From Planctomycetota bacterium (lineage in GTDB: Bacteria > Planctomycetota > Planctomycetia > Gemmatales > Gemmataceae): a stretch of DNA of 45,723 bases. The translations under genes and the position numbers were made by a program. Below, in pieces: positions 1 to 45,723 of the stretch; within the stretch, counting starts at the first letter, position 1; each line of letters begins with the position of its first letter. Location of the stretch: NCBI GenBank assembly GCA_016191165.1, contig JACPPF010000024.1, forward strand, positions 1 through 45,723, written 5' to 3'. The notes beneath the pieces are model-generated. The model searched no databases. It was not told the DNA's origin and saw only the letters and a list, made by a program, of their open reading frames with translations.

Positions 1-54
1 GGAACGCAAGTAGGGAAACTCCATTTCGATGCGGTATTGCTCTCGCGAAAAAGA

Positions 55-196
55 GGCCTGGTTCAAATCCATCGATTTTAGGGTAACAAACAATCAGCGA
101 GCCGCCGGGCTTGTCCCGGCGGTGAACCAAGGCGAATCGGAATGCACCGCCGGGACAAGCCCGGCGGCTCGCTGTGACCCTCACTTGAACCAGGCC
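55..196. mobile_element. MITE-like palindromic element with target-site duplication
   Basis: The element begins GGCCTGGTTCAA (55-66) and ends with the exact inverse TTGAACCAGGCC (185-196). It is flanked by the direct repeat GAAAAAGA at 47-54 and 197-204; a ninth base (G) may also belong. Inside are two inverted GCCGGGCTTGTCCCGGC-type cores with a GCGAGCCGCC edge. It contains no ORF of its own. A second, diverged copy lies at 20195-20363, and the same core is tandemly repeated at 1494-1656. The terminal repeats plus duplicated flank indicate a non-autonomous transposed element; no transposase is present in the window. The rest of 1-342 holds no gene I can support. Confidence 0.7.
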
Positions 197-342
197 GAAA
201 AAGAGTCGCGCCAACCAGGAGGTGAAGGTGGCACGATTTGCGCGGCTATCGGAAAGCCGCGACCGGCAATCGACCCCTGCCATTCTTCATTTCTTTCCGT
301 ACCTTATCCCAAATCGTGCCTGGCTTCCCCGTGGGCGTTCCC

Positions 343-1335
343 ATGTCCAAACACAGTTTGCCATTTGAAAAGGAAATCCAGGAGCTTGAAACCCTCCTGG
401 CGCGCCTGGAGGCCTTGGCGGCGGAGCAGGGGGGGACGACCGAGGAAGTCCGCCGCATTCGCCGCGAATTGAACAACCTCACACGCAAAATCTACACCGA
501 CCTGGGCGCGTGGGAAACAGTCCTCGTCTCCCGCCATCCCGAGCGCCCGCAGACAGCCGATTACATCGACATGATCTTTGATGAATTCGTCGAGTTGCAT
601 GGCGACCGCGCCATCGGCGACGACCGCGCCATCCGCGCCGGCTTCGCGCGCATCGGCGATCATCGCGTCATGCTGATCGGGCATCAAAAAGGGCACACGC
701 TCAAGGAACGCAATGAGTGCCTGTTCGGCTGCGCCCATCCGGAAGGGTATCGCAAGGCGCTCAACAAGATGAAGCTCGCCGCAAAGTTCAAACTGCCGGT
801 AATCTGCTTGATCGACACTCCGGGCGCTTATCCGGGCATCGGCGCCGAGGAGCGCGGGCAGGCCCAGCTCATCGCGACCAACCTTCTGGAGATGGCCCGG
901 CTCGAAACGCCGATCGTTTGCATCGTCATCGGGGAAGGGGGCTCGGGCGGCGCCCTGGGCATCGGCATCGGCGATCGCGTCAGCATGTTGGAGTTCGCCT
1001 ATTACTCCGTCATCAGTCCGGAGGGCTGCGCCGGCATCCTCTGGAAGGAGGCCAACGACGAGACGAAACGCCTCGCCGCCAATGCCCTCAAGCTGACCTC
1101 GCGCGACCTGTTCCGGCTGCGCGTCATCGACGAAATTATCCCTGAACCCTTGGGCGCCGCTCACCGCGACCCCAGACAAATGGGCAACATCCTCAAGACC
1201 TATCTTCTGCGCTATCTGCGCGAGTTGAAGCAAAGTCCCATCGAAGAGCTTCTCGAATCGCGTTACCAGAAATTCCGCAAGATGGGCGTCTTCGATGAAG
1301 GCGGCCTGGACGTGGCGGCGGCGGGCAACCAGTAG
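343..1335 (+). CDS. accA: Acetyl-CoA carboxylase carboxyltransferase subunit alpha
   Basis: This is the alpha subunit of the carboxyltransferase half of acetyl-CoA carboxylase, which with AccD moves the carboxyl group from carboxybiotin to acetyl-CoA to give malonyl-CoA for fatty acid synthesis in the cytoplasm. The 330-aa product matches the usual length of about 320 aa. An N-terminal helical region (FEKEIQELETLLARLEAL) precedes the crotonase-fold core, with the family signatures DTPGAYPGIGAEERGQ (about residues 160-175) and GEGGSGGALGIGIGD (about 200-215). The ATG at 343 is chosen because MSKHSLPFEKEI is the normal N-terminus; a longer in-frame ORF from 238 would add 35 unlikely residues. 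No clear Shine-Dalgarno sequence is seen. accD is not adjacent, which is common where accA stands alone. Identification is secure; the start is likely. Confidence 0.96.
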   Translation: MSKHSLPFEKEIQELETLLARLEALAAEQGGTTEEVRRIRRELNNLTRKIYTDLGAWETVLVSRHPERPQTADYIDMIFDEFVELHGDRAIGDDRAIRAGFARIGDHRVMLIGHQKGHTLKERNECLFGCAHPEGYRKALNKMKLAAKFKLPVICLIDTPGAYPGIGAEERGQAQLIATNLLEMARLETPIVCIVIGEGGSGGALGIGIGDRVSMLEFAYYSVISPEGCAGILWKEANDETKRLAANALKLTSRDLFRLRVIDEIIPEPLGAAHRDPRQMGNILKTYLLRYLRELKQSPIEELLESRYQKFRKMGVFDEGGLDVAAAGNQ

Positions 1336-1372
1336 GATGCCACGAATTCGGGTCACCTAGCCCCAGCGTTCG

Positions 1373-1469
1373 CAATTAAACATAACGGACATTATCGGAC
1401 GTTGCTCCAAAATCTCCGCGTTTTTTCGACCCCAAATCAACGTCCGATAATCGCTCTTATGTTCAATTG
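1373..1469. repeat. 97-bp inverted repeat downstream of accA
   Basis: Two 31-nt arms (1373-1403 and 1439-1469) match at 26 of 31 positions as inverted repeats. Both carry ATTATCGGACGTT next to a 35-nt loop and CAATT at the outer end. The run of T within the loop (around 1421) does not follow a stem, so this is not a classical terminator. It could act as a transcription stop for accA or be a decayed non-autonomous element; no target duplication is evident. Confidence 0.6.
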
Positions 1470-1493
1470 AAGGTTGAAGGTCCACGGCAGGCG

Positions 1494-1656
1494 ATGGTTC
1501 ACCGCCGGGACAAGCCCGGCGGCTCGCGTTTCCGCCGCATCCTGAAGCCGGCATGGTTCACCGCCGGGACAAGCCCGGCGGCTCGCGTTTCCGCCGCATC
1601 CTGAAGCCGGCATGGTTCACCGCCGGGACAAACCCGGCGGCTCGCGTTTCCGCCGC
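1494..1656. repeat. 59-bp tandem repeat, about 2.8 copies
   Basis: Units start at 1494, 1553 and 1612, giving a period of 59 bp. Each unit contains the palindromic core GCCGGGACAAGCCCGGC and the edge GGCTCGCGTTTCCGCCGC. The first two units are nearly identical; the third has one change in the core (AAACCC for AAGCCC) and diverges at its end. The short ORFs that run through it (MVHRRDKPGG...) are by-products of the repeat. With the inverted repeat before it, this fills the 425-bp non-coding stretch 1336-1760 upstream of the kinase gene. Confidence 0.85.
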
Positions 1657-1760
1657 CCGCGCACGCCAGGCCAACCAATTCGTCGAAAAGTTGGCGTCCG
1701 GCTATTTTGCGACCTACACTTGGGTCAGATACCCTGGACCCAGCTACCAAGGTCGCCATT

Positions 1761-3080
1761 ATGGCCACACAGACTTCCGTACCGAAGCTCCCAGGTCTGA
1801 ACGACCACGACATCATCCGCATGCTCGGCGAAGGCGGCATGGGGAAGGTGTTTCTTGCCCGCGACCGACGCACCGGCGAGACCGTCGTCGTCAAAACCAT
1901 CCACGAGCACCTTCTGGACGACGTCAAAACGCGCCAGCGCTTCCATCAGGAAACCGACCTGATGCGCCGCTTTCGGCATCCAAATGCCGTGGCGTTTCAT
2001 CAGGCCTCGCCGCCGCACGTCGAACCGCCCTACATTGTGATGGAATACGTCCGCGGCATCACCCTGGACGAGCTGACGCAGAGGTTCGACCGCCTCCCCG
2101 CCCTGCGGGTTGGCAAACTGCTCGCCCCGCTTTGCCTGTTCTTGCAGACCGCCCACGACAACGGCCTGTTGCATCGCGATCTGACGCCCGCCAACATCAT
2201 GATCGTCAATGAAGGGACGCCACGCGAAAGCATCAAGGTCATGGATTTTGGTCTGGCCCGGCGAATCGGGTTTTACATCCCGTCTGGCCAACTCGACAGC
2301 GCGTCGAGCGCCATCGACGGCGGCACACCCGATTACATCTGCCCCGAGCAGATCGAGGGTCGTCAGGTCGATCATCGCGGCGATCTCTACAGCGTCGGCG
2401 TTCTGCTCTACGGATTGTTGACCGGTCACGTGCCGTTTGAGGCCCTGACCGATCCGAACGCCATCCTGCTGGCGAACGTTGGCGAACCACCGCCGCGCTT
2501 CAGTCACTGGAAGGTGACCAACGTTCCCTCGATGATTGAAGGCCTGGTCTTGAGTTGCTTGAGCAAATCGCCCAAGGATCGGCCCGATTCGGCGCGGACG
2601 CTGATCGAAACTTTCCAGCTGGCCCTTGGGTGCAAGTTACTGGCGGACGACGCCTTCACCAGCTCCGCCGACAGCGCCATCTCCACACTTCAAGAGCACA
2701 ATCGCATCGACCCTCGCGATGTGATCGATCAGTTTGAAGCCTGCATGCTTGAGCACACCGCGGCCATCAAGCTACGCGGCTTCGTGGATGCCCTGGGCGG
2801 CGAGGTGGTTGAAAGCGATGCCGGTGTCATCAGGGTGAAGTTGCCTCGCATCATCGAAACGGATTTAAAGAAAAAGGGCATCTGGAGCTTCTTCGGACCC
2901 CAGACCGCCCGCAAGGTGGATTGGATTCCGATGGAACTTCACATGGCGAAAAAACAAAGCGGGAGTCGCAGCATGGTGGACATCAAGGTGATACGTCCGC
3001 AACCGCACCACGGCGCGAACAACCCGTTCTGCGATCAGATTTGCCGCGAGCTGCGCGCCTACTTGATGGTCGGTCGCTGA
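1761..3080 (+). CDS. Serine/threonine protein kinase
   Basis: This is a Hanks-type protein kinase of 439 aa, predicted to be cytoplasmic because no transmembrane segment is visible. The kinase domain spans about residues 18-290: glycine loop GEGGMGKVF (23-31), catalytic-site lysine in VVVK (K45), HRDLTPAN catalytic loop (D140 as catalytic base), DFG (162-164), and the later motifs GTPDYICPEQ and DLYSVGVLLYGLLTG. The catalytic loop has Thr where most family members have Lys (HRDLKPxN), which may alter phosphate contact. A C-terminal tail of about 140 aa has no recognised domain. The ATG at 1761 fits the family; a start at 1707 would add 18 residues. It follows the tandem repeat block and is not clearly in an operon. 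Targets are unknown. Confidence 0.92.
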   Translation: MATQTSVPKLPGLNDHDIIRMLGEGGMGKVFLARDRRTGETVVVKTIHEHLLDDVKTRQRFHQETDLMRRFRHPNAVAFHQASPPHVEPPYIVMEYVRGITLDELTQRFDRLPALRVGKLLAPLCLFLQTAHDNGLLHRDLTPANIMIVNEGTPRESIKVMDFGLARRIGFYIPSGQLDSASSAIDGGTPDYICPEQIEGRQVDHRGDLYSVGVLLYGLLTGHVPFEALTDPNAILLANVGEPPPRFSHWKVTNVPSMIEGLVLSCLSKSPKDRPDSARTLIETFQLALGCKLLADDAFTSSADSAISTLQEHNRIDPRDVIDQFEACMLEHTAAIKLRGFVDALGGEVVESDAGVIRVKLPRIIETDLKKKGIWSFFGPQTARKVDWIPMELHMAKKQSGSRSMVDIKVIRPQPHHGANNPFCDQICRELRAYLMVGR

Positions 3081-3089
3081 CCCGATTTC

Positions 3090-3115
3090 GCGTTCGCCTG
3101 GCGCCAGGTGAGCGC
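3090..3115. terminator. Hairpin after kinase gene (possible terminator)
   Basis: GCG(TT)CGCCTGG pairs with CCAGG(TGA)GCGC just after the kinase stop, followed by TAAACG. No U-tract follows, so it may be a repeat-type hairpin of the GCTAAAC family seen at many gene ends here rather than a true Rho-independent terminator. Confidence 0.35.
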
Positions 3116-3150
3116 TAAACGTTGAACCGGGCAATTCCTATCATGAGCGC

Positions 3151-4503
3151 ATGGACGCGATTCCCAATCTTTCCCGCCAGAAGCTTCGTGCCGGCATGAT
3201 CGGCATGGGGATGATCTTCGACGACACCTACCGCCCGTTCTTCGAGCAGACTCACCGCGAAGGACTTTTTCGCCGCGACTTCGGTTTCATTGACATCGCG
3301 CTTAGCGCCGTCGCCAGCCGCACCGGAAGCCGCGCGGAAAAGTATCGCAAGGCGGCGGGCGCGAACATCGCGGCGTTTGCCAATTTCGCCGGCGCCGACG
3401 CAACGCAGCAGCTGCTCGCGCATGGCGTCGATGCCGTCTGCGTGGCGACGCCCGACGATCGCCATTTTGAATCCGCACGCCTGGCACTGGAGGCTGGCAA
3501 GCATGTTCTCATTGAAAAGCCGTCGGTGCTCACGCTTCAGGAGCTTGACACCTTGCAGGCGCTCTCCCTGAAAAACAACGTGCTTGCCAAGATCGTCTAT
3601 CACAAACTCGGCGATCCCGATCACAAGAAACTGCGCACCCATTACGCTGACGGAAATCTTCAGCACGTCAACAACGGTTACTGCGCCTTGCTGGAGCCGA
3701 AATCGATCAGCGGCAGCCAGTTCGCCGAGTGGATTCAAGGGCGCAACCCCGGCACCTACGTTGCCGTTCATTACATCAAGCTGATTGATTTCACGTTCGG
3801 GTCGCTACCAGCCCGGAGCGCAAGCGACGCGGGAATTACAACCCCGCCGCTCGCGCTCCGACCTGGTTGGCGCCTCGCCCGCATCACCTGCAACGGCCAG
3901 CGCGGCATCGTCGGGCCGGCGACCGGCAACACCTGGGACTCCGTGCAACTGCAAATTGTCTACGCCTATCCCGATGGCCGCGAGGCGGCGTTCGACATCC
4001 ACACCAGCTGGGTCACACCCGACAACTTCCCGGGCTACGTCGATCAGGAAGTGCAATTCCGCTTCGACAACGGCGTCTGGGCGGCGCACCAGCGTAAGCG
4101 CGGGGTGGAGGTGACCATCGAAAATCGCACGCCGGGCGAACTCAAGATCACGCCCAATCATCATTACAACGGGACCTTCCTGGAACCCTGGGGCGAGCGT
4201 TCGCAACGAGGCTACGGCATCGAGATCATCCAGAAATTTTTCGAGGAATTAGCTTACGTGGAATTCGCCGGCCCCCCTGCCCTGCGCTCGGAGCGGTTGG
4301 CCCGGATGCGAGCGCTCGACTACAACGACGTGAGCGCCGACCGCAACACGGTCGCCATTGTACAAGCGATGGAGGCCCTGCTCACACGCCAGGCGCGCGG
4401 CGAACCGGGCGGACTCGTGGAAGTCAACGGCCCGCGCGGCGGCCTGGTGTTGCTCACGCCGGGCAAGGCGGAGGCAGCCGTATTGTACCCTGGCACCGTC
4501 TAG
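3151..4503 (+). CDS. Gfo/Idh/MocA family NAD(P)-dependent oxidoreductase
   Basis: This 450-aa protein is predicted to be a dehydrogenase or reductase acting on a sugar, inositol or related polyol. The N-terminal Rossmann fold begins RAGMIGMGMIFDD. The family motif appears as VCVATPDDRHFESARLALEAG followed by KHVLIEKP, whose EKP lysine lies in the active-site region. The C-terminal half is the alpha/beta substrate domain. Residues 218-241 (SLPARSASDAG to RPGWR) look foreign to the family: they are encoded by a palindromic repeat inserted in frame (3802-3870). The gene is followed by an aminotransferase gene (133 bp gap), so a joint role in amino-sugar metabolism is possible but only inferred. 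The exact substrate cannot be read from sequence. Confidence 0.9.
   Translation: MDAIPNLSRQKLRAGMIGMGMIFDDTYRPFFEQTHREGLFRRDFGFIDIALSAVASRTGSRAEKYRKAAGANIAAFANFAGADATQQLLAHGVDAVCVATPDDRHFESARLALEAGKHVLIEKPSVLTLQELDTLQALSLKNNVLAKIVYHKLGDPDHKKLRTHYADGNLQHVNNGYCALLEPKSISGSQFAEWIQGRNPGTYVAVHYIKLIDFTFGSLPARSASDAGITTPPLALRPGWRLARITCNGQRGIVGPATGNTWDSVQLQIVYAYPDGREAAFDIHTSWVTPDNFPGYVDQEVQFRFDNGVWAAHQRKRGVEVTIENRTPGELKITPNHHYNGTFLEPWGERSQRGYGIEIIQKFFEELAYVEFAGPPALRSERLARMRALDYNDVSADRNTVAIVQAMEALLTRQARGEPGGLVEVNGPRGGLVLLTPGKAEAAVLYPGTV
3802..3870. repeat. In-frame palindromic element inside the Gfo/Idh gene
   Basis: The arms ACCAGCCCGGAGCGC (3807-3821) and GCGCTCCGACCTGGT (3853-3867) are inverted repeats matching at 12 of 15 positions. 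The left arm carries the ACCAGCCC...GCGCAAGCG signature of the intergenic family at 4508, 19863 and 43620. The element is read through in frame and encodes about 24 residues. Confidence 0.7.
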
Positions 4504-4507
4504 CCCC

Positions 4508-4598
4508 AATACCGTTCGTCAAGCGCAGCGATACCAGCCCTACGCGCAAGCGTGGGGGGTTGAGCAGCGGCCCAACGCCCCACGCTTGCGCTGGGGGC
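4508..4598. repeat. Intergenic palindromic repeat (ACCAGCCC/GCAA family)
   Basis: It starts AATACCGTTCGTCAAGCGCA and continues to ACCAGCCC. Perfect 14-bp arms follow, GCGCAAGCGTGGGG (4544-4557) and CCCCACGCTTGCGC (4578-4591). The left half alone also folds as CCCTACGC-GCAA-GCGTGGGG. The leader is found again, inverted, at 20105-20138 with about 31 of 34 positions matching. It fills most of the gap between the oxidoreductase and the aminotransferase. Confidence 0.8.
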
Positions 4599-4636
4599 GG
4601 GTGCGGCGTCTCGAATCGCTATTTCGGAGTTTCACC

Positions 4637-6019
4637 ATGACTACACCCATTCATCACGCCAACGAAAACACCTCCAACACCGACCGCGACCTCGTCGCTC
4701 GTTTTGAGCCCAAGAGTCTCCGCACGTTCACGCCCACGCAGGCCGTCCTTGCCAAGAGCGCGGGCGTCTACCACTGGACGCCGGAGGGGCGCAAGCTCTA
4801 CGACTTTTCGTCCGGCGTGCTCGTTGCCAACCTCGGGCACAATCCGTCGGGCTGGATGAAGAAGTTTGTCGGATACATGGGATGGAGCGACACGCCGTGG
4901 GTCGTGGGCGAGGGGAGTTATTTTGCCGCCCTGCCCCTCACTGCGTACAACGCGGTCACGCCGATCGAGACGCAGGCGAGCAAGCGGCTTGCCGACCTTT
5001 TGCAATCACGGCCCGGCGGCAAGCGGCTGCAAAACGTGATGTGGGCCGCGTCGGGGTCCGAGGCGATTCAGAAGGCGCTCTGGGCGGCGCTTGCGCGCGA
5101 TCGCACCCGCGACATGCTCATCGGCACTCGCTTCGGCTTCCATGGCAAGAAGGGGTTGGCGGGCGCTGTCACCGGTTGCGAGACCGATCGCGAACGCGAT
5201 CCGCGGGTCCGCTTCATCAGCTTCCCGATGACCGAGTGCAACGACGTATCGACGCGCACCGCACCGTTCGACCCCGCGCCCTTTCGCGCGGAGCTGGACG
5301 CGCTCAGGCAACAGTTTGCCGGCAGGTTCGCGGCACTCATCACCGAACCCTATCTCGGTGGCGGGGGTTCCTATCATCCGCACAAGGCTTACTTGCAGAT
5401 GCTGCAAGCGTTCTGTCGGGAAAATGATATCGTCTTCATTCTCGACGAGGTGCAATCCAACTTTGGCCGCACCGGCGACCTGTTTGCATTCGAGACCTAC
5501 GGCCTGGAGCCGGACATCGTCGTCCTGGGCAAGGGGCTGGGTAACGGCGTCCCGGTGGCGGCGGCGGTTGGGCTGCCGTCGCTGTTCGGCGCGCTCGACT
5601 ACGGCGAAGGCTCCGACACCTGGAGCGCCAACCCGCTCTGCTGTGCCGCCGTGCTGGCGACACTCGACGAATTCGCGCGCGGCAACGTGCTGGAAGCGTC
5701 GCGGCGCTCGTCGGCGATCATTGAAGCAGGCCTGATCAAATTGAAGGAGTTGCCGATCGTTGCTCACGTGCGCGGCGAGAAAGGCGGCATGGTCTGGGGC
5801 GTCGAGATGCGCGATCACGCCGGCCGAGGCGCGGCGGACTGGGCCAATGCCGTCGTCCTCTCCTGTTATCGCGGCGAGGGGGATGTCGGCATCCATCTGC
5901 TCGGACCGCTCGCCAAAAAGGTCATTCGCATCGCGCCGCCGCTCACCATCACCGAGGACGAAGCGGAACATGCGATGGCATTGATGTATCGGCGAACGGC
6001 GGAGACGGTCCAATCGTAA
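4637..6019 (+). CDS. Class III pyridoxal-phosphate aminotransferase
   Basis: This 460-aa enzyme belongs to the PLP-dependent class III aminotransferases (the family of GABA, ornithine and beta-alanine transaminases), which transfer an amino group, typically a distal one, to an oxo acid. Visible signatures are the PLP-phosphate region AASGSEAIQKALWAALA, the aspartate motif FILDEVQSNFGRTGDLFAFE, whose Asp contacts the pyridine nitrogen, and VVLGKGLGNGVPVAAAVG, with the Schiff-base lysine. The downstream GSDTWSANPLCCAAVLATL segment is also typical. The ATG at 4637 is chosen because the upstream in-frame ORF to 4358 runs through the oxidoreductase end and the palindromic repeat. The specific substrate is not determinable here. 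Confidence 0.92.
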   Translation: MTTPIHHANENTSNTDRDLVARFEPKSLRTFTPTQAVLAKSAGVYHWTPEGRKLYDFSSGVLVANLGHNPSGWMKKFVGYMGWSDTPWVVGEGSYFAALPLTAYNAVTPIETQASKRLADLLQSRPGGKRLQNVMWAASGSEAIQKALWAALARDRTRDMLIGTRFGFHGKKGLAGAVTGCETDRERDPRVRFISFPMTECNDVSTRTAPFDPAPFRAELDALRQQFAGRFAALITEPYLGGGGSYHPHKAYLQMLQAFCRENDIVFILDEVQSNFGRTGDLFAFETYGLEPDIVVLGKGLGNGVPVAAAVGLPSLFGALDYGEGSDTWSANPLCCAAVLATLDEFARGNVLEASRRSSAIIEAGLIKLKELPIVAHVRGEKGGMVWGVEMRDHAGRGAADWANAVVLSCYRGEGDVGIHLLGPLAKKVIRIAPPLTITEDEAEHAMALMYRRTAETVQS

Positions 6020-6031
6020 GGAAGGAATGAT

Positions 6032-6060
6032 CCCGGGGCTTCGCTGCGCTCAGCCCTGGG
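6032..6060. terminator. CCC(A/G)GGG hairpin between aminotransferase and ABC permease
   Basis: CCCGGGGCT pairs with AGCCCTGGG around TCGCTGCGCTC. Near-identical hairpins occur at 26741-26769 and 42107-42135, all in gaps between genes. It has no U-tract, so whether it terminates transcription is uncertain; it is best viewed as a dispersed gene-end hairpin. Confidence 0.45.
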
Positions 6061-6074
6061 CTTGAGGGGTTGTG

Positions 6075-7043
6075 ATGCTCGAAATGCCGGCGTTGTGGTT
6101 GGGGCACTTTATCGAATGGATTTGTGCCCTGCCCTGGCCTGAAGATACTCTGCTGACCGACGACCATGCCGTGCGCGGCCTCATCGCGACGCTGCTGGTT
6201 TGCTTCATCTGCGGCACGCTCGGCTCGCTCGTCGTCGGTAACCGCATGGCGTTCTTCTCTGACGCGCTGGCTCACTGCGCCTTCGCCGGCGTCGGCTTCG
6301 GCTTGCTTCTCACCTTGCTCGCAGGCACGACCGATCAGGCGCACATTCGCCAGCAGATCACCCTCATCATGGTCCTCTTCGGCGTGACCATCGGCCTGTT
6401 GATCGCACTGGTCAGAGAAAAAACGGGCCTCGCCAGCGACACGGTCATCGGCGTTTTCTACGCTGGCTCCATCGGCTTCGGCGCGATCGTCATGGGCCTG
6501 GCGCAGCGACGCGATCTTTTCAGCATCGAGGACTTCATCTTCGGCAGCCCCACCACCGCGACCAATGGGCAAGTCGTTTGGCTCGTCGTCCTGGCCATCG
6601 GCACCGCGATCTTTCTGAGCGTGATGTACAACTGGCTCGTCCTCGCCAGCGCCAACCCGAGTCTCGCCCTATCCCGGCAGGTGCCGGTCACGTTGTGCCG
6701 ATACCTCTTCGTCGTCCTGCTCGCGCTGATGGTCAATCTAAGCCAGCAAATCACCGGCACGTTGCTCATCAACGGTCTCTTGATCGTCCCCGCGGCCGCG
6801 GCGGCGAACCTCGCCAGAAACCTTCGGCAGATGTTTTGGTACTCCATCGCATTCGCCCTTGGCATCGGCCTGCTGGGCAACGTCCTCAGCTGGGAGATCA
6901 GCAACTTCCTGCTCGACCGCCAGGGAAGCAATCTGATGCTGCGCGGCGCTGGCATCGGCATCAGTGGCACTGTCATCGTTTTAAGCGTCCTGGTTTTCGT
7001 GGTGTCCATCGTCCTGGGCCGCTGGGTGCGACGTGCTGGTTAG
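6075..7043 (+). CDS. Metal ABC transporter permease (ABC-3 family)
   Basis: This 322-aa polytopic membrane protein is the permease part of a zinc/manganese/iron ABC importer (ZnuB/TroC-type). It has about 8 hydrophobic segments, beginning with LIATLLVCFICGTLGSLVVG. The segment NRMAFFSDALAHCAFAGVGFGLLL is the hallmark of the family (usually SDALSHAALPG), and LLIVPAAAAANLA matches the conserved C-terminal motif. Starts are GTG 6072 or ATG 6075; ATG is preferred. No ATP-binding protein or substrate-binding lipoprotein lies upstream, so the rest of the transporter must be encoded elsewhere. The next gene is a His-rich permease, which suggests, as inference, a metal-handling pair. Confidence 0.9.
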   Translation: MLEMPALWLGHFIEWICALPWPEDTLLTDDHAVRGLIATLLVCFICGTLGSLVVGNRMAFFSDALAHCAFAGVGFGLLLTLLAGTTDQAHIRQQITLIMVLFGVTIGLLIALVREKTGLASDTVIGVFYAGSIGFGAIVMGLAQRRDLFSIEDFIFGSPTTATNGQVVWLVVLAIGTAIFLSVMYNWLVLASANPSLALSRQVPVTLCRYLFVVLLALMVNLSQQITGTLLINGLLIVPAAAAANLARNLRQMFWYSIAFALGIGLLGNVLSWEISNFLLDRQGSNLMLRGAGIGISGTVIVLSVLVFVVSIVLGRWVRRAG

Positions 7044-7244
7044 CGGTCTCCTCCTTTGCACTCGCACGACGCCGTGCGAGCGCCAAACGCCAAAGCGGGA
7101 ATGCCAGTACACCGACCTTGCAATTCACCCCCGCCACGGCGACAATAGCAAAAACGAACAAATTCAAACTCGAATGAACCGCCGGGCGTAGTTCACTCGT
7201 AAGGAACCCAGCAGCACCGCCGAATTCTTCGGAAGAACCAAACC

Positions 7245-9275
7245 ATGTCGCAACCCAGCCATGCCCATTCGCATAGCCACGAGGCGGGCGATCCTCATAC
7301 GCACGATCACCACCACCACGGCGAGGACGACACGTACTTCATCGACCAGCTCTGCATGGTCGGCCTGTCCGGCGCATTCGGCGCCATCTGTTTGTGCCTG
7401 TGGTTTTGGCAGACGCAGATGTTAAGAAATCTCCTCGCTACCCAGTTTCACATTTACGTCCTGCTCAGCGGTATCGCCCTCACCGTCGTGGCGTTCGCGC
7501 GCGGGTGGGTGCTCTGGCAGCAAACGCGCGATCCATCGTTCCGCAAGCCGCACGAACATTCTCATTCGCACGAACCCGGGCACGATCACCACGACCATGC
7601 CGAACCGGGGCACGTTCACGGGCCAGGCTGCACCCACGACCACCCCCCGGGCGAAACGCACGCTCACACGCATGCGCCACACGAACACCACGTCGGCCAT
7701 GCTCATGCTCATCACGATCACGACGAGGGCGACCACGATCACGGCTGGGCGCCGTGGCGTTATGTTGTCGTCCTTGTTCCGGTCATCCTGTTCTTGCTCG
7801 GCCTGCCCGCGCATCAGATCAGCATCACCAATACCGCGCCGGAGCGCATGCTGAGCAGTTTCATCAGCATCATCTATGAGGCGATGCCGTTCATCGTGCT
7901 CGGCGTCGTGCTTGCCGGTCTTCTGGAGGAATTCGTGCCGCAGCAGGCCATCGCCCGCTTTGTGCCGCGCAACATGATTCTCGCGGTGGGCATCGGCGCC
8001 TTGCTGGGTCTGGTGTTTCCGATGTGCGAGTGCGGCATCATCGTCGTGATGAAACGGCTGCTGCGGAAGGGGCTGCCTCTGGGCGTTTGCATCGCTTACA
8101 TGCTGGCAGGGCCTGTGATCAATGCGGTCGTCATCATGAGCACGTTTGTCGCGTTCAAGAACTACAGCGTCGAGGGGCAGAACGATGTGCTCGGCGGCGT
8201 ATGGATGATGGTCGGCTTCCGTGTCGGCCTGGCGTTTGTCGTCGCGGTCGTCACCGCGCTGGTGGCCGACTGGCAGTGGCGCAAGTACGGCAAACGGCTC
8301 CTGCACCCGAGTGTGCTGCACGGTCTCAAGGATGGGCCCGACGATGCGGCCGAGGAAAAGCGCTCACTGCGCGAACGCATCAACAATATCACCCAGACCG
8401 CGCTGCATGACTTCATCGACATCCTCGCCTTCCTGATCCTCGGCGCCGCCCTGGCGGCCGGAGGCAAAATTCTTATTCAGGAAAGCAACGTCGAGAATTT
8501 CATTCAATCAACGCCCGCCCTGGCGATCCTGATGATGATGGGCATCGCCATCCTCTTCTGCCTGTGCAGCGAGGCGGACGCCTTTGTCGCCGCCAACTTC
8601 CCGCTTTTCTGGCCCGACGGATCGAAGCTCGCGTTTCTCGTGCTGGGGCCGATGCTCGACCTCAAGCTGCTGCTCATGTTCACGCGCGTTTTTCGCCCCC
8701 GGCTCATCTACACCATTGTCATCTGTCTGGTGATACAAGTTTTTTCGTACACGCTGGTCGTGGAGGAATTCTTTGGCAAAAAGCACCCGCCGGAGCGCAC
8801 GCCGTTTTTCATGCCGCCCAACGTCGAGGCCTATTGCCGGGGCGCCGGCATGGGAACGGACCCCTTGACGCAACTGGTGCATTTTGGCGTCGCCCTGCGC
8901 CAGGAAGAATCGAAAAAAGGCGACCCCATTTCCTACAAGGAATTCATGGACATCGCCAACACGCCCGATCAACGTGCGTATTGGAACGGGAAATTCGTCG
9001 AGGTCCGCGGCGAATTCGAGGGAGTTCCAGGAAACAACCACATGTTCAGCCTTGCACGCATTCAATACACCTGCTGCAACGGCGACGCCAAGACGGTTCG
9101 CCGCACCGTCGTCATGCGCGAGCCGACTCCGCCCTACAATCGCGGCGACTGGATTCAGGTCACCGGCAAGATCGCGTTTCACGACACCGGCTCGGGTTCC
9201 TTCACGAGCTATCTGCTTGTCTCCCGGGCCGCCGACATCGTGCCGTGCAATCCCGATCTCACGGTCGTTCAATGA
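7245..9275 (+). CDS. His-rich DUF318-type permease fused to DUF1980-like domain
   Basis: This 676-aa membrane protein has a mosaic layout. Residues 1-30 are His-rich (HSHSHEAGDPHTHDHHHH). Two membrane segments follow, then a very His-rich cytoplasmic or external loop (about 102-165, with repeated H-x-H). The permease domain (about 170-510) carries the family motif FPMCECGIIVVMKRLLRKG and AYMLAGPVINAVVIMSTF. The C-terminal soluble part (about 555-670: FVEVRGEFEGVP...YTCCNGDAKTVRR...GDWIQVTGKI) resembles DUF1980 proteins. In Bacillus and others the permease and the DUF1980 protein are separate neighbouring genes (YcgR/YcgQ), so this looks like a fusion. Binding or export of a divalent metal such as zinc is inferred from the His tracts and from the metal ABC permease upstream. 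Confidence 0.85.
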   Translation: MSQPSHAHSHSHEAGDPHTHDHHHHGEDDTYFIDQLCMVGLSGAFGAICLCLWFWQTQMLRNLLATQFHIYVLLSGIALTVVAFARGWVLWQQTRDPSFRKPHEHSHSHEPGHDHHDHAEPGHVHGPGCTHDHPPGETHAHTHAPHEHHVGHAHAHHDHDEGDHDHGWAPWRYVVVLVPVILFLLGLPAHQISITNTAPERMLSSFISIIYEAMPFIVLGVVLAGLLEEFVPQQAIARFVPRNMILAVGIGALLGLVFPMCECGIIVVMKRLLRKGLPLGVCIAYMLAGPVINAVVIMSTFVAFKNYSVEGQNDVLGGVWMMVGFRVGLAFVVAVVTALVADWQWRKYGKRLLHPSVLHGLKDGPDDAAEEKRSLRERINNITQTALHDFIDILAFLILGAALAAGGKILIQESNVENFIQSTPALAILMMMGIAILFCLCSEADAFVAANFPLFWPDGSKLAFLVLGPMLDLKLLLMFTRVFRPRLIYTIVICLVIQVFSYTLVVEEFFGKKHPPERTPFFMPPNVEAYCRGAGMGTDPLTQLVHFGVALRQEESKKGDPISYKEFMDIANTPDQRAYWNGKFVEVRGEFEGVPGNNHMFSLARIQYTCCNGDAKTVRRTVVMREPTPPYNRGDWIQVTGKIAFHDTGSGSFTSYLLVSRAADIVPCNPDLTVVQ

Positions 9276-9397
9276 TTCGGCCGGCGACTCTCCCACATGG
9301 ATTCTCGATTTTCGCGAATTCCCGGTTGCTTTCAACCCCTCCTACCGGGCATAATAAACGATAGCTGATTTTCTGGCCATCCCCGCGAGGTCTCCCG

Positions 9398-10585
9398 ATG
9401 AAACCGCTTCGTCGCTTCTTCCTTGTTTTCGCCGTCGCCTGTCTTTTGAGCGTCGTCTTGACGGCGCAAGCCGCGAGTTGCCCGTTCTGCGAAGGCAGCC
9501 TGAGTGAAACCCTGGTGCTGCAAATTGACTCTGCGCAGATGGTGTTCTTCGGGCATTTTGAAAAAGCTCGCCGCACCAACACCGGGCTCGAACAGGGGGA
9601 GAGCGACTTCGTCATCGAACGCGTGTACAAGGACCACGAATCGGTCAAGGGGCTGAAACGCATCACCATCCCCAAGTACATCACCGATTCCAAATCGAAA
9701 TGGCTCCTCTTCGGCGAATTCTACAAGGGCAAGTTCGACGCCAACAAAGGAACCCAGGTGACCCACGACAGCGAGATGATCCGCTATGTCGAGGGCATCA
9801 TCAAGCTCAAAAGCAAGTCGCAGCCCGAACGGCTGCGCTACGCCTTCGATTTCCTCAACAGCCCGGAGCTGGAAGTCTCGATGGACGCCTACCGCGAGTT
9901 CCATCGGGCCGATTACCGCGACTACAAGGAGATGGCCAGGAAGCTGCCGCCCGACACGATTGCCGGCTGGCTGCAAGACCCTAAGACGCCTTCCTATCGC
10001 TACGGACTTTACGCATCGCTGCTGGGCCATTGCGGCAAGGCGCCGCACGCCAAGCTACTGATGGAAATGATCGAGGACCCGGAAAAACGCCGCGGTTCCG
10101 GCCTGCACGGGCTGATGTCGGCCTACATGATGCTCGAGCCGAAAAAGGGCTGGACCTACGTCAAGGACCTGGTACAGTCCGCCGACAAGCCGTTCCTGAT
10201 TCGCTACGCCGGCTTGCAGACGATTCGCTTCATTCGCGAATATCGACTCGACCTCTTGAACCCCAAGGACGAGAAGGCGGCCCAGAACGAAATCGTCAAG
10301 GGCGTCGCCGGGATCATGAAGATACCCGACATGGCTGATTTCGCGATCGAGGACATGCGCAAGTGGAAGCGCTGGGAGTATTGCGACCAGATTCTCGGTA
10401 TGTTTGGCCAGAAGGGGTTCAGTTCATCGGTCATTCGCAAGTCGATCCTGCGTTATGCCCTACAATGCGACACTCCGGCGGCGCGCGCATTTTGCAAGGC
10501 GCAGCGGTTGCGCGACCAGGAGTGGTTCGACGAGGTCCGCGAGCTTCTGGAACTGGAATCACCGAGCGCGACGACAAAGAAGTAG
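9398..10585 (+). CDS. Secreted helical-repeat protein with N-terminal CxxC
   Basis: I do not recognise a named family. The 395-aa product starts with a signal peptide (MKPLRRFFLVFAVACLLSV, cleavage probably after AQAAS or nearby), followed at once by CPFCEGS. A beta-rich stretch (VFFGHFEKARR...FVIERVYKDHESVKG) resembles the short domain that in other secreted proteins precedes a carboxypeptidase-like or NTR-like fold, but I cannot assign it. The remaining two thirds are helical with spaced motifs (YASLLGHCGKAPHAKLLMEMI, AYMMLEPKKGWTYVKDL) suggestive of HEAT-like repeats. The gene downstream encodes a clear paralog with the same layout, including KWKRWE. Function is unknown; the location is probably periplasmic or paryphoplasmic. 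Confidence 0.8.
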   Translation: MKPLRRFFLVFAVACLLSVVLTAQAASCPFCEGSLSETLVLQIDSAQMVFFGHFEKARRTNTGLEQGESDFVIERVYKDHESVKGLKRITIPKYITDSKSKWLLFGEFYKGKFDANKGTQVTHDSEMIRYVEGIIKLKSKSQPERLRYAFDFLNSPELEVSMDAYREFHRADYRDYKEMARKLPPDTIAGWLQDPKTPSYRYGLYASLLGHCGKAPHAKLLMEMIEDPEKRRGSGLHGLMSAYMMLEPKKGWTYVKDLVQSADKPFLIRYAGLQTIRFIREYRLDLLNPKDEKAAQNEIVKGVAGIMKIPDMADFAIEDMRKWKRWEYCDQILGMFGQKGFSSSVIRKSILRYALQCDTPAARAFCKAQRLRDQEWFDEVRELLELESPSATTKK

Positions 10586-10682
10586 CCGCTTGCGGCTTGG
10601 CGTTCGCGGGATGCCTTGCGTTCGCGCGGCGTCATTTCGAACGTTCCGCCGTAAGCGGCGTCCACCACGGAATGGAGTCTGC

Positions 10683-11813
10683 ATGATGCGAATACTCACC
10701 GCCTTTTTGTCCCTTGTCGCCGTCCTCCCGGCCCCTGCCCTGGCGTGCAGCCTGTGTGGCAGTTCGCTGGCGCGCAGCACGTCGCTGGTTTTCGAATACA
10801 GCCAATCGACCGTGGTGATCTACGGCACGCTGGCCAATCCGCGCTTCGTCGGCAACCCCGGGCTTGGCCGCGGCACCACCGAGTTTCACATCAAGCGCGT
10901 CATCAAGGGGGATGCCGCCTTTTCCAGGAAGAACCCGCTGACCCTGTCGCGCTACCTTCCGGTGCTGGACCCGAAGGCGCCGCCCACGTATGTCATGTTC
11001 ATTCGCGATCCCAAAAAAAACCTCGAACCGCACTGGGGCAAGGAAATCACTTCGCCGGCTGTGCTCGACTTCGTCGCCCGGCTCGATCGCCTGCGCGATG
11101 AACCAGAGCAAATGTTGCTCACGGCGGCCAAGGCGTTCGATCACGCTGATTCGGATATCGCGGACGAGGCGTTCTTGCTGTTCGCGAAGGCCGACGACAA
11201 GTTGATCACGAAGGTCGCCCCGAAGCTATCGCCCGGGAATCTTCGCAAGCTCGTCAAGGACCGCGACCTCGCCCCGGAACGGATGAGCATGTTCGCGTAT
11301 CTTCTGGGCGCGTGCGGCAACGCGGATGACGCCGAGTTGTTGCGCTCGCTGCTCAAGAACCCGCCGGCGAGGTTTTACAAGTCGTTTGAAGGAATTCTCG
11401 CCGGCTACATCACCATGCGCCCGAAGGAAGGCTGGACCGCCGCGCGGGGGATGTTGTCGAACCCGAAGGAATCGTTTCTTTTGCGATACGCAACCTTGCG
11501 CACGATGCGCTTTTTCTACAACGCCAGCCCGAAAGAAAATGAAGCCCAGGTTCTGGATGGCTTGAACCTGGCGCTCGGACAGACCGACCTTGCCGACATT
11601 GCGATTCAAGATTTGCGAAAATGGAAGCGCTGGGAGCACACAAAGAAAATTATCGCGGCCTGGGATCAGAAGGATTTTCAAACGCCCATCATCCAGCAGA
11701 ACATCATCCGCTACGCGCTGGCGTGCCCGTTGCCCGAAGCGAAGACGGTGGTGGCACGAGCCCGGCGCCAGGATCCGGAACTGGTGCGCGATCTGGAGCA
11801 GGAACTGAAGTAA
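10683..11813 (+). CDS. Secreted helical-repeat protein, tandem paralog
   Basis: This 376-aa protein is the paralog of the product encoded just upstream. It has a signal peptide (MMRILTAFLSLVAVLPAPALA), then CSLCGSS in the position of the neighbour's CPFCEGS. Matching landmarks include TTEFHIKRVIKGD, YLLGACGNADDAELLRSLL, AGYITMRPKEGWTAARGML, FLLRYATLRTMRFF and DLRKWKRWEHTKKI. The ORF is open upstream to 10404, but the start at 10683 is set by the signal peptide. Gene duplication is evident; the two probably act together or on related partners. No catalytic motif is visible apart from the CxxC. The function is unknown. Confidence 0.82.
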   Translation: MMRILTAFLSLVAVLPAPALACSLCGSSLARSTSLVFEYSQSTVVIYGTLANPRFVGNPGLGRGTTEFHIKRVIKGDAAFSRKNPLTLSRYLPVLDPKAPPTYVMFIRDPKKNLEPHWGKEITSPAVLDFVARLDRLRDEPEQMLLTAAKAFDHADSDIADEAFLLFAKADDKLITKVAPKLSPGNLRKLVKDRDLAPERMSMFAYLLGACGNADDAELLRSLLKNPPARFYKSFEGILAGYITMRPKEGWTAARGMLSNPKESFLLRYATLRTMRFFYNASPKENEAQVLDGLNLALGQTDLADIAIQDLRKWKRWEHTKKIIAAWDQKDFQTPIIQQNIIRYALACPLPEAKTVVARARRQDPELVRDLEQELK

Positions 11814-11874
11814 TTCTAGCCGATTCGTTTCGCGCCCGTAAAGCAGCGCGCGGGCGCTAAACGAAGAATCCACA

Positions 11875-13113
11875 TCACGCCCGACGTAACACATCCACTG
11901 CCGCAAACTGCTGACCCAGAACCGGCCGGCTGGGCACGCCGAGCCATTGATCGAGAACTGTCGCGTAGACCTGACGGAAGTCGGTGCTGAACGGCAGATT
12001 TCCCTGTTGCAGATTCACGAGACTGGGATGGGCGTTGACGATGCCGGAGCGCACCCGGCCGCCGATCAGAAACATCGGCGCGCCGGAGCCGTGATCGGTG
12101 CCGCGGCTGCCATTTTCGTGAGCGCGGCGGCCGAATTCGGAGAAGACCATGACGAGCACGCGGTTGCCCTGCCCGCGCGCGGCCAGATCGCGGTAGAAGG
12201 CGGTGATCGAGCTGGACACGTCTCCGACGAGGGCGGCATGCGCGGGAAGCTGGGCGGCGTGCGTGTCGAACCCGTCCTGCGTGACATAAAAGAGTCGGGC
12301 GCCCAGCCCGGCGTCAATGAGTTGCGCCGCCAGTTTCAGGTGATTGCCAAGGGCCGACTGCGGATAAGGCACGCGCGGTTGATACTCGCGGCCCAGGCTC
12401 GCCAGGCGCTGACTGCTGTCGTAGGTTTGCACGGCGGTGCGCTGAACGAAATCGAGCAGAGTCGGCTGCGGGTTGCCCGGGCGCGAAACGCTGTTCAAAA
12501 GATCGCGTTGCTGGCGGCGATCTCCGGCGCTGGACGCTTGCAAACGAAGCTGGAAGTCATCGAGCGACGCGATGGACGGGACGCGGGCGGGCGCCCCGGT
12601 CAGCGCGAGCGGCGCCGCCTCGTTCGCGTTGGCCAGGTGGAACGATGACGCCGCCGGGATGTGCCGCAGCGCCTTGCCGATCCAACCTTCGTTCAACACG
12701 TCGGCCATGCTGGCGGCGTGCCAGATGTCCATCGAACGAAAATGCGACTGGCTCGGATTCGGATAGCCCACGCCCTGCAAGATGCAAAGCGCGTTGTCTT
12801 GCAGAAGTGAGTTGAACCCGGTCATTGCCGGATGCAAACCAACCGTATCGTTGACGCGTAGAAAATTCTGGATGCGCAGCGTTGGCCGCAACCGCGCGTA
12901 GTTCGGATCGGAATGCGGGATGACGGTGTTTAATCCGTCATTGCCGCCCGTGAGTTGCACGACAACGAGGATGGTGTCGCGAGCACCGGGACGCTGGGCT
13001 TGCGGCGTCTGGGCCACGGCGCGGCCAAGGAAGTTCGGGATGGCGCCGGTCAAGGCGACCATGCTCGAACCGGTGAGCGAAAAACGAAAGAAGTCACGGC
13101 GGGTGGTTTGCAT
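11875..13113 (-). CDS. DUF1501 family protein, Tat-type signal
   Basis: This 412-aa member of the DUF1501 family belongs to the alkaline phosphatase/sulfatase-like superfamily and is common in planctomycetes. The N-terminus has a twin-arginine signal (TTRRDFFRFSLTG), implying export in a folded state. Typical family features are VVVQLTGGNDGLNTVIPHSDPNYARLRP, LHPAMTGFNSLLQDNALCILQGVGYPNPSQSHFRSMDIWHAA, and near the C-terminus VFSEFGRRAHENGSRGTDHGSGAPMFLIG. The ATG at 13113 is set by the signal peptide; the longer ORF runs into a hairpin. It is the last gene of an apparent operon, with DUF1800 80 bp upstream. DUF1501 and DUF1800 are very often adjacent, but their biochemical role is not established. 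Confidence 0.93.
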   Translation of the reverse strand: MQTTRRDFFRFSLTGSSMVALTGAIPNFLGRAVAQTPQAQRPGARDTILVVVQLTGGNDGLNTVIPHSDPNYARLRPTLRIQNFLRVNDTVGLHPAMTGFNSLLQDNALCILQGVGYPNPSQSHFRSMDIWHAASMADVLNEGWIGKALRHIPAASSFHLANANEAAPLALTGAPARVPSIASLDDFQLRLQASSAGDRRQQRDLLNSVSRPGNPQPTLLDFVQRTAVQTYDSSQRLASLGREYQPRVPYPQSALGNHLKLAAQLIDAGLGARLFYVTQDGFDTHAAQLPAHAALVGDVSSSITAFYRDLAARGQGNRVLVMVFSEFGRRAHENGSRGTDHGSGAPMFLIGGRVRSGIVNAHPSLVNLQQGNLPFSTDFRQVYATVLDQWLGVPSRPVLGQQFAAVDVLRRA

Positions 13114-13128
13114 CAGAAATTCTCCCGA

Positions 13129-13194
13129 GTTTAGCCGCTCGCCTTGGGCGAGCGTTTTTTTTTGAGCGCGCTCGCCCAGGGCGAGCGGCCAAAC
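13129..13194. repeat. GTTTAGCCGCTCGC inverted repeat between DUF1800 and DUF1501
   Basis: GTTTAGCCGCTCGCC..GGGCGAGCG at the left and CGCTCGCCC..GGGCGAGCGGCCAAAC at the right form a long hairpin with a T-rich loop. The right end abuts the DUF1800 stop codon. It belongs to the gene-end hairpins carrying a (G)TTTAGC/GCTAAAC edge. Within an operon it could limit read-through or stabilise mRNA. Confidence 0.6.
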
Positions 13195-14645
13195 TAATCC
13201 AGCTGACACTCCGGCAGACATAATACCAGGTGGCCGAGCGTGCGCATACGATGATTTGCCGCGTCGTCCGCAGTCCAATAGACCGGATACGCTTGCCGTT
13301 CGGCGCTGGCGGCATAGTCGAGCAGGCGCGTGCGCGAGGCCGCGGGCACATCGCCTTGCAGAAACACGCGCAAGAGGAAATCAACTCTTTGAGCATTCGT
13401 ATTTGCGTTGTGGCGACGCAATAAGGCGGCGGGATCCAGCCGGCGGCCGAAACGCACGTCGGTGGTGGAGGTCAGCGCCAGTGCGAGGTTCTGGCGGAGC
13501 AGGAAGGTCTGCCCATTGAGCCAGGCTCGTCCGCCTTCCCAACCCGCGACGGACGGCGGATAGAACAACCGCTGGCCCAAGCCTTCGAGAACGCGGGCCA
13601 GTTCAACCGTGCCGAGCCCCCCCTGCCCTGCCCCGGCGGCGCGATGTGCTTCGAGCCCACGCGCGATGCCCAGTACGAAATCGACCGGCGCTTTGATCTT
13701 GGTACGATAGGCGTGCGCCGAGAAGAAAAGATTCGACCGTAAGACGCGTTCGACCAGCGCGCCGAAGTCATAATTGCGGCGAAACTCCGTCGCAAGGGGT
13801 TCAAGCAGCGCGGGGGTCGCGTCCAGGGAATCGCTCACCAAGAAACGGAATAGCTTGCGCGCGATGAAATAGGGCGCCGATTCCTGTTCGAGGCAGATAC
13901 GCACAACATCATCCGGGCGCCAGCGGCCGCGCTGGCCTAGTACGTTTTTCTCCGACCCGTCGTGATCGCTTTCGCGGAACACTCCTCGGCCGTCCACGAT
14001 GCGCAATCCCGTGAAGGCGCGCGCGGCCTGGCGGATGTCGTCCTCGGTGTAGTTGCGCTGCCCCGGCCGCCGGGCGTTGGTGACGCCGAGGCTGAAGAGT
14101 TCCATGAGTTCGCGCGCGTAGTTCTCGTTGGGCTGATTGCGCTGGCTTTGAATGGTGTCGAGCCAGACCATCATGGCCGGGTCGCGCGACATCTCGGTCA
14201 GCAGCGTGCGGAAATTGCCCTGGGCATGGCGGCGCATCAGTTCGTATTGGCCCAGCATGTAGCCGACGTTGCGGACCTTGATATTGCTGGTCGCAAAATG
14301 ATTGTGCCAAAAGAGCGTCAACTTTTCGCGCAATGGATGCGCGCTGTAGAGCATCCGGTAAAGCCAGAGCGCGGACAGCTGGTCGCCAACGTTGGCATCG
14401 GCGAGGCTGCGCGACATCGTGGTCCAGAGTTCATCGCCCTGGGCATCGGCCCGGCCCTGCAAAAGCGCGGTGACGCTGCGCTCGGGACCTTCGCGCACGG
14501 CGGCTTGCAATTCCGCCGACGTGGCGCCGAACGCCGCCCGGCGAAACAGATGGCCGGCCTTCTTCAGGTCCCACGGCGCCGCATCGCTTGGGCGATAACG
14601 ATCCCAGGCCCAGCGCGGGTCGATCGGCTGTTGATTCTGCGGCAT
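13194..14645 (-). CDS. DUF1800 family protein
   Basis: This 483-aa DUF1800 protein (also annotated PD40-associated or 'DUF1800 domain-containing') is typical of planctomycetes and usually sits beside DUF1501. The conserved N-terminal motif is KKAGHLFRRAAFGATSAEL. Further landmarks are REKLTLFWHNHFATSNIKV, NENYARELMELFSLGV, YTEDDIRQAARAFTGLRI and YPPSVAGWEGGRAWLN, all characteristic of the family. No signal peptide is visible. The ATG at 14645 is favoured over the TTG at 14651 because GAGGGA lies six bases upstream of it. It is the middle gene of the minus-strand operon, 32 bp after the DUF3352-like gene. The biochemical function of the family is not known. Confidence 0.93.
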   Translation of the reverse strand: MPQNQQPIDPRWAWDRYRPSDAAPWDLKKAGHLFRRAAFGATSAELQAAVREGPERSVTALLQGRADAQGDELWTTMSRSLADANVGDQLSALWLYRMLYSAHPLREKLTLFWHNHFATSNIKVRNVGYMLGQYELMRRHAQGNFRTLLTEMSRDPAMMVWLDTIQSQRNQPNENYARELMELFSLGVTNARRPGQRNYTEDDIRQAARAFTGLRIVDGRGVFRESDHDGSEKNVLGQRGRWRPDDVVRICLEQESAPYFIARKLFRFLVSDSLDATPALLEPLATEFRRNYDFGALVERVLRSNLFFSAHAYRTKIKAPVDFVLGIARGLEAHRAAGAGQGGLGTVELARVLEGLGQRLFYPPSVAGWEGGRAWLNGQTFLLRQNLALALTSTTDVRFGRRLDPAALLRRHNANTNAQRVDFLLRVFLQGDVPAASRTRLLDYAASAERQAYPVYWTADDAANHRMRTLGHLVLCLPECQLD

Positions 14646-14677
14646 GTTCAATCCCTCGTTTTACCACGGAGGTCGCG

Positions 14678-16405
14678 CTACTTGTTCGTTGGGCGCCAGA
14701 TGATGTCCTGCCGAAAGTCATTGGGCCCGTATCGGGTTTCGAGGCTCAAGGTTCCGAGTTGTTCGACCCAGTTGAGGATTGTCTGCAACTCCGCCTTGGC
14801 GGTTTTGGGCGGCAAGGCCTGGGCGAGGATCAACTGCGTCAGGGCCGCATCCTGGTTGCCCCGGAGAATCTCCACCAGGCCCGATGCGTATAGTTTGGTT
14901 CGCATCGATGCCGGGCTAGCCTTCACCTTGGCCTCCGCCTGCAAGGCGTCAACCAGATCGCGCGCCAGCTCCGCCGTCGCGCTGATCACGAAGGAGTTGC
15001 CGACCTTGACATAGCTCGGGCTGAAGTTGAAGCGAATCTTGTCCGGGTCGCCGGTGACATTCTTGGTTTCCGAGAAGTAGTAGGAAACCATCTCGCAGTC
15101 CTTGTAAGTGGTTTCTTTGAGTCGGAGGCCGAATTGAAAGGTTGCCACCAGAGCGCCGGAGCGGAGGACCGAGTTCATGTCCTTGGCAAACGACGGATCG
15201 CGCATGTTGACGACCAGGGCGAACGCTGGAAAGGGCGTTCCGGGCCTGGTCTTGTAGGGGCGTTCCTTTTGCTGGGCGAACACAACGCGCTGCTGAGCCC
15301 CCATGGCCTGGAACAACTTTGAGAGCTTGATGCCCCCCAACAACTTGGCGATGTTCCGTTCACCGTCGTCGAGCCCCTTGGCGTTTTTTTCACCAAGGAT
15401 GGCGACGCGCTTTTCGTAGAAATGGCCAAGGTCGAGGAAAAAGCTCGTGCTTCCCAGAACGCGCGGCACCGTCAAGGGAGGCAACGTGCCGCGGCCGTCG
15501 AGCGGAAGCATCATGTGTTTCAGCGGCGCCATCGTCTTCGAGCCAACCGGCATCGTGGCGCTGAGGCGGAATGTGCCCTTGTCCTCGACCAGCGACGCGG
15601 CGATGTACGGCGTGCGGCGCAACTGGTCCGCCAGACCCCCGAAGAGCAACATTTGGAGGGGGTCGATCCCGGCCGCGCTCAGGCCGTTCTTGAAGCCGTC
15701 GTTTTTCCGCAGTTCCGCGACGTGCAGCCAGGTCCAGGCCAGCTTTTTCGCGGGGGCCATTTTGTAGGCAGCGACAAAGCTGGGGAGTTGAAGGATGCTC
15801 GTCTTGGCGTCTTTCTTCGCGGTGAAGTCGAGGATAGGTTTGAGGGCCTTCGATTCGTTGGATACCAGCAAGGCGCCATCAACGATGGCGAAGGTGAGCT
15901 TGGGGCCGATCTGGCCCACGTCGAAACCCTGGTATTTCGAGCGTTTGAGTTTGTCCTTGGATTCCTGGCGATCGAGTTCCTTTTGCAGGACATCGAGTCC
16001 AACGTCGAGAAAACGGCGCAATTTGGATTCATCCCTTGACTGAACAATCAGGACCACCCCCTTGGGCGGCGTCAGGCGCGCTGCTAACACGACGCCGCCG
16101 GAGCTGATATCGTCGAGGATTTCGTAGCGGTCCTGGCCCAGCGTCTTTTCAAAGTAGGTGAGCAGTTGATAGAGTTGCTGAAACGTCGTCGTGTCGTAGT
16201 ATTCACGAATGCCGGCCAGCTTTTGGACTTGCTGAAAAAGGTGGTGCTTCTCGACCAGGTCCACGAGCGCGCGCGGGCGGTCGAGTTTCACGACCCACTC
16301 GACATTCCCCGGCACGAAGCGCAGCGGATCCTTGGCCGTTTGCGCCCACGTGGGAGCGGCAGATAGAAGGAGCAGAGAGAGGATTCCCGTCCATCGTCGC
16401 AACAT
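14678..16405 (-). CDS. Secreted DUF3352-like protein
   Basis: This 575-aa exported protein has a signal peptide (MLRRWTGILSLLLLSAAPTWAQ) and mature sequence starting TAKDPLRFVPGNVEWVVKLDRPRALVDLV. The architecture resembles DUF3352-type proteins of planctomycetes and cyanobacteria: a first module with (VVLAARL...VVLIVQSRDES) followed by a long helical/beta duplicated region with TFRLSATMPVGS and FALVVNMRDPSFAKDM. I cannot assign an enzymatic role and see no catalytic motif. The start at 16405 is chosen from the signal peptide; the ORF is open to 16450. It is the first gene of the DUF3352-like/DUF1800/DUF1501 operon and is transcribed divergently from the TANGO2-family gene. Confidence 0.75.
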   Translation of the reverse strand: MLRRWTGILSLLLLSAAPTWAQTAKDPLRFVPGNVEWVVKLDRPRALVDLVEKHHLFQQVQKLAGIREYYDTTTFQQLYQLLTYFEKTLGQDRYEILDDISSGGVVLAARLTPPKGVVLIVQSRDESKLRRFLDVGLDVLQKELDRQESKDKLKRSKYQGFDVGQIGPKLTFAIVDGALLVSNESKALKPILDFTAKKDAKTSILQLPSFVAAYKMAPAKKLAWTWLHVAELRKNDGFKNGLSAAGIDPLQMLLFGGLADQLRRTPYIAASLVEDKGTFRLSATMPVGSKTMAPLKHMMLPLDGRGTLPPLTVPRVLGSTSFFLDLGHFYEKRVAILGEKNAKGLDDGERNIAKLLGGIKLSKLFQAMGAQQRVVFAQQKERPYKTRPGTPFPAFALVVNMRDPSFAKDMNSVLRSGALVATFQFGLRLKETTYKDCEMVSYYFSETKNVTGDPDKIRFNFSPSYVKVGNSFVISATAELARDLVDALQAEAKVKASPASMRTKLYASGLVEILRGNQDAALTQLILAQALPPKTAKAELQTILNWVEQLGTLSLETRYGPNDFRQDIIWRPTNK

Positions 16406-16612
16406 GGCTTTCCCCGAATTACGCGAATGGGGTCGATTGTTGCTGGTCAATACTACCAGAACGCAAGGGAAGTTTCAGAAAAAGCCCGTCTCGCGACAAA
16501 GTTTAGCAGCGACGCGAAGGGGAGCGCGGCTCGCGAGGATACTTGTGCCCACCTCGTCGTCCGCGCTCCCCATCGGGTCGCGCCAAATGTTCGATGGTAC
16601 AATAACAGAGCC

Positions 16613-17380
16613 ATGTGCACAGTCACCATCATCCGCCACGGCGCGGGCATCCGTCTGGCGTGCAACCGGGATGAATCGCGGCAGCGGCCCGCCGCGCTGC
16701 CGCCGCGCGTCGCCGTGACGGACAGTCGGCAGGCGTTGATGCCAATCGATCCGCAATCCGGAGGAACGTGGATTGCCGCCAATGACGCGGGGCTGATCTT
16801 CACGCTGCTTAACGCGTATGCGATTCCGTGGAAACCAAACGTGCCGCCCGCATCGAGAAAAAGTCGCGGCAGGATCATTCCGTCACTCCTATCGGCGACC
16901 ACCCTGGCCGTGGCGAATAAACGTCTGGAATCACTGGCCCTTTCGGAGTGGCCGCCGTTTCGCCTGGTGATTGCTGATCGGCACGCCTGCGACGATTTTC
17001 GTTTCGATGGGAACGACCTCCTGCGAACCTCCAGGCGGATTGACGTCGAAGTGTTGATGTTCACCTCATCGGGCCTTGGCGACGAGGTCGTCGATGCTCC
17101 AAGGCGCGCGTTGCTTGCCGATTTTTTCAGACCTGGCCGCGACCAGGCGTCGGAACAGGATGCGTATCATCGCCATTCCTGGCCTCAACGCCGGCATCTG
17201 AGCGTCTGCATGAGCCGGCCGGAGGCGCGGACCGTCAGTTTCACAACCGTGGATGTCGCCGCGGATCACGTGCGGATGACCTATGTCCCAGACGCGCCGG
17301 ATCAACCGGCGCCGGCAATTTCGGGAGTGCTAAATCTAGCGAGGTTTCCACCTCAGACCAAAGCAACCCACGCATACTAG
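16613..17380 (+). CDS. TANGO2/NRDE family protein
   Basis: This 255-aa protein belongs to the NRDE (TANGO2, DUF833) family, which is related to N-terminal nucleophile hydrolases. The N-terminus MCTVTII places a cysteine at position 2, as in the family, and the eponymous motif is intact: ACNRDES (N18-R19-D20-E21). GGTWIAANDAGLIFTLLNAY is also characteristic. The eukaryotic member has been linked to haem or lipid handling; the bacterial role is not settled. The ATG at 16613 is set by the MCT start. A possible -10 (TACAAT, 16598-16603) lies very close to the ATG. The last two residues and stop (GCA TAC TAG) come from the left arm of a downstream palindrome, so the C-terminus may have been reset by that element. 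Confidence 0.88.
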   Translation: MCTVTIIRHGAGIRLACNRDESRQRPAALPPRVAVTDSRQALMPIDPQSGGTWIAANDAGLIFTLLNAYAIPWKPNVPPASRKSRGRIIPSLLSATTLAVANKRLESLALSEWPPFRLVIADRHACDDFRFDGNDLLRTSRRIDVEVLMFTSSGLGDEVVDAPRRALLADFFRPGRDQASEQDAYHRHSWPQRRHLSVCMSRPEARTVSFTTVDVAADHVRMTYVPDAPDQPAPAISGVLNLARFPPQTKATHAY

Positions 17381-17444
17381 CCCGAAGCGTAAGCGAGGGA
17401 TCGCTTGCAACGGAAAACCTCGCTAACGCTTCGGGCTAGTATGC
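17372..17444. repeat. Palindrome overlapping the TANGO2-gene stop codon
   Basis: The arms 17372-17398 and 17418-17444 are inverted repeats matching at 26 of 27 positions. The left arm reads GCATACTAGCCCGAAGCGTA and continues AGCGAGG; a 19-nt loop separates the arms. The AGCCCGAAGCGTAAGCG core is close to the ACCAGCCC..GCGCAAGCG family. It may also serve as a terminator. Confidence 0.75.
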
Positions 17445-17701
17445 AAACTTGACTCAATCGCCATGAGTTTCGCCCGATTCGACGTAAACCATTGATTGCC
17501 AATCCTTTCTGCTTTTGACACCCTTGCCAAACCCCTTGGCGGCACGGTAGTTGCTAATTCACAATCAACGGAAGCAAAACCCAAGGGCAATTCTCTCCCG
17601 CCTTGGCCTCTCCAACCTGCTTTCCCGAAATGACTCTCTCGCTTGGTCAACCAAACTTGTTTGGGGCGCTCTCCCTTTGCGCCGAGCGAAAGGAACGTGG
17701 G

Positions 17702-19858
17702 TTGAAACACTTAGGTGAAAACATTTGCCCCTATTGCGGGGTCGGCTGCCGGCTGGCATTTGAAAAAGATAACGGCAACGGCCTCCGCGTTCGCGGCGTC
17801 GAAACCGCTGCGGCCAACCTCGGCGGCATCTGCGCCAAGGGCGCTCAACTCGGGCCCACCGTCAACACGCCAGATCGTTTGGCACATCCTCAGCTTCGTC
17901 TTGGCCGAAAGGACGATTTTCGCCAGGTTGATTGGACCACCGCGCTCAGCTACGTGCGCGAGATCTTCACCAACATCCTCAATACCTACGGCCCCGAGGC
18001 CATCGCATTTTACGGCAGCGGGCAACTCGACACCGAAGCGGTCTATTTGATTACCAAGCTGTTCAAGGGGCACCTCGGCTGCAACAACACGGATTCCAAC
18101 AGCCGGCTTTGCATGGCCGCCGCCGTGGCTGGATATCGATCAAGCCTGGGCAGCGACGGGCCGCCGACCTGCTATGACGACATCGACGAGGCCGACACGA
18201 TCGTCATCATGGGCAGCAACATGGCCGAGGCGCACCCGGTGACATTTGACCGGGTCAAGGCGTCGAAGCAAAGGCGCCCCGACCAGCAGATCATCGTCAT
18301 CGATCCGCGCCGCACCGCGACGGCGGCGTGCGCGGATATCTTTCTACCGGTCGCGCCCGGCGGTGACATCGCCCTGCTCAACGCGCTGGGCCGCTTGCTG
18401 CTTGACCGCGGTGGCATCGACGAAACTTTCATCGCCAACCACACACGTGATTTCGATGCGTATCGCAAATTTCTATTGCAGCAAGACGTCGCCGAGCTTT
18501 GCCAGATCGCCGGCGTTCCGCTGGAAGACGTGTATCGCGTCGCCCGGCTCTTGCACGCCGCCAAGGGCTTCCTCAGCTTCTACTGCATGGGGCTCAACCA
18601 GAGCACCGTCGGTATGTGGAAGAACAACAGCCTGATCAATCTCCATCTGCTGCTTGGGCAAATCGGCAAGCCCGGCGCCGGGCCGTTCTCGCTCACCGGT
18701 CAGCCCAACGCGATGGGCGGGCGCGAAGGCGGACTCCTGTCGCACCTACTACCTGGTTATCGCACGGTCGAGGACGCGGCCCAGCGCGAGTTCGCCGAAA
18801 AGTTCTGGGGCCGCAGTCCGGGGACCATCAATCCCAAGCCCGGCCTGACCGCGGTCGAGATGTTTCGCAATCTGGAAAAGGGCAAACTCAAGGCGATCTG
18901 GATCGCGGCCACCAATCCCGCCGTGAGTTTGCCCGACTTGCACCAAGTCCGGCGTGCGCTGGCCAAGGCGCAGCTTGTTGTTGTCAACGAGGCCTATCAT
19001 CCTACTGAAACTACCTGCCTGGCCGACGTGATTTTGCCCGCGGCCCAGTTTGGCGAAAAGGAATGGACCAGCACCAACAGCGAACGCATGATCGGCTACA
19101 GCCCCAAGCTCTGGGATCCGCCGGGCGAAGCGCTTTCCGATTGGGAGATCCTTGCCCGTTTTGCCACAACGATGGGCTTCAAGAGCTTCAACTACACCAG
19201 CGCCGCCCAGGTATGGGACGAATACATCCAGATGACCCATGGCCGACCGTGCGACATGGCCGGCGCCACCAGCCAGCGACTTCGTCAGGAAACCAGCCTT
19301 CAATGGCCCTGCCCAACGATCGATCATCCTGGCACCAAACGGTGCTATCTGGACCACAAATTTCCCACGCCAGATGGCAGGGCGATCTTTTTACCTCGCG
19401 ATCAGAAAGAACCCCGTGAGGTTCCCGATCACGAGTTCCCGTTCATCCTGACGACGGGCCGACTTTACACCCACTGGCACACGCTGACGCGCACGGCCAA
19501 GGCGGACAAGCTGGTGCGCCGCGAGCCGGGGCCGTTCGTCGAAATCAACCCAACCGATGCGGCCAAATTGGATATCGAGGCCGGCGATAATGTGCAGATC
19601 ACAAGCCGGCGCGGCACGATTCAGCTGCCCGCCCGGCTCCGTGACGGAGTCTCGCCGGGCATGGTGTTCGTGCCCTTTCACTGGGGCGATCTTTATGGCG
19701 AAGGCAATTCAGCAAATTACCTGACCATCAGCGCCATCGGGCGAGTCGCCAAGCAACCGGAGCTAAAGTTCTGCGCGGTGAGTCTGGAAAAGGTACCGCA
19801 ACCCCGGAAGTCCGCCCTACCCTTGCCAATGATTGTCCAGGAAGAACTCGCCGTCTAA
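17702..19858 (+). CDS. narB: Assimilatory nitrate reductase (NarB/NasA-like), molybdopterin oxidoreductase
   Basis: This is a large cytoplasmic molybdoenzyme of the DMSO-reductase family that reduces nitrate to nitrite. Four cysteines of a [4Fe-4S] site lie at C9, C12 and C16 (CPYCGVGC) and C44 (GGICAKG), counting from TTG 17702. The Mo-ligand cysteine is in NSRLCMAAAVAGY (C137). MGLNQSTVGMWKNN, FSLTGQPNAMGGREGG and the C-terminal molybdopterin dinucleotide-binding domain (RLYTHWHTLTRTAKAD) match NarB-type enzymes. The product of 718 aa fits the family length. I chose TTG 17702 because AAAGGA lies seven bases upstream and it gives the usual short N-terminus; ATG 17603 or 17630 would add 24-33 unusual residues. 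No nitrite reductase, nitrate transporter or cofactor genes are adjacent. A formate dehydrogenase is the main alternative and is less likely. Confidence 0.85.
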   Translation: MKHLGENICPYCGVGCRLAFEKDNGNGLRVRGVETAAANLGGICAKGAQLGPTVNTPDRLAHPQLRLGRKDDFRQVDWTTALSYVREIFTNILNTYGPEAIAFYGSGQLDTEAVYLITKLFKGHLGCNNTDSNSRLCMAAAVAGYRSSLGSDGPPTCYDDIDEADTIVIMGSNMAEAHPVTFDRVKASKQRRPDQQIIVIDPRRTATAACADIFLPVAPGGDIALLNALGRLLLDRGGIDETFIANHTRDFDAYRKFLLQQDVAELCQIAGVPLEDVYRVARLLHAAKGFLSFYCMGLNQSTVGMWKNNSLINLHLLLGQIGKPGAGPFSLTGQPNAMGGREGGLLSHLLPGYRTVEDAAQREFAEKFWGRSPGTINPKPGLTAVEMFRNLEKGKLKAIWIAATNPAVSLPDLHQVRRALAKAQLVVVNEAYHPTETTCLADVILPAAQFGEKEWTSTNSERMIGYSPKLWDPPGEALSDWEILARFATTMGFKSFNYTSAAQVWDEYIQMTHGRPCDMAGATSQRLRQETSLQWPCPTIDHPGTKRCYLDHKFPTPDGRAIFLPRDQKEPREVPDHEFPFILTTGRLYTHWHTLTRTAKADKLVRREPGPFVEINPTDAAKLDIEAGDNVQITSRRGTIQLPARLRDGVSPGMVFVPFHWGDLYGEGNSANYLTISAIGRVAKQPELKFCAVSLEKVPQPRKSALPLPMIVQEELAV

Positions 19859-19862
19859 CCAA

Positions 19863-20138
19863 AATACCGTTTGTCGAAGAGCCCTTGACCAGCCCCCCAG
19901 CGCAAGCTGTGGGAGGACCGCCCAAACCCCACCCTTGCCACATCTTTCAAAGGTGGTGTAACCTTCCGAACGACAAGCAGATACGGCCGAATCGCCCATA
20001 TTTGGGCGCTATGAATGCAAGTACCGCAACTGCATAGGCTTCCAACGCCGTATCGTATTTACTTTCAATGAGTTACGTCATCCTTGAAAGATGTTGTTGT
20101 GAGTGGGGCTGGTATCGCTCCGCTTGACGAAAGGTATT
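19863..20138. repeat. Inverted pair of AATACC...ACCAGCCCC repeats (possible non-autonomous element)
   Basis: The left arm (19863-19896) starts AATACCGTTTGTCGAAG and ends ACCAGCCCC. The right arm (20105-20138) is its inverse, GGGGCTGGTATC...AAGGTATT. The arms agree at roughly 24 of 34 positions. A GCAA hairpin (CCCCCAGC-GCAA-GCTGTGGG) sits at the inner end of the left arm. The roughly 210 bp between the arms contain no ORF or feature that I recognise. Together with the element that follows, this explains most of the 580-bp gene-free stretch 19859-20438. Confidence 0.55.
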
Positions 20139-20194
20139 GCGGTTAGCCGCCCCGGATTATCCACGTTGCCGAAGGCCGAGTTTTGCAACCAATC

Positions 20195-20363
20195 GGCCTC
20201 AATGTTCAAATCCATCAATTTTAGCGGAACAAACAATCCGCGAGCCGTCGGGCTTGTCCCGGCGGTGAATCGAGGCGGAGGGGGGAGTTTACCGCCGGGA
20301 CAAGCCCGGCGGCTCGCTGGGACAAGCCCGGCGGCTCGCTGTGACTTTCACTTGAACTAGGCC
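20195..20363. mobile_element. Second copy of the 55-196 MITE-like element
   Basis: It shares with the copy at 55-196 the edge GTTCAAATCCATC, the segment TTTTAGNGNAACAAACAATC, the inverted GCCGGGCTTGTCCCGGC cores, and the right end CACTTGAACTAGGCC. A GACAAGCCCGGCGGCTCGCT unit is duplicated internally. The left end (GGCCTCAATGTTCAA) has diverged and no target duplication is visible, so this copy looks older. Confidence 0.7.
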
Positions 20364-20438
20364 TGGGACTCTGTGAGCAATCTCGTTTGCACTTGACCAA
20401 ACGCTGCCTCAGGTTATGGTCCGCCACCTCCCGAAATC

Positions 20439-21353
20439 TTGAATGTAAAGCGAGAACTGTCTTTGGGCCGAGTCTGCTGGCTGGCGCTGATTCTTTGCGT
20501 GCCTGGCACGCTTTCCGGTTGTTTTACCGGCGAGGCCAGTCAGCGCGCGTCGTGGCTGAAGAAGTTTCAACAGCAGGCCACTCCTCCCGACCACGCGATT
20601 CTCGAAATCGCCTTGCTGGAGCGACCGATTGGCGATGCGTTAATCAACGACCGCATCTGGAAGGAAACGGACGAGTTCATCGTCGATGATCCCGAACGCC
20701 GCCGTGCCATCGAAGAAAACGGTTTGCGGCTAGGCCAACTTGTCGGCGCGCCGCCACGCGAATTTCAGCAAATGCTCCTGTCGAAACGCTGCTGTGTCAA
20801 CTCCCAGGCGCGGATTTTTCCGGCCGGGAAGGCGGTGCCGATCTGGCTCGGTGCGGGTGTGCCGCACACCTTCTTTGACTTCGTAATCGGCAACCGTCGC
20901 CAGGAGGTTTCCTTCGACCAGGCTCGCTTCGGTCTGGAGGTAACCGCGACTTTCACCAAGGACGGGCGAACCCGCTTGACCTTTACGCCGCAGGTTGAAA
21001 ACGGGGAACAGCTCTTGCCGTTCCAGGCCGATCCCGAGAATTCCACCTGGAAGTTGCGCATCGAGAAAGCAAGCAAGAAATATCCGGAGCTGGGCTGGGA
21101 AGCCACGCTCGGCGCGAACCAGTACCTCGTGGTGGGGGCGCGTTTGGAGCGGGATCGCACGCTGGGGCCAACGGCGTTTGTTCAGCTGGACGGCGTGTCC
21201 GGTGTCCAGCGCTTGTTGGTGATTCGCAACTGCCGGTCGGTGACTGGCCACGAGGCGCAGGAAAACACGGTAGCCGCCTTGATCGCCGCGGACCGCACAC
21301 CGCCGCTGGCGTTGCAGGCGACGATTCCCGTCTCCCGTGCCAAGGCGCAATGA
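20439..21353 (+). CDS. Putative lipoprotein of unknown function
   Basis: I do not recognise a family. The 304-aa product begins with an arginine-containing n-region, a hydrophobic stretch (VCWLALILCVPGT) and a lipobox LSGC, predicting a lipoprotein anchored by the cysteine at about residue 28. The mature part is a mixed alpha/beta sequence with IGDALINDRIWKETDEFIVDDPERRRAIEENGLRLGQLVG and a pair of adjacent cysteines (SKRCCVNSQARIF). The start is a TTG at 20439; a GTG at 20445 is an alternative. It follows the MITE-like element and precedes rtcA by 114 bp. The coding signal is good, but no function can be given. Confidence 0.72.
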   Translation: MNVKRELSLGRVCWLALILCVPGTLSGCFTGEASQRASWLKKFQQQATPPDHAILEIALLERPIGDALINDRIWKETDEFIVDDPERRRAIEENGLRLGQLVGAPPREFQQMLLSKRCCVNSQARIFPAGKAVPIWLGAGVPHTFFDFVIGNRRQEVSFDQARFGLEVTATFTKDGRTRLTFTPQVENGEQLLPFQADPENSTWKLRIEKASKKYPELGWEATLGANQYLVVGARLERDRTLGPTAFVQLDGVSGVQRLLVIRNCRSVTGHEAQENTVAALIAADRTPPLALQATIPVSRAKAQ

Positions 21354-21467
21354 GTTTGCCCCACGAGCCCGAGCGGTGGTCCGATATCCCGTTTCGTCGC
21401 TCACGCTTTTTGCTCGTAGTCAAGAAAACGTGTGAACACACGGCCCCTTGGTGCTCTCCTATTCTCC

Positions 21468-22502
21468 ATGAGTAAATCGCTAATCGTGATTGACGGCGCC
21501 CAGGGCGAAGGAGGCGGGCAGGTGCTGCGCACGAGCTTGGCCCTGGCGCTCATCACCGGCAAGCCATTCCGGCTGCGCAACATCCGCGCGCGGCGATCCA
21601 GGCCCGGCTTGCAGGCGCAACACCTGATGAGCGTGCGAGCCGCCGCCGAGATCGGCGCGGCCAAGCTGCGCGGCGCCAGCCTGGGCAGCGTCGATCTTAC
21701 TTTCGAACCGGGCCAGGTCACGGCGGGCGACTACCACTTCAAGATCGGCACGGCCGGGGCCACGAGTTTGGTATTGCACACGATCTACCTGCCGCTCGCG
21801 CTTTCGGGCGGCGCGAGCACCGTCATCATCGAGGGCGGCACGCACGTCAAGGCGAGCCCCTGCTTTCATTTTCTGGCCCGTACCTGGACCGCGTACCTCA
21901 AGGCGATTGGCATCAACGGCGACGTGACCTTGCAGCGTGTCGGATTCTACCCGCGCGGCGGTGGCGCCATCACCGCTCGCATCGAGCCTTGCGAGTGTCC
22001 CCTGCCCTTCTTTGGCCTGACGGCCGCGCCGATTACCACGGCCAGCATCGTGACGGTCCTTGCCGGGTTGCCGTCGCAAATCGGCGATCGATTGCGCCAG
22101 CGCGCGGCGAACCGACTTGGCAACCTTGGCCTGGAGGTTGAAACCCGGATGGAAACGCACACGGGCGGCCCGGGTTGCATCCTTGGCATCGAGTTGCCCA
22201 CGGCGCCCGCGCCAACGTTCCTGTTTGCTCTGGGCGAAAAAGGCACGCCCGCGGAGGCGGTCGCCGACGAGGCCGCTTCAATCGTCGCGGACTTCCTGCG
22301 AGCCGACCCACTCGGCGTCGATGAACACAGTGCCGATCATCTGCTGCTGCCGCTGTCACTGGCTGAGGGGGCGTCCGAATTTCGTGTCGCCAGCCTTTCG
22401 TCGCATCTGCTCACAAACGCGGACGTAATCGGGCATTTCCTGGAGCGGAGCATCACGTTTGAGGGGACCCAGGGGGAACCGGGAACGGTTCGGTTTGGAT
22501 AG
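21468..22502 (+). CDS. rtcA: RNA 3'-terminal phosphate cyclase
   Basis: This 344-aa protein is RtcA, which converts an RNA 3'-phosphate to a 2',3'-cyclic phosphate using ATP through a covalent enzyme-AMP intermediate. The N-terminus IDGAQGEGGGQVLRTSLALALITGKP is diagnostic. The motif RPGLQAQHLMSVRAAAEIGAAKLRGA and the C-terminal SSHLLTNADVIGHFL follow; the His in that last motif (H313) corresponds to the adenylated histidine. The ATG at 21468 gives the usual N-terminus; the longer ORF to 21432 adds 12 residues. It is not beside rtcB or rtcR, so it lacks the sigma-54 operon context of Escherichia coli. Its last 50 bases overlap the convergent MFS gene. Confidence 0.95.
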   Translation: MSKSLIVIDGAQGEGGGQVLRTSLALALITGKPFRLRNIRARRSRPGLQAQHLMSVRAAAEIGAAKLRGASLGSVDLTFEPGQVTAGDYHFKIGTAGATSLVLHTIYLPLALSGGASTVIIEGGTHVKASPCFHFLARTWTAYLKAIGINGDVTLQRVGFYPRGGGAITARIEPCECPLPFFGLTAAPITTASIVTVLAGLPSQIGDRLRQRAANRLGNLGLEVETRMETHTGGPGCILGIELPTAPAPTFLFALGEKGTPAEAVADEAASIVADFLRADPLGVDEHSADHLLLPLSLAEGASEFRVASLSSHLLTNADVIGHFLERSITFEGTQGEPGTVRFG

Positions 22503-23826
22503 GGTCCTTCGATGGTTCGCCCAGTGCGGAGATCGCTTCGGTGTCGCGATCGACATATTTGGCGCCGATAAGCCAAAGGCCAGCGCCGACGAGGCAGAGA
22601 AACGACACCGCCAGGAAACCCATATTCATGTCGCCGCTGACGCCGTTGATCAGACCGATGAGCGTCGGCGAAATCGCGTCGCCAAGAGCGTGAATAATCA
22701 GGATATTCAGGGCAAAAGCGCTCGCACGGGTTGCGGGATGGGTCACGTTGGCCAAAATCGTATTGGTCGGCCCGGTGTTGAAGAAGAGACAAAAGCAAGC
22801 GAAAAAAACGAACACCCATGCCGCGGGAAACGGCGTCCAGAGTACGCACAGGATGAACGGAAACGCCAGCGCCATGGCCGCGGCCGATACGACGAAATAG
22901 GCGCCCTTGATTCGGGGTTTCAGCAGGTCGCCCAAGATACCGCCGACGATGGTTCCCGTCAGGCCGGAGACGACGACGATGATGCCGAACAGGACGTTGA
23001 CCTCATCCAGTTCGCCGGCGCCGCGTCGTTCGGCGTAACGGGGCATCCAGAACGCCATGCCGCCCAGGGCGAAGGTCATGGCCGTCATGCCGGCGGTGTT
23101 GATCGTGTAGGATGGTGTCTTCAAGATGTGAAGATAGTCGCGCCAGCTCGCGTTGCGCGCGCCGCCCTGACCGCTGACCTTGGCACGCGGTGGATCGCGC
23201 ATCAAAAAACACCAGATCCCCAGCAAGATGCCCGGCGGTACGACCACATAGAACGCCCAGCGCCAGGCCTCGCCGACGCCCCCGGCCCAGGCGGTCACCT
23301 GTCCGCCCAGCACGTAACCCAGGGCGCTGCCGACCGGGATGGCCATGTAAAACATCGCCATCATTCGGCCACGATTTTCGACCGGAAACAGATCGGCGAT
23401 CATGGTCGGTGCCGCGGGCCCATAAGCGGCCTCCCCGACGCCCACGAGACAGCGGGTCAAAAGGAGAATGGTGAACGTTCCCGCCAGCCCGGTGGCCCCG
23501 GTCGCCAGGCTCCACGCGATCACGCCGATGCCGACCAATAACCAGCGCGGCACCCGATCCGCGAGCAGGCCGAAAACGGGTGCGATCAGGATGTAGGTCA
23601 ACATGAACGCCGTGTTCAAGAGCCCCATCTTCGCTTCGATGGTCGAGTCCACGCGTGTCTTTGTACCCGGCACATAGGGATATTCTTCCTCGGAAAAAAA
23701 GGTCTTCTCGATGCGCGATTCCACCGCCGCGAGGATTTGGCGATCAATGTAGTTGAACAAATTGATCAGGATCAAAAGCGCGAGAGCCACGTTGGCGCGC
23801 GAATTCCATCCGTCCCGGGTCGTCAT
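22453..23826 (-). CDS. MFS transporter, Spinster-like
   Basis: This 457-aa major facilitator superfamily transporter has about 12 membrane segments, starting ALALLILINLFNYIDRQILAAV. This NYIDR motif is typical of the Spinster-like (Spns) and anion/organic-acid subgroup. The loop 2-3 motif GLLADRVPRWLLVGIGVIAWSLATGATGLA and VGVGEAAYGPAAPTMIADLFPVENRGRMMAMFYMAIPVGSALGYVLGG match that group. A likely substrate is a lipid-like or carboxylate compound, which is inference. The ATG at 23826 is favoured; the ORF is open to 23874. The 3' end overlaps that of rtcA by 50 bp in a tail-to-tail arrangement, so antisense interference is possible. Confidence 0.92.
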   Translation of the reverse strand: MTTRDGWNSRANVALALLILINLFNYIDRQILAAVESRIEKTFFSEEEYPYVPGTKTRVDSTIEAKMGLLNTAFMLTYILIAPVFGLLADRVPRWLLVGIGVIAWSLATGATGLAGTFTILLLTRCLVGVGEAAYGPAAPTMIADLFPVENRGRMMAMFYMAIPVGSALGYVLGGQVTAWAGGVGEAWRWAFYVVVPPGILLGIWCFLMRDPPRAKVSGQGGARNASWRDYLHILKTPSYTINTAGMTAMTFALGGMAFWMPRYAERRGAGELDEVNVLFGIIVVVSGLTGTIVGGILGDLLKPRIKGAYFVVSAAAMALAFPFILCVLWTPFPAAWVFVFFACFCLFFNTGPTNTILANVTHPATRASAFALNILIIHALGDAISPTLIGLINGVSGDMNMGFLAVSFLCLVGAGLWLIGAKYVDRDTEAISALGEPSKDPIQTEPFPVPPGSPQT

Positions 23827-23962
23827 GGGGCCGCTCGATCTCAAAGAGGTTGGTGTTCCTGCGTAATCTACCACTTCAGGAGCGTCGCGGGCAAGGGTTG
23901 ACCTGAGCAGGTTGCGCGGCGAAAGGATCGAGAGCGGTTTTTCCTAAATTCTCGGTACTCGG

Positions 23963-23991
23963 TTGCGAATAACGTATTGAGCGTGTAAAAC
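23963..23991 (+). promoter_or_regulatory. Possible sigma-70 promoter for the 24036 gene
   Basis: TTGCGA (23963-23968) and TAAAAC (23986-23991) are separated by 17 bases. Each matches the consensus at 4 of 6 positions, about 45 bases before the GTG start. Confidence 0.3.
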
Positions 23992-24035
23992 AGAAATGAT
24001 CTCCATCCCTTGCACCCAAACAAAGGAGACTTGCC

Positions 24036-24461
24036 GTGACCCTCGACGAAGTGAAAAAACGTTTCGTGGAAGAGGTAAAGCTGCGGGCCTACGATGACAA
24101 GTACATCGACCGCAAAGAGGAGCGTGAAATCCTGCAAATCGCCTTGCAGAACGGCGTCGGTGTCGATTCGGCCCGCGCCGCCCTGGCGCAAGTCTGCGAG
24201 GCGCAGGATTATGTGCTCGAAAGCGCCGTCATCGCCCGGCTCAAGGACATCATCGAGACGTCTGCCGCCAACGACGGCAGTATCGACGAGAAGGAATTCA
24301 ACGATGCCGTTCTCAACTGCAAGAAGTGGACCAAGGGCAAGAAGAACGACATCCAGTGCAAGAAGATGATCATCGAGATCATCGACGACAATTCCTACAA
24401 GACGTCCAAGGGCTGGTTTAGCAGCTGGTACGCCAACGTCAAAAAGGAAGTTGGGGCCTAA
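24036..24461 (+). CDS. Small acidic protein of unknown function
   Basis: This 141-aa soluble protein has no signal peptide. It is rich in Asp/Glu and Lys, largely helical, with an N-terminal segment YIDRKEEREILQIALQNGVGVDSARAAL and a second segment DGSIDEKEFNDAVLNC that looks like an EF-hand-like or TerB-like acidic helix-loop. That similarity is by eye only. The start is GTG at 24036, supported by AAAGGAG seven bases upstream, one of the best Shine-Dalgarno sites in the window, which suggests strong translation. It is followed 155 bp later by rpsR. The function is unknown. Confidence 0.8.
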   Translation: MTLDEVKKRFVEEVKLRAYDDKYIDRKEEREILQIALQNGVGVDSARAALAQVCEAQDYVLESAVIARLKDIIETSAANDGSIDEKEFNDAVLNCKKWTKGKKNDIQCKKMIIEIIDDNSYKTSKGWFSSWYANVKKEVGA

Positions 24462-24474
24462 ACACCGTTGCCGC

Positions 24475-24532
24475 GGTTAGCGACGATTCGAGGTAATGTC
24501 GAACGCCACACCACTTCGACGCGTCGCTAACC
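24475..24532. repeat. GGTTAGCGACG hairpin upstream of rpsR
   Basis: GGTTAGCGACG (24475-24485) pairs with CGTCGCTAACC (24522-24532). An inner GTCGAA/TTCGAC pair extends the structure. It may end the transcript of the gene before it, or fold in the rpsR leader. Confidence 0.5.
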
Positions 24533-24616
24533 ACCACGGTGACGTTGCCAGCCGCCACGACCGACCATATATTGAAGGTTTGCTTTTGTCCCAAACCCGG
24601 AATGAGGTTCGTTTCC

Positions 24617-24859
24617 ATGGTTCGCAAGAAGCTCGGGCGTGGTCGAAAAAATCGTTGTCGCTTTTGCACCAAAGAGGGCTGCCCTCGCCCCGCGTTTGTC
24701 GATTACAAGGACGTGGCGGGCATGAAAAAGATGTGTACGAGCCAGGGCAAGCTTTTTAGCCGAAAGCGCTCCGGGAACTGCGCGACCTTTCAGCGTGCCG
24801 TAAAGGATGCGATCAAACGCGCCCGTTTCATGGCTCTGATGCCCTACGTTGGCGAATAG
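24617..24859 (+). CDS. rpsR: 30S ribosomal protein S18
   Basis: This 80-aa protein is S18, a component of the small ribosomal subunit platform. The core YKD (residues 30-32), the basic GKLFSRKRSG segment and the C-terminal FQRAVKDAIKRARFMALMPYVGE match the family. Cysteines at C14, C17, C22, C40 and C55 (CRFC, EGC, MC, NC) resemble the zinc-type (C+) S18 proteins seen in actinobacteria, where CxxC and a GNC motif are present. The ATG at 24617 follows TGAGG; ATG 24602 would add five residues. Usual neighbours (rpsF, ssb, rplI) are absent, so this may be a lone or second S18 copy. It ends just before a hairpin shared with a convergent gene. Confidence 0.93.
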   Translation: MVRKKLGRGRKNRCRFCTKEGCPRPAFVDYKDVAGMKKMCTSQGKLFSRKRSGNCATFQRAVKDAIKRARFMALMPYVGE

Positions 24860-24882
24860 GGGCTCGTTTAACGGGACGGCGC

Positions 24883-24899
24883 GCCCGCCAAAGGCGGGC
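24883..24899. terminator. GCCCGCC-AAA-GGCGGGC hairpin between convergent genes
   Basis: A perfect 7-bp stem lies between the rpsR stop and the stop of the convergent minus-strand gene, with GTTTAAC/GCTAAAC edges as in other gene-end hairpins. It could terminate both transcripts, although there is no U-tract. Confidence 0.5.
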
Positions 24900-24913
24900 G
24901 GCTAAACGGCGGT

Positions 24914-25723
24914 TCATTTCGCCTTCTTCCGCAACGGCAAGTCCTCGCGGATTCGTTTCACCATCTCTTCCACGTCCTTCGTTTGCAAACCGTCAGGGCT
25001 GACAGTGTAATTCGCGCGGATCTTCATGCGCTCATAAAAAAACAAAGTGAGATCGGCCTTGGCGTCGAGCTTATATTTGGCAGGGCCTTCGAGGGGATAG
25101 GAGGCCAGGATAAGGTGTTTGTATTTCTTGGCGCGGGTTGCCAATCGTTCATGCAATTCCTTGCGCTTGACCGCCTCCTGAATCGGCGCTTCCGCCAGCT
25201 TGGTCAGGCGCTTGCCGAGCTCAGCCAATTCGGCGGCCTTGCGAGCCTGATCGCGTTCATCCTCGGGCAGCGCCTCGATTCGCTTGGTTATTTCCTTGTC
25301 CTGCTCGACAAATTTCTTGATCTCCGCGCGATCAATCGTTTTCTTGACTTTTTCAACCAGCGCTTCGGCGCTATTGGCCGCGTCGCGGGCGTCGGGGCTC
25401 AAGAAAACAACCCCCACGGAGAACGCGCGGTACTCATATTCCTCGGCCAGCTCGTCAAGCTTTTGCAACAGCTCATTAAGCGACCCGTCCTTGCCGGCGG
25501 CCGGCTCCTTGGTAAACACGATCACCGCCGGATACAGCGCGAACGCCGAGACCAGACAGCGCGACCGCCCCTTGGCCGCTCCGTTGACGTTGAAGCACTC
25601 GAACGACCCCGGCATGAAATCGCCCGCTTTCGGGCCAGCCTTGGGTTTCTTTTCATCCTGGGCGACCAGCAAATCGGCGCCGAGGACAAGTGTAAAAAGG
25701 CAAAGGAAGCCTGTTCGCCACAT
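24914..25723 (-). CDS. Secreted protein of unknown function, possibly thioredoxin-like
   Basis: This 269-aa exported protein has a signal peptide (MWRTGFLCLFTLVLGADLLVAQ). The mature part starts with KAGDFMPGSFECFNVNGAAKGRSRCLVSAF and includes YPAVIVFTKEPAAGKDGSLNELLQKLDELAEEY, which resembles the peroxiredoxin-like AhpC/redoxin entry region but without a clear CxxC; the resemblance is tentative. A Lys/Glu-rich helical segment follows, probably coiled coil. The ATG at 25723 is strongly supported by GGAGGA six bases upstream; the ORF upstream of this is spurious. It is the last gene of a minus-strand series after the two protease paralogs. The function is unknown. Confidence 0.78.
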   Translation of the reverse strand: MWRTGFLCLFTLVLGADLLVAQDEKKPKAGPKAGDFMPGSFECFNVNGAAKGRSRCLVSAFALYPAVIVFTKEPAAGKDGSLNELLQKLDELAEEYEYRAFSVGVVFLSPDARDAANSAEALVEKVKKTIDRAEIKKFVEQDKEITKRIEALPEDERDQARKAAELAELGKRLTKLAEAPIQEAVKRKELHERLATRAKKYKHLILASYPLEGPAKYKLDAKADLTLFFYERMKIRANYTVSPDGLQTKDVEEMVKRIREDLPLRKKAK

Positions 25724-25850
25724 TGACGTTCCTCCACGGTGCGGACCAGCTTTCAGCATGAAGGGTTCAACGCGATCCGTCAAGAGCGAAGCGAAAATGG
25801 AAGGCCTGGAATACCGCCTTTGCCACGGAATAACCGGCCAAACGCTTCCC

Positions 25851-26687
25851 TCAAAGCCCCGCTCGAGCGGTGACCTTGAGCAGGATTTTCTTACCGTCGC
25901 GCACCACGAATGCAACCGCAGGTTGGCCGACGCGGACGTGCCCGGCGGCAATGTAGCAATCGGCCACCGTGTCGGTCCAGCGGCCATCCAGCGTCAACAG
26001 GCGATCGCCCGCCTTGAATCCAGCGATTCCCGCGGGGCTGTCAGCCAGCACTTGCTTCACGGTGACGCCTGGCTCGTCATCGTCCTTCGCCTTCTCGACG
26101 CGGATGCCAAACAATCCCGCCGGCGCCAGGATACGCGGCGCCTGACGCACCGATTTCGGCGCCAGCATCTTCTTCATCATCATCTGCATGACATCGCCCG
26201 GCACATACGTGTTCGGCTCGAACGTCATTAGTTTTTTCTCGTAGTCGATGGACATCTTGTAGCGCGAGTAAAACGTGAAGCCGATGATGCCTTCGAGAGG
26301 CCCCACCAGGCTGGCGATGGCGTTGACCGTGGGGTGATCCATGATCATCGTGGATACGTTGGTCGCCTTCAAGTCGCCGATTTCCAGGCTGTTGATGGTC
26401 GCGGCGCCGCGCGCGCCGAACAGGGGCAAGCCGCCCCCTTTGCCCTTGAGCCCCGCGGCCTTGGCGAGCTTGTTGCTTACCAGGCTATCGGGCGCTCCGG
26501 TGTCGAAAACGACGCGGAATGGCCCCTTGCCGTTCACCTTGACGTTGACCACCATGTGCTGGGTCTTGATGATCTCGAACGGCACCACGAACTTCTTGGG
26601 CGGCTGTTTTTGGTCCTGGCCCTGCGCTTGTGCGGCCGCGGGGATGAAAAAGACCGTGATGCAGAGCAACGCAAATTGGATCTTCAT
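25851..26687 (-). CDS. Secreted retropepsin-like aspartic protease with PDZ domain
   Basis: This 278-aa exported protein (signal peptide MKIQFALLCITVFFIPAAAQAQ) has a retropepsin-like domain with the single catalytic motif VVFDTGAPDSLVS (Asp in DTG) and the flap/core segment GFTFYSRYKMSIDYEKKLMTF. The C-terminal half is a PDZ domain: GVTVKQVLADSPAGIAGFKAGDRLLTLDGR. As in retroviral proteases, activity would need a dimer. It is a paralog of the next gene upstream (26779-27636), with the same order of domains but a different linker. The ATG at 26687 is chosen for the signal peptide. Substrates are unknown; protein turnover or processing outside the cytoplasm is inferred. Confidence 0.85.
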   Translation of the reverse strand: MKIQFALLCITVFFIPAAAQAQGQDQKQPPKKFVVPFEIIKTQHMVVNVKVNGKGPFRVVFDTGAPDSLVSNKLAKAAGLKGKGGGLPLFGARGAATINSLEIGDLKATNVSTMIMDHPTVNAIASLVGPLEGIIGFTFYSRYKMSIDYEKKLMTFEPNTYVPGDVMQMMMKKMLAPKSVRQAPRILAPAGLFGIRVEKAKDDDEPGVTVKQVLADSPAGIAGFKAGDRLLTLDGRWTDTVADCYIAAGHVRVGQPAVAFVVRDGKKILLKVTARAGL

Positions 26688-26740
26688 GAGCACATCCGAA
26701 AAAAAACCTTGTGAACCGCTCGGTTGTTTGATTGCGCCAA

Positions 26741-26769
26741 CCCAGGGGTTCGCTGCGCTCACCCCTGGG
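26741..26769. terminator. CCCAGGGG hairpin between protease paralogs
   Basis: CCCAGGGGT pairs with ACCCCTGGG around TCGCTGCGCTC. It is one of three near-identical hairpins (6032-6060, 42107-42135), each placed between genes. No U-tract is seen. Confidence 0.45.
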
Positions 26770-26778
26770 CTTGAAAAC

Positions 26779-27636
26779 TCAAAACCCGTCGTCGGCGGTG
26801 ATGGTGATGTCCTGCGACTTTTTGCCACGCTCAATCGTGAGCGTCAGCGTCTTGCCCGCCGTGATCTTGCTTGCGCGTTCGAGAACCTGAGCGATGCTGC
26901 CGACTTCGTTGTCGGCCGTGTTGGTGATGCGATCTCCCTTCTTGAGCCCCGCCTTCGCGGCCGGGCTGTCGGCAAGAACCCGGGCCACGATCACTTGCTT
27001 GTTGCGCATCTCCATCTCAAAGCCAAAAAAGCCACGAGGCTGCGGGGGCGGGGGCGGACCGAGGCCCGCGAAAAAGGTCAGGATGCGGACCAGCGATACC
27101 ATCATGTCCATGCCGCCTGTCGCGGCCTTGGCGCCCTTCAAGCGTACGGGCGGCAGCGGTTCGGTCCTGAGCGGCGTCCATAGCATTTGCTTTTCGGTGT
27201 AGTCGAAATGCATCTTGTACTTGGCGAGCACGGTGTAGCCCATGAGTCCATGCAGCTCGACGCCGGCCAGGCCCATGCCGTTCATGCCCTCGATCTGGAA
27301 CGGCGTCTCGACCCGCGCCTTGACTTTCTTCAACTCCAGGCCGCCCTCCATGTGGAGCGAATCGAGGATGGCCCAGCCCTTCTCCGTCTTCAGGCCAATC
27401 TTCTTGCCCACCGGTTCCGCGATCAGAAACACCGGGCAACCGGTATCGACGATGAAGTTGAACGGCCCCTTGCCGTTGATTTTGACGCGCACCAGCGTAT
27501 GGTGCGTATCGGTGAGGCGAAATGGAACCAGACGCGGTTTGGCGTCGAATGTTTTGGCCGACTTTTTCGTGTCCCCGGCGAACGCCAGCGACGGCACGAG
27601 CAAAACCAGGCCAATCCCAAGCCAGCGCAGTCTCAT
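26779..27636 (-). CDS. Secreted retropepsin-like aspartic protease with PDZ domain, paralog
   Basis: This 285-aa exported protein (signal peptide MRLRWLGIGLVLLVPSLAFA) has the same layout as its downstream paralog: VRVKINGKGPFNFIVDTGCPVFLI with the catalytic Asp in VDTG, YTVLAKYKMHFDYTEKQMLW, and a PDZ domain (RVLADSPAAKAGLKKGDRITNTADNEVGSI). A proline-rich hinge (GLGPPPPPQPRG) separates the two domains. VKING/VKVNGKGPF is nearly identical in both paralogs, pointing to duplication. It lies between the monooxygenase fusion upstream and its paralog downstream. An extracytoplasmic protease role is inferred from family membership. Confidence 0.85.
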   Translation of the reverse strand: MRLRWLGIGLVLLVPSLAFAGDTKKSAKTFDAKPRLVPFRLTDTHHTLVRVKINGKGPFNFIVDTGCPVFLIAEPVGKKIGLKTEKGWAILDSLHMEGGLELKKVKARVETPFQIEGMNGMGLAGVELHGLMGYTVLAKYKMHFDYTEKQMLWTPLRTEPLPPVRLKGAKAATGGMDMMVSLVRILTFFAGLGPPPPPQPRGFFGFEMEMRNKQVIVARVLADSPAAKAGLKKGDRITNTADNEVGSIAQVLERASKITAGKTLTLTIERGKKSQDITITADDGF

Positions 27637-27731
27637 ATTGATTGCTCCAGGGCGGCTAAGCGAATGTTGCTAGGCATTGTACATGGTATTCGCCAAGTGT
27701 TCATTAACCACGCCGTAAAAAAACCCCATTT

Positions 27732-27811
27732 GTTTAGCCGCGACCCGAAGGGGAGCGCGGTCGTGACGAAGTCTTATTCTGCTTGCGCTCCCCTTCGGGT
27801 CGCAGCTAAAC
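27732..27811. repeat. 80-bp near-perfect palindrome
   Basis: Two 27-nt arms (27732-27758 and 27785-27811) agree at 26 positions. They contain GTTTAGC, GCGACCCGAAGGGGAGCGC and the inverse. A degenerate relative is seen at 16500-16585 upstream of the TANGO2-family gene (GCGACGCGAAGGGGAGCGC...GCGCTCCCCATCGGGTCGC). It separates the monooxygenase fusion gene from the protease genes. Confidence 0.75.
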
Positions 27812-27821
27812 GTGTCAAAAG

Positions 27822-29741
27822 CTACTTCTTGCTCGGTGGTCCCAACGGCGACACGGGTAGAACGCGCAAGCGCGATTGCGAAAAACCGCCCAGGAAGACG
27901 AAGCACATCTCGTTCGTCGTTTGCTCGCCCAGCGTCACGCGGCGCGGCGGGCTGAACGGGTTCAGCGGGTTTTTGGCGCTATTGTCGAAATGAGCGTCAA
28001 CGTGAAACTTCGTCCCCGCCTTCACCTGGATCGGCTCCTTGAGGAAATACATCTCCTGCCAGTTGTAATCCCACTTCTTCACCGCGAAGAGCGTTTGCTC
28101 CTTCCCGCCTGGCGGCGTCATCGTCAGCTTGATGTCCTTGCCCAGCAGGTGCATGTGCGGCATTAGTGTGAGCAGTGTGAAATCCTGCATCGCCCAGGCA
28201 TCGCCATCGAGCGGATAGTTTTCTTTACCTGGCGGTATTGCAAACAGGAACCGGAACGGCCCACGACCCGAACCGCCGGTCACCGCGCTGGCCTGGTACG
28301 GATGCCCGATTTTTTTCTTGGCGAAATAAATGCCAATGCGCGTGCGGTCCTTCTCCGCCCGGCCGTTGCGGTGGTAGTGGATTTGCATGACGACATCCGA
28401 TTTCTTCGGCAAGAAGAAACCGACGCCGTCGGGCATGAAGCGCGGTTGAATGCCAGGCGCCCAGCCCATCAGCCCGCCCTTGGGGAGGAAGCCCACACCC
28501 ATCGTTCGCGAGTAGCCGGGGCCCTTGTCGAATTTGGAGGGCAGTCCTGTATGTTCATCGAGGACGGGGTTTTTCTTTTCGCGATCCTGGGCGTCTTTTT
28601 CCAGTTTGCGGGCGGCGCCAGTGGTATCGATGAAGAGCAGCAGGTGATGCACGATCTGCGGGTTCCCAGGCCGAAGTTCGACGGCAGAAACGTATTTGTC
28701 CTCGGCAAGGTTGGTTGGCATGACGAAGCAGCGGAAGACGTCCCGCCCGCTGGGGCCGAGGAGGTAATCGTCACTCGGCGTGAGGATCAAGTCGGGCGTC
28801 CCGAGTTGCCAACCCTTGGGAAATTCCCGTGGCTTCGGCGCATCCTTCGGATCGCCCGCCGGCGTGCCGTGGTCGGCCCAGTGAGCGAGCGTGTTGATCT
28901 CCTGTTCCGTCATGCGGCGTTCGTTGTGAAATGCGACTCCCTCGGCGATCTTCCACGGCGGCATGTCGCGGCTTTGCGTGTAGGCCTTGATGTCCTGCGC
29001 CCAGTTGACCGCCTGCTTGTACGTCATCAGCGAAAAGGGCCCGACTTCGCCGGGGCGGTGGCATTCCTGGCAGCGATTTTGCAAGATTGGCTGCACGTCG
29101 CGATAATAGGTAAATTTACCAGTCTTGGCGAGGGGCCGTTCGTCGCGCACGATCATGCAGCCGATGGCGGTGGTCGCGCTGCCGGACACCGGGCGGCCCG
29201 TCACGAGTTCCGCCAGGGTTTGCCTCAGGTTGTGTTCGGTGACGTCCTTGTGTTTCTTGAGCCGTTCGGAATACATGTTGTCGATCCGCCCGCGGTAGCG
29301 AAGCACGAAGTTCCCGTCAAGGACAAATACCTCGGGCGTGCGATCGGCTTGCAGGGCATGGGCGGCACGCAGGCGTTCGTCCTTGAAAGCGGGGAAGGTC
29401 AGGTTGAACTTCTTGGCGTATCGGGCGACATCGGCAGGCGTGTCATCCTCGTTCACCGTCAAACCCCAGAGCGTGACGCCAAACTTGCCGAACTCGTCCT
29501 GAATCTCCGAAAGAGGTGCGGCATAACTGTTCGACACGGGACACTCGAACGACAAGAAGACCAGGGCGATGGCTTTCTTGTCCTTCAACTCGTAAAGGCG
29601 GTACGCTTTGCCCTTCTCGTCCTTGAAGGTCAGGTTCGGAATCTTTTCGCCCAACTTCGCCTCGGATGGCCTGGCCTGGGCAAACACCGAACCCGTCCAA
29701 GTTGCCGCGAGGGTCAGAGCAATCAACACTTCAATACGCAT
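27822..29741 (-). CDS. Redoxin / c-type cytochrome / copper monooxygenase-like fusion
   Basis: This 639-aa exported protein (signal peptide MRIEVLIALTLAATWTGSVFA) has three domains. Residues 25-185 are a redoxin (AhpC/TSA-like) domain with a single peroxidatic-type Cys in ECPVSN (C67). Residues about 212-295 form a cytochrome-like domain with CQECH (224-228) and DMPPW, a possible axial Met (M260). Residues 315-620 resemble the copper type II ascorbate-dependent monooxygenases (PHM/DBM family), with every metal motif: HH (365-366), IHYH (H455, H457), HMH (529, 531) and NEMC (M612). The protein may oxidise a carbon substrate outside the cytoplasm using electrons through the haem; this is inference. 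Downstream lie the two retropepsin-PDZ genes. Confidence 0.88.
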   Translation of the reverse strand: MRIEVLIALTLAATWTGSVFAQARPSEAKLGEKIPNLTFKDEKGKAYRLYELKDKKAIALVFLSFECPVSNSYAAPLSEIQDEFGKFGVTLWGLTVNEDDTPADVARYAKKFNLTFPAFKDERLRAAHALQADRTPEVFVLDGNFVLRYRGRIDNMYSERLKKHKDVTEHNLRQTLAELVTGRPVSGSATTAIGCMIVRDERPLAKTGKFTYYRDVQPILQNRCQECHRPGEVGPFSLMTYKQAVNWAQDIKAYTQSRDMPPWKIAEGVAFHNERRMTEQEINTLAHWADHGTPAGDPKDAPKPREFPKGWQLGTPDLILTPSDDYLLGPSGRDVFRCFVMPTNLAEDKYVSAVELRPGNPQIVHHLLLFIDTTGAARKLEKDAQDREKKNPVLDEHTGLPSKFDKGPGYSRTMGVGFLPKGGLMGWAPGIQPRFMPDGVGFFLPKKSDVVMQIHYHRNGRAEKDRTRIGIYFAKKKIGHPYQASAVTGGSGRGPFRFLFAIPPGKENYPLDGDAWAMQDFTLLTLMPHMHLLGKDIKLTMTPPGGKEQTLFAVKKWDYNWQEMYFLKEPIQVKAGTKFHVDAHFDNSAKNPLNPFSPPRRVTLGEQTTNEMCFVFLGGFSQSRLRVLPVSPLGPPSKK

Positions 29742-29882
29742 GGTCGGATCTCACGAAAACAGTTGAACGCCTGGCATCTTATCAAGTCGGACGAGGGTGA
29801 TACCAGGTCGGTTGTCGAAAGGTTTCAGCCCGACGGCGCGCGGAGCGAATTTTCAACGTCCGTCGGCAACACGCGCTGGCAG

Positions 29883-30413
29883 TCAAAAACCCGCCCCGCG
29901 GGAGTCCGTCGACGTTTGGCGCGGCGGGATCGGGTCCAGCGTGAGAGCGCTGCCAAGCAGCAACATGCGCACAAATGGATTCGCGGGCGTTCCCTCCATG
30001 AATTTGAGTTCGAGCGACGCGTCGGCGTTGGGGGCGAAGCTGGCGAGCATTTCCCTGTTTCCCCCGACGACGCCATGGGGATTCCTCTGAATCACGCCCA
30101 CGAAATCGTTTGCCCCGGTTACGATGGTTTTCGTATATAGCGTGCCGACATGCCGATCCTCGGAATCGTAAACGTCCCAGCTGCGCGAGAAACTCCAGGA
30201 GCGCGTCAGGGACAAGAGGTGCGAGCCGTCAGGCGTCTCGTGGACATCCAGACGCGATCGCCGCAACCACGACAGCCACGACCCAGCGCGATCGCCGCTT
30301 AATTCCACGTGGCCCAGCAACCGGCCATGTCCGTCGGTGATGCGGCGCATCCATTTGGCAACACCGTCCGCCTTCGCCCAAGGGTTGATCAACAGGGTGG
30401 AATGTTCGAGCAT
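29883..30413 (-). CDS. LURP-one/scramblase-like (Tubby C-like) protein
   Basis: This 176-aa soluble protein shows the LURP-one-related pattern: GRLLGHVELSGDRAGSW..., then SWDVYDSEDRHVGTLYTK, and a segment GVIQRNPHGVVGGNREMLASF, all beta-rich and reminiscent of the phospholipid-scramblase/Tubby C-terminal fold. No signal peptide or membrane segment is visible; the sequence begins MLEHSTLLINPWAK. It is the first gene of the minus-strand group and is 141 bp upstream of the monooxygenase fusion. Membrane-lipid or nucleic-acid binding is a family possibility only. Fold assignment is by eye and moderately confident. Confidence 0.6.
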   Translation of the reverse strand: MLEHSTLLINPWAKADGVAKWMRRITDGHGRLLGHVELSGDRAGSWLSWLRRSRLDVHETPDGSHLLSLTRSWSFSRSWDVYDSEDRHVGTLYTKTIVTGANDFVGVIQRNPHGVVGGNREMLASFAPNADASLELKFMEGTPANPFVRMLLLGSALTLDPIPPRQTSTDSRGAGF

Positions 30414-30542
30414 GAAACCGATTCCAGGGTCCGGAGTTTGTTGCCTAAATTTTACAGTTCAAACGGCTTGCTCGTCTCCTATCGGTAAGCTAGAGTTTTT
30501 TCGGAACAGAAACGAGGCACCCCGTCCGAGAGAAACCACACC

Positions 30543-30716
30543 ATGAGCGTTGTCGTCTGCGCTGCATCGGCTTTGTCCGTTGCGTTCGTCTTTTATTCCT
30601 GGCGTTCTTATCGGCAAAAAATTGTGGAGCGCGAGAAGCGGTTGCGCGAGCGCGTCACCTACATGCTGTGGGTGATGGCGAAGGGCATGCGCGACGAATC
30701 GGAGTTCGCCGCGTGA
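30543..30716 (+). CDS. 57-aa membrane microprotein
   Basis: This short ORF (below the usual size cut-off) encodes [20 protein letters not shown], one membrane helix, followed by a basic, helical cytoplasmic part ([20 protein letters not shown]) and an [17 protein letters not shown] tail. Codon use looks like its neighbours. It starts right after CGAGAGAAACCACACC (weak GAGAG as ribosome site) and precedes the palindrome and hisF. It could be a regulatory or assembly microprotein; that is inference and its existence as a gene is not certain. Confidence 0.5.
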
Positions 30717-30752
30717 AGCCCGCGTGGTCCGATTTCAAGCCTCGAACACATT

Positions 30753-30815
30753 TTGTGGTACACGATTCCAATCGTGTGGTTAGAGTAATCACAGGATTGG
30801 AATCGTGTGCCACAA
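30753..30815. repeat. 63-bp palindrome upstream of hisF
   Basis: The arms 30753-30773 and 30795-30815 are inverted, with one mismatch in 21. Each contains ACACGATTCCAATC or its inverse. The left arm also holds a smaller palindrome CACGATT-CC-AATCGTG (30761-30776). Confidence 0.75.
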
Positions 30816-30894
30816 GGAATTGCTTGGCCGTTGCCCTGAACATGCTGAACGAAGGTCGGCGGGAATTCCGTCGGCCTTCGTGTTTGCGCGCGCA

Positions 30895-30922
30895 TTGGCG
30901 CCCTGGTACAAATGAGTATAAT
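30895..30922 (+). promoter_or_regulatory. Predicted sigma-70 promoter of hisF
   Basis: TTGGCG (30895-30900) and a perfect TATAAT (30917-30922) are 16 bases apart and lie 36 bases upstream of the TTG start. Confidence 0.5.
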
Positions 30923-30958
30923 TGCCCCTATCGCGTCGCATACCTGAAAGGCGGATCG

Positions 30959-31729
30959 TTGCTCACCAAACGTATCATCCCGTGTCTCGACGTCGATCGT
31001 GGCCGCGTCGTCAAGGGGGTCAATTTCCTGAATCTGCGCGACGCCGGCGATCCGGTCGAGGTGGCGCGGCGTTACGAGGCGGACGGCGCCGACGAGCTGG
31101 TGTTTCTCGACATCAGCGCCAGCCACGAAGGTCGAGCGATCATGCTCGACGTCGTGCGGCGCGTATCGGAAGAGATATTCATGCCGTTCACGGTGGGGGG
31201 CGGTATCCGTACCCTGGACGATGCGACCCGATTGATTCAGGCCGGCGCGGAGAAAGTAAGCATCAATTCCGCGGCGGTGCGCGATCCCGACCTGGTAGCG
31301 CGGGTCGCGGGCAAATTTGGTAGCTGCGCGACGGTCGTGAATATCGATCCGCGCCGGGTGCAACGGGATGGGCGCGTCGTCTGGGAGGTTCACGTCAACG
31401 GCGGGCGCGTGCCGACCGGCCTGGAGGCCGTCGCGTGGGCGCGGCGCGTTGAGGAACTTGGCGCCGGCGAGATCGTGTTGACGTCGATGGATGCCGACGG
31501 GACGAAAGCGGGGTACGATCTGGAAATGACGCGTGCGGTCGCCGACGCGGTCTCGGTCCCCGTCGTGGCCAGTGGCGGCGCGGGCTCGCCGGCGCACCTG
31601 CTTGAAGTGTTCACCGCCGGGCTGGCCGACGCCGCCTTGGCTGCCAGTATTTTCCACTACAATGAATTTGGCATCCGCGCGACGAAGCAATATCTTCACG
31701 ACCGCGGTGTGCCGGTGCGCATGGCCTGA
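30959..31729 (+). CDS. hisF: Imidazole glycerol phosphate synthase subunit HisF
   Basis: This 256-aa protein is the cyclase subunit of histidine biosynthesis, which uses ammonia from HisH to convert PRFAR to imidazole glycerol phosphate and AICAR. It is a TIM-barrel protein of typical length. The catalytic residues fall exactly where expected: D11 in IIPCLDVD and D130 in VVNID; GGGI in [13 protein letters not shown] and [15 protein letters not shown] form the phosphate-binding loops. The TTG start at 30959, preceded by AAAGG, puts these residues in canonical register, so it is preferred to the upstream open frame. hisH and other his genes are not adjacent; pilT follows 47 bp later. Confidence 0.96.
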
Positions 31730-31776
31730 CGTCGTGATCGACGTATCAAGATCATCCTGCGAGGAGGAGTTTGCAT

Positions 31777-32967
31777 ATGTCTGCCCCCCAAGCCGCGGTT
31801 GGCAACGGCAGCCCGCCAAAAATCGAGGCCGAGGTTCCCCTGCCTGAATTGAAGGCGCCAGCCGAGCCCAAGAAGGAACCGGAGGCCAACAAGCTTTTTC
31901 GCATGGTCATGAAGCTGGAGGCCTCCGACTTGCACCTCAAGGTCGGCCAGCCCCCCATGATGCGTCTGCGCGGCGACATTCGCCGTACGGAAATGCGCCC
32001 CTTGACGCAAGAAGACATGGAGCGGCTGATGTACCCGCTTCTGAATCCGCGCCTGCGGCAAATCCTCGACGACGAGGGGGGCGTCGATTTTTCTTACGTC
32101 GTCGGCCAGGATGAGTGCCGGTTTCGCGTCAGTTTGTTCAAGCAGCGCGGCCGGTTGTCGCTGGTGTCGCGGCGCGTCAACAATGTGATCCCGAGCTTTG
32201 AAAAGCTGGGCCTGCCGCCGATCATCGAAAGCCTGTGCAAATTCCCGGAAGGCCTGGTCATTCTGGCAGGCGTGACGGGTAGCGGTAAGAGCACGACCAT
32301 CGCCTCGATGCTCGATTACGTCAACGCGCGCGAGCCATTGCACATCCTCACGGTTGAAGATCCGATCGAGTTCGTTTTCACCGATCGCATGTCGTACATC
32401 AATCAGCGCGAGATCGGCCTCGATTCGCGCGACTGGCACAAGGCCCTGAAGGATGCCGTCCGCCAAGACCCCGATGTCATCCTGGTCGGCGAGTTGCGCG
32501 ATATTGAAACCTTCGAGGCGGCCGTCCACTCCGCGGAGACGGGCCACCTGGTGTTCGGCACCATCCATGCGTCCAGCGCGTCCACGACCATCAACCGCAT
32601 CATGGATCTCTTTCCTCCAGAGAAACACCCGGCCATTCGCGCCGCCCTCGCAAACAATCTCAAGGCGGTGGTCGCTCAGAAACTCATCAAGAGCATCAAA
32701 CCAGGCGTATCGCGCGTGCCGACGAACGAGGTGATGATCGTCAATGCCATGATCAAGAAGCTGATCCAGGAAGGCGAAGACAAGAAAATCCCCGACGCCA
32801 TCCGCATTGGTTTTCAGGAGGGCATGGTTGACTTCAACGAAAACCTGCGCCAGCTTTGCGAGCGAAATGACATCGCCAAGGAGACTGCCCTGGAGTTCTC
32901 GCCCAACCCCGATCAGTTGAAGATGATGCTCAAGGGCATCCGGGTCTCGGCGCCAGGCATTCTGTGA
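31777..32967 (+). CDS. pilT: Type IV pilus retraction ATPase PilT
   Basis: This 396-aa secretion ATPase is PilT-like and powers type IV pilus retraction. Walker A is GVTGSGKST (165-173). An Asp box (HILTVEDPIEFVF), a Walker B motif (DPDVILVGELRD) and a His box (ETGHLVFGTIHASSAS) follow. The C-terminus GIRVSAPG lies after an NLRQLCERNDIAKE segment typical of PilT. The proline-rich N-terminus (residues 1-38) is longer than in Pseudomonas PilT. The ATG at 31777 is supported by GAGGAGG nine bases upstream. The next gene is a PilB/GspE-type ATPase, so the pair may drive a pilus or secretion machine; no pilin or PilC-like gene is seen here. Confidence 0.94.
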   Translation: MSAPQAAVGNGSPPKIEAEVPLPELKAPAEPKKEPEANKLFRMVMKLEASDLHLKVGQPPMMRLRGDIRRTEMRPLTQEDMERLMYPLLNPRLRQILDDEGGVDFSYVVGQDECRFRVSLFKQRGRLSLVSRRVNNVIPSFEKLGLPPIIESLCKFPEGLVILAGVTGSGKSTTIASMLDYVNAREPLHILTVEDPIEFVFTDRMSYINQREIGLDSRDWHKALKDAVRQDPDVILVGELRDIETFEAAVHSAETGHLVFGTIHASSASTTINRIMDLFPPEKHPAIRAALANNLKAVVAQKLIKSIKPGVSRVPTNEVMIVNAMIKKLIQEGEDKKIPDAIRIGFQEGMVDFNENLRQLCERNDIAKETALEFSPNPDQLKMMLKGIRVSAPGIL

Positions 32968-33050
32968 TCCCCCCCGAACGCCGCTTTCGGCTTAGCGTTC
33001 GCGCGGCCGAAAAAGGAACGCTACTCCGCGAACGGCCGACCCTCCCCACC

Positions 33051-34823
33051 ATGTACCGCGACCGGCATTCACATCGGTTCCTGGGTTTTGGCGCGACGGC
33101 CCTTATCGTGGCTGCCGCGCTGCCGGATGCGCTCTGGGCGGCGCCGTCGTTTCCGCGCGGACCCGGGTTTTACTTCGACCCGGTCAAGGTGATCGCCGTA
33201 ATCATTTGCTTCCTGGGCTGGGTCAAGCTTGGCGCCTGGCTGGATGACGACGCCCGCGCCTACAACCTGGACATTGTCTTCTGGAACGGCCTTCTCCTCG
33301 CCGGCGGCGCGGCGGGTTTCCTCGTGATCTGGCTGCTCGGCGCCTTCTGGTTCGGATTATTCCTGGCCCTGCTTGCCGTCGGCGGGCCAACCGGCTGGTA
33401 CATCTCCGTTCGCAATCGCAAGGCGCCCGTCGAAGAACGACTTTTCACGCGCGAACACTTCCTGAGGCTCTACAAAAAATACAACACGCGCGCCAGCAAA
33501 ACCACTGGCGCGGTGGAGGGATCCGAGGAACTACCGATCCGTTTTCTGAGCCGCAGCACGTCCGGGGAACCGGAGGAGAATGTTCGTGTCGCACGTGTCC
33601 AGCAATCCAAGGGCTATCAAGCCGCCCTGGAGATGGTCTGGAACGCCCTGCAAAGGCGCGCCACCGACATCCACCTTGAGCCCACATCGAGCGAGATGGC
33701 GGTGCGGTTTCGCATCGACGGCATCATGAGCAACATCAAGCCATTCAATCGTTCGACTGGCGACGCCGTCGTCAATATCTTCAAGGTCCTCTGCAACCTC
33801 GACATCACCGAAAAACGCAAACCGCAAGATGGCAGCTTCACCGCCGAGGTTGAGGAACGTATGATCGAGTTTCGCGTCGCCACCGCCGGCAGCGTCGTCG
33901 GCGAAAAACTCGTCATGCGTCTGCTTGACTCGTCCGCCCAACTTGCCGATCTGGAACATGTCGGCATGACCGAGGAAATGCGGACCTCCGTCCGCGACCT
34001 CATTTCCAGGCCGCATGGCTTGATCCTGGTTTGCGGCCCCACCGGTTCGGGCAAGAGCACCACGCTTTACGCCTGCCTGCACGAGATTGATCGCTTTCAA
34101 CAGAACATCATAACGGTCGAAAATCCTGTCGAGTATCGCCTGGACGGCATCACCCAGATCGAAGTCAACGTCAAGCAGGGAAAAACGTTCGCGGGCGAAT
34201 TGCGCAGCATCCTGCGTCAGGATCCGGATGTGATCCTCATCGGCGAGATTCGCGACAAGGAAACCGCCGAGATCGCCTGTCAAGCCGCTCAGACCGGTCA
34301 TCTGGTGTTCAGCACCGTTCACGCCAACGACTCGGTCACTGCCGTGGCCCGCATGATCGATCTGGGCGTGCCGCCCTTCATGCTTTCGTCGGCGCTGGTC
34401 GCGGTGCTGGCGCAGCGTCTGGTGCGCCGGTTGTGCAAGAAATGCCGCAAGCGCATCCGGCCCGGCGCCGAGACCCTCAAGAAATTGAAGGTTGACGCCG
34501 ATGCGGTGCGCTATCTTTACCGCGCCTTCGATCCTGTCGAGGACGCGAAGAAAATGGACGAGGAAAACGAGGACGAGGACGAACCGGTCGAAGTGGAACT
34601 GTGCGAAATCTGCGGCGGAACTGGGTATCACAAGCGTATCGGCATTTTCGAGTTGCTGATTGTTAACGACAAGATTCGCGAGCTGGTGCGAGAGAACCCG
34701 AACATCAACGAGATTCGCAAGGTTGCGACCGCCAACGGCCTGCATACCCTCTTCGAGGACGGGACGCGCCTTGTCATCGATGGGGAAACGTCCATCCAGG
34801 AATTACTGCGGGTGAGTAAATAA
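33051..34823 (+). CDS. GspE/PilB-type ATPase with N-terminal membrane segments
   Basis: This 590-aa ATPase of the type II secretion/type IV pilus superfamily has the core motifs GPTGSGKST (Walker A, 329-337), IITVENPVEYRL, DPDVILIGEIRD (Walker B) and QTGHLVFSTVHANDS. The zinc-binding tetracysteine of PilB/GspE is present as CKKC and CEICGGTGYHKR. Unusually, the N-terminal GspE domain is replaced by about 120 residues with three hydrophobic segments (about residues 11-25, 44-61 and 75-115), so the ATPase should be membrane-anchored. The ATG at 33051 is preferred because the frame upstream passes through a hairpin repeat. It is followed by a CvpA-like gene. An assembly role for a pilus or secretion system is expected; whether it acts with pilT next to it is inference. 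Confidence 0.9.
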   Translation: MYRDRHSHRFLGFGATALIVAAALPDALWAAPSFPRGPGFYFDPVKVIAVIICFLGWVKLGAWLDDDARAYNLDIVFWNGLLLAGGAAGFLVIWLLGAFWFGLFLALLAVGGPTGWYISVRNRKAPVEERLFTREHFLRLYKKYNTRASKTTGAVEGSEELPIRFLSRSTSGEPEENVRVARVQQSKGYQAALEMVWNALQRRATDIHLEPTSSEMAVRFRIDGIMSNIKPFNRSTGDAVVNIFKVLCNLDITEKRKPQDGSFTAEVEERMIEFRVATAGSVVGEKLVMRLLDSSAQLADLEHVGMTEEMRTSVRDLISRPHGLILVCGPTGSGKSTTLYACLHEIDRFQQNIITVENPVEYRLDGITQIEVNVKQGKTFAGELRSILRQDPDVILIGEIRDKETAEIACQAAQTGHLVFSTVHANDSVTAVARMIDLGVPPFMLSSALVAVLAQRLVRRLCKKCRKRIRPGAETLKKLKVDADAVRYLYRAFDPVEDAKKMDEENEDEDEPVEVELCEICGGTGYHKRIGIFELLIVNDKIRELVRENPNINEIRKVATANGLHTLFEDGTRLVIDGETSIQELLRVSK

Positions 34824-34867
34824 GTGCCCACCACACGTTGGCCGTGGGCTTTCGCTCGAGAAACATT

Positions 34868-35545
34868 ATGACCTTGCTTGTCCTGACCCTGATTGTCATG
34901 CTCGCGTGCGCTTACGCGCAATATCGCAACGGGCTGTTCAGCTCTGTCGCCATGTTGATGATGGTCCTCTTGTCCGGCGTGGTTGCCTTTGGCTTCTGGG
35001 AGCCGATCGCCAACTTCCTTGATCCGGTGTTCCAGAACAACACGCTGGCCGGGTCTGAAGATTTGATTAGCCTCACCGTCCTTTTCAGCCTGACGCTGTT
35101 CTTGCTTCGCCTGGCCACCAACTATCTGGCGCCGGACTTGATTGAAGAGCAAGGGACGATTCAGCATTTCGGCGGCGCGGGAGTCGGGTTGATCACCGGT
35201 TACCTCGTCGCTGGGTTTTTGATCGTCACGATTGAAACGTTGCCTCTGGAGGAAAACTTCCTCGGGTTTCAGCCGCGCTCAACCACCGAAACTGCCTATC
35301 GACCGCTGATGCCGCCGGATCGCGTCTGGTTATCGCTGATGCGGCACGGCAGTGCCTTTCCGTTCAACTGGAAGGCAGACCCGCAACCGACGAGCGACGC
35401 ACTGGTTGACCGCTACATCACCTTCGATCGCGAGGCGACGTTTGAGCTGCGCTACCAGCGCTACCGCCGCGGCATGGACGGTCGGCCGCCCGCGAATTAC
35501 CTGGGCGAGTTCGACAAGGAGCTGGGGCGCCAGGCAGGCCCTTGA
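34868..35545 (+). CDS. CvpA family membrane protein
   Basis: This 225-aa protein is predicted to have about four membrane segments: LLVLTLIVMLACAYAQYR, VAMLMMVLLSGVVAFGFWE, LISLTVLFSLTLFLLRLATNYLAP and GAGVGLITGYLVAGFLIV. The arrangement and the YRNGLFSSVAML motif resemble CvpA-type proteins, a family of small integral membrane proteins linked to colicin V production and membrane organisation. The C-terminal 75 residues are soluble. It follows the ATPase gene by 44 bp and is likely in one operon with it. The precise role is unknown. Confidence 0.72.
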   Translation: MTLLVLTLIVMLACAYAQYRNGLFSSVAMLMMVLLSGVVAFGFWEPIANFLDPVFQNNTLAGSEDLISLTVLFSLTLFLLRLATNYLAPDLIEEQGTIQHFGGAGVGLITGYLVAGFLIVTIETLPLEENFLGFQPRSTTETAYRPLMPPDRVWLSLMRHGSAFPFNWKADPQPTSDALVDRYITFDREATFELRYQRYRRGMDGRPPANYLGEFDKELGRQAGP

Positions 35546-35577
35546 CGAACGCACGCCTTGCGGCGCGAAAAAATCGG

Positions 35578-35607
35578 TTGCGTTAGTATTGGGTCGCACC
35601 GTATACT
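35578..35607 (+). promoter_or_regulatory. Possible promoter of the PSCyt1/DUF1549/DUF1553 gene
   Basis: TTGCGT (35578-35583) and TATACT (35602-35607, 5 of 6 matches) lie 18 bases apart, about 60 bases upstream of the ATG. Confidence 0.35.
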
Positions 35608-35667
35608 CAACCCAATAGACCTGCCTCACCAAAGCCCCGCCGGTGATTCTCATTCACGGGAAATACC

Positions 35668-38202
35668 ATGAAACGCTGGATCCTCCTGGCTTCAATCACG
35701 TGTTGCTATTTGACCAGCGCCGGCGTCGTCCGCGCGCAAGGCAGGATTCAGTATGCCCGCGACATCCTGCCAATTCTTTCCACGCATTGCTTCACCTGCC
35801 ACGGGCCCGATGCCGGGCAACGCAAGGCGGGGCTTCGGCTTGACCTGGCCGATGGCGCAACCAAGAAGTTGAAGACGGGCAGCATCGCCGTCGTACCGGG
35901 TAAGGTCAAGGACAGCGAATTGATCGCGCGCATCTTCGCCGCGGAGCCTACGGACCGCATGCCGCCCAAGAGTACGATGAAGTCACTGACGGAATCGGAA
36001 AAAACTTTGCTAAAGCGATGGATCGAGGAAGGGGCGGCCTATGAAAAGCACTGGGCGTTCGTCGCACCGAAGCGGCCGGTCTTGCCCGCGGTCAAAGGCA
36101 AGGCCTGGGTGCGAAATCCGGTCGATCGATTCCTGTTGGCCCGAATGGAGAAAGAAGGTCTGAAGCCGTCGCCTGAAGCGGATCGCTATACCCTGGCCCG
36201 CCGGCTGGCGATTGACCTGACCGGCCTGCCGCCGACGATTTCCATGGTCGATCGGTTCGTCAACGACCAAGGCGCTGACGCTTATGAGCAATATGTCGAT
36301 CGGCTGCTCGCCATGCCCGCGTTCGGCGAACGCTGGGCGCACGTCTGGCTCGATCTCGCGCGCTATGCCGATTCGAACGGATTTGCCACGGATAGCGCAC
36401 GCACGATCTGGAAATACCGCGACTGGGTTATCGACTCCATCAACCGCAACCAACCGTTCGACCAATTTACGATGGAACAGATCGCGGGCGATATGCTGCC
36501 CGGCGCGACGCAGGACCAGATCCTGGCAACCGCCTTTCATCGCAACACGCTCACCAACGACGAGGGTGGCACCAGTGATGAAGAATTCCGCAGCGCCGCC
36601 GTGGTCGATCGCGTCAACACAACCATGCAAGTTTGGATGGGCATTACCATCGCGTGCGCCCAGTGCCACGATCACAAGTACGATCCGATCAGCCAGGAAG
36701 AATATTTCCGCATGTTTGCGATCTTCAACCAGACGGAGGATTCCGATAAGTCAGACAATCGTCCCACGCTGGTTGTTATCCGGGCCTCGGAATTGAAGCA
36801 AAAAGGCGAACTTGAAGCGACCCTTGCCAGGCTGGAAAAAACGTTGCTTGCTCCCAATCGCAAAGTCGATGAAGCGCAAACGAAGTGGGAGCAAGACAAG
36901 AAGGCCATTTCCAAAGCGCCGGCACCTGTCAAAAAGATTTTGGCCCTTGACGCAACAAAAAGAAACGCGACGCAAAAACTTGAAGTGGCAAAATACTTTC
37001 GCTCGATTCTGCCCGAATTCAAACAGATCGCCAGCCAAATCGCAGCCACGCGCACGGCCTACGACGCGGTCAAGGGAGTGCCGACGCCGATCATGAAGGA
37101 GTTACCCGCCAAGCAACAACGCGTGACCAAGATCCACATTCGCGGGAACTTCCTGGATCTGGGCAAGCAAGTCAAGCCTGGAACGCCCGCGCTGTTCCCA
37201 TCGTTAGCCAGGGATCAGCCGCCCAACCGCCTCGGGCTGGCGAAATGGCTCGTTTCGCCGGAGAACCCCTTGACGGCGCGCGTGACCGTCAATCGCTTTT
37301 GGGAACAAATCTTCGGTCTGGGCCTGATGGAAACGCCCGACGATTTCGGCATCCGTGGCAAGGCGCCAACGCATCCCGAATTGCTCGATTGGCTTTCCGT
37401 GGAGTTCTCTGGCTCGTCGCCAATTGCTCTCGGAGAAAAGCCAGCATTCAAAGCCTGGGACGTGAAGGGCCTACTCAGGCTACTTGTGACCTCGGCCGCG
37501 TATCGGCAAAGTTCCGCCGTGACGCCAGCGCTGCTCGAACGCGATCCGGAGAACCGTCTCCTGGCGCGCGGTCCGCGTTTTCGTTCCTCGGCGGAAGTCA
37601 TTCGTGATCAATCGCTTTTTGTCGCAGGCCTGCTCAGCCCGAAACGGTACGGTCCCCCGGTCCGGCCACCCCGCCCAAGGCTGGGCTTGACCGCGGCGTT
37701 TGGAGGCAGCACCGACTGGGAAACGAGCAAGGGCGAGGACAAGTATCGTCGGGCCTTGTACACGCAATGGCGCCGCACCACGCCTTATCCGTCCATGTCA
37801 ACCTTCGACGCCCCGAACCGAACCGTTTGCACCATCACCCGGCCGCGCACGAACACGCCGCTACAAGCGCTGGTGACGCTGAATGATCCGGTTTACGTCG
37901 AAGCCGCTCAGGCATTGGGTCGGCGCATGGTCAAGGAGGGCGGACCGACTTTGGAAGCAAGCCTGCGGTTTGGTTTTCGCCTGTGCCTTGCGCGCCCGCC
38001 GCGCGATATCGAACTGAAACGTCTGGCTCAACTTTATGCGAAAGCGCATGCGGATTTCGCGAAGGATCCCAAGCTCGCTCAACGCATGGCGACCGAGCCG
38101 ATTGGCCCGTTACCCGCGGGCATGCAGGCGCCCGATATGGCGGCGTGGACCGTCGTCGGCAATGTGCTCTTGAATTTGGATGAAGTGTTTGCGAAGCGTT
38201 GA
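35668..38202 (+). CDS. Planctomycete cytochrome PSCyt1/DUF1549/DUF1553 protein
   Basis: This 844-aa exported protein (signal [20 protein letters not shown]) has the three modules characteristic of planctomycetes. A haem-binding PSCyt1 module with CFTCH (41-45) and RKAGLRLDL comes first. DUF1549 (PSCyt2) follows, with YARDILP and [21 protein letters not shown]1553 (PSD1) comes last, with [29 protein letters not shown] and [13 protein letters not shown]. It is normally next to a DUF1501 gene, as here (67 bp downstream). A 12-residue stretch around [14 protein letters not shown] looks longer than in most homologs. An electron-transfer role in polysaccharide or sulfatide degradation has been proposed for the family; the substrate is not known. 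Confidence 0.95.
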
Positions 38203-38223
38203 GTTAAAATCACGTTAATCCCT

Positions 38224-38253
38224 TAGCGCCCGCGCGGCGCCGCGCGGCCGCTA
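38224..38253. terminator. TAGCG...CGCTA hairpin before DUF1501 gene
   Basis: A GC-rich palindrome (TAGCGcCCGCGCGGCG and its inverse) ending GCTAAAC lies 22 bp after the PSCyt1 stop, in the gap before DUF1501. It belongs to the gene-end hairpin family. Confidence 0.5.
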
Positions 38254-38269
38254 AACACGGAGACCGGAT

Positions 38270-39718
38270 ATGTTGAACGAAACTCAACAACAAAAACTCC
38301 ACATCACGCGCAGGCATTTCCTGCGCGATTGCCAACTCGGCCTGGGCGGGATCGCCCTCGCATCGCTGATGCATGGATCGGCCACGGCACAGGAGCAAAC
38401 GAACCCACTCCGGCTGCGGCCCGGGCATTTCCCCGGCAAGGCGAAGAACGTCATCTACCTGCACATGGCCGGGTCGCCGCCGCACCTCGACCTCTTTGAC
38501 TACAAACCGGAACTCGTTCGGCGCAATGCGCAAAACTGCCCGGAATCATTCCTGCGCGGCCGGCGTTTCGCGTTCACCAGCGGTGTGCCGCGCCTGTTGG
38601 GCACGCCACAACGTTTCGCTCAGCACGGCCGATCGGGCGCCTGGATCTCGGGCGCGCTGTCGCATCTGCCCACGGTGGCCGACGAACTCTGCTTCATCAA
38701 GTCGATGCACACCGAGCAATTCAATCACGCGCCGGCCGAGCTTTTGCTGTTCACGGGTTCGCCGCAGTTTGGCCGTCCCGGCATGGGTTCGTGGGTCACT
38801 TACGGCCTTGGGTCCGAAAGCCAGGACCTGCCGGGCTTCATTGCTCTGGTTTCCAGTGGCACGTTCCCCAGCGCTGGCAACAGTTGCTGGAACAACGGCT
38901 TTCTCCCATCCGTCTATCAGGGCGTGCAATGCCGCAGTCAGGGCGATCCGGTGCTTTACGTTTCCAACCCGGGCGGCATGGATCGCGGCATGCGCCGCCT
39001 GAGCCTCGACGCCTTGCGCGATCTCAACGAGTTGCAGGCGAACGAACTGGGCAGTCCCGAAACACGGACTCGCATCGCCCAGTATGAACTCGCGTTTCGC
39101 ATGCAGACCGCGGTGCCGGAGGTGATGGACATTTCGCGTGAGCCGCGCCAGGTCATCGAAAGTTACGGCGCTCAGCCCGGTGGCTCCAGCTTCGCCAACA
39201 ACTGCTTGCTCGCGCGCAGGCTGGTCGAACGCGGCGTTCGCTTCGTTCAACTTCACGACTGGGGCTGGGATTTCCACGGCACCGGCTCCGGGCGCGACAT
39301 TCAATTCGGCCTACCCGTCAAGTGCCGCACGATGGACCGGGCCGTCACCGCGCTCATTCGTGATCTCAAGCACCGGGGCATGTTGGACGAGACGATCATC
39401 GTCTGGTCGGGCGAATTCGGTCGGTCGCCGTTCCGCGAGGGCCGCACCGCCAACAGCGCCAACCTCGGGCGCGATCATCATCCGTTTTCGTTTACGATCT
39501 TCGCGTGCGGCGGCGGCTTCAAGCCGGGCATGACCTATGGGGCTTCCGACGAACTCGGTTTTGATGTCGGCGAGAACCCAGTCCACCCACACGACCTCCA
39601 GGCGACGATCCTGCACCTGCTTGGTCTCGATCACACCCGGCTCACCCACCGCTACCAGGGCCGCGATTACCGTCTGACGGATGTCCATGGCAATGTAATT
39701 CGCGACATTTTGACATGA
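38270..39718 (+). CDS. DUF1501 family protein, Tat-type signal
   Basis: This 482-aa DUF1501 protein pairs with the PSCyt1/DUF1549/DUF1553 gene. The N-terminus has a twin-arginine signal (ITRRHFLRDCQLGLGGIALASLMHG). Characteristic segments are KNVIYLHMAGSPPHLDLFDYKPEL, FIKSMHTEQFNHAPAELLLFTGS, GSWVTYGLGSE, IVWSGEFGRSPF, GRDHHPFSFTIFACGGG and HDLQATILHLLGLDHTRLTHRYQGRDYRLTDV, typical of the family. The stop overlaps the start of the next gene (ATGA), so it is translationally coupled to the Rpn-type gene. The biochemical function is unproven. Confidence 0.94.
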   Translation: MLNETQQQKLHITRRHFLRDCQLGLGGIALASLMHGSATAQEQTNPLRLRPGHFPGKAKNVIYLHMAGSPPHLDLFDYKPELVRRNAQNCPESFLRGRRFAFTSGVPRLLGTPQRFAQHGRSGAWISGALSHLPTVADELCFIKSMHTEQFNHAPAELLLFTGSPQFGRPGMGSWVTYGLGSESQDLPGFIALVSSGTFPSAGNSCWNNGFLPSVYQGVQCRSQGDPVLYVSNPGGMDRGMRRLSLDALRDLNELQANELGSPETRTRIAQYELAFRMQTAVPEVMDISREPRQVIESYGAQPGGSSFANNCLLARRLVERGVRFVQLHDWGWDFHGTGSGRDIQFGLPVKCRTMDRAVTALIRDLKHRGMLDETIIVWSGEFGRSPFREGRTANSANLGRDHHPFSFTIFACGGGFKPGMTYGASDELGFDVGENPVHPHDLQATILHLLGLDHTRLTHRYQGRDYRLTDVHGNVIRDILT

Positions 39719-40851
39719 ACACGGATGAGCCAGCGCCAATTTCTGATTTTGCCGATCGCGCCTGTCGCGAAGCGCTGGAAGACCCCAAGAATCTTTTGGC
39801 AGTATTGCGCGCCATTTTGGGCGCCGCCGCGGAGTCCTTTGACGTTTCAAAACGCAAGATACTTTCCCGCGACTTCTTGCTGCCCAATTGGCAGGGCCGG
39901 GAGCGCGATTTTTTGTGTGAAATTCCGTATCGGCTTGGCGAAGAATTGCACTGGGCTCTGGTGTGCGTGCTGATCGAGCATCAAACGCGCTCTGATCCAC
40001 TGATGCCTTTGCGAACGCTGATTTACGCAGTTTTTTATTGGGAGAAATGTCTCCGGGCGTGGGAGGCTCAGCCAAGACCCCGGCCGGCTTTTCGTGTGCC
40101 GACGGTCGTCCCGATCGTGCTTCACGCGTCCGGCAAGCGTTGGAGCGGTCCACGAACCCTCGCGGAGTTGCTGGATGAACCGATCGGATTTCACGCTTTC
40201 GCCCCGACCTGGAAGCCGCTATTCTGGGAAGTAGGCGCGCACAGTTCCGACGAGTTGCTGAGCAGCGACGATCCGTTTCTTCAGGTTCTGGCGGTTGTGC
40301 GAGCCGAGGATGCGGAATCTGCGGAGGCGCTGAGCGTCTATCGCAGGCTACTCAAACACCTGGCGCTGGTTCGGGAAACCGATTCGAGTCGCTGGACGCA
40401 CCTGTTGCGTTTTGCACTGGGCTGGGTTGTCAATCGACGGCCTCGCGATGAACGCGCCACCTGGCTTGGTACCACGTTGGATCATCAAAACGACCTGCTC
40501 GCACGACAGGAGATTGAAACGATGGAAAAGACCATTGCACAAAGTTGGGTCGAGGAAGGGTTCAAACTCGGCATCGAGAAAGGCATCGAAAAAGGCATCG
40601 AAAAAGGCATCGAAAAAGGCATCGAAAAAGGCATCGAAAAAGGCATCGAAAAAGGCATCGAGCGAGGGCGGGCCGATGCGCTTCGCGACGTCGTCCTACG
40701 TATGGGCCGGCGCCGACTCGGCGAACCCACCGCCTCGGTCCACGCGTCGTTACAGGCCGTTTCTGATGTGAGTCAGTTGGAATGGTATCTTGATTGTGTG
40801 CAGGATGTATCCTCCTGGCTCGAGTGGCTCGCCAAGACGTCCCAAGCATAG
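39715..40851 (+). CDS. Rpn family nuclease-like protein with (GIEK)n repeat
   Basis: This 378-aa protein is related to the Rpn (recombination-promoting nuclease)/YhgA-like family of PD-(D/E)xK enzymes. The core is DFLCEIPYRLG...VCVLIEHQTRSDPLMPLRTLIYAVFYWEK, with the Glu of EHQT as candidate catalytic residue. Downstream are the helical LWEVG/YRRLLKHL region and a perfect eightfold GIEK/GIER tract (residues about 286-317), then a short C-terminal region. The gene begins inside the DUF1501 stop (ATGA overlap). Such Gly/Lys/Glu tracts are often seen in this family as flexible linkers. DNA cleavage is inferred from family, not shown. Confidence 0.85.
   Translation: MNTDEPAPISDFADRACREALEDPKNLLAVLRAILGAAAESFDVSKRKILSRDFLLPNWQGRERDFLCEIPYRLGEELHWALVCVLIEHQTRSDPLMPLRTLIYAVFYWEKCLRAWEAQPRPRPAFRVPTVVPIVLHASGKRWSGPRTLAELLDEPIGFHAFAPTWKPLFWEVGAHSSDELLSSDDPFLQVLAVVRAEDAESAEALSVYRRLLKHLALVRETDSSRWTHLLRFALGWVVNRRPRDERATWLGTTLDHQNDLLARQEIETMEKTIAQSWVEEGFKLGIEKGIEKGIEKGIEKGIEKGIEKGIEKGIERGRADALRDVVLRMGRRRLGEPTASVHASLQAVSDVSQLEWYLDCVQDVSSWLEWLAKTSQA
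40570..40665 (+). repeat. 12-bp tandem repeat, 8 units, encoding (GIEK)7GIER
   Basis: Eight perfect or near-perfect 12-nt units (GGCATCGAAAAA) follow each other. The first unit has GAGAAA and the last GAGCGA; the six in between are identical. The low divergence suggests recent expansion and unit-number instability that keeps frame. Confidence 0.9.
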
Positions 40852-40987
40852 CGAGGCGAGAATTGTTCGCGCCCCCTGCTTTGAGTAGGTTTTTTTTTGT
40901 GCTGTCGATTTGCGCGTCCCACCGCCACAGGCGGCGACGATTTGGTCTTCACCCGTATTTCACCTGTCCAATTGGAGCTACCATTTC

Positions 40988-42094
40988 ATGCGAAACTTTG
41001 TCTGCCTCCTGGCTCTCAGCCTGACTCCCGCCATGCTCTTTGCGCAATCGCCCGAGAGGTTCCGCGTCTACTTGGGCACCTACAGCGGCAAACTGAGCCA
41101 GGGCATCTATCAATGTGAACTGAATCTCAAGAACGGCTCGCTGTCCAGGCCCGAACTCGCCGCCGAAACCAAGGACCCGTCGTTTGTCGCTTTCCACCCG
41201 AATAAGAAATTTCTCTACGCCGTCAACGAGGGCCAGGCCAGCGTCAGCGCCTTCGCCATCGACGCCAAGACCGGCAAGCTGACCTACCTTAACTCGCAGC
41301 CATCCCAGGGCGGCGCGCCGTGCCACCTCGTCGTCGACGCCACCGGCAAGAACGTCCTTGCCGCCAATTACTCCGGCGGTAGCTGCATATGCATCCCCAT
41401 CGAGCCCGATGGCAAGCTTGCCAAGGCCTCGTCATTTCAACAACATGTCGGCAAAAGGAAACACGGCCATTCCATTCATGTTGACAAGGCCAACAAGTTC
41501 GCCGTCTGCGCCGATCTTGGCCTCGACAAGATCATCGTGTATCGCTTCGACCCGGAAAAGGGAACGCTGGCCGCCAATGATCCGCCCGCGTTCAATACGC
41601 CCAAGGGCGCCGGGCCGCGGCACTTCGCCTGGCATCCCAATCACCAATTCGCCTACATCAACGGCGAATCCAACATGACGGTCATCGTCTGTGCCTACGA
41701 TGCCGAGAAGGGCGCGTTCACGCAAAAGCAGGTCCTGTCCACGTTGCCCAAGACCGAGAAACGCAAAGGCGGCAGCACCGCCGAGGTCGTCGTCCATCCC
41801 TCCGGCAAGTTTGTCTATGTCTCCAACCGCGATCCTTACAATTCGATCGCAATCTTTTCCTGCAATCCGAAGACCGGCATGTTGAAAGCGGTCGGCCACG
41901 AAAGCCGCAACGTGAAGACGCCGCGCAATTTCGCCATCGAACCGACGGGCCAGTACATGCTCATCGCCAATCAATCGAGCAACAGCGTGATGTCGCTGCG
42001 CATCAACCAGAAGACCGGCGCGTTGACGCCGACTGGCAGCGTTATCGAGGTCGGTTCGCCCGTGTGCGTCCGCTTCATGCCGCTGTCAAAATAA
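40988..42094 (+). CDS. Secreted lactonase-family protein (YbhE/Pgl-like beta-propeller)
   Basis: This 368-aa exported protein (signal MRNFVCLLALSLTPAMLFAQ) is a 7-bladed beta-propeller like 6-phosphogluconolactonase of the YbhE type. Repeated blade signatures include DPSFVAFHPNKKFLYAVNE, GGAPCHLVVDATGKNVLAANYSGGS, GAGPRHFAWHPNHQFAYINGE, TAEVVVHPSGKFVYVSNRDP and TPRNFAIEPTGQYMLIANQSS. The conserved HPNGKFLYVxNR-like motifs are the hallmark. The signal peptide means it acts outside the cytoplasm, so it is unlikely to be the classical pentose-phosphate enzyme; an exported lactonase or isomerase on a sugar lactone is plausible. The ATG at 40988 is set by the signal peptide. Confidence 0.9.
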   Translation: MRNFVCLLALSLTPAMLFAQSPERFRVYLGTYSGKLSQGIYQCELNLKNGSLSRPELAAETKDPSFVAFHPNKKFLYAVNEGQASVSAFAIDAKTGKLTYLNSQPSQGGAPCHLVVDATGKNVLAANYSGGSCICIPIEPDGKLAKASSFQQHVGKRKHGHSIHVDKANKFAVCADLGLDKIIVYRFDPEKGTLAANDPPAFNTPKGAGPRHFAWHPNHQFAYINGESNMTVIVCAYDAEKGAFTQKQVLSTLPKTEKRKGGSTAEVVVHPSGKFVYVSNRDPYNSIAIFSCNPKTGMLKAVGHESRNVKTPRNFAIEPTGQYMLIANQSSNSVMSLRINQKTGALTPTGSVIEVGSPVCVRFMPLSK

Positions 42095-42106
42095 CCCAAC
42101 GCGAAG

Positions 42107-42135
42107 CCCAGGGGTGAACGCAGCGAACCCCTGGG
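42107..42135. terminator. CCCAGGGG hairpin after lactonase gene
   Basis: CCCAGGGGT pairs with ACCCCTGGG around GAACGCAGCGA (the inverse orientation of the copies at 6032 and 26741). It sits in the 62-bp gap before the MetE-like gene. Confidence 0.45.
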
Positions 42136-42156
42136 ATCCCTCCCAGGGTATTCACG

Positions 42157-43320
42157 ATGCCACCCCTCCCCCTCTTCCCGACCACTGTCGTCGGCAGCAT
42201 GCCGCGGCCGCAGTATGTCAAGGACCTGCTCGCCGCCGGCTCGCGCACCGGCGCGCATGACGCGACCTGGCAGCGGCACATGGACGATGCGATACGCTTT
42301 TCCATCGACATGCAGGAGCAGGCGGGCATCGACATCATCTCCGACGGTGAATGGCGCCGTGAAACCTACGTCGATGTCGTTGCCGAGATGATGACCGGCT
42401 TCCAGTGGGTCAAACGTGATCAGTTCGCCTACCATCAAGTCATCGCCGATAAGATGACGCCCCGCAGGCCGGGGGTTGTCGCTGAGGAAGCGCGCTTCCT
42501 CAAGGCCAACACCGATCGCCACGTCAAGATTTGCTTGCCATCCCCTTACCTGATCGGCCAGCGCATGTGGATCCCGGAACTCTCTGCGGGCGCCTACCCG
42601 ACGCGCGAAGCGTTCTGCGAGGCACTCGTGCCGGTCCTGCGTCAGGAGTTGCTGGCGATTCGCGACGTCGGCGTCGATGTGATTCAGCTTGATGAGCCGC
42701 ACCTGTGCGTGCTGGTCGATCCGGAGATTCGAGCGAAGTTCGCCGACCCGGAAGCCGAGATGCGGCACGCGGTGGACTGGATCAACGAGATCGTGGCGGG
42801 CCTCATTCCCCCCTCTCCCTCTGGCAGAGCGGTTGGGGGTGAGGGTGAAGTAACCGGCGCCGCGGCCCTCAACCCCGGCCCCTCTCCCAAAGGGAGAGGC
42901 GACGAACCCACGCTGGCCGTCCATCTATGCCGGCGCAACTGGGGCCGGCGCGGCTGGGGGGCGGCCGGCGGGTACGAGGCGATCTGGCCTCACGTGCAGC
43001 GCCTCAACGTCAATCAACTCCTCCTGGAGTTCAGCATCCCGGTCGCCGGCGACCTGGCCATCCTGCGCGACCTGCCCGCCAACGTCCGCCTCGGTCTGGG
43101 CTGCGTGGACGTGCGCTTCCCCGAAATCGACACCCCCGAGCAAATCGCCCAGCGCGTCGAAAAGGCCCTCCCCTACGTCGCGACCGAACGCATCAGCCTC
43201 AACCCCGACTGCGGCTTCGCCCCCGGCAAGGACCACGAGATTCCGCTGGAAGAAGCCTACGCGAAACTCAAAAACCTCGCCGCCGCCGCCCAGCTTCTGC
43301 GCAAACACGGAAGTAAGTGA
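42157..43320 (+). CDS. MetE-like cobalamin-independent methyltransferase
   Basis: This 387-aa protein resembles the C-terminal half of cobalamin-independent methionine synthase and related epoxyalkane:CoM-type transferases, which bind zinc to activate a thiol. The N-terminus LFPTTVVGSMPRPQYVKDLL is typical. Zinc ligands are likely H256 and C258 (VHLCRRNW) and C352 (NPDCGF); LLEFSIPVAGDLAIL and LGLGCVDVR complete the pattern. The free-standing size is that of the short archaeal/bacterial MetE relatives. Residues 218-249 (PPSPSGRAV...PSPKGRGD) are a foreign insertion from a palindromic repeat (42806-42900), placed in the loop before the zinc strand. The substrate is not certain; methionine synthesis is the leading guess. 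Confidence 0.87.
   Translation: MPPLPLFPTTVVGSMPRPQYVKDLLAAGSRTGAHDATWQRHMDDAIRFSIDMQEQAGIDIISDGEWRRETYVDVVAEMMTGFQWVKRDQFAYHQVIADKMTPRRPGVVAEEARFLKANTDRHVKICLPSPYLIGQRMWIPELSAGAYPTREAFCEALVPVLRQELLAIRDVGVDVIQLDEPHLCVLVDPEIRAKFADPEAEMRHAVDWINEIVAGLIPPSPSGRAVGGEGEVTGAAALNPGPSPKGRGDEPTLAVHLCRRNWGRRGWGAAGGYEAIWPHVQRLNVNQLLLEFSIPVAGDLAILRDLPANVRLGLGCVDVRFPEIDTPEQIAQRVEKALPYVATERISLNPDCGFAPGKDHEIPLEEAYAKLKNLAAAAQLLRKHGSK
42806..42900. repeat. In-frame palindromic repeat inside the MetE-like gene
   Basis: CCCCTCTCCCTCTGGCAGAG and GGTTGGGGGTGAGGG at the left are inverted at the right as CCCTCAACCCCGGCCCCTCTCCC, followed by AAAGGGAGAGG. This resembles the CTCTCCC/GGGAGAGG repeats scattered in many bacterial genomes. 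It contributes about 32 residues and keeps the frame. Confidence 0.78.
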
Positions 43321-43486
43321 AAAGTCGTAATCGCGTCTTAACGCCTTGCCGGGAAGTGCGTTGTGCCGATTCGCTTGAGGACTTCTCACGGAACGGGGGG
43401 TATAGGCCTGCTGGGATTTATTGCCGGGTCCCAAAATAATTGAGGTGTCGCAATAAATAATAGGCGAATTATTTTCGACTTCGCCG

Positions 43487-43516
43487 TTGACAAGTCTAGC
43501 GCGCCATCGGTAAACT
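43487..43516 (+). promoter_or_regulatory. Possible promoter of the annexin-repeat gene
   Basis: A perfect TTGACA (43487-43492) and TAAACT (43511-43516, 4 of 6 matches) lie 18 bases apart, about 50 bases upstream of the ATG at 43565. Confidence 0.4.
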
Positions 43517-43564
43517 TCCCCAAATCGAAAGATCGGCCCTCCTTCTCACACAAGGAATCGCACC

Positions 43565-45723
43565 ATGTTCAGCCCACGCTCCTGGATAGGTGAATTCATG
43601 TACAAGGGGGGGGGGCGGCGCGCTAATACCAGCCCCCCGCGCAAGCGGGGGGATCGTTACGCCGCACTAACCATCGAACGACTGGAGGACCGCCTCGCGC
43701 CAGCTACGCTCAACTTCCTCGGCGTCAGCGACAACTGGAACAATCCCGCCAACTGGTCCGGCGGTGCCGTTCCCTCTTTGCTTGACGATGTCGTCTTCAA
43801 CAACGCCGCGGACCTGAACGTGACCAATCTCAACGTCAACGATACGGGCGTTAACGTTCACGGCATCACCCTGAACGCCGGGTTCACGCTTACCATCGCC
43901 GGTGACTTGACCGTCGATACTTTTCAATTCAACGGCGGCACGATCAACGGCGCCGGCTCCCTTTACATCGCCGAGACCTTGACCTGGTCCGGCGGCATCA
44001 TGAGCGGCGCCGGCATCACCAGCACTCTCTCGGGCGCCACCGCGAATGTCCTGCTGACTGCCACCTCCGGTTCGGGCGGCCTGCCCGGCATGCCGCCAGC
44101 TGGCATCTTCACCCTCACCGATGCGCGAACTTTCGTCAACCTCGGCACAACCACCTGGAACGGCCCGTTCTACGTCTCCTCCGGCGCGGCCTTCGACAAC
44201 CGGGGAACCATCACCTACGTCGGCACCGACTTCACCTGGGACTCCACCGTCCGCTTACAAAACACCGGGACCGTGGCGTTCGATCACGCCGACGTCCATT
44301 TCTATGGCCCACTCACGCTCAACAACACCATCAATTTCCTGAACGGCCAGCAAGACAAGAAGGTCATCATCAACGGCAACGTCACGATCCAGAACGTGAC
44401 GCTGCAAGAGGACTTGCACGGCACCGGCACGCTGACGGTTCCCGGCACATTCGCCTGGGACAGCGGCCGACTCGTCGGCACGGGCTCAATCGTCGTCCCC
44501 GCAGGCGGCACGTTCGACATGCCGACCATCGCCGGCGCCCGCAAACTCGATGGCCGAACGTTGAGCGTGCAAGGCCAGCGCACCTGGGTAGTCGAAGGCG
44601 TGACCGGCACGCTCCCGCCCGGCGCGCGCCTCTCGTCCGCCGCAGGCAACCCGCTAATGCCGGCTTATGCGTCGATCACCGCCTGGTCCGACGCAATGTG
44701 GTCGTCACCGGATTTGCCGATGAATAATAAGGTGAGGCCACCGGCTGCGCCTCCGCCCGCGCCATTCAATCCTGTGAGCGCTGCCGGGATCGTTTATCGC
44801 GCCATGTTTGGCGGTGCCGCCGGCATCGGCACGGACGAAGACCAGATGTTCCGGGCCATGGAGGGTATTCGCTCGCAGGCTGACAGCATTGCCTTTGCCA
44901 GCGCGTACGTCCAAATGTACCCCGGCCGCAACCTTTACAATGATCTGAATTCGGAACTTTCTGGCGACGACTGGCTGCGCGCACAATCACTTTACAACTA
45001 CGACTGGGATCGCTACGTCGCGGTCACCATGCATCAGGCGATGTTTGCGTGGAGTTTGACTACCGATGTCGATCTCATGGTCCGGCTGGCCCTGGATTCG
45101 CGCTCGATCGGCCCGGTGATCGTTTATAAGTATTCGCTGGAATACCGCGATCCAAATAGCTTTGCGCCAGGCGACATCAACGTCGACATGGCAAGCAAAC
45201 TTGCCCAAGTGGACCGCATTCGTGTGGTAGCGGCGCTGGACGAAAATACCGCCCGCGCCGATGCTGCCGCGTTGCACCATCGCTTCCATCCCACCGGAAT
45301 CGAGGTCAACGACCCAGAAGCGGTGTTTTCGTTGCTTCGAAGCCGCACGCCTACTCAGATTGCGCAGATTCGCCAGGAATACAACACCATAAACCTCACG
45401 CCAACGTTCGACGCCGATTTGCGCGCCTACCTGGAGCGAAACCAACTGGCTACCACAACGAGCAACTGGCCCTACGCTCAAGCCTTGATGAACGGCGACC
45501 GGATTGCGGCGGCCGTCGCGCGCCTGCACATGGCTGTTGATGGCGTCGGCACTGATGAAGAGATGTTCTGGACAGCCTTGACCGGCCTCTACGCCGACGA
45601 GCGCGCCATGGTCGCGCAAGTCTACCGAACCACTTACAACAAGACCCTTCTGAAGGAAATCGACGACGAATTTGAAGACAGTTCCGTCTTCGGCAAAGAG
45701 CACGAACGCAGTGTTAAGCTTTA
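43565..45723 (+). CDS. Surface protein with four annexin repeats (3' end outside window)
   Basis: An open frame of 719 codons runs from ATG 43565 to the window edge without a stop. The N-terminus holds a 10-G run and a palindrome, then the planctomycete-type motif IERLEDRLAPATL (L40-A47). Residues about 50-390 are a repetitive beta-helix-like region (NWNNPANWSGGAVP, LNAGFTLTIAGDLTV, GTGTLTVPGTFAWDSGRLVG). Four annexin-type repeats follow: 1 about 409-475 with GIGTDE (420-425), 2 about 488-560 with TDVD (D501), 3 about 570-635 (EAVFSLLRSRTPTQIAQIRQEY), 4 about 645-719 with GVGTDE (660-665). In repeats 1 and 4 the Glu of NSEL (E464) and DDEF (E702) aligns with the calcium-capping Glu of annexin A5 E72. 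It is likely exported and calcium-dependent. No TAT or Sec signal is obvious before LEDRLAPA. Confidence 0.9.
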   Translation, partial: MFSPRSWIGEFMYKGGGRRANTSPPRKRGDRYAALTIERLEDRLAPATLNFLGVSDNWNNPANWSGGAVPSLLDDVVFNNAADLNVTNLNVNDTGVNVHGITLNAGFTLTIAGDLTVDTFQFNGGTINGAGSLYIAETLTWSGGIMSGAGITSTLSGATANVLLTATSGSGGLPGMPPAGIFTLTDARTFVNLGTTTWNGPFYVSSGAAFDNRGTITYVGTDFTWDSTVRLQNTGTVAFDHADVHFYGPLTLNNTINFLNGQQDKKVIINGNVTIQNVTLQEDLHGTGTLTVPGTFAWDSGRLVGTGSIVVPAGGTFDMPTIAGARKLDGRTLSVQGQRTWVVEGVTGTLPPGARLSSAAGNPLMPAYASITAWSDAMWSSPDLPMNNKVRPPAAPPPAPFNPVSAAGIVYRAMFGGAAGIGTDEDQMFRAMEGIRSQADSIAFASAYVQMYPGRNLYNDLNSELSGDDWLRAQSLYNYDWDRYVAVTMHQAMFAWSLTTDVDLMVRLALDSRSIGPVIVYKYSLEYRDPNSFAPGDINVDMASKLAQVDRIRVVAALDENTARADAAALHHRFHPTGIEVNDPEAVFSLLRSRTPTQIAQIRQEYNTINLTPTFDADLRAYLERNQLATTTSNWPYAQALMNGDRIAAAVARLHMAVDGVGTDEEMFWTALTGLYADERAMVAQVYRTTYNKTLLKEIDDEFEDSSVFGKEHERSVKL
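43606..43615 (+). repeat. 10-G homopolymer in the annexin gene 5' end
   Basis: Ten consecutive G bases follow TACAA at codons 14-17. A gain or loss of one G would change the frame before the LEDRLAPA motif, so phase-variable expression or a sequencing error are both possible. Confidence 0.85.
43620..43652 (+). repeat. In-frame GCAA hairpin repeat in the annexin gene
   Basis: TACCAGCC at the left leads into a perfect 8-bp stem CCCCCCGC (43633-43640), loop GCAA, stem GCGGGGGG (43645-43652). It is the same family as at 4508 and 19863, here translated as SPPRKRGD between the poly-G tract and the LEDRLAPA motif. Confidence 0.8.

What the first reader, a model, noticed from the sequence alone, without database searches (positions are those of the whole stretch)
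44780..45723. Four annexin repeats with preserved calcium sites in a bacterial surface protein
Seen: after a beta-helix-like half, four units share the annexin spacing (acidic loop, helix pairs, Y..Y and DL-type segments). Repeat 1 has GIGTDE at 420-425 and E464; repeat 4 has GVGTDE at 660-665 and E702. The Thr-to-Glu distance in repeat 4 is 39 residues, the same as in annexin A5 (T33 to E72); in repeat 1 it is 41, with two inserted residues. Known: annexins use this loop plus capping Glu to bind calcium and acidic phospholipid; bacterial annexin-like proteins exist but are rare. Inference: this is a calcium-switched surface or membrane adhesin made by joining a beta-helix to an annexin core.
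Basis: partly seen in the sequence, partly recalled or inferred. Interest (0 to 1): 0.88.

Follow-up and report, generated by a model that had tools for sequence, protein, structure and literature searches.

The report
Planctomycete annexin-repeat protein, cut off
A planctomycete bacterium carries a gene, cut off by the end of the assembled DNA, that joins an export-type leader and a beta-rich domain to four annexin repeats (a membrane-binding module best known from animals and plants); such genes are rare in this phylum, but bacterial annexins as a kind are already known.

Summary
The 719-codon frame at 43565-45721 runs off the contig and matches Pfam Annexin at E=1.6e-16. Motif positions are exact: GIGTDE 420-425, E464, GVGTDE 660-665, E702, spacings 41 and 39. 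AlphaFold2 gives 20 helices, four repeats of five (pLDDT 85). Repeats 1 and 4 keep the calcium motif; repeats 2 and 3 have lost it, and repeat 2 has no sequence signal of its own. A single repeat superposes on an annexin domain at 1.6 Å (73 residues), but the whole model does not (TM about 0.3), so a closed annexin disc is not shown. The genome is planctomycete. Annexins occur in 1 of 95 genomes of its family and 2 of 392 sampled from its phylum. The core is closest to bacterial tandem annexin arrays, some of them in eCIS- or toxin-linked proteins. This protein instead has a leader shared with other proteins of its genome, which lacks the sheath family searched. A calcium-dependent membrane-binding module is the best inference; 'adhesin' is untested and a lost C-terminal effector domain cannot be excluded. 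New variant of a known kind.

The parts
43487..43516 (+). sigma-70-like promoter match 49 bases before the start codon (TTGACA-18-TAAACT)
   Evidence: 1 found against 0.1 expected in shuffles; consensus match only
43565..43708 (+). N-terminal leader (residues 1-48) with ...RKRGDRYAALTIERLEDRLAPA
   Evidence: near-identical leaders (up to 84% over 31 residues) at the start of other large proteins of the same genome; no significant Pfam hit
43709..44725 (+). beta-rich domain (about residues 49-387), possibly a beta-solenoid/beta-helix
   Evidence: 31 short strands, pLDDT 53, single sequence; mostly beta-helix proteins among the top matches, none with E below 0.1; paralogous first halves in the genome
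44726..44770 (+). Pro-rich linker (about residues 388-402, NNKVRPPAAPPPAPF)
   Evidence: direct reading of the translation
44771..44995 (+). annexin repeat 1 (residues 403-477)
   Evidence: helices 4-16, 26-33, 39-52, 58-65, 68-78 of the model; PF00191 22 bits alone; profile of other bacterial repeats 34 bits
44822..44839 (+). calcium loop of repeat 1, GIGTDE 420-425 (capping Glu E464 at 44954-44956)
45005..45238 (+). repeat 2 (residues 481-558), degenerate: SLTTDVD in place of GxGTDE, no capping Glu
   Evidence: predicted five helices, lowest confidence of the core; no Pfam hit; single-repeat alignment scores mostly near shuffled
45248..45490 (+). annexin repeat 3 (residues 562-642), calcium loop lost (GIEVNDPE)
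   Evidence: 16 bits; 16.5 bits
45500..45718 (+). annexin repeat 4 (residues 646-718); its last helix ends at the contig end
   Evidence: 35.6 bits, E=1e-8; 43 bits
45542..45559 (+). calcium loop of repeat 4, GVGTDE 660-665 (capping Glu E702 at 45668-45670)

Best explanation
A true bacterial annexin-repeat protein of a planctomycete. Shown by computation: an exported-type leader and a beta-rich domain are followed, after a Pro-rich linker, by four annexin repeats, two of which (1 and 4) keep the complete type II calcium motif (GxGTDE plus capping Glu). Inferred: the protein is exported; outside the cell, where calcium is plentiful, repeats 1 and 4 bind calcium and through it anionic phospholipid, so that the annexin part holds the beta-rich domain (and whatever follows the contig end) on a membrane: the cell's own outer membrane, vesicles, or a neighbouring cell. 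Whether this serves adhesion, envelope organisation or delivery of a further domain cannot be told from what is here.
For: Pfam Annexin E=1.6e-16; PDB sequence search finds annexin XII over query residues 19-303 at E=1.9e-9; end-to-end alignment to the first four repeats of bacterial arrays L019 and L022, 28-29% identity, 110 and 93 bits; AlphaFold2 4 x 5 helices at pLDDT 85; Foldseek hits to annexins at E about 1e-8, probability 1.00; repeat 1 on annexin I domain 1 at 1.6 A over 73 residues, Z 11.2; calcium motif intact twice and present in 79 of 105 repeats of other bacteria; leader and first half shared with other proteins of the genome; codon use of both halves inside the range of neighbouring genes.
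Against: No biochemistry. The whole-core model does not superpose on an annexin tetrad (TM 0.28-0.30). Two of four calcium sites are gone. No recognised secretion signal. The C terminus is missing. The annexin half lies at a contig end with lower G+C than the first half (57.5 against 63.4%), so an assembly join is not fully excluded, although the frame stays open through a typical linker.
Confidence: 0.6

Rival explanations
1. The protein is a modular effector like other bacterial annexin-array proteins: the annexin repeats are a membrane-engaging or delivery segment and an effector domain follows beyond the contig end.
For: The nearest relatives are arrays of four to eight repeats in long modular proteins: eCIS_core plus annexin plus a weak metallopeptidase match in L037, eCIS_core in L018, Ntox4 at the C terminus of L036. 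Zhang et al. 2012 describe annexin domains followed by toxin domains (PMC3482391). The array here may continue past the contig end, as L019 and L022 have a fifth repeat.
Against: No eCIS_core in the read part and no Phage_sheath_1 in the genome although three control genomes rang. The N-terminal half is a planctomycete export-type leader and beta domain, not an eCIS module. No piece of such a C terminus was found elsewhere in the genome.
Confidence: 0.25
2. The core is a structural relic: annexin fold kept as a spacer or protein-binding solenoid, with calcium and lipid binding weak or lost.
For: Repeats 2 and 3 have lost both loop and cap; repeat 1 carries insertions; the predicted arrangement differs from the flat annexin disc.
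Against: Repeats 1 and 4 keep the full motif, which drift would be expected to erode first.
Confidence: 0.12
3. The fusion of the beta domain with the annexin core is an assembly join at a contig end.
For: The annexin half occupies the last kilobase of the contig and differs somewhat in G+C; no relative with both halves was found.
Against: One open frame of 719 codons through a Pro-rich linker; G+C and codon use of the annexin half lie within the range of other genes of the window.
Confidence: 0.03

Closest known systems
Bacterial annexins (Kodavali et al. 2014, PMC3894181): 34 proteins in 17 species
   Same: Annexin repeats recognised by PF00191, GxGTD loop as the most conserved feature, multi-repeat forms, extra domains of other kinds, patchy distribution
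   Different: No planctomycete in that list; the domain architectures described there (metalloprotease, lipase, toxin, colicin) do not include a planctomycete export leader plus beta-rich domain
Annexin arrays of polymorphic-toxin / eCIS-linked proteins (Zhang et al. 2012, PMC3482391; Nat Commun 2021, PMC8213781; L018, L036, L037 here)
   Same: Tandem repeats in the same order; closest sequence match by alignment of the whole core; first repeat with an AM.GG..G.GTDE-type motif in several
   Different: No eCIS_core and no effector domain in the part that can be read; no contractile sheath family found in the genome
Eukaryotic annexins (A5, XII)
   Same: Four repeats of five helices; type II calcium motif with 39-residue spacing in repeat 4; sequence match E=1.9e-9 to annexin XII
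   Different: Eukaryotic cores form a compact disc, which the model does not reproduce (TM about 0.3); here the core is fused to an export-type N-terminal half

Membership tests
Annexin superfamily (PF00191) | Profile match above the curated cut-off | tested here: met
   60.5 bits against 25, E=1.6e-16
Annexin superfamily (PF00191) | Repeats of about 70 residues with five helices each | tested here: met
   20 helices in four groups of five, pLDDT 85; predicted, not solved; repeat 2 least certain
Annexin superfamily (PF00191) | Type II calcium site GxGT plus acidic cap 38-40 residues on | tested here: met
   In repeats 1 (spacing 41, with insertions) and 4 (spacing 39); lost in repeats 2 and 3
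Annexin superfamily (PF00191) | Four repeats packed as a compact curved disc | tested here: inconclusive
   Whole model against annexins TM 0.28-0.30, rmsd about 16 A; single repeat 1.6 A; 16-row alignment, no predicted-error map at hand
Annexin superfamily (PF00191) | Calcium-dependent binding of acidic phospholipid | not testable with these tools
   needs purified protein
Annexin-bearing eCIS / polymorphic toxin proteins | eCIS_core or other toxin-delivery domain in the same protein | tested here: not met
   Pfam scan of the 719 residues finds only Annexin above a cut-off
Annexin-bearing eCIS / polymorphic toxin proteins | C-terminal effector domain | not testable with these tools
   contig ends inside the frame; continuation not found in the genome
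Annexin-bearing eCIS / polymorphic toxin proteins | Contractile sheath in the genome | tested here: not met
   PF04984: none in the genome, three controls rang; PF13699 also none, but no control rang. The genome is 95% complete
Planctomycete extracellular proteins (PF07595, Planc_extracel) | Profile match of the N-terminal motif | tested here: inconclusive
   No hit for this leader; two similar leaders of the same genome score 14-15.5 bits, under the cut-off of 25.5

The most novel reading that the evidence does not exclude
A planctomycete surface protein in which an annexin core is arranged as an open superhelix rather than the eukaryotic disc, with calcium sites only in its first and last repeat, acting as a calcium-dependent membrane tether for an exported beta-solenoid: a use of annexins outside toxins and outside eukaryotes.
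Probability: 0.25. Interest if true: 0.65.

Novelty: new variant of a known kind. Interest (0 to 1): 0.42.

Why it matters
Annexins are textbook calcium-switched membrane binders of eukaryotes. Whether the bacterial ones do the same work, and whether they are ancestors or borrowed copies, is open (PMC3894181). A planctomycete protein with a four-repeat core, two intact calcium sites and a non-toxin N-terminal half is a clean subject for asking whether a bacterial annexin binds membranes in a calcium-dependent way, and whether bacterial cores form the disc or an open array.

Tried and rejected
Continuation of the gene: the window is the whole contig; the last 120 bases occur nowhere else in the genome; a bacterial annexin-array protein as query finds no second piece (best other hit E=0.08). 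Single-sequence scans of genome contigs, viral contigs and plasmids found no relative; only the repeat-4 profile did. Alignment A1 held a mistyped annexin XII row and was dropped; A3 replaced it and seeded all later work. Planctomycete G250 hit (L053) is weak (15-21 bits, one part-repeat) and was not counted. eCIS delivery was considered and set back because no sheath family was found. Chance was rejected: one of 389 segments of the window hits. A tree of single repeats was not built: 54-position repeats are too short and too divergent to be trusted.

Full report
What is there. The window is one complete contig (C138, 45,723 bases) of a 7.23 Mb, 95% complete draft genome. Its last frame, 43565-45721 on the + strand, encodes 719 residues and is cut by the contig end. 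Neighbouring genes carry planctomycete families (PSCyt1, PSCyt2/DUF1549, PSD1/DUF1553, DUF1501), two type II/IV secretion ATPases, a lactonase and a methionine-synthase-like protein, so the host is a planctomycete. A sigma-70-like site lies 49 bases before the start codon.

Annexin or chance. Pfam Annexin matches the protein at E=1.6e-16 in three stretches. Repeat 4 alone gives 35.6 bits, repeat 1 22 bits, repeat 3 16 bits and repeat 2 nothing. Solved-structure sequences matched are annexins, best annexin XII at E=1.9e-9 over residues 19-303 of the 320-residue core. A profile trained only on repeats of other proteins gives 97 bits to this frame and no other hit among 389 six-frame segments of the window.

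Fold. AlphaFold2 on a 16-row alignment of bacterial arrays predicts exactly 20 helices, four groups of five, mean pLDDT 85.4, pTM 0.75; confidence drops to about 60 inside repeat 2; the last helix of repeat 4 ends two residues before the contig does. Foldseek finds annexins first (E about 1e-8, probability 1.00) but with TM-scores of only 0.28-0.30 and rmsd about 16 A over the whole core. With VIA-align, repeat 1 fits domain 1 of annexin I at 1.6 A over all 73 residues (Z 11.2), whereas whole cores fit at 7-17 A. So the repeats are annexin-like one by one; how they are packed together is unsettled. It may be a real open array, or an error from a shallow alignment with an uncertain second repeat.

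Calcium sites. Repeats 1 and 4 keep GxGTDE and the capping Glu. Repeat 2 has SLTTDVD and no Glu at the cap; repeat 3 has GIEVNDPE and no cap. In other bacterial repeats the loop is the commonest shared feature: 79 of 105 have GxG[TA]x, 67 the strict GxGTD, 44 loop plus Glu cap.

Relatives. Within the family of the host (95 genomes) and its order (102) no other genome has a PF00191 match; in 392 genomes sampled from the phylum one more has it, a two-repeat protein with a possible peptidoglycan-binding N-terminal part. With the bacterial core profile the answer is the same plus one weak hit. A repeat-4 profile found 22 bacterial loci in Deinococcales, Myxococcales and other deltaproteobacteria, Chloroflexi, Alpha- and Gammaproteobacteria, Actinobacteria and Bacteroidetes, and five viral contigs. 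Most of the bacterial ones are arrays of four to eight repeats inside long modular proteins: with eCIS_core in L018 and L037, with Ntox4 in L036. The window's core aligns end to end with the first four of five repeats in L019 and L022 at 28-29% identity, and repeats 1 and 4 score best against repeats 1 and 4 of L019. Its alignment score to annexin XII is lower (144 against 264 for L019), so it sits with the bacterial annexins.

N-terminal half. The leader (...RKRGDRYAALTIERLEDRLAPA) is nearly identical to leaders of other large frames of the genome whose next domains differ, and part of the following beta-rich stretch also has paralogues there. It resembles the planctomycete extracellular motif PF07595, but this copy does not match that profile. 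The beta-rich domain folds only weakly without an alignment (pLDDT 53); its structural neighbours are mostly beta-helices, none significant. Same-genus genomes have no full-length homologue.

Function. Shown: an annexin-repeat core with two complete calcium motifs fused to an export-type half. From established knowledge of annexins: this motif binds calcium and bridges to acidic phospholipid. Inferred: the protein leaves the cytoplasm and uses repeats 1 and 4 to hold on to a membrane when calcium is present. The main rival is that the annexin array carries an effector domain lost beyond the contig end, as in several relatives; the absence of an eCIS module in the protein and of the sheath family in the genome speaks against the eCIS form of that idea but not against every form.

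What is known. Annexins in bacteria were surveyed in 2014 (17 species, no planctomycete, none in viruses), and annexin domains in toxin proteins in 2012 and 2021; a Myxococcus annexin-repeat protein has been linked to antagonism between strains. Searches of the held papers for annexins in planctomycetes found no report of one, within an open-licence library only. The finding is therefore a new variant of a known kind, of moderate interest.

Noticed in passing
L040 (3158-4321), L041 (3410-4585), L042 (3428-4528), L043 (2929-4044), L044 (1474-2595): Single annexin repeats with an intact GxGTDE loop in proteins of IMG/VR viral contigs; Pfam 23-24 bits, just under the cut-off, but 50-55 bits with the bacterial profile. 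The 2014 survey found none in viruses. No match among named phage records.
   Followed up: partly
L018, L036, L037: Annexin arrays fused to eCIS_core (L018, L037) or to the toxin domain Ntox4 (L036): bacterial annexin repeats recur in toxin-delivery proteins across phyla.
   Followed up: partly
43565-43708 and L006, L007, L010, L011, L013, L015: A leader of about 40 residues is up to 84% identical among proteins of this genome whose following domains differ, as if leader cassettes were copied between genes.
   Followed up: no
L003 (1-903), genome G203: The only other clear planctomycete-phylum match: a two-repeat annexin protein with a possible peptidoglycan-binding N-terminal part, on a 3 kb contig of a 79% complete draft; could be contamination.
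   Followed up: partly
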